A stretch of 37,942 nt of DNA from positions 1 through 37,942 of the forward strand of contig JAUVBY010000009.1 of NCBI GenBank assembly GCA_030590945.1, written 5' to 3'. The notes beneath the pieces were generated by a model. It saw only the letters and a list, made by a program, of their open reading frames with translations. It had not been told where the DNA came from and made no database searches. This DNA is from Gammaproteobacteria bacterium. Lineage in GTDB: Bacteria; Pseudomonadota; Gammaproteobacteria; Arenicellales; Poriferihabitantaceae. Position 1 is the stretch's first letter. The number at the start of each line of letters is the position of its first letter. Shown here piece by piece: positions 1 to 37,942 of the stretch. The position numbers and the translations under genes were made by a program.

Positions 1-3000
1 CTCAGGGTTTGATTGGCATGTTCCAGATTTTTATATAGCTGTGGAGAGGCAAGCAGTATATCGCGCATCATATCGACTTTCTGCGCGCCCTGACCCGGGA
101 AGAGAAACCCCAGTTTCCCCGGAGTTTCTGTAATATTGTTGAAATAGATGCCGGGGACCGAGGGAGTATCTATCTTATCCTGGAGCATCTGTACCGCACG
201 CGTAGCTAATGTCAGTAACTCGGCGGTGTCTTTGGCCACCAGGACCAGGCGACATTTGTTTCCGGACAGAGTATTTTTAGTCTCACCGATGTAATGGCTG
301 TAAGCCAGCTGACCGAGATCAACATATTCGGGGTGGGTGATTTGCCTGGATAGCGATTCCAGCTCCACAATGATTTCTTTGCGATTTTTGCCCGCGAACG
401 TGAGTATTTCGCATCCGTATGGCGACAGGTTACAGGTATCAGAATCGCGATACTGCCCCTGGTATTCTTCGAGTAGCACGTGAAAGTTGGTGCCACCGAA
501 GCCGAACGCAGAAATGCCGCATCGACGAGGGTTGTCGTTGTTTTGCAGCCAGGGCCTGGCTTCACTGTTTATGTAAAACGGCGTGTCATCCGTGGTTATC
601 GCCTTGTTTGGCGTACGAACACCATTGGTCGGCGGTAGTACTTTCTGGTTCAATGCATACGAACTTTTGATCAACCCCGCCATACCGGCAGCAACCTTGG
701 TGTGGCCAATCATGGATTTGACCGAGCCCAGTGCGCAGTAGCGTGACTTATCCCGGTTTTTTCCGAAAGCAAGTCCGAGCGATTCAATTTCAGATTTGTC
801 GCCTACAGAAGTGCCGGTGCCGTGAGCCTCGACGAGCTCAATGCTCCGTGGGGAAATGCCCGCGTCTTCAAAGGCACGGGTTATGGCCCTGACCTGGCCT
901 TTGGGATGGGGCGCAGTGAGACTTCGATTACGGCCATCGCTGGACGAGCCGATACCCTTGATCACGCTGTAAATTCTATCGCCATCGCGTTCGGCATCAG
1001 CCAGACGCTTGATGACAATGGTTGCCATGCCTTCACCGATAGTAATGCCATCGGCTGATTCATCGAAAGGGCGGATGTGTCCGCTCGGGGTCATCGCCTG
1101 GACTTTGGAAAACGCCATGAATGAAGTGGCATTGTTGGTGCCATCTGCGGCCCCTATCAGCGCCATATCGGCGGTACCGGAACGAAGCTTTTGTACGCCC
1201 ACGTCAAGCGCGGCCAGTGAACTGCCGCAGGCGGCATCCACGGAATAGTTACTGCCATTGAAGTCAAGGCGATTGGCTACTCTGCCGGAAACCACATTAT
1301 TAAGTACGCCCGGAAAGGTGTCTTCGTTCCATTCGGGCAGTTCATTTTCATACAGCTGTTTGATGATCGACTGGCGCTGATCATCACTTAAGCCGGATAC
1401 TTTGGGCAGGTAATGCGTCAGCATTGAGCGAAAGATATAATCGATACCCAGATCCTGCATGCCGCCAACGCCGTATATTACCGCTGTGTTTTCACGTGAA
1501 AATGAAAGCTGGTCGATGCCCGCATCTTCCATTGCCAGCCTGGCTGTTTCCAGCGCAAGTAGTTGAATAGGTTCAATCGATTTCATGCTGGTTGGCGGAA
1601 TACCGTATCGCTGACTGTCGAAAGGGTAGTCATCGATAAAACCGCCCCATTTTGAGTAAATCCGGTCAGCCTTACGACGGTCCGGGTCATAAAAATCCGA
1701 TGCGCGCCAGCGCTCGTCTTTGACTTCGGTAATAAAATCCAGGCCATGCACGATATTCGCCCAGTACTCGTGGGCGTGTTGTGCCCCGGGGTAAATACAG
1801 GCCATGCCAATAATGGCGATGTCCTGATCGTAGTCGACCCGGGCCTTTTTGCCGGCATTGCTTTGCACGGACTGAGTTTGTGTTACATACGCCCGTACGC
1901 GCTGATCGCCAAGCTTTGAGACGCTGTTGTGTAGATCAGCATTAGTGAAGACGTTGTCATGAAATGTGGCGGCTTCACCGATGGTATACATGCCCTTGCT
2001 GACCTGAGTCTTTGTGTCCACTTTGGCGATGCGCGGTTTTTCATCAGAGCCCTTTTTCGGAAACTTGATGGTGGTGCCCCGGGTCGCAATACCGAGCCGC
2101 CCCATGTTCTTGATTTCAAGCTGGTCTCGAATTTCTTTGGCAGGAAGGCCTTCGTCTTCCAGTTGTTGTTTCAGAGCTAGAAATTCATCCGTATAAGGTG
2201 ATTTCAGACAGCGATTTGCATGGCCAAGCCCTGAATCCAGAACGATGGTGTGCTTACTCTGCAGGGCTTTTTCCTGGTAGGTCGGCACAATTGCGCCGGA
2301 GCTGATGGCTTCTTCGGCCAGCAGGTACGCACTGCCCATTTGCACGCCGCACTTAAACCCGCGTTCAACCAATGGTGCGGCTAGCAGGGCGACCATAGCG
2401 GCGGAAAGATCATCGTGGATGCCGCCGGCAAACAGGATATGCAGTGACTCCGGCTTTTCAATTTTACAGTCCAGCAGGCGTTCAACCATCTCTTCCCAGA
2501 GCGTAAAACTGCTCCTGGGTCCGACGTGACCGCCGCATTCTCCGCCTTCAAACACGATACGGCGTACGCCCTGTTTCAGGCTGATATCCAGCAATCGCGG
2601 AGAGGGAATATGCAGGTATGTTTTGATGCCTTCGGCTTCCAGTTCAGCTACCTGGGCCGGGGTGCCACCTGAAATCAGCGCATAGGGCGGTTTGATTTTC
2701 AGCACTTCCTTGAGTTGTTTCGGAAATAGCCCAGGGAGAAACCCAAGCAGGCCAACGCCCCATGGGGTGTCCGGCAGGCGTTCTGCAGTTTCCTGCATTA
2801 TCGACCGGCAAATATCAACCGGCAGGGCGGACAGCCCGAGGAACGCCAATGCGCCGGACTGCGCAATATCGACAACAAAATTGACCGAATCGCTGACCTG
2901 GGACATCGGCCCCTGTGTAATCGGGAACGTCGTGCCGTGTGACTCAGCCATGGCCGAATCACGACTTAACATGGACTGTCCGGCTGCCAGTGCCGGCAGA

Positions 3001-3857
3001 GTAGTGCTTAAATTCTGATAAGCGCTTAGAACTCGCCCGGTGGTGGCGTAATGATCCGCATGCCAGGCTGCAAAAGCGATTTCCTGACCCAGGGAGAAAA
3101 ATTCGGGCTCTGCAGAGGTGTCCGCATCGTCGGATTTATCTCTAAGGTAGCGTGCGGGGCACATCCTGTGTACGTTTTTTCCACTTTGTACCAGGCTGGT
3201 CTCTCCGCCATCCATGCCACGCCAGACCTTCTTTTGTTCGTCACTAAAAGGTGATTCCCGGGTCATCCACAGCTGTTCACCCAGCACTACACCATTGGCG
3301 CCAGCCAATAGGGCGGCCACCGCCGTATGCGGTCCGATCCCGCCCTGGATCCAGTAGGGAATGTCCAACTGGCCGTGACATTTCTGTAATAAGATGAAGG
3401 ACGCCAATTCTCCCACCTGTCCGCCGGATTCGTTGCCTTTTAGGATAACACCATCGTAAGCGGCATTTTGTGCCGCGATGGCACTCTTCAGGCTGCCTGT
3501 TTCTACAATCAGGTTTTCAGCCAGTCCGGTAAGCTTTGCCTGTGAGGACTTGAGTTGTGAATCAGACAGCCCGGCCAGTACGAGGACCGGGGGTTTGGGA
3601 GAGAGCAAGTCAGCTAACGAATTAATCTCTCTCGCAGACAAGCGAGTTATCTCTACGCGGATACCCCAGGTGCCGGGTTTGCGTTGCGCATCAGCAAGGC
3701 TGGCGTAGGCCAGGCTTACTTCCGCACGGTTCACGTCTGCAAGTGAGCCGGCATCAAGGATACCTAGCGCGCCCGCCCGGGTTGCTGCGATCGCAATAGC
3801 TGGATCGCATACCCGAGACGGGGTCAATGCGATATTGACCTTATCTGCTATTCCCAT
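1..3857 (-). CDS. PUFA/polyketide-type synthase, N-terminal part (2x NPD/PfaD-like, KS, start of AT)
   Basis: This minus-strand gene starts at the ATG at 3857, with GGAG about 7 bases upstream, and runs off the left edge after 1285 codons without a stop. Residues 1 to about 290 and 300 to 560 are two FMN-dependent TIM-barrel domains of the nitronate monooxygenase/PfaD enoyl-reductase type. Each carries its own glycine motif: GNESGGQ in the first and FEGGECGGHVG near residue 435 in the second. A linker leads to a ketosynthase from about residue 676 (DIAIIGMACIYPGA). Its triad is visible: Cys877 in DAACGSS, His1012 in EAHGTGT and His1052 in GHTKVAAG. An acyltransferase begins near residue 1250 (FPGQGAQ) and is cut before its GHSxG motif. 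The DAAC-G-S active site and the link to PfaD-like domains resemble PUFA and other secondary-lipid synthases. The product is unknown; ACP and later domains must lie outside the window. Confidence 0.88.
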   Translation of the reverse strand, partial: MGIADKVNIALTPSRVCDPAIAIAATRAGALGILDAGSLADVNRAEVSLAYASLADAQRKPGTWGIRVEITRLSAREINSLADLLSPKPPVLVLAGLSDSQLKSSQAKLTGLAENLIVETGSLKSAIAAQNAAYDGVILKGNESGGQVGELASFILLQKCHGQLDIPYWIQGGIGPHTAVAALLAGANGVVLGEQLWMTRESPFSDEQKKVWRGMDGGETSLVQSGKNVHRMCPARYLRDKSDDADTSAEPEFFSLGQEIAFAAWHADHYATTGRVLSAYQNLSTTLPALAAGQSMLSRDSAMAESHGTTFPITQGPMSQVSDSVNFVVDIAQSGALAFLGLSALPVDICRSIMQETAERLPDTPWGVGLLGFLPGLFPKQLKEVLKIKPPYALISGGTPAQVAELEAEGIKTYLHIPSPRLLDISLKQGVRRIVFEGGECGGHVGPRSSFTLWEEMVERLLDCKIEKPESLHILFAGGIHDDLSAAMVALLAAPLVERGFKCGVQMGSAYLLAEEAISSGAIVPTYQEKALQSKHTIVLDSGLGHANRCLKSPYTDEFLALKQQLEDEGLPAKEIRDQLEIKNMGRLGIATRGTTIKFPKKGSDEKPRIAKVDTKTQVSKGMYTIGEAATFHDNVFTNADLHNSVSKLGDQRVRAYVTQTQSVQSNAGKKARVDYDQDIAIIGMACIYPGAQHAHEYWANIVHGLDFITEVKDERWRASDFYDPDRRKADRIYSKWGGFIDDYPFDSQRYGIPPTSMKSIEPIQLLALETARLAMEDAGIDQLSFSRENTAVIYGVGGMQDLGIDYIFRSMLTHYLPKVSGLSDDQRQSIIKQLYENELPEWNEDTFPGVLNNVVSGRVANRLDFNGSNYSVDAACGSSLAALDVGVQKLRSGTADMALIGAADGTNNATSFMAFSKVQAMTPSGHIRPFDESADGITIGEGMATIVIKRLADAERDGDRIYSVIKGIGSSSDGRNRSLTAPHPKGQVRAITRAFEDAGISPRSIELVEAHGTGTSVGDKSEIESLGLAFGKNRDKSRYCALGSVKSMIGHTKVAAGMAGLIKSSYALNQKVLPPTNGVRTPNKAITTDDTPFYINSEARPWLQNNDNPRRCGISAFGFGGTNFHVLLEEYQGQYRDSDTCNLSPYGCEILTFAGKNRKEIIVELESLSRQITHPEYVDLGQLAYSHYIGETKNTLSGNKCRLVLVAKDTAELLTLATRAVQMLQDKIDTPSVPGIYFNNITETPGKLGFLFPGQGAQKVDMMRDILLASPQLYKNLEHANQTL

Positions 3858-3875
3858 TGTACGACTCCGATGTTA

Positions 3876-3893
3876 AACCGTTAGTAACCGTTA
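3876..3893. repeat. Tandem 8-bp direct repeat before the synthase gene
   Basis: AACCGTTA occurs twice, at 3876-3883 and 3886-3893, offset by exactly 10 bp (one helical turn). It lies in the 72-bp gap between the stop of the 1328-residue protein gene and the start of the synthase. The spacing is what a regulator binding one DNA face would need, but no known consensus was recognised. Confidence 0.3.
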
Positions 3894-3929
3894 TAAATGG
3901 TGGTTAATTTGCTTATGTGCATAGCCATA

Positions 3930-6900
3930 TCAATTACTCTTATTCTGTAGTGCCGCGGAAATAATGGCTGGCAAAAAATCGAGAATATCACTTTCGTCTG
4001 GCAGCGGTAACCAGGCACAAGCCTTATTATTGCCGTCGTCATCCGTCACGTCAGTAGTCACTATATTGGTAAAACCACTACCACCGGTTGCATCGGTCGG
4101 GTCTGTACAATTAGCGCCGGTATTGTTGTGAATCAGCAGTTCCTTGTCTACATCATAGACTACAGTAACGGTCCAGGTCTCAACCACTGCCGCCCCGAGG
4201 CCTGCACCTACGCCCGCTATAGTTTCATCATTTACCACCAGTTCTGGTGCATCTCCGGGTTGGCCTAAGAAGGGGCTTACTTCTGTACTGCTCTGAGTAT
4301 CTGTATTGGAAGGGTCATAAGTAATAGTTGGAGGAGTGGTGGTGCTCACCGTGATACCAATTCCGGGTACGATACTCTCGATAATGTCATACGAGCCATC
4401 AGCTACACCGCTGTTTGTTGCGGTTATCTGATAAGTCACCGTCCACGTATCGTTTCCAGTGTTCTGAGGGCCACTCAGTACGCTCTTGGAGATATCAATT
4501 GTAGCATCTGCTGGGACAACGGTAATGCTCACACCTACCGTCTCGCTTCGAGGTCGACTTTGTGGCGTTCCATTCGTCTGTGCTCTAAATCTGAATGAGT
4601 CGGCTCCCGCGGCCCCCGTGGAGGTATAGGTGATTTCTTTTCGGAATGATGTTTCTTCGACCGTGCCCAAATTCGTGTTCTGGAGAGATGAGCCACTTAA
4701 ATTAAAATCTAATATTGAATCATCACCATCCGGATCGGTACACAATAGTTCGCCCACATCAACCGGGTCGATAACCAGCGTCTCTCCCTGCAGCACACTG
4801 AAAGATCCGTTCTGGCATATAGGCACCATATCAGTTTCAGTATCTCCATCATTCAGAGTCGAATAAACATAGACATCCAGTGTTTCGCTGCCCGTAAAGC
4901 CATTCGGGTTATCTCTTGCCGTCAGGGTGATTTGTTCAGGGACAAGATTACAAAATGTTCCGAAACCTGGAAAAGTTTGACACTCTTCAGCACTAACCGG
5001 TAACGTTGCCGTTGTGCTAAGCGCATTAGGATCATCCAGTGCGCCGGGGGCAGAGCTAGACCATGTGCAGCGGTCCAGATTATACGGCGGGTTATCGTTG
5101 CCATCGACATACGGGTCGGAGCAAGTACCGCTCAAGGCAAAGGATACCGGATCGCCATCAAGGCTGAATATATGAACTTCGTCTGATGGGTAAGGAATGT
5201 AGGCTTCAGTAATTTCTGCCGTTGGCGGCAAATCACTGCTTACTATTATATGTATTGATTTACAGGTATACAGGAAATCATCATCCTGCACGCGCAGAGT
5301 AATGTCGTATTCGCCGCTACCATCGCCCGTGCCTTTTAGTTGGCCAGACGGTAACGCTGCATTGTAAACGGGATCAGTGGAATCGGCGCCAGTAAGGTCG
5401 TCACATACGCTTGACGTACCGTTTATCGCTACATCGTCAAACCATTCATGACCCGTTACAGACCCTCCATGCAAGTCATAAGAGTCAGACCCATCGATAG
5501 CGATAGGTCCAGGCACAGGGAATCCAAGAAAACTAAATCCACTGTCAACACAGACGGGCGTTCCCTCGAATACCAGGAAATTTCCACCCGGACCTCCAGC
5601 ACCAGAATCGCAGGTTAGTGCGTCCCCAAATATAAAGGTTTGTGCCGTGTTAACAACCGGAACAGGTGGGCCTGCAAGACAATTCACGGTACAAGGTCCA
5701 TCTCCGAAATCAAATGTACCCATGAACATAGCTGTTCCACCCCAGAAATCCTCTGTTCCTGGAAAATCCGGAACATTAGTGAACGGGTTGGCTGTGCCAA
5801 CGAACAGTACCGGTTCCTCGGGTATTGCATTTCCGGGGCCATCCACGAGTCCCGGATCATCAGTCAGCACGGTTGAAAGCATAGATCGAACGCCGTAGTT
5901 AAACGGGTTCAGTAAACCGTTGTCGTTCACAGTGAACCATGAATCCCCCTTGTCTGTTTCGGTAGTTTTGACAAAAGTAAAACCACCCGTTGCGGTGTTT
6001 GGAATGATAGGGCCGCCGCCAGCAATTAAGCCGCCAACGTGAGAATCGAATTCAAAGGTTCCCATAAATAATTCATCCTCGCCTGAAACGATATTTGGAT
6101 GTGTTCCAAAGCGCCAGAAATAGGTTGCGTTACCCGCATTTTCCGGATCAGGTGGTGAATCATTGTCGAACTGAGCTGGCGCGCCACCCGCACCGGGAGT
6201 GAGTGTCTGGACCGATCCGAAGCCCATATTTCGCCCACTGCTGGGATAACAATCGCTACCGTCTCCAGGGACGTTTCCATTTGCCGGGGTTAAATCTTCA
6301 TATTGATTCTCTGATTGGCAGATCATTTCGCCGGTCGCTGTGCCATAGCCGCCTGCGTAATCCAGTCGCCCGCCACCGATTAACAGTTCCCATGTTTCGT
6401 CACCATGATCATTGGGGGTAATCCGGATCATTTCAGCGAGAGAACCCGACTCAAAACCTGATTCCCACAGGCCCATGTAGAGTTCCCCGTTAAGGATGCC
6501 GAAGGTACCAAGCGCGTTGTCAACGTCCGGCCCCACATCGTCTGGTCGCCTCCCGGCACCCGCGTCAATTACCTTGTTCCATACGATGTCGCAGGGTTCG
6601 CCGGTACAAGCGGTGCCGAAGTTAGAACCATCGCCACGCCACAATTCCACGCCACCATCGTCAGGGCCGCCATTTTTACCTCGGTTTGAGACCGCGATCA
6701 TCAGGTCGTCGTGGTCACCATGATTCATTATTATCATGTCAAAGGCGCCGTAGTTGCTCGGGTCACCTGCGGGCACGTTACCGGGCAGTCCTGTGCCACA
6801 ATCTGTACAATCGTTGGGGTCATCAAAATCATCGTCCCGATTAAAATCGATACTGGGGAAATTTCTGAAGTCAACCAGCGTTATCCAATCACTGCTTATG

Positions 6901-7916
6901 CCGCCATTTTTCTCTGATGGATCTGCATTACCCAGCAGGAAGGGGTTTTCTGAGACGTCCTCAGATTGTGAGTCGACACTACTCGCCGGGGAGGTGATCA
7001 GGTACCCGTTAAAACAGGCCAAGCCACGATAACCAATGTCACCGTCATTGGTGCCGCCAACCGCTAACATAATTCCGCCGAGGTCAAATTCGGCCGGCAA
7101 AAAATTAAGTAAATCTGCTTTCAGACCTCCGGTGGGAGCCGGATCAAAACTGTTGCCGGCATCGTTTATTACCAAGACATTGCCGGGAATGCCCGACGTG
7201 GTTGCATATAAGCGATCGCGGCCAGGTTCTCCCATGGTGCGGCAAACAGACTGGTTGCGGTAGCCTACATCACGAGGTAAATCTGCAAATACCTCGGGCA
7301 GCACGAAGTCAACGAGTATGTTACCGGTGGTTTGTCCCATAAAACCGTCCATAGGTGACTGGAACACACGCACCCAGTCGCCGTTAGCGCCACCAAAATC
7401 ATCATAGGCCGATGGGTTATAGCGCCAAAATTCTGCACGTTGTACATCGGAAAAAGGAAGGCCTATATCAATCAACCCCCCATCACTGGGCTGGTTAAAT
7501 TCACACGGCCCGGTTAATTCGTAATCTAGCCCCGCAGCACAGATTACGTCACGTACTGTTCCAACATATAATTGAGACTCGTCTGAGCTTGCCGGGTCAC
7601 CATCATCATCATACCAGGCCTGGGACCAGGAATAGCTGTTGTGGCCTTCATCGTTGTTGTCTACTCCGGAAGGAACGAACGCGGGGCGTCCATCACCATC
7701 TACAGTACCATTGACTACTTCTCGGTATCCGCTACGAGCGATTTTAGAAAAATCGCCTACATCATTTAGTTCTTTTGCTGACCATGCCGGGTCAGACCCT
7801 CCGAGCGTCAGAAGCAAAGCTGTCGACGCCAGCAGGCTTGTTTTTGTAATTGTAGCGAGCTTATATTTTTTTATTGCTACGTATTCGGGGGACAAGTTAT
7901 TACTCAATCGAACCAT
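3930..7916 (-). CDS. Large secreted multidomain protein (propeller-like region, PKD-like and DUF11-like domains)
   Basis: This 1328-residue protein has a good ribosome site (AGGAG 6 bases before the ATG at 7916). Its N-terminus is a long signal peptide: a charged stretch of about 25 residues, a hydrophobic core (LLASTALLLTL), and a likely cleavage after AWSA near residue 47. Residues about 100-760 are rich in Gly, Asp and Asn with repeated FVGT/YVGT and NxGDHDD-like pieces, suggesting beta-propeller-like or calcium-binding structure. Near residue 805 a PKD-like segment is seen (IDGSDSYDLHGGSVTGHEWF). An Ig/cadherin-like stretch with LCTDPDGDD follows, and from about residue 1135 a DUF11-like repeat (WTVTYQITATNSG). 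No LPXTG, PEP-CTERM or autotransporter barrel is visible at the C-terminus. It is predicted to be secreted or surface-associated with an adhesive or binding role, but no specific function is recognised. The gene runs into the synthase gene with a 72-bp gap. Confidence 0.85.
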   Translation of the reverse strand: MVRLSNNLSPEYVAIKKYKLATITKTSLLASTALLLTLGGSDPAWSAKELNDVGDFSKIARSGYREVVNGTVDGDGRPAFVPSGVDNNDEGHNSYSWSQAWYDDDGDPASSDESQLYVGTVRDVICAAGLDYELTGPCEFNQPSDGGLIDIGLPFSDVQRAEFWRYNPSAYDDFGGANGDWVRVFQSPMDGFMGQTTGNILVDFVLPEVFADLPRDVGYRNQSVCRTMGEPGRDRLYATTSGIPGNVLVINDAGNSFDPAPTGGLKADLLNFLPAEFDLGGIMLAVGGTNDGDIGYRGLACFNGYLITSPASSVDSQSEDVSENPFLLGNADPSEKNGGISSDWITLVDFRNFPSIDFNRDDDFDDPNDCTDCGTGLPGNVPAGDPSNYGAFDMIIMNHGDHDDLMIAVSNRGKNGGPDDGGVELWRGDGSNFGTACTGEPCDIVWNKVIDAGAGRRPDDVGPDVDNALGTFGILNGELYMGLWESGFESGSLAEMIRITPNDHGDETWELLIGGGRLDYAGGYGTATGEMICQSENQYEDLTPANGNVPGDGSDCYPSSGRNMGFGSVQTLTPGAGGAPAQFDNDSPPDPENAGNATYFWRFGTHPNIVSGEDELFMGTFEFDSHVGGLIAGGGPIIPNTATGGFTFVKTTETDKGDSWFTVNDNGLLNPFNYGVRSMLSTVLTDDPGLVDGPGNAIPEEPVLFVGTANPFTNVPDFPGTEDFWGGTAMFMGTFDFGDGPCTVNCLAGPPVPVVNTAQTFIFGDALTCDSGAGGPGGNFLVFEGTPVCVDSGFSFLGFPVPGPIAIDGSDSYDLHGGSVTGHEWFDDVAINGTSSVCDDLTGADSTDPVYNAALPSGQLKGTGDGSGEYDITLRVQDDDFLYTCKSIHIIVSSDLPPTAEITEAYIPYPSDEVHIFSLDGDPVSFALSGTCSDPYVDGNDNPPYNLDRCTWSSSAPGALDDPNALSTTATLPVSAEECQTFPGFGTFCNLVPEQITLTARDNPNGFTGSETLDVYVYSTLNDGDTETDMVPICQNGSFSVLQGETLVIDPVDVGELLCTDPDGDDSILDFNLSGSSLQNTNLGTVEETSFRKEITYTSTGAAGADSFRFRAQTNGTPQSRPRSETVGVSITVVPADATIDISKSVLSGPQNTGNDTWTVTYQITATNSGVADGSYDIIESIVPGIGITVSTTTPPTITYDPSNTDTQSSTEVSPFLGQPGDAPELVVNDETIAGVGAGLGAAVVETWTVTVVYDVDKELLIHNNTGANCTDPTDATGGSGFTNIVTTDVTDDDGNNKACAWLPLPDESDILDFLPAIISAALQNKSN

Positions 7917-8359
7917 GACACTCTCCTCAAAACATTGTTTTGGAAATTCTTGTCCTTTCTGGCCGTTTGAGATAGCGTAAAGAACTCAAATCTTTATTAG
8001 AATTAGTTTAGCCTAAGATTGCAGCTAAGGGAATGTTTTTATGTGCAAGTATGAGTGAAGAGTGGTTTGAAAAACTTGATGAAAGTATGGTTTGATCGCT
8101 GTTTGCCCGTTAATCTTGATAAATTTCACTGCAGGGCTGGGCAGGTGAGTGTGGGGCATCTACCCTGGAACTCAGCCCGAATAATTCATGAATTACACGC
8201 ACCCTCACTTGCCTATTGATTCCACAGCAAATTTTCTTCAATCGACCGTACACACGAGTACGGCGCTCAATCAGATAATTCACTGTGAAATCAATATTCT
8301 GCGCGATCATCGCGCGAATTCATGAAATATTCGGGCTAGCCGATTTTAATTTCAGATGC
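7917..8359. other. Gene-poor intergenic stretch
   Basis: These 443 bases carry no convincing gene. The right half is filled by the imperfect palindrome described separately. The left part (7917-8150) is AT-rich and must contain the promoter of the large secreted protein, but no hexamer pair stands out. A 66-codon minus-strand frame at 8110-8310 lies mostly inside the palindrome and is Cys/Arg-rich without a ribosome site, so it is not called. Confidence 0.6.
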
Positions 8360-8360
8360 C
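8155..8360. repeat. ERIC-like long imperfect palindrome (about 200 bp)
   Basis: Nested inverted repeats fold this stretch into one long hairpin. The outer arms are GGCATCT (8155-8161) with AGATGCC (8354-8360). The main arms are 8174-8194 with 8316-8337, about 20 of 21 positions matching. Inner arms follow: TATTGATTCCACA (from 8213) with TGTGAAATCAATA (to about 8296). At the tip CCGTAC pairs with GTACGG around ACACGA, near 8245-8262. A separate small palindrome (CGCGATCATCGCG) sits inside the right arm. The size and shape recall ERIC-type intergenic repeats. The outer arm begins at the stop codon of the beta-barrel gene, so in its transcript the hairpin would form a 3' structure. Confidence 0.6.
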
Positions 8361-9556
8361 TAGAAAGTGTAACTAAACCCCGCCAGCACAGAGAAAGTAG
8401 CCAGCGCACCAAACTCAGTATCCTGGTCGCCGGTGGTGATGTTGCCGAGCCCGAATAGAACGAAATGATCATCCAGGTCGTGTTCGCCATAGGCGATAAA
8501 GCGGCTGGACTGGTCGTCGATATTATGGATCAGGCGCAAGGTCAGCTGGGTTTCACGATAATTCCAGAACTTCGTTCCCTGCAATAACAGGTAATTCTGG
8601 CGGCTGAGTTCGATAAGGCTGAACCTCGGCGTAGAGCCGTCAGCAGAAGCCAGTTGGCAATCCTCATAGGGTTCCACTGTACACCCACCGTCCTGGTAGA
8701 GGTATTCAACGGACAGAATATCACTTTCGATGCTGGTATAGGAAAGCCCCAGCAGCGTGGCGCTGGTTTTCTCGGCATCGGAGGTATTGCCCTCCAGATA
8801 AACAGACAGGGCATCATTGGCCGCATACCCGCCGTAATACCCCAGCGTGAAGGTGTCGTTTTCATCATCTTTTACCGAAGGGATCAGGCTCGCGTAGCGT
8901 CCTTCACTACTGTAGTCAACTTTGACGGCATAGCTTTCGACAAACTCATCTTCTTCAATGTTGAGCTGACCTTCATCGGTATTGGCGATGAGTGAGGCGC
9001 TCCAGTGTGCCGAAGGCACCCATATAATGCGCCCGTAATCCAGCCCCGGTTGTTCGACAAGGGGATTGTTTTGCCCGTTTCTTTCGTTAAAAGGGTTAGA
9101 CGTGGATTTTAAAAATGACGGGCCCCACTGCAGGTTTTCCCGGCCGTAAGAGAGAAACACCTTTCCCTCTCCCAGGCCCGCGCGCAGATGCCATTCGTTT
9201 ACAAACAAATCGGTATTGGTCTGGTGGAAACTGGGCGAATCTTCCAGGGTGGGTGTTTGAATTTTTGAACGCCTTCCCGTGTAGCGGGGTTTGAACAATA
9301 CGTCGAGGCTTTTCCACTCCACTCCAAAATCCGCACGCACATCAAACGCGGCCAGGTCCTCCGGCAGTCCCAGTGAGTTATCCGGATTAAAAGGGGAATC
9401 GCTCACCAGGCCAAAGCCACCGCCGTATGCCTGCGCGAACAGCCTGGAATAAAATACCGGTGCATCGTCTTCTTCGCCAGCGTATGCAGGTGTACCGATC
9501 AGCCCCAGCGCGACAAGCAGGCAGGCTGTTTTCAGGGCAGGTTTTGATATGTTCAT
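8360..9556 (-). CDS. Outer-membrane beta-barrel protein of a lipid-export-like module
   Basis: The 398-residue protein has a clear signal peptide (CLLVALGLIGTPAYA, cleavage after residue 26). Its mature part is made of alternating short hydrophobic and polar strands, ending in SVLAGFSYTF. A C-terminal Phe preceded by alternating aromatic and hydrophobic residues is the BAM recognition signal of outer-membrane barrels. A conserved-looking stretch near residues 140-185 (SYGRENLQWGPSFL, NNPLVEQPGLDYGRIIW) resembles plug or gating segments of large porin-like barrels such as Wzi or AlgE relatives, but no family is firmly recognised. Its start overlaps the stop of the LolA-like gene by four bases (ATGA), so the two are translationally coupled. 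Context suggests it receives or releases the cargo at the outer membrane. Confidence 0.82.
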   Translation of the reverse strand: MNISKPALKTACLLVALGLIGTPAYAGEEDDAPVFYSRLFAQAYGGGFGLVSDSPFNPDNSLGLPEDLAAFDVRADFGVEWKSLDVLFKPRYTGRRSKIQTPTLEDSPSFHQTNTDLFVNEWHLRAGLGEGKVFLSYGRENLQWGPSFLKSTSNPFNERNGQNNPLVEQPGLDYGRIIWVPSAHWSASLIANTDEGQLNIEEDEFVESYAVKVDYSSEGRYASLIPSVKDDENDTFTLGYYGGYAANDALSVYLEGNTSDAEKTSATLLGLSYTSIESDILSVEYLYQDGGCTVEPYEDCQLASADGSTPRFSLIELSRQNYLLLQGTKFWNYRETQLTLRLIHNIDDQSSRFIAYGEHDLDDHFVLFGLGNITTGDQDTEFGALATFSVLAGFSYTF

Positions 9557-10332
9557 TGGCGTAACAGGTTCAGGTTAAATGTACTATCCGGCAACGGCTT
9601 TACTTTTGGATCACTTAAAGAGAGGGTGGTGGTGTCTTTGCTTAACAGTTCATCCTGCATGGAAATTCTGGATATAAAGGGTTGCGGCTGAGTGTTTGTT
9701 TCAATGACGTGCTCATATTCCATATTCGCTGATTTGAACAGTTCATCGGACAGGGTGAAATACTGTGCCCGGAGACCCACCAGGCGTTCTTTGGAGACCC
9801 AGTATTTTATGCGCGCGTAAGTGTTTCGTTTGTTTGCAGAGTGTAAATCGAAGACGTAACATAGTTCGCCGTTGATCTCCTCCTCACTCAACAGTGTTGC
9901 ATCGTAATCCGTGGCATAGTTGGTTGAGGCGATATCTCCGTAGGAGGCGGGCCCCTGCAGGCGCTGGCGCCGGGAAATAGGAACCGGTTTACTGAGGCCG
10001 GGTTTGTGGAACCACATATTGCCATTTAGCATTATGACTTTATCGCCGCGGTTTTTCGACGGCTTGAGTGTGACGGCACGGATATCAAATGCGCGAGCTT
10101 TTACTTCCATGGTCTGGGTTCTTTTACGTTTGCCGGTTGAGACAATTTCAACGGTCCAGCTTACGCCATCAACGTTGCCGCGCGCCTTGTCTGCTGCCTG
10201 TAAAATTTCCTGGTTCGACAGTGCGAATGCGCTAGAGGGCAGGGCTAATCCCAGCGCCATGATACATACTGCAGATCGGAACAGGGCTGTTAATTTGCGT
10301 TCAAAACCGGTTTTGCGATTGTCAGTTTTCAA
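9553..10332 (-). CDS. LolA-like periplasmic outer-membrane lipoprotein-sorting family protein
   Basis: I chose the TTG at 10332 as start. It has AGGAG 8 bases upstream and gives a textbook signal peptide: basic n-region, core AVCIMALGLALPSS, cleavage after AFA near residue 37. An in-frame ATG at 10377 has no ribosome site and would put 15 extra residues before it. The mature protein (about 222 residues) matches the COG2834-like family: NQEILQAADKARGN at the start, beta-strand pattern with MLNGNMWFHKPGLSKPVPIS, then YDATLLSEEEINGELCYVFDLHS and IKYWVSKERLVGLRAQYF. Such proteins have the half-barrel fold of LolA, which carries acyl chains across the periplasm. It lies between the permease gene (140-base gap) and the barrel gene (4-base overlap). 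True lipoprotein transport is unlikely to be its only reading: an uncharacterised lipid cargo is equally possible. Confidence 0.82.
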   Translation of the reverse strand: MKTDNRKTGFERKLTALFRSAVCIMALGLALPSSAFALSNQEILQAADKARGNVDGVSWTVEIVSTGKRKRTQTMEVKARAFDIRAVTLKPSKNRGDKVIMLNGNMWFHKPGLSKPVPISRRQRLQGPASYGDIASTNYATDYDATLLSEEEINGELCYVFDLHSANKRNTYARIKYWVSKERLVGLRAQYFTLSDELFKSANMEYEHVIETNTQPQPFISRISMQDELLSKDTTTLSLSDPKVKPLPDSTFNLNLLRQ

Positions 10333-10340
10333 TGGGTTCA

Positions 10341-10345
10341 CTCCT
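10341..10345 (-). promoter_or_regulatory. Ribosome binding site fixing the TTG start of the LolA-like gene
   Basis: AGGAG on the minus strand lies 8 bases before the TTG at 10332. No comparable site precedes the upstream in-frame ATG at 10377, so this motif decides the start. Confidence 0.6.
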
Positions 10346-10472
10346 GCAGTATTAAATCGGTATACGCGATACATCAAATGTAACTCATGTTGTCTAAAAG
10401 GTGCAATATCATCAGGCCGTTGTTTGAATATGTGTCAGATAACGTTCATGTGAAGGGGAACATGCGTCGGTA

Positions 10473-11723
10473 CTAGGCGTGTCCCAGGGATTCCACAATG
10501 CCCTGGCGTGAAATTCGCAGTGAGGGCGGGATCGCGGCAATCAGCGCCAGGCCCAGAAAGATCAGCCCGGTGACCAGTAAATTAACTGGCAGGAGATAAA
10601 TCTCCAGCGGTATTCGGGTGGTGAACTGAGGGGGAATCCATGAGGGTTCCAGAATCAGCACTACGGCCCAGGCTACGAAGGTGAGTAGCAGGCCACCCAT
10701 TGTTCCGGCGAATCCGAGCAACGTGCCCTCGATCGAAAACAACAGCACAATGCTGCTCCGGTTGGCACCCAATGCCCGCAGAGTGCCGATTTCCCGGGTT
10801 CGCTCCATTACCGCCATGTTAATGGTGTTGACGATACTCATTGCCGCGATGGTGAAAACGATTACAAAAATAAAGCCGAAAATGATATCGAACATATTTT
10901 TGATTTTAAAATAGGATGGCACCAGTTGTTCCCAGCCCCATACCTCGATATCCAGACCAGCCGCCCTTAATTGATCTTCGAGTTGCTGACGGGTCGTTTT
11001 TATATCCAGCCCTTTGCGCAACAGGATATTGATCTGTTCAACGGAGTCGGTTTGATATAACTCCTGTGCCAGCGTCAACGGTACCAGGATGAGCTTGTCG
11101 TTGAGTAATTCAGAGCCAGCCTGAAAGGTCTGCACGATTTCCACATCCAGTGCATTGACCATGCCATCAATTGTCGGGGAGGAGAGGATCGCACTGCCGC
11201 CTTTTCCCTGGCCCAGTTTGGCCGCCAGGCCTTCGCTCACGGCAATGCCATAGGGCGTATCATCGCTGAGCCAGGCGCCCGAGTAATTATCGATTCGAGA
11301 AATAACGCCCTCGGCGAGTGATCGTAATTCATGGTATTCCGAGGGCACCCGGCCGGAGGCGATGAACACGGTGGAGATTTCGCCGTCACTCATCAGGCCA
11401 CTGATTTTAATCTGCGCGGTGGTGATACGGGCAATACCCTGTTTTTCGACGTACTCGCGAATGGTGTCGGCCTCCTGCTTGTCAAGGAGATAGCGCAAGG
11501 GGTCAATGCGGCCCTGATCGAAAAGGCCGCGTTTGAACACCGCGATGTCGCCCGTGCCCCGGCCATAGATGTACGATTCTTTTAAGCTATCAAAAACGTA
11601 GGCGGTAAACCCCCCGAAAATATTAACCGCGCCGTAACCCAGTGCGATGGCGGCGATGGTAAACAGGGAACGCCGACGGTTTTTATACAGGTTGCGGGAA
11701 GCAATTTTGAGCCAGGTCAGCAT
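10473..11723 (-). CDS. FtsX/LolE/MacB-type ABC transporter permease
   Basis: The 416-residue protein has the MacB/LolCE topology. There is one N-terminal membrane segment (about residues 17-38, after the RNLYKNRRRSLFT basic stretch), a periplasmic domain of about 240 residues, and three C-terminal segments near 280-305, 325-355 and 375-400. The cytoplasmic loop after segment 2 carries MERTREIGTLRALGANRSSI, the coupling-helix signature of FtsX-family permeases that contact the ATPase. The start overlaps the ATPase stop by one base (TGATG), so the pair is coupled. There is only one permease gene, so the complex is probably a homodimer like MacB or LolF rather than LolC plus LolE. Members extract lipoproteins or other amphiphiles from the inner membrane. 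The cargo here is inferred to be a lipid or lipoprotein. Confidence 0.9.
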   Translation of the reverse strand: MLTWLKIASRNLYKNRRRSLFTIAAIALGYGAVNIFGGFTAYVFDSLKESYIYGRGTGDIAVFKRGLFDQGRIDPLRYLLDKQEADTIREYVEKQGIARITTAQIKISGLMSDGEISTVFIASGRVPSEYHELRSLAEGVISRIDNYSGAWLSDDTPYGIAVSEGLAAKLGQGKGGSAILSSPTIDGMVNALDVEIVQTFQAGSELLNDKLILVPLTLAQELYQTDSVEQINILLRKGLDIKTTRQQLEDQLRAAGLDIEVWGWEQLVPSYFKIKNMFDIIFGFIFVIVFTIAAMSIVNTINMAVMERTREIGTLRALGANRSSIVLLFSIEGTLLGFAGTMGGLLLTFVAWAVVLILEPSWIPPQFTTRIPLEIYLLPVNLLVTGLIFLGLALIAAIPPSLRISRQGIVESLGHA

Positions 11724-12418
11724 CAGGAAGCCGCCTCCTGCATCGTGTCTTCCACGATCAGGCCATCCAGCAGGCGAATGATTCTGGATACCCGCTGCAG
11801 CAGTCGCTCATCGTGTGTAGCGAACACGAACGAGACACCATGATCCCGGTTAAGGTTGCGCATCAGGTCGATGATTTGCATAGCGGTTTTCGTATCCAGG
11901 TTGGCAGTGGGTTCGTCCGCGACTACAAGCCGCGGATTGGTCGCCAGCGCGCGCGCCAGTGCGACCCGTTGTTGCTGGCCTCCTGATAACTGTTGCGGGC
12001 GCTGGTGCTCAAACCCTTCCAGGCCGACTTCTTTTAACAGACGGTAGGCTTCGCTGCTTGCTTTGTCAACGGGCGTGTTGCCAATTTCCATGGGCAACAT
12101 TACGTTCTCATGCGCGGTAAGTACCTGCACCAGGTTAAACCCCTGGAATACGATGCCGATGTGATGGTTGCGCAGCAGGCTCAATTCCCGGTCGCCCAGC
12201 TCTTCTACGTTTTGATCGTTAAAATAGACCGAGCCACGGTTGGGGTTGTCCAGTAGCGCCAGCAGGTTGCAGATGGTGGATTTTCCGGAGCCGGAAGGCC
12301 CGGCAATCGCCACGAATTCGCCCGGTTCGATGACAAGGTCAATCCCTTCCAGAACACGTAATTCGGTATCACCGGCCCGATAGGATTTGTGGACGTCCTT
12401 TAGTGCAACAACAGCCAT
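11723..12418 (-). CDS. LolD/MacB-type ABC transporter ATP-binding protein
   Basis: The open frame reaches back to 12592, but the family start is the ATG at 12418 (MAVVALKDVHKSY), preceded by GAG at a weak but usable distance. That gives 231 residues, the normal LolD size. All nucleotide-binding motifs are present: Walker A GPSGSGKST (residues 40-48), Q-loop in VFQGFNLV, signature LSGGQ (144-148), Walker B LVVADEP (164-170), D-loop and H-loop His202 (FATHDE). It energises the downstream permease. The region 12419-12621, between this gene and the divergent GH3-type gene, is AT-rich and must hold both promoters; no clear hexamer pair was found. Confidence 0.92.
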   Translation of the reverse strand: MAVVALKDVHKSYRAGDTELRVLEGIDLVIEPGEFVAIAGPSGSGKSTICNLLALLDNPNRGSVYFNDQNVEELGDRELSLLRNHHIGIVFQGFNLVQVLTAHENVMLPMEIGNTPVDKASSEAYRLLKEVGLEGFEHQRPQQLSGGQQQRVALARALATNPRLVVADEPTANLDTKTAMQIIDLMRNLNRDHGVSFVFATHDERLLQRVSRIIRLLDGLIVEDTMQEAAS

Positions 12419-12621
12419 CAGATTCTCGTTGGAATAAGGTTCGCTTTCATAGCGCGAAATATTATCGCAATACGGCAGGCCTGATCTGAATATCGTTTTC
12501 AACGCAGGACAAATTAGCATAACCGTCTGTCTGGAGATAATAACCGAATACTTTAATTTGTGTGCAGGAATATTTTTTAAAAATTGTTTCAATCAGTTAA
12601 TCGTTTGTCTAAGATGTTGTA

Positions 12622-14127
12622 ATGAATTCTGTACATGCGTTGCTTAATTTCCTGGGAAACTCAAGGCGAAAGGATATCTACCACGCGCATGAGAATGCTG
12701 AACAGGTTCAGCTGATTCAGTTTAAGGCTATTGTTGACAAGAGTCTGGGGTGCCGCTGGGCAAATGAGCATGGCTATCGCACTGGATTAAGTTACGCAGA
12801 ATTTGCCGAGCACACCCCGGTTTCCGAATACGAAGACCTCGCCCCGACCATCAAACGGATGACTCAGGGTGAGCAGGGTCTTTTATGGCCGGGCAAAATT
12901 ACAAAATTTAGCCAGTCTTCCGGCACCACTAATAATCGCAGTAAATACATACCGATAAGCGATGAATACCTGCGTCGTAATCACTACCGCTTCGGTCGCG
13001 ATATGTGGAACCTTTATCTGGCCGGGAACCCGGCCAGCAAAGCTTTATTTGGCAAAACTCTGGGGGTGGGTGGTACGCTGAATACGGATTCACTCGCGAG
13101 CGGTGTGCAACTGGGTGATATGACAGCGATCGCGATGACTAACTTACCCAAATGGGCGCAGTCAAGAATGGGTTTGAGCCTGAAAACGGCCCTGATGGCC
13201 GACTGGAAAGCCAAGCTGGACGCGATTGCACGGGAAACGATCAATAGTGATATCCGCTCGCTGGCGGGCGTCCCCAGCTGGACCTTATTGTTGATCCGCA
13301 AAGTCATGCAGATGGCTGGCACGCAGGATATCTATTCTGTCTGGCCAAACCTTGAAGTGTTTTTTCACGGCGCAGTGGCGTTTGACCCGTATCGGGCAGT
13401 ATACGATGAATTGCTGGGTGAGCGCATGAAATACGTGGAACTGTATACCTCATCAGAGGGTTCGTTTGGCATTCAGGATGACCCGCAGCGCCCCAATGAG
13501 ATGCTGCTGAGCCTGGATGGGCTGGTTTTTTATGAATTTATTCCGTTTGATGAATACGGCAGTACCGGGCAAACAGTCGTAACGATAGCCGATGTTGAGG
13601 CAGGGCGGCCATACGTGCTGCTGCTGACCACGCACGGCGGGCTGTGGCGTTACAGCATTGGTGATGTCATCAGCTTTACCAGCACCCGGCCTTATCGCTT
13701 TAAAGTAGTCGGGCGCACGCGAATGTTCATTAATGCCTTTGGTGAGGAGTTGATGGTCGGGAATGCCGATTGCGCTATTCAGCGCGCTAATCAGGCCACC
13801 GGTTCAATGGTCACGGAATACACCGCCGCACCTGCTTATATGACAACCGATTCCGCGCGGGGCTACCATGAATGGGTGATTGAGTTTGAACGTGAGCCGG
13901 TCGATATTCAGCAATACGCCAGGGTACTGGATGAAACTCTGCGTGAGATCAACAGTGATTATGATACCAAGCGACGTGGGGATATGGTGTTAACCGCGCC
14001 CAAAATACACCTTGTTCCGCAAGGTACGTTTTATCGCTTCATGCAAAAGCGCAATCGCCTCGGAAACCAGAACAAGGTTCCGCGCCTGGCGAATGAGCGG
14101 GGGCATCTGGAGGAATTGCTGGGCTGA
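12622..14127 (+). CDS. GH3-family acyl-adenylating enzyme (ANL superfamily)
   Basis: The 501-residue protein matches the GH3 family, known from plant auxin and jasmonate amido-synthetases and found scattered in bacteria. The adenylate-forming motif is FSQSSGTTNNRSKYIPIS (SSGTTN at residues 99-104, Lys108). Later come YTSSEGSFGIQ, the Asp-containing YSIGDVISF and the hinge-region VVGRTRMFINAFGEEL. Such enzymes activate a carboxylic acid as acyl-AMP and pass it to an amine, usually an amino acid. The substrate cannot be read from sequence. The gene is divergent from the ABC-LolA-barrel module and convergent with the CARDB protein gene, with only 3 bases between stops. Its place beside a lipid-export-like module and near a secondary-lipid synthase suggests, as inference, conjugation of a fatty acid or polyketide acid. 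The ATG at 12622 has only a weak ribosome site. Confidence 0.88.
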   Translation: MNSVHALLNFLGNSRRKDIYHAHENAEQVQLIQFKAIVDKSLGCRWANEHGYRTGLSYAEFAEHTPVSEYEDLAPTIKRMTQGEQGLLWPGKITKFSQSSGTTNNRSKYIPISDEYLRRNHYRFGRDMWNLYLAGNPASKALFGKTLGVGGTLNTDSLASGVQLGDMTAIAMTNLPKWAQSRMGLSLKTALMADWKAKLDAIARETINSDIRSLAGVPSWTLLLIRKVMQMAGTQDIYSVWPNLEVFFHGAVAFDPYRAVYDELLGERMKYVELYTSSEGSFGIQDDPQRPNEMLLSLDGLVFYEFIPFDEYGSTGQTVVTIADVEAGRPYVLLLTTHGGLWRYSIGDVISFTSTRPYRFKVVGRTRMFINAFGEELMVGNADCAIQRANQATGSMVTEYTAAPAYMTTDSARGYHEWVIEFEREPVDIQQYARVLDETLREINSDYDTKRRGDMVLTAPKIHLVPQGTFYRFMQKRNRLGNQNKVPRLANERGHLEELLG

Positions 14128-14130
14128 TTA

Positions 14131-15024
14131 TCAGGGGATTCCCGGGCAAGTGGTTCCGTATGTTTTCATGGCTGTAAATTCGCCACTCACCTGTACGGTG
14201 ATTTTGATGATGGGGGAAGTGGAAATAGTGCAAAGTACAGAACCCGGGACCCCTCCAGTAATCACCGGCAGCTCAATCTCACCGTTCAGATTGAGCGTAC
14301 CTGAACATGCATAAGGGTCGGTAATATCAATTGATATGGGAGCGGTTACGGTGGCTCCGGATAAGTTGCCAGCTACGTTGTTGTCCTCACCAGTGACCAG
14401 TACGGAATTATCGGTTCCGATATCAATCATCAGAAACCGTTGACCTGCCTCGTCTCCAGCCGGTGCGTGAATCACAAGGTCTGCCGTGCCACAGTATTTT
14501 CCAGCGTAATCTGGTACGTTATCCGTCACATCAATTGGCACGCCGTCGGAGCATTGATTGTTGGTGTTAGTTTCGTCGGTGACGGTATCTACACAGGCGC
14601 CTATCCAGTATATACCTTCGCTATTTGGTGCGGTGACCGCTTTGTTTGTGTCGATTTGTGTTTGAGTTGGCAGTAACTCTCCGACTGCATCCGTGCCCAA
14701 TTGAGTATCGGCTGTAGTGATGGTTGAGTCCGTTGAAGAATAGTAACGTAGCGTTGTGCTTACAGACGTTTCGTCCCCCTGGTTTTTGGTCGTCGCATCA
14801 ACGGTAAACCCATCTCCAAGCCCGAGCGAGCTGTCGCTAACACTCACGTATATCACGACCAAATCCGGCCCGGGTTCGGTAAGTAGTAATAAGCTGGTAA
14901 CAGGCACTAGACTTGCAGCCGTATTAGCGCTATTAGCCAGCCCGGAAAACCCGAGCATTCCGCTCAGTACCATTGTTGCTACTACCAAGTTTCGTGATTT
15001 AAAACAAGATGTTATGTATGACAT
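14131..15024 (-). CDS. Secreted CARDB-domain protein with C-terminal domain shared with its neighbour
   Basis: I chose the ATG at 15024 because GAGGA lies 7 bases before it; a TTG 15 bases further out would add only five residues. The 297-residue product has a signal peptide (NLVVATMVLSGMLGFSGLANSA). Residues about 50-170 are a CARDB domain: GPDLVVIYVSVS, YYSSTDSTITTADTQLGTD, and YWIGACVDTVTDETNTNNQC. This Ig-like fold is common in bacterial surface and secreted proteins. The C-terminal approximately 115 residues (AGKYCGTADLV onward) share a pattern with the lipoprotein encoded just upstream: AGxYxG, ITISD/IDIGTDNSV, VxGxLSG, CSGxLxLxG, and a closing VxGxFxA. The gap to that gene is 25 bases, so they probably form an operon. 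No enzymatic motif is visible. Confidence 0.8.
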   Translation of the reverse strand: MSYITSCFKSRNLVVATMVLSGMLGFSGLANSANTAASLVPVTSLLLLTEPGPDLVVIYVSVSDSSLGLGDGFTVDATTKNQGDETSVSTTLRYYSSTDSTITTADTQLGTDAVGELLPTQTQIDTNKAVTAPNSEGIYWIGACVDTVTDETNTNNQCSDGVPIDVTDNVPDYAGKYCGTADLVIHAPAGDEAGQRFLMIDIGTDNSVLVTGEDNNVAGNLSGATVTAPISIDITDPYACSGTLNLNGEIELPVITGGVPGSVLCTISTSPIIKITVQVSGEFTAMKTYGTTCPGIP

Positions 15025-15049
15025 GTCAATTCCTCGCAATCTTTAGGCT

Positions 15050-15649
15050 CTATTTCGAGGCCGAGAATGAACCGGTTACTTTGCCCGGGAAAGTACCCGG
15101 ATCCGGGTCAAGTGGATCGTCGAACTCACAAGACAAGGTTCCCGATATACTGCCGCTGATGGTGTTGCCTGAAACCGTTCCGCTTAAGGGGAGCGCGCCG
15201 GAGCAGGTAACCCCGGAGTCTGATTCTTCAACTGGAATACGTGCGGTGATCTTATCGCCAGATAAGGTTCCACCCACGCTGCCGTCTGAGCCGGAAATTT
15301 TTACCGAACCGCTATCAGAGATTGTAATGGTAATGCTGCGTGTTCCCTCGCTTGTCTCTTCCAGTACTGTGATCTTAAGTTTTGTAGAGCCTTTATAGGT
15401 CCCAGCGTGCTCGTTGGCTCCATCCTCTTCGTCCTCTTCGTCCTCCTCTTCCTCCTCTTCCTCCTCATCAGCAGGAACCGGCTCCGTTGCAGCAAGCGCT
15501 GCATCTTCCAGTGGCGCGTCAGCGCCCGAACCCGTGGAGGTTGCATTCTCCCAGTCTCCACCGCATCCGGTGAGCAGAAACAATATTAACGCTACTAAAC
15601 CTGAAATTCTCAAATAGTGCACAAGCTGCCCCGGTTTTGTGTTCGCCAC
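15050..15649 (-). CDS. Lipoprotein with acidic low-complexity linker
   Basis: The product (up to 199 residues) has a lipobox: hydrophobic stretch SGLVALILFLLTGC, with lipidation expected at Cys29, so it is anchored in a membrane. After a short Ala/Thr linker comes a run of 16 Asp/Glu residues. A C-terminal domain of about 115 residues then follows, similar to the end of the neighbouring CARDB protein (AGTYKG, VGGTLSGDKI, CSGALPLSGTVSG, KVTGSFSASK). The start is uncertain: the GTG at 15649 has no ribosome site, and a GTG at 15622 has only a weak GGGG before it but gives a tighter signal peptide. The gene is divergent from miaB. Its function is unknown; a surface binding or stress-related role is a guess. 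Confidence 0.75.
   Translation of the reverse strand: MANTKPGQLVHYLRISGLVALILFLLTGCGGDWENATSTGSGADAPLEDAALAATEPVPADEEEEEEEEDEEDEEDGANEHAGTYKGSTKLKITVLEETSEGTRSITITISDSGSVKISGSDGSVGGTLSGDKITARIPVEESDSGVTCSGALPLSGTVSGNTISGSISGTLSCEFDDPLDPDPGTFPGKVTGSFSASK
15422..15469 (-). repeat. Glu/Asp-coding low-complexity tract in the lipoprotein gene
   Basis: Sixteen consecutive GAA, GAG, GAC and GAT codons form an almost pure purine run on the coding strand, with repeating GAGGAA and GACGAAGAG units. Such a tract is prone to replication slippage. In-frame length changes would only alter the linker length. Confidence 0.7.
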
Positions 15650-15707
15650 AGCGTTTAAGTGCGCGGCAGTTTGATACCAAATAACACAACTATAGTACCA
15701 CTAAATG

Positions 15708-15719
15708 CTAAATATTTAG
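15708..15719. promoter_or_regulatory. 12-bp perfect palindrome in the lipoprotein/miaB divergent region
   Basis: CTAAATATTTAG is a perfect palindrome inside the longer near-palindrome 15700-15720. It lies 59 bp upstream of the lipoprotein gene and 168 bp before miaB, where an operator could sit. No known regulator consensus was recognised. The rest of 15650-15886 shows nothing else supportable. Confidence 0.25.
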
Positions 15720-15886
15720 TTACTACCCGGCTTTTTTTTAGACCGCTCAAGCAGAACGTCATTTGGACTTCCCCTGAAATTGTAGGCACCTCATAATGTA
15801 CAAACTAGACAAGAGGGATGAATACAGCATATGAATTTACCTAGACTACCGTTAAAATCGGCGTTTGCCCCGAACTATATAAACGC

Positions 15887-17242
15887 GTGTCCGAAAAACT
15901 ATTTGTCAAAACCTTTGGCTGCCAGATGAATGAGTACGATTCATCCCGCATGGCAGACCTTTTAGCCCAAACACACCACATGGTCGCCACTTCGGAAGAG
16001 GGCGAGGCGGATATGCTGTTGCTCAATACCTGTTCGGTGCGCGAGAAGGCCCAGGAAAAAGTGTTTTCACAGCTCGGTCGATGGCGAAAATTAAAAGATA
16101 AAAAACCCGGGCTGGTTATTGCTGTGGGCGGTTGTGTGGCCAGCCAGGAAGGCGAAATGATTCTACGCCGGGCGCCGTATGTGGATATCGTGTTCGGGCC
16201 GCAAACCCTGCATCGCCTGCCTAAGATGCTCGATGAGGTGCGCAGGACGCGCGTCAAAGCGCTGGATATCAGTTTTCCTGAAATCGAAAAATTTGATTGT
16301 CTGCCGCCGCCTAAAGTAGATGGCGCCAAAGCCTTTGTTTCCATCATGGAAGGTTGCAGCAAATATTGTAGTTTTTGCGTGGTGCCTTATACGCGCGGTA
16401 CCGAATTTAGCCGGCCGTTTGATGATGTGATTACTGAAGTCTACGAACTCGCCGGCCAGGGCGTGCGCGAAGTTAATTTGCTCGGGCAGAATGTAAACGG
16501 ATACCTGGGCCGTACACACGAAGGCGGTGAGAGCAGTTTCGCCGATTTATTGCGGTTTGTGGCCGCGGTAGATGGCATAGACCGGGTTCGTTATACCACC
16601 TCACATCCTTTGCACTTTGACGATGAGCTGATCGAGGTGTATCGTGATACCCCGCAGTTGGTCAGCCATTTGCATTTGCCGGTTCAGGCAGGTGCGGATC
16701 GCATCCTCAGCTTAATGAAGCGTGGTTATACCACTGAATATTATAAAGACGTGGTAAAACGCCTGCGCGCAGCGCGCCCTGATATTTCTCTGTCGTCGGA
16801 TTTTATTATCGGTTTCCCGGGTGAGTCGGATGAAGATTTTGAACAGACGATGGCATTGATTGAAGATATCAATTTTGATCAATCTTTTAGCTTTATATAT
16901 AGTCAGCGCCCGGGCACACCCGCAGCGGATTTACCTGATGATGTTCCCATGGAGGTGAAAAAAGCCCGCCTTGCACGCTTACAGGCGCGGATTAATGAGA
17001 TGGCATCAGCTATTAGTGCCTCCATGATCGGTTCCGAGCAAGTGGTGCTGGTTGATGGGCCTTCAAGAAAAAACCCGGCCGAATTGACCGGTAAAACTCA
17101 GAATCATCGTTCGGTTACCTTTACCGGAAAGCAGGCCTGGAAAGGGCGGTTTGTAAGGGTCAAAATCACCGATAGCTACGTCAATTCCTTACGCGGAGAA
17201 GCCCTGGGCCTGGTCGAGCGTTTGAATACGGAAGCGGCATAG
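15887..17242 (+). CDS. miaB: tRNA-2-methylthio-N6-dimethylallyladenosine synthase MiaB
   Basis: MiaB adds a methylthio group to i6A37 of tRNAs reading UNN codons, using two [4Fe-4S] clusters and SAM. The N-terminal UPF0004 domain shows its three cluster cysteines: Cys12 ([10 protein letters not shown]), Cys49 (NTCSVREKA) and Cys83 (GGCVASQEG). The radical-SAM motif CxxxCxxC is at Cys157, Cys161 and Cys164 ([16 protein letters not shown]). A C-terminal TRAM domain for RNA binding follows about residue 380. The length, 451 residues, is typical. The start is a GTG with no strong ribosome site. The PhoH gene follows after 8 bases, the usual gammaproteobacterial order. Confidence 0.96.
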
Positions 17243-17250
17243 GATTCAGC

Positions 17251-18243
17251 TTGAAAGCAGCGAAGTCGGGTGTGAGTTTCTCGCTCAGTCCGCTGGACAA
17301 TGTGCGTCTGGCAGCCATTACAGGTGAGCGTGATACGTTTTTAAAACAGATAGGCGACTATTTTGAGGTTAAGATCAGTCATCGTGCGGAGGTATTTTTT
17401 ATTGAAGGCGAAGAACGTAAAACGCATGCAGCAGAAAAAGCTATTGTCGATTTATATGCCCGGGCGGCGAATTCCACCAGCAAAATTGATGCGAATACGA
17501 TTCACATGACAATGGTAGGTAAATCCGATTTTGCGGGCGATTCAGTGCCGTCCATCATTAAGGTGCGTAAACAGCACATTAGCCCTCGAAATGCAGCGCA
17601 GAACGCATACCTGAAACAAATAGCCAGCAAAGATGTCTGTTTCGGTATTGGTCCGGCCGGTACCGGCAAAACCTATCTGGCGGTTGCCTGCGCTGCTCAG
17701 GCGCTGGCGAATCATGAAGTTGAACGGATTGTTCTTGTGCGGCCCGCTGTTGAAGCCGGCGAAAAACTTGGTTTTTTGCCGGGCGATATCGGGCAGAAAG
17801 TCGATCCCTATCTGCGGCCTCTATACGATGCCCTGTTTGAAATGTTGGGTGCAGAGCGCGTTGGAAAGTTGATAGAGCGCGGTATTATTGAGTTAGCGCC
17901 GCTGGCATATATGCGTGGTCGAACATTAAATGACGCGTTTGTGCTACTCGATGAAGCTCAGAATACGACGATGGAACAAATGAAAATGTTTTTGACGCGT
18001 ATGGGTCAGGGCTCGAAAATGGTGATCACGGGTGATACCACTCAAATTGATCTACCAAAGCATATTCGCTCTGGTCTAGTACACGTGGAAACATTACTCA
18101 AGTCGGTAAAAGGTATCGGCTTCACGCATTTTTCGGCCAAAGACGTGGTGCGCCATTCTCTGGTGCAAAGAATTGTTGAAGCCTATGATGCTGAACCAAA
18201 ACACACTGAAAACCGGGGAGTGCACGGACCGCAGGATGATTGA
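17251..18243 (+). CDS. ybeZ: PhoH-like ATPase YbeZ
   Basis: This 330-residue P-loop ATPase belongs to the PhoH family and is the usual genetic partner of the endonuclease YbeY. Walker A is GPAGTGKT at residues 134-141, and Walker B is [11 protein letters not shown] near residue 230. Other family signatures are [18 protein letters not shown] and [13 protein letters not shown]. The start is TTG with AGGA 7 bases upstream. The last bases overlap the ybeY start by 8 nt, pointing to coupled translation. It probably acts as an RNA helicase-like factor in rRNA maturation. Confidence 0.94.
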
Positions 18244-18709
18244 TGCACCCGAGATCCCGGAGTTTTTGCAATTCGCCTCAGATAATGACTTTATTCCAGA
18301 CGCCAGTGTATTTATAAAAAGGATTAAACAAATATCACAATATATTGATATAAAACAAAATAATATAACAGTTCGTCTGGTAGATGAGCCTGAAAGTCAG
18401 GCGCTCAACAAACAGTTTAGAGGCAAGGATAGCTCGACAAATGTGTTGTCGTTTCCCGGCGAGTTACCCGCTGACATTGATCCGGATTACCTGGGTGATA
18501 TCGTGATTTGTGCCCCGGTAGTCGAGCGTGAAGCACTTGAGCAAAACAAAGCGGTGGATGCGCATTGGGCGCACATGCTGCTACATGGTATTCTGCATTT
18601 AAAGGGCTACGACCACAATCATACTGCGGAGGCGCTGGAGATGGAGGCGCTGGAAAGGAAGATCCTTACTGCGATGGGCTATTCGGACCCGTATGTTGAA
18701 CCGCTCTAA
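18236..18709 (+). CDS. ybeY: Endoribonuclease YbeY
   Basis: YbeY is a zinc-dependent endoribonuclease involved in 16S rRNA 3' maturation and ribosome quality control. The frame is open from 18173, but the ATG at 18236 gives a 157-residue protein of normal family size (about 155). The metal site is complete: His117, His121 and His127 in [11 protein letters not shown]. The conserved [14 protein letters not shown] segment is at residues 61-73. The gene overlaps ybeZ upstream by 8 bases and lnt downstream by 17 bases. In many relatives corC/ybeX lies between ybeY and lnt; it is missing here. Confidence 0.94.
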
Positions 18710-20198
18710 AACGCTGGCGCTCAGTGGGCTGGCGGGGATTATTTACCCGTTTGGCTTTGCGCCATTTTCATGGTGGCCGCTTAGTCTGTTGTCGGTGGCG
18801 TTGATATTTCATCTCTGGAGTCGCACCGATCGCGCAACTGCATTGTGGTCCGGGACGGTTTACGGCCTGTTTGTCTATGGCATTGGCGTGTCATGGATTT
18901 ACGTAAGCATGGTCAATTTTGGCAATATGCTGCCGGTAATGGCGGTGATTGCCGTGGCATTGTTTGTATTTGTTCTGTCATTGTTTTTTATAGTGCCGGT
19001 TTTTATCTATACCCTGCTCGCGCCGCGAGTGAGCGAACAGCTGCGCGTGACTATTTTATTGCCAATACTATGGGTGGTTTTTGAATGGCTGCGCGGAATC
19101 CTGTTTACGGGTTTTGCCTGGTTATATCTGGGTTATACCGGTGTCGATACCTGGTTTTCCGCCTGGGCAACCATAGCGGGTGTTTCGGCGGTGAGTTTCG
19201 TGCTCGCCTGTATGGCAGGGCAGTTGGTGCATGTTTATCAGGCAGGAAAGGCTGCCCGTTTGAAGGGGTTGGTGGTCGTGGTAGTGCTGGCGTCAATTTC
19301 CTGGGGCTTACAATCAATACGCTGGGCTGAGCCATCCGGGGAGGCGTTGGATGTCTCTCTGGTTCAGGCAAATATTTCTCTGGCGGAAAAATGGCGGCCG
19401 GAAAATCGCGAGAATTTGCTGCAAACCTATCTTGCCGCTTCGCGCGCAATCAAACATACCGATCTTATTGTCTGGCCGGAAGCGGCCCTTCCAATGATTC
19501 TTGATGAGGTTCCGGAATCCTATTTGAGTGAGTTGCGTAATCTTGATGCCAGCCTGGTGTTCGGCGTTGTAGAGCGTGATGTTACAGCGTCGGGAGTGAA
19601 TCTGTATAACAGCCTGGTGGTGGTGGATGCGCAGAATGATTACAGCGACCCCCCGCAAACCTACAAAAAACGTCACCTTGTTCCTTTTGGAGAGTTTTTC
19701 CCATTTAAGCCTCTATTGGGATGGATATTTAGAACCTTTAATATCCCTATGTCAGATTTCACCAGCGGTGAGCGCTTACAGGGAAATGTATCGCTGAACG
19801 GAATCAAAATGTTGCCGACCATTTGTTATGAAGATGCCTATCCCGAGGATTGGCGCAGGCAGGTCGCCGATGCTCACATGATTCTGAATATAAGCGAAGA
19901 CGCCTGGTTTGGTGATTCACTGGCGCCGCATCAGCGCCTGCAAATGGCGCGTATGCGCGCGATTGAATTCCAACGCCCGGTAATTCGGGCTTCTAACAGT
20001 GGTTTGTCTACGGTTATCGATGCGCGGGGTGGCATTGCTGCGATTAGCCCGCAGTTCGAACCGGATATTTTTAGATCGCAGGTGGTTCCCATGCAGGGCG
20101 AAACACCGTACACCAGGTTCGGACAGTGGCCGTTGTGGTTGTGGATGGCCGGGTGTGTAATTTTTATAGTGTTGCGAAGAAATAAGAATGAAAAATAA
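18693..20198 (+). CDS. lnt: Apolipoprotein N-acyltransferase Lnt
   Basis: Lnt transfers the third acyl chain from phospholipid to the N-terminal cysteine of lipoproteins in the inner membrane, the last step before Lol sorting. The 501-residue protein has about six to seven N-terminal membrane segments, then a nitrilase-like periplasmic domain. The catalytic triad is visible: Glu263 (VWPEAALP), Lys326 ([11 protein letters not shown]) and Cys378 (TICYED). A last membrane helix is at the C-terminus ([16 protein letters not shown]). The first 17 bases overlap the end of ybeY, and the ATG at 18693 fits the conserved N-terminus. Confidence 0.96.
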
Positions 20199-20296
20199 GC
20201 CCCCGCAGTGATGTCCAGCCTGAGTAAGATTGTTATTGACCTGGCTCCAGAGGAAGGTATAACCACAGCTTAAAAACCAGAAAGGCCATTTGCAGC

Positions 20297-20326
20297 TTGG
20301 AAAGCACATAAATAAGGCGCTATAAT
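20297..20326 (+). promoter_or_regulatory. Predicted sigma70 promoter of bioY
   Basis: TTGGAA (20297-20302) and a perfect TATAAT (20321-20326) are separated by 18 bp. The -10 lies 31 bp before the bioY ATG, so the leader would be about 25 nt. No BirA operator was recognised near it. Confidence 0.7.
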
Positions 20327-20357
20327 TCGCATTCTTCAGAAACACAACACAATCCAT

Positions 20358-20954
20358 ATGCAAGCATTAACGAACACGACATCGCAAACCCTCAGCGATG
20401 TAATCTGGTCTGATAAATCTAATCAGTGGTTACGTTTTCTGGCCTTTGCGGTTGCAGGCTCTATCGCATTGACGATATCAGCAAAAGTCAGCATACCGGC
20501 CATCCCTGTACCGTTCACCCTGCAAACCCTGGTGGTATTGCTGCTTGGTTTTGCCTACGGCCCTACGCTGGCAGGCGCAACCGTTGGTCTGTACCTGTTG
20601 CAGGGCGCCTTTGGCTTGCCTGTTTTCCAGGGTACACCTGAAAAAGGTTTGGGCATGGTTTACATGATGGGTCCGACTGGTGGCTACCTTGCGGGGTTCT
20701 TCGTCGCAGCGGTGGTATGTGGCAAGTTGGCGCAAAAAGGCTGGGATAAGCGATTTAGTACCATGGCGCTGGGCATGGTTGTGGGAAATGCCATTATCTA
20801 TGCCTTTGGTCTGGCCTGGCTGGGAGCCTTGATCGGTTGGGATAAGCCCGTGCTACAGTATGGCATGATTCCATTTCTGGCGGGCGACCTAATTAAAATT
20901 GCCATCGCGGTTGTGCTGGTACCCATGATATGGAAACGCGTTAACCGAAAATAG
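20358..20954 (+). CDS. bioY: Biotin transporter S component BioY
   Basis: The 198-residue protein is the membrane-embedded substrate-binding unit of an ECF-type biotin transporter. It is almost entirely hydrophobic, with about six membrane segments. It shows BioY-family features: IPAIPVPFTLQTLVVLLLGFAYG near residues 48-70 and GPTGGYLAGF near 109-118. No bioM or bioN (energy-coupling units) is adjacent; solitary BioY proteins are common in proteobacteria. It has its own promoter upstream and an intrinsic terminator 25 bases after its stop, so it is a single-gene unit. Confidence 0.94.
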   Translation: MQALTNTTSQTLSDVIWSDKSNQWLRFLAFAVAGSIALTISAKVSIPAIPVPFTLQTLVVLLLGFAYGPTLAGATVGLYLLQGAFGLPVFQGTPEKGLGMVYMMGPTGGYLAGFFVAAVVCGKLAQKGWDKRFSTMALGMVVGNAIIYAFGLAWLGALIGWDKPVLQYGMIPFLAGDLIKIAIAVVLVPMIWKRVNRK

Positions 20955-20978
20955 CGTTAAGGCGATTATTAAGTAAAA

Positions 20979-21004
20979 GTGGCCCGGTTCAGGGCCATTT
21001 TTTA
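20979..21004 (+). terminator. Intrinsic terminator after bioY
   Basis: TGGCCC (20980-20985) pairs with GGGCCA (20992-20997) around a 6-base loop and is followed by a run of six T. It separates bioY from the tkt leader. Confidence 0.85.
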
Positions 21005-21036
21005 TTCACTTATGCTCACAGCGGGCAAATCCAGAA

Positions 21037-21296
21037 AATACAACAAACACTACCTTTTGAGGTATGCGATTTTGTGCTTAATTCATGGATAATGCTCGGT
21101 CTGAATTATTTAGCCTGTTTGTTGTATTAAATATACTGATTATTTTTGAACATGAAAAACAGGCATAGTCGCCGTGCTGTAACAGGGTGAAGCATGAGCC
21201 CTGTAATGTTCTGCTCTGTATATGAGTGAAATGAACGACCAGGCACAATGTCTGATGGTACGTTTGTCCTCGTGGCAAAATGATGTGCCGTCAGAC
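21037..21296 (+). promoter_or_regulatory. Candidate structured leader upstream of tkt
   Basis: Several inverted repeats are packed here. A perfect 12-bp outer stem (21037-21048 with 21117-21128) encloses two hairpins: TACCT/AGGTA (21051-21064) and TAATTCA/TGAATTA (21079-21085 with 21102-21108). The result is a three-way-junction shape. The 3' outer strand (21113-21120) can instead pair with AAACAGGC at 21157-21164, a mutually exclusive fold. Then come ACAGGG/CCCTGT (21182-21187 with 21199-21204) and a long hairpin 21250-21261 with 21285-21296 (two wobble pairs), extended inside by TTTGTC/GGCAAA. This last one ends 20 bases before the tkt ribosome site. No known RNA family was recognised. It may be a leader RNA, a small RNA or a DNA repeat. 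Confidence 0.4.
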
Positions 21297-21327
21297 TACA
21301 GATATTTTATTTATAGAGGAAACTTAG

Positions 21328-23337
21328 ATGTCAGTATCAAGAAGTGACAAAGCAAACGCAATCCGCGTGCTCAGTATGGATGCCGTTCAGCAGGCGAACT
21401 CTGGTCATCCGGGCGGGCCGATGGGAATGGCCGACATTGCTGAAGTGCTGTATAGCGATTTTTTGAAGCACAACCCGGCTAACCCGGACTGGATGGATCG
21501 CGATCGTCTGGTACTTTCCAATGGACACTCCTCTGCGATGCTTTATTCTGTATTGCATTTGTCCGGTTATGACCTGTCGCTAGATGACCTGAAAGCGTTT
21601 CGTCAGCTGCATTCTAAAACTCCAGGGCATCCTGAATACGGATATGCACCGGGTATTGAAACCACAACCGGCCCGTTGGGGCAGGGCCTCACCAATGCGG
21701 TGGGTATGGCGCTGGCAGAAAAAGTACTGGCCGCCCAATTTAACAAAGATGGCCACGATGTAGTCGATCACCGAACCTGGGTTTTCATCGGTGACGGGTG
21801 CCTGATGGAAGGAATCTCTCATGAAGCCTGTTCACTGGCCGGTACGTTCAGTCTCGATAAACTCGTGTGTTTTTACGACGATAATAATATTTCCATTGAT
21901 GGCAACGTTGATGGCTGGTTCAGTGATGATACCCCCAAGCGTTTTGAATCCTACGGCTGGCAGGTTATTGCCGACGTGGATGGTCATGACGCAGACGCAA
22001 TCAAGGCTGCGACCGAGGCGGCCATCGCGAATACGGATCAGCCCACGCTGATTTGCTGCAAAACGGTGATTGGTAAGGGTGCACCTAATAAAGGTGGCGG
22101 TCATCACGTTCACGGTGAGCCTCTGGGTGCAGAAGAAATTGCCGCGACGCGTGATAATCTTGGCTGGCCGCATGATCCCTTTGTTGTCCCTGACGATATT
22201 GCCAGCGCCTGGGATGCAAAAGCAGCGGGTGCCGGCTCAGAGTCTGCATGGGCGGATAAGTTTGCAGCGTATAAATCGGCATTCCCGGGCGAAGCAGCGG
22301 AACTTGAGCGCCGCATGGCGGGTGAGCTGCCCGGCAACTGGCAGGCGGAAGCGGATAAATTTATCGATTCAGTAAATGCTAAAGAAGAATCTCCGGCTAC
22401 ACGCGTGGCTTCAAAGGGCGCGTTAAACGGTTATGCTCCGATGCTGCCTGAATTATTGGGTGGTTCGGCTGATCTGACGCCGTCAAATAATACCTTTCAC
22501 GACAAAAGCGTCCGAATCAATGACGATCACGGTTCCAGCGAGATGAATTTCGCCGGTAACTACATTTCCTACGGTGTACGTGAGTTCGGTATGAGCGCAA
22601 TGATGAATGGTGTGATACTGCATGGCGGGTTCATTCCTTACGGTGCAACGTTTTTGATGTTCTCTGAATATGCGCGTAACGCACTGCGTATGGCGGCATT
22701 GATGAAAATTCAAAGTATTTTTGTCTATACTCATGACTCTATTGGTCTGGGCGAAGATGGCCCGACGCACCAGGCGGTTGAACAAATCCCAACCTTACGC
22801 ATGATACCTAATATGTCGGTGTGGCGTACCTGTGATACGGTTGAAACAGCAGTTGCATGGAGATTCGCTATCGAGAAAAAAGACGGCCCTTCGTGCCTGA
22901 TATTTTCGCGACAGGGGCTGGCATTTCAACAGCGTGATGATGCGACCATTGCCAATATCGCCAAAGGCGGTTATGTCCTGAAAGACACCGATGGAACACC
23001 TGATGCAATCATCATTGCGACGGGCTCTGAAGTCGCGTTAGCGACGGAAGCGGCAGAACAATCAGATAAAGCGATTCGCGTGGTCTCTATGCCGTCAGTT
23101 GATGCGTTTGAAGCACAGGATGCGGCCTACAGGGAATCTGTATTACCGGCAGCGGTAACCGCACGTGTCGTGGTGGAAGCCGCTATCGGCGATGCCTGGT
23201 GGAAATACGCAGGTATGCAGGGCGAAGTTATCTGCATGAACTCTTTCGGTGAATCTGCACCGGCCCCCGTACTATTCAAGCATTTTGGTTTTACGGTTGA
23301 AAATGTATTAAGCGCGGTTAATCGCGTTAGCTCATAA
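21328..23337 (+). CDS. tkt: Transketolase
   Basis: Transketolase moves two-carbon units between sugar phosphates in the pentose phosphate and Calvin pathways, using thiamine diphosphate. The 669-residue length is typical (E. coli 663). The cofactor motif runs from GDG (155-157, IGDGCLMEG) to NN (186-187). The early [18 protein letters not shown] and TTGPLGQG segments are conserved. The catalytic Glu lies in YGVREFGM, and the C-terminal domain carries [14 protein letters not shown]. The start has a good AGAGGA ribosome site. It leads the tkt-gap-pgk-pyk-fba cluster. Confidence 0.97.
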
Positions 23338-23366
23338 ATGAGACATCAGCATAACCCAGATGACGA

Positions 23367-23471
23367 GTAAAAATGATTAAAATCTCCCTGTTCAGCGTTA
23401 CAAATCTTGCGAATAGCTCGCTATTCACTACGAATTGCGCCTTGATCAGAAAGATTTTATCTCATTTTTCT
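23367..23471. repeat. Imperfect palindromic repeat between tkt and gap
   Basis: This is a hairpin of about 105 bases. The outer arms (23367-23385 with 23453-23471) match almost throughout. The middle arms (CTGTTCAGCG with CGCCTTGATCAG) match partly, and the tip is GAATAG-CTCG-CTATTC (23411-23426). The left arm carries TTCAGCGTT and the right arm TTGCGCCTTGA. The repeat after fba has related pieces at the same positions, so both probably belong to one repeat family. There is no T-run, so it is not an ordinary terminator; in mRNA it could stabilise the tkt 3' end. Confidence 0.65.
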
Positions 23472-23543
23472 TTCGCCACTGAGTTGTGCTGAGGTCTCAA
23501 ATCTGTATTTATATTTAATCTTAAACTACTCTGGAGTTAGAAA

Positions 23544-24545
23544 ATGACAATCAAAGTCGCAATTAATGGTTATGGCCGAATCGGCCGAAATATTCTGCGT
23601 GCCGTCTATGAATCAGGCCGTGATGATGTGCAAATTGTTGCCGTAAACGATCTGGGTGATGCTGCTGCAAATGCGCACCTGACACAATATGATACTGCGC
23701 ACGGGAAATTCCCCGGCACGGTTGAAGTCGATGGTGATGACATGATCGTCAACGGTGACCGCATCAAGGTACTGGCTGAACGTGATCCGGCTAAATTACC
23801 CTGGGGAGAACTGGGTATAGACGTGGTGCATGAGTGTACCGGTTTTTTCGCGTCTAAAGAAAAGGCCAGCGCACACCTTGCCGGTGGCGCGAAGAAGGTC
23901 ATTATCTCTGCTCCGGGCGGTGCTGACATGGATGCAACCATCGTATACGGCGTGAACCATGAGATCCTTAAAGCCAGTGATACGGTTATTTCGAATGCAT
24001 CTTGTACCACTAACTGCCTGTCGCCAATGGTGAAACCAATCCACGACGAAGTGGGCCTGGTACATGGTCTAATGACCACCATTCACTCATACACCAACGA
24101 CCAGGTGCTGACCGACGTTTATCACTCGGATTTGCGCCGTGCACGTTCTGCAACCATGTCAATGATCCCGACCAAAACCGGCGCTGCAGCGGCTGTGGGC
24201 CTGGTATTGACTGACCTGGCGGGTAAACTTGACGGTTTCGCGATTCGCGTTCCGACCATCAACGTGTCGCTTGTTGATTTGACCTTTGTCGCGGCTCGTG
24301 AGACCAGCGTTGAAGAAATCAACGATATTATGAAAAAAGCGGCGGACGGCAAGGTGCTGGCCTACAGCGATGGCCCACTGGTATCCATCGATTTTAATCA
24401 TACCCCTACAAGCTCTAACTTTGATGCCACCCTGACACGCGTCACCGGCGGAACACTGGTTAAAGTATGTTCATGGTATGACAATGAGTGGGGCTTCTCA
24501 AACCGAATGCTCGATACCACGGTTGCGTTGATGAACGCGAAGTAA
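23544..24545 (+). CDS. gap: Glyceraldehyde-3-phosphate dehydrogenase, type I
   Basis: The enzyme oxidises glyceraldehyde-3-phosphate with NAD(P)+ and phosphate to 1,3-bisphosphoglycerate, or works in reverse. The Rossmann motif is INGYGRIGR (8-16), and the Asp at the end of the second strand (AVNDLGD) favours NAD. Catalytic Cys154 lies in [12 protein letters not shown] and His181 in [10 protein letters not shown]. The last conserved stretch is [11 protein letters not shown]. The length is 333 residues. The ATG has GGAG 8 bases upstream. It sits between tkt and pgk, separated from each by a palindromic repeat. Confidence 0.97.
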
Positions 24546-24600
24546 AAAGTAAACTTTCTGGCAGTCTGTCTCTACAGGCGGACCGCTGGAAAAACTCGGA

Positions 24601-24689
24601 GTAGGGTGGATAAGTGCAACGCATCCACCATATAGCAGCCCGCAATTTGGTGGATGCGCGCTGCCCATGTTTATTGCATGGCACCCTAC
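24601..24689. repeat. GTAGGGTGGATAAG-type palindromic repeat between gap and pgk
   Basis: The element starts with GTAGGGTG (24601-24608) and ends with the complementary CACCCTAC (24682-24689). Inside, GCATCCACC pairs with GGTGGATGC. This half-palindromic GGGTGGATAAGxGxAxCGCATCCACC form is a repeat type I know from intergenic regions of many proteobacteria. It lies between two co-directional operon genes and has no coding capacity. Confidence 0.7.
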
Positions 24690-24761
24690 GACTGTTGATT
24701 GAGTATCTAATCAAATACGGAGATCAATCCTTATTTGATTGAATAATTAACTGAAAATCTT

Positions 24762-25943
24762 ATGACTATTCTAAAAATGACCGGGCTTGATCTGGCCGGC
24801 AAGCGCGTACTCATTCGTGAAGATTTAAACGTGCCCATCAAAGATGGAAAAGTTTCTTCGGATAAACGTATTAAAGCGTCTTTACCTACAATTCGGCACG
24901 CGATGAATGCCGGCGCCAAAGTGCTGGTCATGTCGCACCTGGGTCGTCCGACCGAAGGACAGCCTGCGGCTGAGTTTTCCATGCAACCGGTGGCGGATTA
25001 TCTGAGCGAAGCGCTCGGTAAAGCAGTCCCTTTGATCACCAGTTATCTGGATAATGCGCCAGAGATGAACGATGGCGATGTGGTGCTACTGGAAAACGTG
25101 CGTTTTAATCCGGGCGAAAAAGCCAATGATGAAGTGCTTTCCAGGCAGTATGCTAATTTGTGTGATATTTATGTGATGGACGCCTTTGGCACGGCTCACC
25201 GCGCCCAGGCTTCGACGCATGGTGCGGGTCAATATGCTGAAACAGCCTGTGCCGGCCCTTTGCTTGCGGGTGAGCTTGAAGCATTAGGCAAAGCACTAAA
25301 TGGGCCACGGCGCCCGATGGTGGCAATCGTGGGCGGGTCCAAGGTGTCGACCAAGTTGACTGTGCTGGATGCCTTATCCAAAATTGTTGATCAATTAATT
25401 CCCGGTGGTGGTATCGCTAATACCTTTATTGCGGCGGCGGGCTTTAACGTCGGTAAGTCTCTTTATGAGGCCGATTTGATACCGGAAGCACAAAAGCTGA
25501 TGGAAGCGGCGAAAGCAAAGGGTCGTGAAATCCCGGTTCCGACTGACGTGGTCGTCGCTAAAGAATTTTCCGAAGACGCTGAAGCGACAATTAAGAAGGT
25601 CGAAGATGTGCTGGATGATGACATGATATTTGATATTGGCCCGGAGACCACGGCGTGTTTTGCCGATATGATGAAAACCGCTGGAACCGTGGTCTGGAAT
25701 GGTCCGGTCGGTGTATTTGAATTTGATCAATTTGGCGAAGGGACCAAAGGCCTGGGGCTGGCGATTGCCGATTCAGATGCCTTCTCTATCGCGGGCGGCG
25801 GAGACACGCTGGCAGCTGTTGACAAATACGGAATTGAAGACAGAGTATCGTATATCTCTACGGGTGGCGGTGCTTTCCTTGAATTTCTGGAAGGTAAAAT
25901 ATTGCCGGCGGTTGAAATGCTGGAAAAACGCGCGCAAGTATAA
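24762..25943 (+). CDS. pgk: Phosphoglycerate kinase
   Basis: Pgk transfers phosphate between 1,3-bisphosphoglycerate and ADP. The 393-residue protein shows the N-terminal substrate-binding signature ([18 protein letters not shown]), the basic-patch SHLGRPTEG and [13 protein letters not shown]. Further on are the hinge and nucleotide site [23 protein letters not shown] and [11 protein letters not shown]. No residues look altered. It is followed after 41 bases by pyk. Confidence 0.97.
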
Positions 25944-25984
25944 TCTTGTGGCACGAACCCTTAATATTTGAGTAATTCTATCAG

Positions 25985-27418
25985 GTGATTAGACAAACCA
26001 AAATCGTCGCTTCACTGGGGCCGGCAACGGATGATCCGCTGGTACTGGCGAGGATGTTCGAAAAAGGCGTTAATGTGGTGCGCATTAATTTTTCGCACGG
26101 CGATGCGGAAGATCACCGGGTGCGCGTAAAGCTGGTACGTGAAACGGCTAAAAAAGTAGGCAAAACTATCGCGATTCTGGGCGATTTACAAGGCCCGAAA
26201 ATACGTCTGGAGCGATTCAAGCAGCAAAAAATCATGCTGGTGTCCGGCGATGAATTTACGCTTGATGGCGCCCTGGGTAAGAATGATGGCGATGAGCTTG
26301 CCGTGGGGTTGACGTATAAAGCGCTGGCGGACGATGTCAAAAAAGGCGACATCCTGATGCTGGATGATGGCAACATCGTGCTTAAGGTTCTGGATACTGA
26401 AGGGCTATGTATTCGTACACGTGTTCTGGTAGGTGGGCCTTTATCCAACAATAAAGGCATTAATCTTCAGGGTGGCGGGCTGTCTGCCGATTCGCTAACC
26501 GATAAAGACAAACAGGATATCAAGCTTGCAGCGAGCCTCGACATTGATTTTCTTGCGGTGTCTTTTGTACGCAGCGCAGCCGACGTAGAGGAAGCGCGTA
26601 GCCTGTACCAGGCAGAAGGTAAGCTGGCCAGTATTGTGTCAAAAGTTGAGCGCAAAGAAGCGATTGACAACATTCTTGAAATTACGCGTGCTTCGGATGT
26701 GGTGATGATCGCGCGCGGAGATCTCGGCGTTGAAATCGGGGATGCCAATCTGCCGGGTGTGCAAAAACGCATTATCAAGCTGGCGCGTGAAAACAATCGA
26801 GTGGTGATTACCGCAACGCAAATGATGCAGTCGATGATCGAGAGCCCGATTCCAACGCGTGCGGAAGTCTCTGACGTCGCCAACGCGGTAATGGACGGGA
26901 CGGATGCGGTGATGTTGTCTGCGGAAACGGCAGTGGGCAAACACCCGACAAAAGTAATTTCAGCGATGTCGCGAATCTGTATTGCAGCTGAAATCGAGAT
27001 CGATCGTGAAAAACGCTTTAACCTTGGAGTCGAATTTGGCAACGCCGAAGAGTCGATTGCTATGGCGTCGATGTATACCGCCAACCATTTCCCGGTTGCA
27101 GCGATTCTGGCGCTGACCGAGTCGGGCCGGACCGCATTATTGATGTCCCGCGCGAATGCGCGTATTCCAATTTATGCGATGACGCGTAATAGTCCGTCAG
27201 CGCGTCGCATGAGCATCTATCGAGGTGTGACACCGGTAGAGTTTGATATTACGCAACTGGCAGCATCCGGTATAAACCGCGCTGCGGTAGAATGGCTGAA
27301 AAATGCCGGCCTGGTTAAGGAAGGCGAACAAATTATTATTACCCGCGGTGACACCTCTTCCGAGGGGGGCACCAATACCATGAAAATTGTGCGCGTCGGA
27401 GAAGTCGCGCTACAGTAA
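25985..27418 (+). CDS. pyk: Pyruvate kinase
   Basis: Pyruvate kinase converts phosphoenolpyruvate and ADP to pyruvate and ATP. The 477-residue protein starts at a GTG (IRQTKIVASLGPATDD follows) with a weak ribosome site. Substrate and metal sites are visible: RINFSHG, the catalytic Lys in SKVERKEA, and the signature VMIARGDLGVEIG. ATQMMQSMIESPIPTRAEVSDVANAV and DAVMLSAETAVGKHP follow. The C-terminal regulatory domain is of normal size. Confidence 0.96.
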   Translation: MIRQTKIVASLGPATDDPLVLARMFEKGVNVVRINFSHGDAEDHRVRVKLVRETAKKVGKTIAILGDLQGPKIRLERFKQQKIMLVSGDEFTLDGALGKNDGDELAVGLTYKALADDVKKGDILMLDDGNIVLKVLDTEGLCIRTRVLVGGPLSNNKGINLQGGGLSADSLTDKDKQDIKLAASLDIDFLAVSFVRSAADVEEARSLYQAEGKLASIVSKVERKEAIDNILEITRASDVVMIARGDLGVEIGDANLPGVQKRIIKLARENNRVVITATQMMQSMIESPIPTRAEVSDVANAVMDGTDAVMLSAETAVGKHPTKVISAMSRICIAAEIEIDREKRFNLGVEFGNAEESIAMASMYTANHFPVAAILALTESGRTALLMSRANARIPIYAMTRNSPSARRMSIYRGVTPVEFDITQLAASGINRAAVEWLKNAGLVKEGEQIIITRGDTSSEGGTNTMKIVRVGEVALQ

Positions 27419-27463
27419 TACATCAAATTCGTATTTTTATATATTTAAGTCGAGGAAACAAAA

Positions 27464-28528
27464 ATGGCTATTATTTCATTAAGACAACTGCTGGATCACG
27501 CTGCTGAACACAGCTACGGAATTCCCGCATACAACGTGAACAATATGGAGCAGATGCAGGCGATTATGCAGGCCGCTTCATCTACCGGTTCACCGGTAAT
27601 CGTACAGGCTTCAGCCGGTGCGCGTTCTTATGCCGGCGCACCTTTCTTGCGCCACCTGATTGCGGCGGCGGTGGAGCAATACCCGGATACGCCCATATGC
27701 GTTCATCAGGATCATGGAACGTCTCCGGCTATATGCCAGCAGTCGATTCAACTGGGTTTTTCATCTGTGATGATGGACGGCTCGCTGGAGTCGGATGGTA
27801 AAACCCCATCTAGTTATGAGTATAACGTTGACGTAACCAGAACGGCGGTAGAGATGGCTCATGCCTGCGGTGTGTCGGTTGAAGGCGAGCTGGGTTGTCT
27901 GGGTTCACTGGAAACCGGTGAAGCGGGCGAAGAAGACGGCATTGGTGCGGTGGGGAAATTGACCATGGACCAACTGCTGACCGATCCCGAAGAAGCGGCG
28001 GACTTTGTAAGCAAGACCGGTGTCGATGCGTTAGCGATTGCCATCGGCACCTCACACGGTGCGTACAAATTTACACGCCCGCCTACCGGTGACGTATTGT
28101 CTATCGACCAGGTGAAAGCGATTCATGCCCGTATACCGGATACTCATCTGGTTATGCATGGTTCTTCTTCCGTACCTCAAGACTGGTTGGAGATCATCAA
28201 TACCCACGGTGGTGCTATGGGTGAAACTTATGGTGTGCCGGTGGAAGAAATTGCTGAAGGCATTCGTAATGGCGTGCGCAAGGTTAATATTGATACCGAT
28301 CTGCGTATGGCCTCTACCGGAGCGATTCGTAAGCATTTGCAGGAAAATCCGGCTAATTTTGATCCGCGTAAATACCTTAAGGCGGCGACCGACGCCATGC
28401 GTGATCTTTGTATCAATCGTTATGAATCATTTGGTGCAGCCGGCCAGGCATCAAAAATTAAAGCTATCAATCTGGAAGATATGACGGCTCGTTATCTGAC
28501 GGGTGAACTAGACCCAAAGATTTCTTAA
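27464..28528 (+). CDS. fba: Class II fructose-bisphosphate aldolase (Calvin-cycle-like subtype)
   Basis: This Zn-dependent aldolase splits or forms fructose-1,6-bisphosphate; members of this subtype often also handle sedoheptulose-1,7-bisphosphate. At 354 residues it matches the CbbA-like branch. Metal and catalytic residues are in [31 protein letters not shown] and MHGSSSVP. The phosphate-binding VNIDTDLR is present. The ribosome site (GAGGAAAC) is good. It ends the cluster and is followed by a palindromic repeat and a strong terminator. No RuBisCO or phosphoribulokinase is in the window, so autotrophy is not shown. Confidence 0.96.
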
Positions 28529-28530
28529 GC

Positions 28531-28666
28531 GAAAAGTAACTACTCATCTCGCACCTCAAAACCGTCAATTCGGCGTTCAAAAATGGTCATGTACACTTGT
28601 ACATTCACATTTTTTGCCTTGAATTGACAGATTTGAGGAACAATCTGAGCAGTTACGGTGATTTTC
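28531..28666. repeat. Long imperfect palindromic repeat after fba
   Basis: A nearly continuous hairpin of about 135 bases. Successive arm pairs are GTAACTACTCA (28536-28546) with TGAGCAGTTAC (28646-28656), CCTCAAA (28554-28560) with TTTGAGG (28632-28638), GTCAATTC with GAATTGAC, and CATGTACA with TGTACATT at the tip. An outermost GAAAA/TTTTC pair is separated by a short bulge. The TTCGGCGTT and TTGCCTTGA pieces echo the repeat between tkt and gap. It lies between the fba stop and the intrinsic terminator. Confidence 0.65.
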
Positions 28667-28706
28667 AACAATAGCTTGAGAAAATAGACAGAAATATATT
28701 TCAAGT

Positions 28707-28738
28707 AAAAGGCGGCTTTTGGCCGCCTTTTTTTTTAA
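28707..28738 (+). terminator. Intrinsic terminator of the tkt-gap-pgk-pyk-fba cluster
   Basis: AAAGGCGGC (28708-28716) pairs with GCCGCCTTT around a short T-rich loop, followed by a run of about nine T. This is a strong, textbook rho-independent terminator, separating the cluster from truA. Confidence 0.93.
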
Positions 28739-28800
28739 TATCTCTGTCGCCTCTGTGTCAGAATTAGCGCTTAATCACATTACATCTTTTATTTATACAC

Positions 28801-29580
28801 ATGCGATACGCCGCCACAGTCGAATATGATGGAAGTCAATTTAATGGCTGGCAAATCCAGCCGCACGCGCCCAGCGTTCAGGCCGCAGTAGAAGCGGCAT
28901 TGGCACACGTGGCAGATGAACCGATACGGGTTCATACCGCGGGTCGGACGGATACCGGTGTGCATGCGATTGGCCAGGTGATTCATTTCGATTCGGATAA
29001 GATTCGTCCAAATTATGGCTGGTTGCGCGGGGCCAATACCAAACTTCCGGATAGCGTGGCGATAAGTTGGATCAATCCGGTAGAAGATGATTTCCACGCG
29101 CGGTTTTCCGCGCAATCGCGTGCTTATCGTTATATATTGAATACGCGAAAAATTCCGCTGGGTATCTTCGCGAATTATGTGAGTCGTTATCCACTTGAGC
29201 TGGATATCCAGGCGATGCAATCCGCCTTGCAGGCGCTGGTGGGAACGCATGATTTTTCAGCTTATCGCGCCAGTGGCTGTCAGTCAAAGAACCCGGTTAA
29301 AACCATGTACAGCATTGAGATCAATCAGCACGAAAACTGGATCTGGCTTGATATTTGCGGGAACGGATTTTTGCAGCATATGGTGCGTAATATCATGGGA
29401 GTGCTACTTAAAATAGGTGCAGGCGAGCGCGAGATTTCCTGGGCGGCCAGGGTGCTGGAAAGCAAAGACCGTACGCAGGCAGGCGTCACCGCAAAGCCAA
29501 ATGGCCTGTATTTTGTTGAGGCAACATATGACAGCCGATTTGCTTTGCCAAAGCACATTATACCGCCCAAATTTTGGTAA
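28801..29580 (+). CDS. truA: tRNA pseudouridine(38-40) synthase TruA
   Basis: TruA makes pseudouridine at positions 38-40 of the tRNA anticodon arm. The 259-residue protein has the catalytic Asp51 in AGRTDTGVHAIGQV. Family segments VEYDGSQFNGWQ and ARFSAQSRAYRYIL are present, as is NGFLQHMVRNIMGVLLKIG near the end. The trpF gene follows after 9 bases, a common gammaproteobacterial pairing. Confidence 0.96.
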   Translation: MRYAATVEYDGSQFNGWQIQPHAPSVQAAVEAALAHVADEPIRVHTAGRTDTGVHAIGQVIHFDSDKIRPNYGWLRGANTKLPDSVAISWINPVEDDFHARFSAQSRAYRYILNTRKIPLGIFANYVSRYPLELDIQAMQSALQALVGTHDFSAYRASGCQSKNPVKTMYSIEINQHENWIWLDICGNGFLQHMVRNIMGVLLKIGAGEREISWAARVLESKDRTQAGVTAKPNGLYFVEATYDSRFALPKHIIPPKFW

Positions 29581-29589
29581 ACTGAGGCA

Positions 29590-30219
29590 ATGAGTATCAG
29601 GCTTAAATTTTGTGGTATGCGGCGTCCGCAAGACGCGGCGTTGGCATCATCGCTCGGTGCGGATGCGGTGGGCATGATTTTTTACGAAAAAAGTGCGCGC
29701 AATACTTCTATTTCACAGGCGCAGGACATAATTTCAGAGCTTAATCCCTTGTGCAGCCCGATTGCGGTGGTAGTGAATCCGCAGGTAAAGTTCATGGAAA
29801 ATCTGATCACACAGCTGGATATCCAGCTCATTCAGTTTCATGGCGACGAATCAAGCACGTTTTGCGAGCAGTTTAAGCTGCCCTATATCAAAGCCGTGCG
29901 CATGAAAGACGGTATCAGGCTTGCAGATGTTCGCAGGCAATACGCTAAAGCACGTGGTCTGTTGCTTGATACCTATGACAAAAATCTCGTCGGGGGTACC
30001 GGTCGTGCTTTTGACTGGGGTTTGCTCGATAGCGCTGAAGAAGGATTCAGCGGGCCGGAATTAATACTGGCAGGTGGTCTCGGGCCTGAAAATGTTAGCG
30101 ATGCGATTGCGCAAACGGGTATCCGGACGATTGATGTCAATAGTGGTGTAGAAACAGCGCCGGGCGTTAAAGATCACGATAAAATGAGAGCCCTCATACA
30201 GCAGCTCAAAAATCTTTAA
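29590..30219 (+). CDS. trpF: Phosphoribosylanthranilate isomerase TrpF
   Basis: TrpF performs the Amadori rearrangement of N-(5-phosphoribosyl)-anthranilate in tryptophan synthesis. The 209-residue TIM barrel keeps the catalytic Cys8 (KFCGMRRPQDA) and Asp127 (LLLDTYD). The phosphate-binding GGTGRAFDW, ILAGGLGPENV and DVNSGVETAPGVKD segments are intact. The first motif reads KFCGM rather than the commoner KICGI. The neighbours trpB and trpA, often next in line, are not here: hflK follows instead. Confidence 0.95.
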   Translation: MSIRLKFCGMRRPQDAALASSLGADAVGMIFYEKSARNTSISQAQDIISELNPLCSPIAVVVNPQVKFMENLITQLDIQLIQFHGDESSTFCEQFKLPYIKAVRMKDGIRLADVRRQYAKARGLLLDTYDKNLVGGTGRAFDWGLLDSAEEGFSGPELILAGGLGPENVSDAIAQTGIRTIDVNSGVETAPGVKDHDKMRALIQQLKNL

Positions 30220-30346
30220 GCAGGCACTCTCTGACGCAAGAGCTCCGCAAGATTGATTTTAGGCCTTTTTAATACTTCCCGCACCTTGTGATGTGCCAAT
30301 TCAAACCTATATTTTATTAAACAGGCGAATTCCGCCTTTCACCGCG

Positions 30347-30355
30347 TGATAAAAT
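30347..30355 (+). promoter_or_regulatory. Possible extended -10 promoter of hflK
   Basis: TGATAAAAT fits an extended -10 (TGn plus TAAAAT), 33 bp before the hflK ATG. The -35 position (GAATTC) is poor, which an extended -10 can offset. No terminator is evident between trpF and this point. Confidence 0.4.
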
Positions 30356-30387
30356 CTAGCGCGTTTTTTAATTACAGAGGATAAAAC

Positions 30388-31623
30388 ATGCCTTGGGATC
30401 AGCCCGGTTCAGGTGGAGATAAAGACCCATGGGGTCAAAAAAATAATCAGCAGGGTCCTTCCGACCTTGATAAAGTGATCAAAGACATAAAGGAAAAGCT
30501 TGGTCTTTCGCGCGGAGGTCGTGGTCGCGGCGATAGCGGTTCTGATGATTCTGGTGGCGGTTCAAGACCGAGTTACGGGATGTTTGTCATTATTGGCATT
30601 GTTGCGCTGGGGTTCTGGGTTGCCAGCGGTTTTTACACGATCACTCAGGGTGAGCAGGGCATAGAATTACGTCTCGGAAAATATCTGCGAACGACAGAAG
30701 CGGGTTTGCACTGGCGTATACCCTCGCCCATTGATAGCGTCGATATCATCAATGTACAAAGCGTGAACACGGTAGAAGTCGGGTATCGTTCTCGTGGCGG
30801 GATAAACAGCACAACCGTACCGCGTGAAGCGCTGATGTTGACCAAAGACGAAAACATCATCGACATTCAATTCGCAGTATTGTACGACGTGAAATCGCCA
30901 ACAGATATGATGTTCAATGTTTCTGAACCCATTGAATCGGTAGTACGACAGGCGACCGAGAGTGCAGTGCGTGAAACCATTGGCCAGAACACCATGGATT
31001 TTGCGATTACCGAAGGTCGTGCCGCGATAGCAACCGAGACGCAAACCCTGCTGCAACAGATACTGGATCGTTATAAAACCGGAATTAATGTGCGCTCGGT
31101 AGAGATGCAGGATGCGCAGCCTCCAACTGAAGTAAAAGATGCCTTTGACGATGCGGTTCGGGCGCGCGAAGACGAACAGCGTCTGAAGAACCTGGCTGAA
31201 GCCTATTCAAACGACGTGATACCACGGGCACGTGGTGCAGCGGTGCGTGTTACGCAGGAAGCCGAAGCCTATAAAGCCAGCGTGATCGCAAAGGCTGAAG
31301 GTGAAGCTTCACGTTTTGATCAGATTCTTACCGAGTATGAAAAGGCGCCACAGGTGACGCGCGATCGCCTGTATATCGATACCATGCAAGAAGTATTGGG
31401 TAGAACCAGTAAAATGGTGATTGATCAGTCGCAGGGTGGCAATAGTGTGATGTATTTGCCGCTGGATAAAATGATTGAGAACAGCCGCAATACCCGCTCA
31501 TCCAGCAATCAAAATAATTCGATGTTTACAGACCCTCTGGCTGGTGGTTCAACATCTTCCAGCCAGGTTAATCGTACAGGCACGGGATCCGGCCGTACAG
31601 CAAGCAGGAGTAGTACGCGATGA
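30388..31623 (+). CDS. hflK: FtsH protease modulator HflK
   Basis: HflK is an SPFH/prohibitin-family inner-membrane protein that, with HflC, forms a cage around the FtsH protease. The 411-residue protein opens with the typical MPWDQPGSGGDKDPWG Gly-rich cytoplasmic tail. One membrane helix (about residues 63-84) is followed by the periplasmic SPFH domain (TITQGEQGIELRLGKYL onward). A long coiled-coil region and a Ser/Asn/Thr-rich tail close it. The last 4 bases overlap hflC (ATGA), so the pair is translationally coupled. An AGAGGA ribosome site precedes the ATG. Confidence 0.96.
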   Translation: MPWDQPGSGGDKDPWGQKNNQQGPSDLDKVIKDIKEKLGLSRGGRGRGDSGSDDSGGGSRPSYGMFVIIGIVALGFWVASGFYTITQGEQGIELRLGKYLRTTEAGLHWRIPSPIDSVDIINVQSVNTVEVGYRSRGGINSTTVPREALMLTKDENIIDIQFAVLYDVKSPTDMMFNVSEPIESVVRQATESAVRETIGQNTMDFAITEGRAAIATETQTLLQQILDRYKTGINVRSVEMQDAQPPTEVKDAFDDAVRAREDEQRLKNLAEAYSNDVIPRARGAAVRVTQEAEAYKASVIAKAEGEASRFDQILTEYEKAPQVTRDRLYIDTMQEVLGRTSKMVIDQSQGGNSVMYLPLDKMIENSRNTRSSSNQNNSMFTDPLAGGSTSSSQVNRTGTGSGRTASRSSTR

Positions 31624-32489
31624 AGATTTTTAAACTAGTTGGTGGCTTTGTCCTGGCGATTGTTATTGCTGTGATCAGCATGTCTGTGTATACGGTGGAT
31701 GAGCGTGAGCAGGCACTGGTTTTTCGCTTCGGTGAAATCATCCGGAGCGATACGCAGCCCGGCATTAAATTTAAAATGCCATTTGTTAACTCGGTAAAAT
31801 TCTTTGACGATCGTATCCAGACCATGGATGCGGAACCGCAAAGCTATCTGACGCGGGAGAAGAAAAACCTGATCGTTGATTCATTCGTTAAATGGCGTAT
31901 TCGTGATGTGCGCGAATACTACGTTCGCCTGGGCGGGTCCAAAGTACGCGCCCATTCGCGTTTATCAAAACGCGTAAACGATGCCATTCGTGATGAGATC
32001 GGTAAACGTTCAGTGAAAGATGTAGTTTCGGGCGATCGGGTGCTGATTATGGATATCGTACGCAAAGCGGTGGATCAGGAAGCTGCTGGTCTGGGGCTTG
32101 AGGTGGTCGATGCTCGACTCAAACGGGTAGATCTGGATCCTGATATCAATGAAACAGTCTATAACAGAATGCGCGCAGAGCGTGAACGCGTGGCGAAAGA
32201 ATTGCGCGCGCAAGGTGAGGAAGAAGCTGAAAAAATTCGTGCGAATGCGGATCGGCATAGGCAGATACTTCTCGCTGAGGCCAACCGTACTGCGGAGGTA
32301 CTCAAGGGTGAAGGGGATGCACGGGCGACCAATGTCTACGCTGCCGCCTATAGCCAGGATGAAGAGTTCTTCAAGTTTTATAAAAGCCTCGAAGCCTACA
32401 AGAAGACCTTTAGCGATAAATCAGATCTGTTTATCGTAGATCCGAATTCTGATTTCATGCAGTACATGAACCGCTCTTCAGCGAATTAA
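31620..32489 (+). CDS. hflC: FtsH protease modulator HflC
   Basis: HflC is the partner of HflK in the membrane complex controlling FtsH. The 289-residue protein has an N-terminal membrane helix (about 5-25), the SPFH domain beginning VDEREQALVFRFGEI, and an Ala/Glu/Arg-rich helical stretch (MRAERERVAKELRAQGEEEAEKIRANADR). It ends in DPNSDFMQYM, the usual HflC end. It overlaps hflK by 4 bases. Confidence 0.96.
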   Translation: MKIFKLVGGFVLAIVIAVISMSVYTVDEREQALVFRFGEIIRSDTQPGIKFKMPFVNSVKFFDDRIQTMDAEPQSYLTREKKNLIVDSFVKWRIRDVREYYVRLGGSKVRAHSRLSKRVNDAIRDEIGKRSVKDVVSGDRVLIMDIVRKAVDQEAAGLGLEVVDARLKRVDLDPDINETVYNRMRAERERVAKELRAQGEEEAEKIRANADRHRQILLAEANRTAEVLKGEGDARATNVYAAAYSQDEEFFKFYKSLEAYKKTFSDKSDLFIVDPNSDFMQYMNRSSAN

Positions 32490-32543
32490 AGTTCGAAAAA
32501 AATCCGATAAAAATACGGGCGATTAGCCGTCTGGGGGATCAAG

Positions 32544-32738
32544 GTGGACTGGAATACATTGATCGCTGCATTTGGCTTGTATCTGGTGTTCGAAGGCTTG
32601 ATGTCCTTCGCTTCACCAGTGGCCTTAAAACAAATACTTAAACAAATAATTGAAATGCCATCAGCCACTTTACGTTTGATCGGCGCAGTTTCAATTTCAA
32701 TCGGCCTGTTGCTGCTGTATCTGGCGCGTCAGGTCTAA
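32544..32738 (+). CDS. Small DUF2065 (YjeT-like) membrane protein
   Basis: The 64-residue protein begins at a GTG with GGGGGA about 6 bases upstream. It has two membrane helices (about residues 5-25 and 44-62) joined by a short basic loop, and family residues LYLVFEGL and RLIGAVSISIGLLLLYL. DUF2065 proteins lie between hflC and purA in many gammaproteobacteria; their function is unknown. It is a real gene despite its size, judged from context and ribosome site. Confidence 0.9.
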   Translation: MDWNTLIAAFGLYLVFEGLMSFASPVALKQILKQIIEMPSATLRLIGAVSISIGLLLLYLARQV

Positions 32739-32748
32739 AATACGATGA

Positions 32749-34044
<1,296 letters not shown>

Positions 34045-34067
34045 AGCAGTTAGCGCTTTGCAGGGCT

Positions 34068-34100
34068 GTAGGGCGAGTAGGTAAAACGCATCCTCAGCCA
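34068..34100. repeat. Degraded half copy of the GTAGGGTGGATAAG-type repeat
   Basis: GTAGGGCGAGTAGGTAAAAC followed by GCATCC resembles, with several mismatches, the left half of the repeat at 24601. The right half is not seen. This could be a decayed remnant or chance similarity. Confidence 0.3.
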
Positions 34101-34109
34101 CTTTTTATT

Positions 34110-34177
34110 TTTAACACAGAGACAACAAGGCACACGTAGAATATGTATATTTTTCTTTGTGGTTTCTGTGTTTAAAA
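34110..34177. repeat. AACACAGAG-type inverted repeat upstream of maeB
   Basis: TTAACACAGAGACAACAAGG pairs imperfectly with the complement of CTTTGTGGTTTCTGTGTTTA, around a 25-base AT-rich loop. This CACAGAG/CTCTGTG style is a repeat type I recall from many proteobacterial intergenic regions. The remaining bases to the maeB start (34178-34301) are AT-rich and show no clear promoter pair. Confidence 0.5.
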
Positions 34178-34301
34178 CGAAAACAAAATCAAACTGAAAA
34201 ATTTAGAACCCGGATTGATTATTTTTATTTAAATTGCGGTAAGTATTAAAGCTTTCTATGAAGTAAAATCCTGTGCTTCGTAATCATTATTTGCCGCTAC
34301 C

Positions 34302-36590
34302 ATGCCCGAAGATTTTTCAGAAGACTCGCTCGCTTATCACCGTAAAAAGCCCTACGGAAAGCTTGAAATAGCCGCGACCAAACCTTTGCTCAACCAGCGT
34401 GACCTCTCGCTGGCCTATTCTCCCGGTGTCGCTGCTGCCTGCAACGCAATTGCAGCTGACCCGACCGAAGCCGCAACCTTAACCGCACGCGCCAATCTGG
34501 TGGGTGTGATCACGGATGGCACTGCGGTATTGGGCCTGGGTGATATTGGCCCGCTGGCCGCCAAACCGGTGATGGAAGGTAAAGCGGTATTATTCAAGAA
34601 ATTTGCCGGGGTAGATGTATTTGATATCGAGCTCGATCAGCAGGATCCGCAAAAGCTAATCGAAATAATTAAGGCACTGGAACCCACCTTCGGTGGAATT
34701 AATCTGGAAGATATTTCGGCGCCGGGCTGTTTTATTGTCGAAGATGCTCTGCGCGAGCAAATGAATATTCCGGTGTTTCATGATGATCAGCATGGCACTG
34801 CGATCATCGTTGCCGCTGCGGTTCGCAATGCATTGTTTTTTACCGGTAAAGACATTACTGAGGTCAAGCTTTGCGCTTCAGGTGCAGGCGCAGCATCTCT
34901 GGCATGCCTGAACCTGCTGGTCTCCATGGGCATGCGTCTTGAGAATATCACGATTCTGGATAGCGTCGGAGTAGTGTATAAGGGGCGTACTGAACGCATG
35001 GATGAATATAAAGAGAAATTCGCGTCAGAGACTGAAAACCGCACTCTGGGAGAAGCCATTGCCGGCACGGATATATTTCTTGGATTATCCATCGCAGGTA
35101 TCCTGAAACCGGAGATGCTGATTAGCATGGCAGAGAGCCCCATCATCATGGCCTTGTCAAACCCAACGCCGGAAATACTTCCAGAGTTAGCGTTAGAAGT
35201 ACGCCCGGATGCCATTTTAGCCACGGGCCGGTCCGATTATCCGAATCAGGTGAATAACGTATTGTGTTTTCCGTATTTATTTCGTGGCGCGCTGGATGTG
35301 GGGGCGACCACCATTAATGAGCGAATGAAAATCGCGGCGGTGGATGCCATTGCTAATCTGGCCAAGCGGCCGCCTACACAAGAGGTGGATATGGCTTACG
35401 GCGGAATCAGTGGCGCGTTTGGCCCACAGAACCTGATTCCAAAACCTTTTGACCCGCGTCTGATCCTTGAAATCGCTCCTGCGGTTGCAAAAGCGGCGAT
35501 GGATACGGGCGTAGCGACGCGCCCGATAGACGATTTTGAGCAGTATGTTTCCGAGCTCAACGATTTTGTATATCGTTCCAGTTCCTTGTTAAAGCCTGTA
35601 TTTGACCAGGCGCGAACCGACCCTAAAAGGGTCGTATTTGCAGAGGGCGAACGTCGCTCGACGCTACAGGCTGTGCAGCAAGTTGTGAATCACAAAATTG
35701 CCAAGCCCATTTTGTTAGGCAGGCCGGATATGATTCGCATGCAAATCAAGAAGATTGGCCTCAAAATCGATGTGGAAAACGATATCGAGATCATCTACCC
35801 CATGGATAACCCGCATTTTAAAGCCTGCTGGAACGAATTGCATCGTTCTTCGGGGCGAGAGGGTATGACGCCGGCAGAAGCTAAGCATGTTATTTCGGTG
35901 GATCCGACTATTCTGGGTTCGGTACTAGTACGCCTGGGTATCGCCGACGCTATGCTGACTGGAACGGTGGGCCCGTTCGCCAAACATTTGCATTCGGTTC
36001 GTAAAGTGGCCGGCTTTCAAAAAGGTGCGACCCAACTGGCATCGATGATGGTACTATTTTTGCCTACCGGTACGTTCTTTCTTTCAGATACCCACGTTGC
36101 GTCTTCACCCAATGTCGATGAGCTTACCGAGTTAACCTTAGAAGTTGCGAACGCGGTACGGCGCTTTGGTGTGACCCCCAAAATCGCGCTGCTATCCCGG
36201 TCTAACTTTGGGTCGCGGCCGGAGGCACAATCCTCTATGAAAATTAAGGAAGCGTTACAGAGAATTCGTGAACAGGCGCCCGAACTCGAGATCGACGGAG
36301 AAATGCACGCAGATGCGGCTTTATCGCAAAAAATTCGGGATTACAGTATGCCGGAAAGCCTGTTAAAAGGGCAGGCGAATACGCTAATCATGCCACGCGG
36401 TGATGCCGCGCATATCGCTTATAACTTGTTGAAAATGCTAGGAGGCGGTACGTCAGTTGGTCCCATTATGCTCGGTTGCGCTTACCCGATTCATGTGCTG
36501 ACAAACTCAGCTACTGTGCGCGGTATAGTCAATATGACCGCGATTGCTGTTGTTGACGCACAGACTCTCGCAAATATGCAACAGGGCTGA
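34302..36590 (+). CDS. maeB: NADP-type malic enzyme with C-terminal phosphotransacetylase-like domain
   Basis: The enzyme decarboxylates malate to pyruvate, supplying NADPH and linking the TCA cycle to pyruvate. The 762-residue size is that of the MaeB hybrid type. Residues 1 to about 425 are the malic enzyme part: [58 protein letters not shown] and the dinucleotide fold [14 protein letters not shown]. From about residue 430 comes a phosphate acetyl/butyryl-transferase-like domain ([38 protein letters not shown]). In relatives this domain regulates the enzyme, with acetyl-CoA inhibiting it, and is not itself catalytic. Confidence 0.95.
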
Positions 36591-36613
36591 AATAAGCGGG
36601 TACATAGCCACAA

Positions 36614-36642
36614 TTGAAAGCTCCAACGCTTTCAGGCATAAT
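36614..36642 (+). promoter_or_regulatory. Predicted sigma70 promoter of the riboswitch-metZ transcript
   Basis: TTGAAA (36614-36619) and CATAAT (36637-36642) are 17 bp apart, each 5 of 6 to consensus. Transcription would start near 36649, the first base of the riboswitch. The spacer overlaps a small hairpin (TGAAAGC/GCTTTCA) and an AGGCAT/ATGCCT dyad, which could also weakly end maeB transcription. Confidence 0.8.
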
Positions 36643-36648
36643 GCCTTT

Positions 36649-36699
36649 CCGCGCTGATTTGATTCAAGCTTGCGAGCGCGTAATAAGTCCGGCTAAAGA
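36649..36699 (+). ncRNA. SAM-II riboswitch
   Basis: The sequence matches the SAM-II aptamer motif in order. CGCGCT (36650-36655) forms P1 with the exactly complementary AGCGCG (36675-36680). The loop begins TGATTTGA and ends CTTGCG. P1 is followed by TAATAAGT and then the conserved GGCTAAAG (36690s), which closes the pseudoknot. Both the U-rich loop and the AAUAA/GCUAAA elements are in place. SAM-II riboswitches bind S-adenosylmethionine and repress methionine-synthesis genes; metZ follows. Family knowledge places most SAM-II copies in alphaproteobacteria, so a gammaproteobacterial copy is less usual. Confidence 0.92.
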
Positions 36700-36715
36700 T
36701 GTGTTCGATATTTCA

Positions 36716-36763
36716 AACCCGCTTCAGCCTATGTGATACAACCGGCTTGAGCGGGTTTTTTAT
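36716..36763 (+). terminator. Intrinsic terminator between SAM-II riboswitch and metZ
   Basis: AACCCGCTTCAGCC (36716-36729) pairs with GGCTTGAGCGGGTT (36744-36757), with a two-base mismatch, and is followed by a T-run (36756-36761). It lies about 17 bases after the aptamer and 12 bases before the metZ ATG. In this position it is probably the expression platform, not the end of maeB. Confidence 0.8.
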
Positions 36764-36774
36764 TGGAAAATGCT

Positions 36775-37942
36775 ATGACTGAACAATCGAAAAATAAACA
36801 TACCATTGCGGTGCGAGGTACCTCGCAGAAATCGGTGCACGGTGAGCACACCGAGGCAATGTATTTCACTTCAGGTTATGTGTTTGATAGCGCAGCGCAG
36901 GCGGCGGCGCGTTTTGCAGGTGATGAGCCGGGTGCTATATACGGGCGCCTGACTAACCCCACCGTGCAATCTTTTGAGTCGCACCTGGCGATGCTGGAAG
37001 ATGCCGAATACTGCGTTGCGACAGCCACGGGGATGGCCGCAATCAATTGTGTCTTTACCGGCTTGCTCAATGCAGGTGATCACGTAGTAGCATCTTCCAG
37101 TCTGTTTGGTTCTACCATCATTCTGCTGGATAAAATTTTCAGCCGCTTCGGCGTCGAAACCACGTTTGTGCCGATTCATGATACATCAGCCTGGCAAGCT
37201 GCGGTCAAAGGCAACACTAAACTTTTATTTCTGGAAACACCTTCTAACCCGCTATGCGAACTCGGTGATGTGCAGGCCATTGCAAAGATCGCACGAGCCG
37301 CGAGTGCCACGTTTGTGGTGGACAATACCTACAATACGCCGGTGTTGCAGAACCCGCTGGAGCAGGGTGCAGACGTAGTGGTTCACTCTGCCACGAAATA
37401 TATAGACGGCCAGGGACGACTGCTTGCGGGAGCGGTGGTGACCAATGATGAAGATATTAATGAGGCAGTTTTCTCCGTATTGCGGACGGCCGGTGCCAGC
37501 CTTAGCCCGATGAACGCCTGGTCTATGAATCAGGCATTGCAAACCTTGCCGCTGCGTATGAATGCGCATTGCGAGAATGCGATGCGCGTTGCCCGCTGGT
37601 TGGAGGCCCATTCTGCGGTTGAACGCGTGTATTATCCGGGGCTTGAATCGCATCCACAGCATCAACTCGCAACGACGCAGCAGCGTGGTTACGGAGGAAT
37701 GCTGTCTTTTGAAATTAAAGGTGACAAAGCCGTTGCCTGGCGCATCATGGACAGCTGCGAGATGATTTCCCTGTCAGTTAATTTAGGTGATGCGCGTACC
37801 ATCATTACCCATCCGGCGACCACTTCGCATGGGCGTTTGACACCCGAAGAGCGGGCGCGCGCCGGAGTGGCGGACAATCTGATTCGCCTTTCCGTCGGGC
37901 TTGAGGCGGTAGAGGATATAGTCGCAGATTTAACGCTGGGAC
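36775..37942 (+). CDS. metZ: O-succinylhomoserine sulfhydrylase MetZ (3' end cut by window edge)
   Basis: MetZ makes homocysteine directly from O-succinylhomoserine and sulfide, using pyridoxal phosphate. The gene starts at the ATG at 36775, with GGAAA 5-9 bases upstream. It is open for 389 codons to the window edge, so only the last few residues are missing. Cys/Met-metabolism PLP-enzyme features are clear: IYGRLTNPTVQSFE, ATATGMAAI, LETPSNPL, VVDNTYNTPV, and the Schiff-base Lys208 in HSATKYIDGQGR. The DNTYNTP/HSATKYIDGQGR form is typical of the MetZ branch rather than MetB or MetC, though substrate choice (acetyl or succinyl) is not proven. It is likely controlled by the SAM-II riboswitch. 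Confidence 0.93.
   Translation, partial: MTEQSKNKHTIAVRGTSQKSVHGEHTEAMYFTSGYVFDSAAQAAARFAGDEPGAIYGRLTNPTVQSFESHLAMLEDAEYCVATATGMAAINCVFTGLLNAGDHVVASSSLFGSTIILLDKIFSRFGVETTFVPIHDTSAWQAAVKGNTKLLFLETPSNPLCELGDVQAIAKIARAASATFVVDNTYNTPVLQNPLEQGADVVVHSATKYIDGQGRLLAGAVVTNDEDINEAVFSVLRTAGASLSPMNAWSMNQALQTLPLRMNAHCENAMRVARWLEAHSAVERVYYPGLESHPQHQLATTQQRGYGGMLSFEIKGDKAVAWRIMDSCEMISLSVNLGDARTIITHPATTSHGRLTPEERARAGVADNLIRLSVGLEAVEDIVADLTLG

Follow-up and report, generated by a model that had tools for sequence, protein, structure and literature searches.

A candidate SAM-II riboswitch upstream of metZ in a gammaproteobacterium and its relatives across the class

Introduction

The SAM-II riboswitch is regarded as alphaproteobacterial, and cases in gammaproteobacteria have been called sporadic and possibly transferred. 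A leader that resembles a SAM-II aptamer and lies before metZ in a contig of the Poriferihabitantaceae (JAUVBY010000009.1, 37,942 nt, analysed over its full length and called the window below) raises the question of whether such an element could control methionine synthesis in a gammaproteobacterium, by what means, and from where it came. The first-pass annotation of this DNA had proposed a SAM-II riboswitch next to metZ in a gammaproteobacterial host, and had offered either a wider distribution of the class or a transfer together with metZ to account for it.

In the earlier literature, Barrick and Breaker (2007; PMC2258182) reported SAM-II as sporadic among gammaproteobacteria and, in alpha- and betaproteobacteria, noted its association with terminators; Meyer et al. 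(PMC2704228) mention it from alpha-, beta- and gammaproteobacteria. Leyn et al. (2014; PMC4239095) found SAM_alpha in Rhizobiales and Rhodobacterales only. The first-pass annotation described SAM-II as known mainly from alphaproteobacteria; the riboswitch is best known there, and gammaproteobacterial cases had already been reported, as sporadic (PMC2258182).

Results

The element upstream of metZ is a complete SAM-II-type aptamer, with a 6-bp P1, a pseudoknot and all 13 pocket nucleotides (Table 1). By direct reading, six of six P1 pairs are formed (36650-36655 with 36675-36680) and the linker starts with AAUAA (36682-36686). The perfect P1 and the UGAUUU, AAUAA and GCUAAA segments named by the first-pass annotation were all recovered, the loop reading GAUUUGA. 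The SAM-II pocket is made up of U10-U12, U20, U21, G22, C23 and G42-A47 (PMC3764141), and at the positions listed there the window is identical in 13 of 13. Among 45 diverse homologues GCUAA is invariant, and the final A of GCUAAA is almost so.

The likeness to SAM-II (RF00521; 2QWY) extends over P1, the UUU of L1, UUGC, GCUAAA, the pseudoknot topology, the A-rich linker, the terminator and a methionine gene downstream. The differences lie in the sequence of P1 (CGUGG/CCACG there, CGCGCU/AGCGCG here, and GCGCC/GGCGC in the gamma consensus), in a P2b of about 2 bp in the window against about 5 in the alphaproteobacterial SAM-II consensus, in a conserved antiterminator partner of the CUUUAGC type, and in a score under the Rfam cut-off.

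Table 1. Positions in the window of the metZ leader, its parts and the adjoining genes
Feature	Positions	Strand	Basis
maeB, NADP-dependent malic enzyme / phosphotransacetylase	34302..36590	+	NF009501 1026.6 bits, under cut-off 1178
Sigma-70-type promoter: TTGAAA 36614-36619, 17-nt spacer, CATAAT 36637-36642	36614..36642	+	predicted
SAM-II-type aptamer	36649..36704	+	RF00521 29.2 bits; model R2 55.7 bits
P1 5' strand CGCGCU	36650..36655	+	direct reading; P1 covariation, 45 homologues
Loop L1 GAUUUGA	36656..36662	+	near-invariant among homologues
UUU within L1	36658-36660	+	U10-U12 of crystal structure 2QWY; pocket list of PMC3764141
P2b 5' strand CA	36665..36666	+	partner UG 36700-36701; two-base pseudoknot helix, covarying
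P2a 5' strand UUGC	36670..36673	+	U20-C23 of 2QWY; invariant in 45 aligned homologues; pocket nucleotides
P1 3' strand AGCGCG	36675..36680	+	direct reading; covariation
A-rich linker AAUAAGUCCG	36682..36691	+	direct reading; alignment
Proposed antiterminator strand GGCUAAAG	36691..36698	+	7/8 pairs with CUUCAGCC 36722-36729
P2a 3' strand GCUAAA	36692..36697	+	G42-A47 of 2QWY; pocket nucleotides
P2b 3' strand UG	36700..36701	+	covarying with 36665-36666
Terminator hairpin, arms 36716-36729 and 36744-36757	36716..36757	+	13/14 pairs; -21.6 kcal/mol
Terminator U-tract TTTTTT	36756..36761	+	direct reading
Likely ribosome-binding site GGAAA	36765..36769	+	5 nt 5' of ATG 36775; inference from sequence
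metZ, O-succinylhomoserine sulfhydrylase	36775..37941	+	TIGR01325 525.9 bits (cut-off 510); NF006003 586 bits (cut-off 522)

At Rfam gathering thresholds the whole window gave no match. In E-value mode, SAM_alpha (RF00521) was the best match of the region with 29.2 bits at 36641-36717, whereas its gathering cut-off, set by curators and without structural meaning, is 36 bits. In the comparison with the Rfam model, which the first-pass annotation had put forward as a check, the element falls under the cut-off, but in a search of the 2.78-Mb genome it is the best match (E 1.4e-4), the next one being at E 0.1. That second match (G000:C14, 18.6 bits) was discarded because control genomes, which are unrelated, also give matches up to E 0.1. 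Model R2, a covariance model trained on 39 sequences that all come from other families, with the window's family left out, scored the element at 55.7 bits (E 6e-14, a rough value, as the E-values of our own models come from a short calibration), and it also recovered canonical Rhizobiales SAM-II at 35.4 bits. The match of the window element is well beyond chance.

Other families fit the region poorly. SAM-V, which has a related SAM pocket and in which the outer P2 pairing is reportedly absent, had no Rfam match in the region up to E 10; in the window element, pocket and P1 are SAM-II-like, and P2b is short yet covarying. The SAM-II long loop family (RF01726) reached only 18.4 bits in the region (E 0.29; cut-off 44). 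Weak Rfam matches to the Trp leader, RybB, P9 and the Betaproteobacteria toxic sRNA were rejected as chance-level, resting on the terminator hairpin.

The structure is reflected in the alignment of the 45 homologues, where 95.7% of the pair cells hold standard pairs and six of the 11 pairs show double-sided changes. None of 500 shuffles reached the observed covariation values, and when the partner was shifted by 1-3 columns only 31-52% of the cells were paired. P1 and P2b covary, with compensatory changes in both P2b pairs, while P2a is invariant. At the first P2b pair most homologues have C-G, with A-U in the window's genus; the second pair occurs as U-A, C-G or A-U. These patterns support an H-type pseudoknot, in which the loop strand inside P1 pairs downstream of P1.

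The predicted promoter stops 7 nt short of the aptamer, and transcription is predicted to start at about 36649, on the first aptamer base. Promoters ending 5-9 nt before P1 are frequent among the homologues, with at least 10 of 12 matches in 48 of 128 leaders (0.1 expected from mononucleotide shuffles) and at least 9 of 12 in 99 of 128. Since the promoter recurs at this spacing, the aptamer should form the start of the transcript. At the other end of the leader, a hairpin followed by a U-run is found in 103 of 128 homologous leaders.

The aptamer and this terminator may be connected through the GCUAAA strand. In the window, the pairing of GGCUAAAG with CUUCAGCC contains one A-C mismatch, and in the sister genomes G001 and G002 it is complete (8/8); the shuffle p value for the window genome alone is 0.11. 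Across homologues, a near-perfect complement of GCUAAAG (CUUUAGC, CUUUGGC or CUUUAGU) occurs in 60 of 128 leaders, a median of 17 nt downstream; for equally long pieces from the rest of the aptamer, a downstream complement is present in 1-5 of 128. Of 63 cases, 53 have the complement within the terminator 5' arm, so that a single strand can take part in the SAM pocket or in the antiterminator. The stability of the terminator greatly exceeds that of the antiterminator state, so the choice between them would have to be made kinetically, while the RNA is being transcribed. In the minimum-free-energy fold of the leader, the P1 3' strand pairs with the stretch right after GCUAAAG, and both pseudoknot and antiterminator are absent; this fold was not counted as evidence because pseudoknots are outside the fold model. 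An upstream repeat, AGCGGGU (36596-36602), which is complementary to the terminator arm, was also considered for the antiterminator role. Yet it is located 5' of the predicted promoter, and it would thus be relevant only for read-through from maeB.

A functional element might also act chiefly on translation, or as a source of short leader RNA, instead of by termination. SAM-II switches of both kinds exist, and the leaders of Sinorhizobium meliloti also yield sRNAs (PMC9373788). We consider this improbable, as the Shine-Dalgarno sequence lies about 60 nt past the aptamer, with a strong terminator in between, and outside the pseudoknot strand. Control by termination is the reading retained below.

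The proximity of the aptamer to metZ, as first annotated, is supported, the gene being identified by both TIGR01325 and NF006003 with the aptamer upstream of it. The genes hflK, hflC, purA and the malic enzyme gene precede metZ in the window. The contig ends (window position 37942) inside metZ; its last 42 residues are found identically at G000:C147:20579-20704 of the same assembly, and contig C147 probably continues the window's contig.

In 134 loci, the gene directly downstream of the element was metZ in 103, metK in nine, metF in four and metN in one (117 in total). The other 17 are mostly unidentified genes, together with one contig end and one CysB-like regulator. NCBIfam models applied to example downstream genes placed MetK (621 bits) and MetF (327 bits) above their cut-offs and MetN (454-477 bits) slightly below. 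It is worth recording that SAM-II-type leaders before metK, which encodes SAM synthetase, are found in several families of the class (L053, L066, L072, L108, L120, L135, L147, L148, L152), that in two loci of the sister family of the same order (L201, L202) the element precedes an aspartokinase-like gene and not metZ, and that in L104 a SAM-II-type aptamer is placed about 280 nt before a CysB-like regulator gene.

These genes also bear on the ligand. It could be argued that the SAM-II fold was kept while the ligand changed, for example to S-adenosylhomocysteine or another SAM derivative, as P2b is shortened and ligand drift without loss of the fold is known from SAM-I variants sensing spermidine (PMC10853860). 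All pocket nucleotides are intact here, unlike in the spermidine variants, whose pocket changed, and the regulated genes serve the synthesis, use or import of methionine and SAM, which makes such a change unlikely. On these features the switch very probably senses S-adenosylmethionine.

The element is present in all three genomes of the window's genus and in 22 of the 24 genomes of the family, four of them above the Rfam cut-off, and its position upstream of metZ is kept in the relatives. In two genomes of the family metZ is kept and the element was not found. Because orthologous leaders in 4 of the 24 family genomes pass 36 bits, the cut-off splits one orthologous set. Rejection of the element on the gathering threshold alone was overturned by the relatives and by our own models, the threshold being too strict. 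The lack of a significant covariance-model score, which the first-pass annotation had named as grounds for dismissal, is found solely by way of the Rfam cut-off, which is too high for the gamma subtype.

In the class as a whole, RF00521 matched 135 of 369 genomes at E <=0.01, only 30 of them above the cut-off, and had no match at E <=0.01 in 14 control genomes. Model R1, a gamma model broader than R2, found the element in 184 of the 369 sampled class genomes and in 135 of 272 genera; the GTDB class Gammaproteobacteria takes in the former betaproteobacteria, so some of the 184 may belong to these. In the sister family, absent from its training set, R1 also matched all three of the genomes sampled, with 50-60 bits. 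The wider distribution offered as the first alternative is thus borne out, in the family and, by either model, in the class.

The gammaproteobacterial nature of the host is supported by the hflK-hflC-purA order in the window and by 16S rRNA. Since 16S rRNA is missing from the window's own genome, this assignment rests on a genome of the same family, whose closest relatives in the set searched were Methylomagnum (86.7%), Legionella (86%) and Enterobacterales.

The second alternative, transfer of the element with metZ from an alphaproteobacterium, fared differently. SAM-II is best known from alphaproteobacteria, and the window's genus stands apart from the other family members in the MetZ tree, so that metZ may once have been replaced. 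Nevertheless, half of the class has the element, mostly in a gamma-specific form, and the gamma model gives the window's aptamer a much higher score (55.7 bits) than the alphaproteobacterial one does (29.2 bits). The MetZ tree likewise speaks against joint transfer, for the Rhizobiales rows are away from the window's MetZ, on a branch of 2.49. We regard such a transfer as highly unlikely. The MetZ proteins of the window's genus (L001, L009, L010) form their own branch, apart from the other 18 MetZ rows of the family, although the aptamer in front of all these genes is of one kind. The separate branch could reflect displacement of the gene while an old leader stayed in place, or rapid evolution.

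Two elements described under other names may belong here as well. Leyn et al. (PMC4239095) present a "new" betaproteobacterial metXZ element with six conserved regions, pairings 1/4 and 2/6, and then a terminator. Like the window element, it is located before metX/metZ and has pairings that cross as in a pseudoknot, a terminator and a proposed second conformation; it is described there as new and without a ligand, and our comparison covers topology and context only. The other, Bp2_Cand287, was found before methionine genes in Burkholderiales and in gamma- and deltaproteobacterial genomes (Khoo et al.; PMC3521395). Its Rfam model (Bp2_287, RF02424) is filed as an sRNA and built on the strand opposite to the SAM-II element. 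In the class search it has 67 matches, of which 63 coincide with a SAM-II element on the opposite strand and none on the same strand. One of these coinciding matches is in the window, at 36761-36616 on the minus strand, antisense to metZ and the aptamer (22.5 bits; cut-off 70).

These names could be taken to indicate some other leader with terminator and antiterminator, bound for example by a protein or an sRNA, whose likeness to the aptamer is coincidental. Terminator and antiterminator are clear on their own, and similar betaproteobacterial leaders have been filed as the metXZ element (PMC4239095) and as an sRNA (PMC3521395). A covarying pseudoknot, an exact pocket match and a gamma model that recovers known alphaproteobacterial SAM-II render this explanation very improbable. 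The likeliest reading, for metXZ on the basis of topology and context, is that metXZ, Bp2_287 and SAM-II are one riboswitch family, partly filed under other names.

Several variant forms were observed among the homologues. An extra hairpin of variable sequence interrupts the linker, between P1 and GCUAAA, in L206-L211 (Aidingimonas halophila, Vreelandella and Halomonas species). These loci also have a longer P2b (mostly UACCC/GGGUG), then a terminator, before metN; the gamma model gives them only 22-28 bits. Tandem SAM-II-type aptamers occur in L055, L064, L090, L092, L096, L163 and L166, where the first aptamer has a terminator, the second has a CCCC...GGGG hairpin beside the Shine-Dalgarno sequence, and the downstream genes are mostly non-methionine genes (e.g. 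for a MoxR-like ATPase). Tandem SAM-II as such is already known (PMC9481103). A second subtype, GATTTAA..CAACTTGC..GCTAAAGCGT, is found in L173, L175, L203 and L212 and in the second aptamers of the tandem loci. It has an A-U and not a U-A pair in P2b, and it often lacks a terminator and precedes genes of unknown function.

Discussion

It is reasonable to think that the element in the window is a SAM-II riboswitch controlling metZ via transcription termination, to which we give a probability of about 0.9. The aptamer, the covarying pseudoknot, the terminator, the antiterminator complementarity, the gene context and the conservation are read from sequence, and they make SAM as the ligand, the switching, the termination and the transcript start likely. 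Transcription would begin at the aptamer. When SAM is low, the emerging GGCUAAAG strand would pair with CUUCAGCC, the inner part of the terminator 5' arm, and this antiterminator would hold the terminator open, allowing metZ to be transcribed. When SAM is high, it would be bound in the H-type pseudoknot formed by P1, the UUU of L1, and UUGC with GCUAAA. The GCUAAAG strand would thereby be occupied and the CUUCAGCC arm released, and the 13-bp terminator with its six U would stop transcription before metZ. The outcome would be end-product feedback on homocysteine and methionine synthesis.

The closest studied case is the SAM-II element before metZ of S. meliloti, where termination was predicted and high SAM raised the level of the riboswitch sRNA and lowered that of the read-through metZ mRNA (PMC9373788). 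It shares with the window element the regulated gene, the order of aptamer, terminator and metZ, and the proposed off-switch. Its host is an alphaproteobacterium and its function was studied in cells, whereas the analysis of the window element covers sequence.

What is newly found here is the breadth of occurrence in gammaproteobacteria, the conserved antiterminator, and the evidence that Bp2_287 is a SAM-II element modelled on the wrong strand. Taken together, and with the metXZ element compared by topology and context, the data probably reflect a large and mostly vertically kept gamma SAM-II subfamily, present in about half of the sampled genomes and governing metZ, metK, metF, metN and other sulfur genes. 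Its GCUAAAG would be both ligand-binding strand and antiterminator strand against a conserved CUUUAGC of the terminator, and betaproteobacterial metXZ and Bp2_287 would be the same riboswitch.

For the window alone, this would mean ordinary feedback control of methionine synthesis. If the class-wide result is true, much of gammaproteobacterial methionine control rests on an RNA missed by routine annotation, because a different subtype was used to fix the Rfam cut-off. The result would also account for metZ control in lineages without an annotated regulator, correct the strand assignment of a Burkholderia "sRNA", and provide many natural examples of a simple terminator-antiterminator switch.
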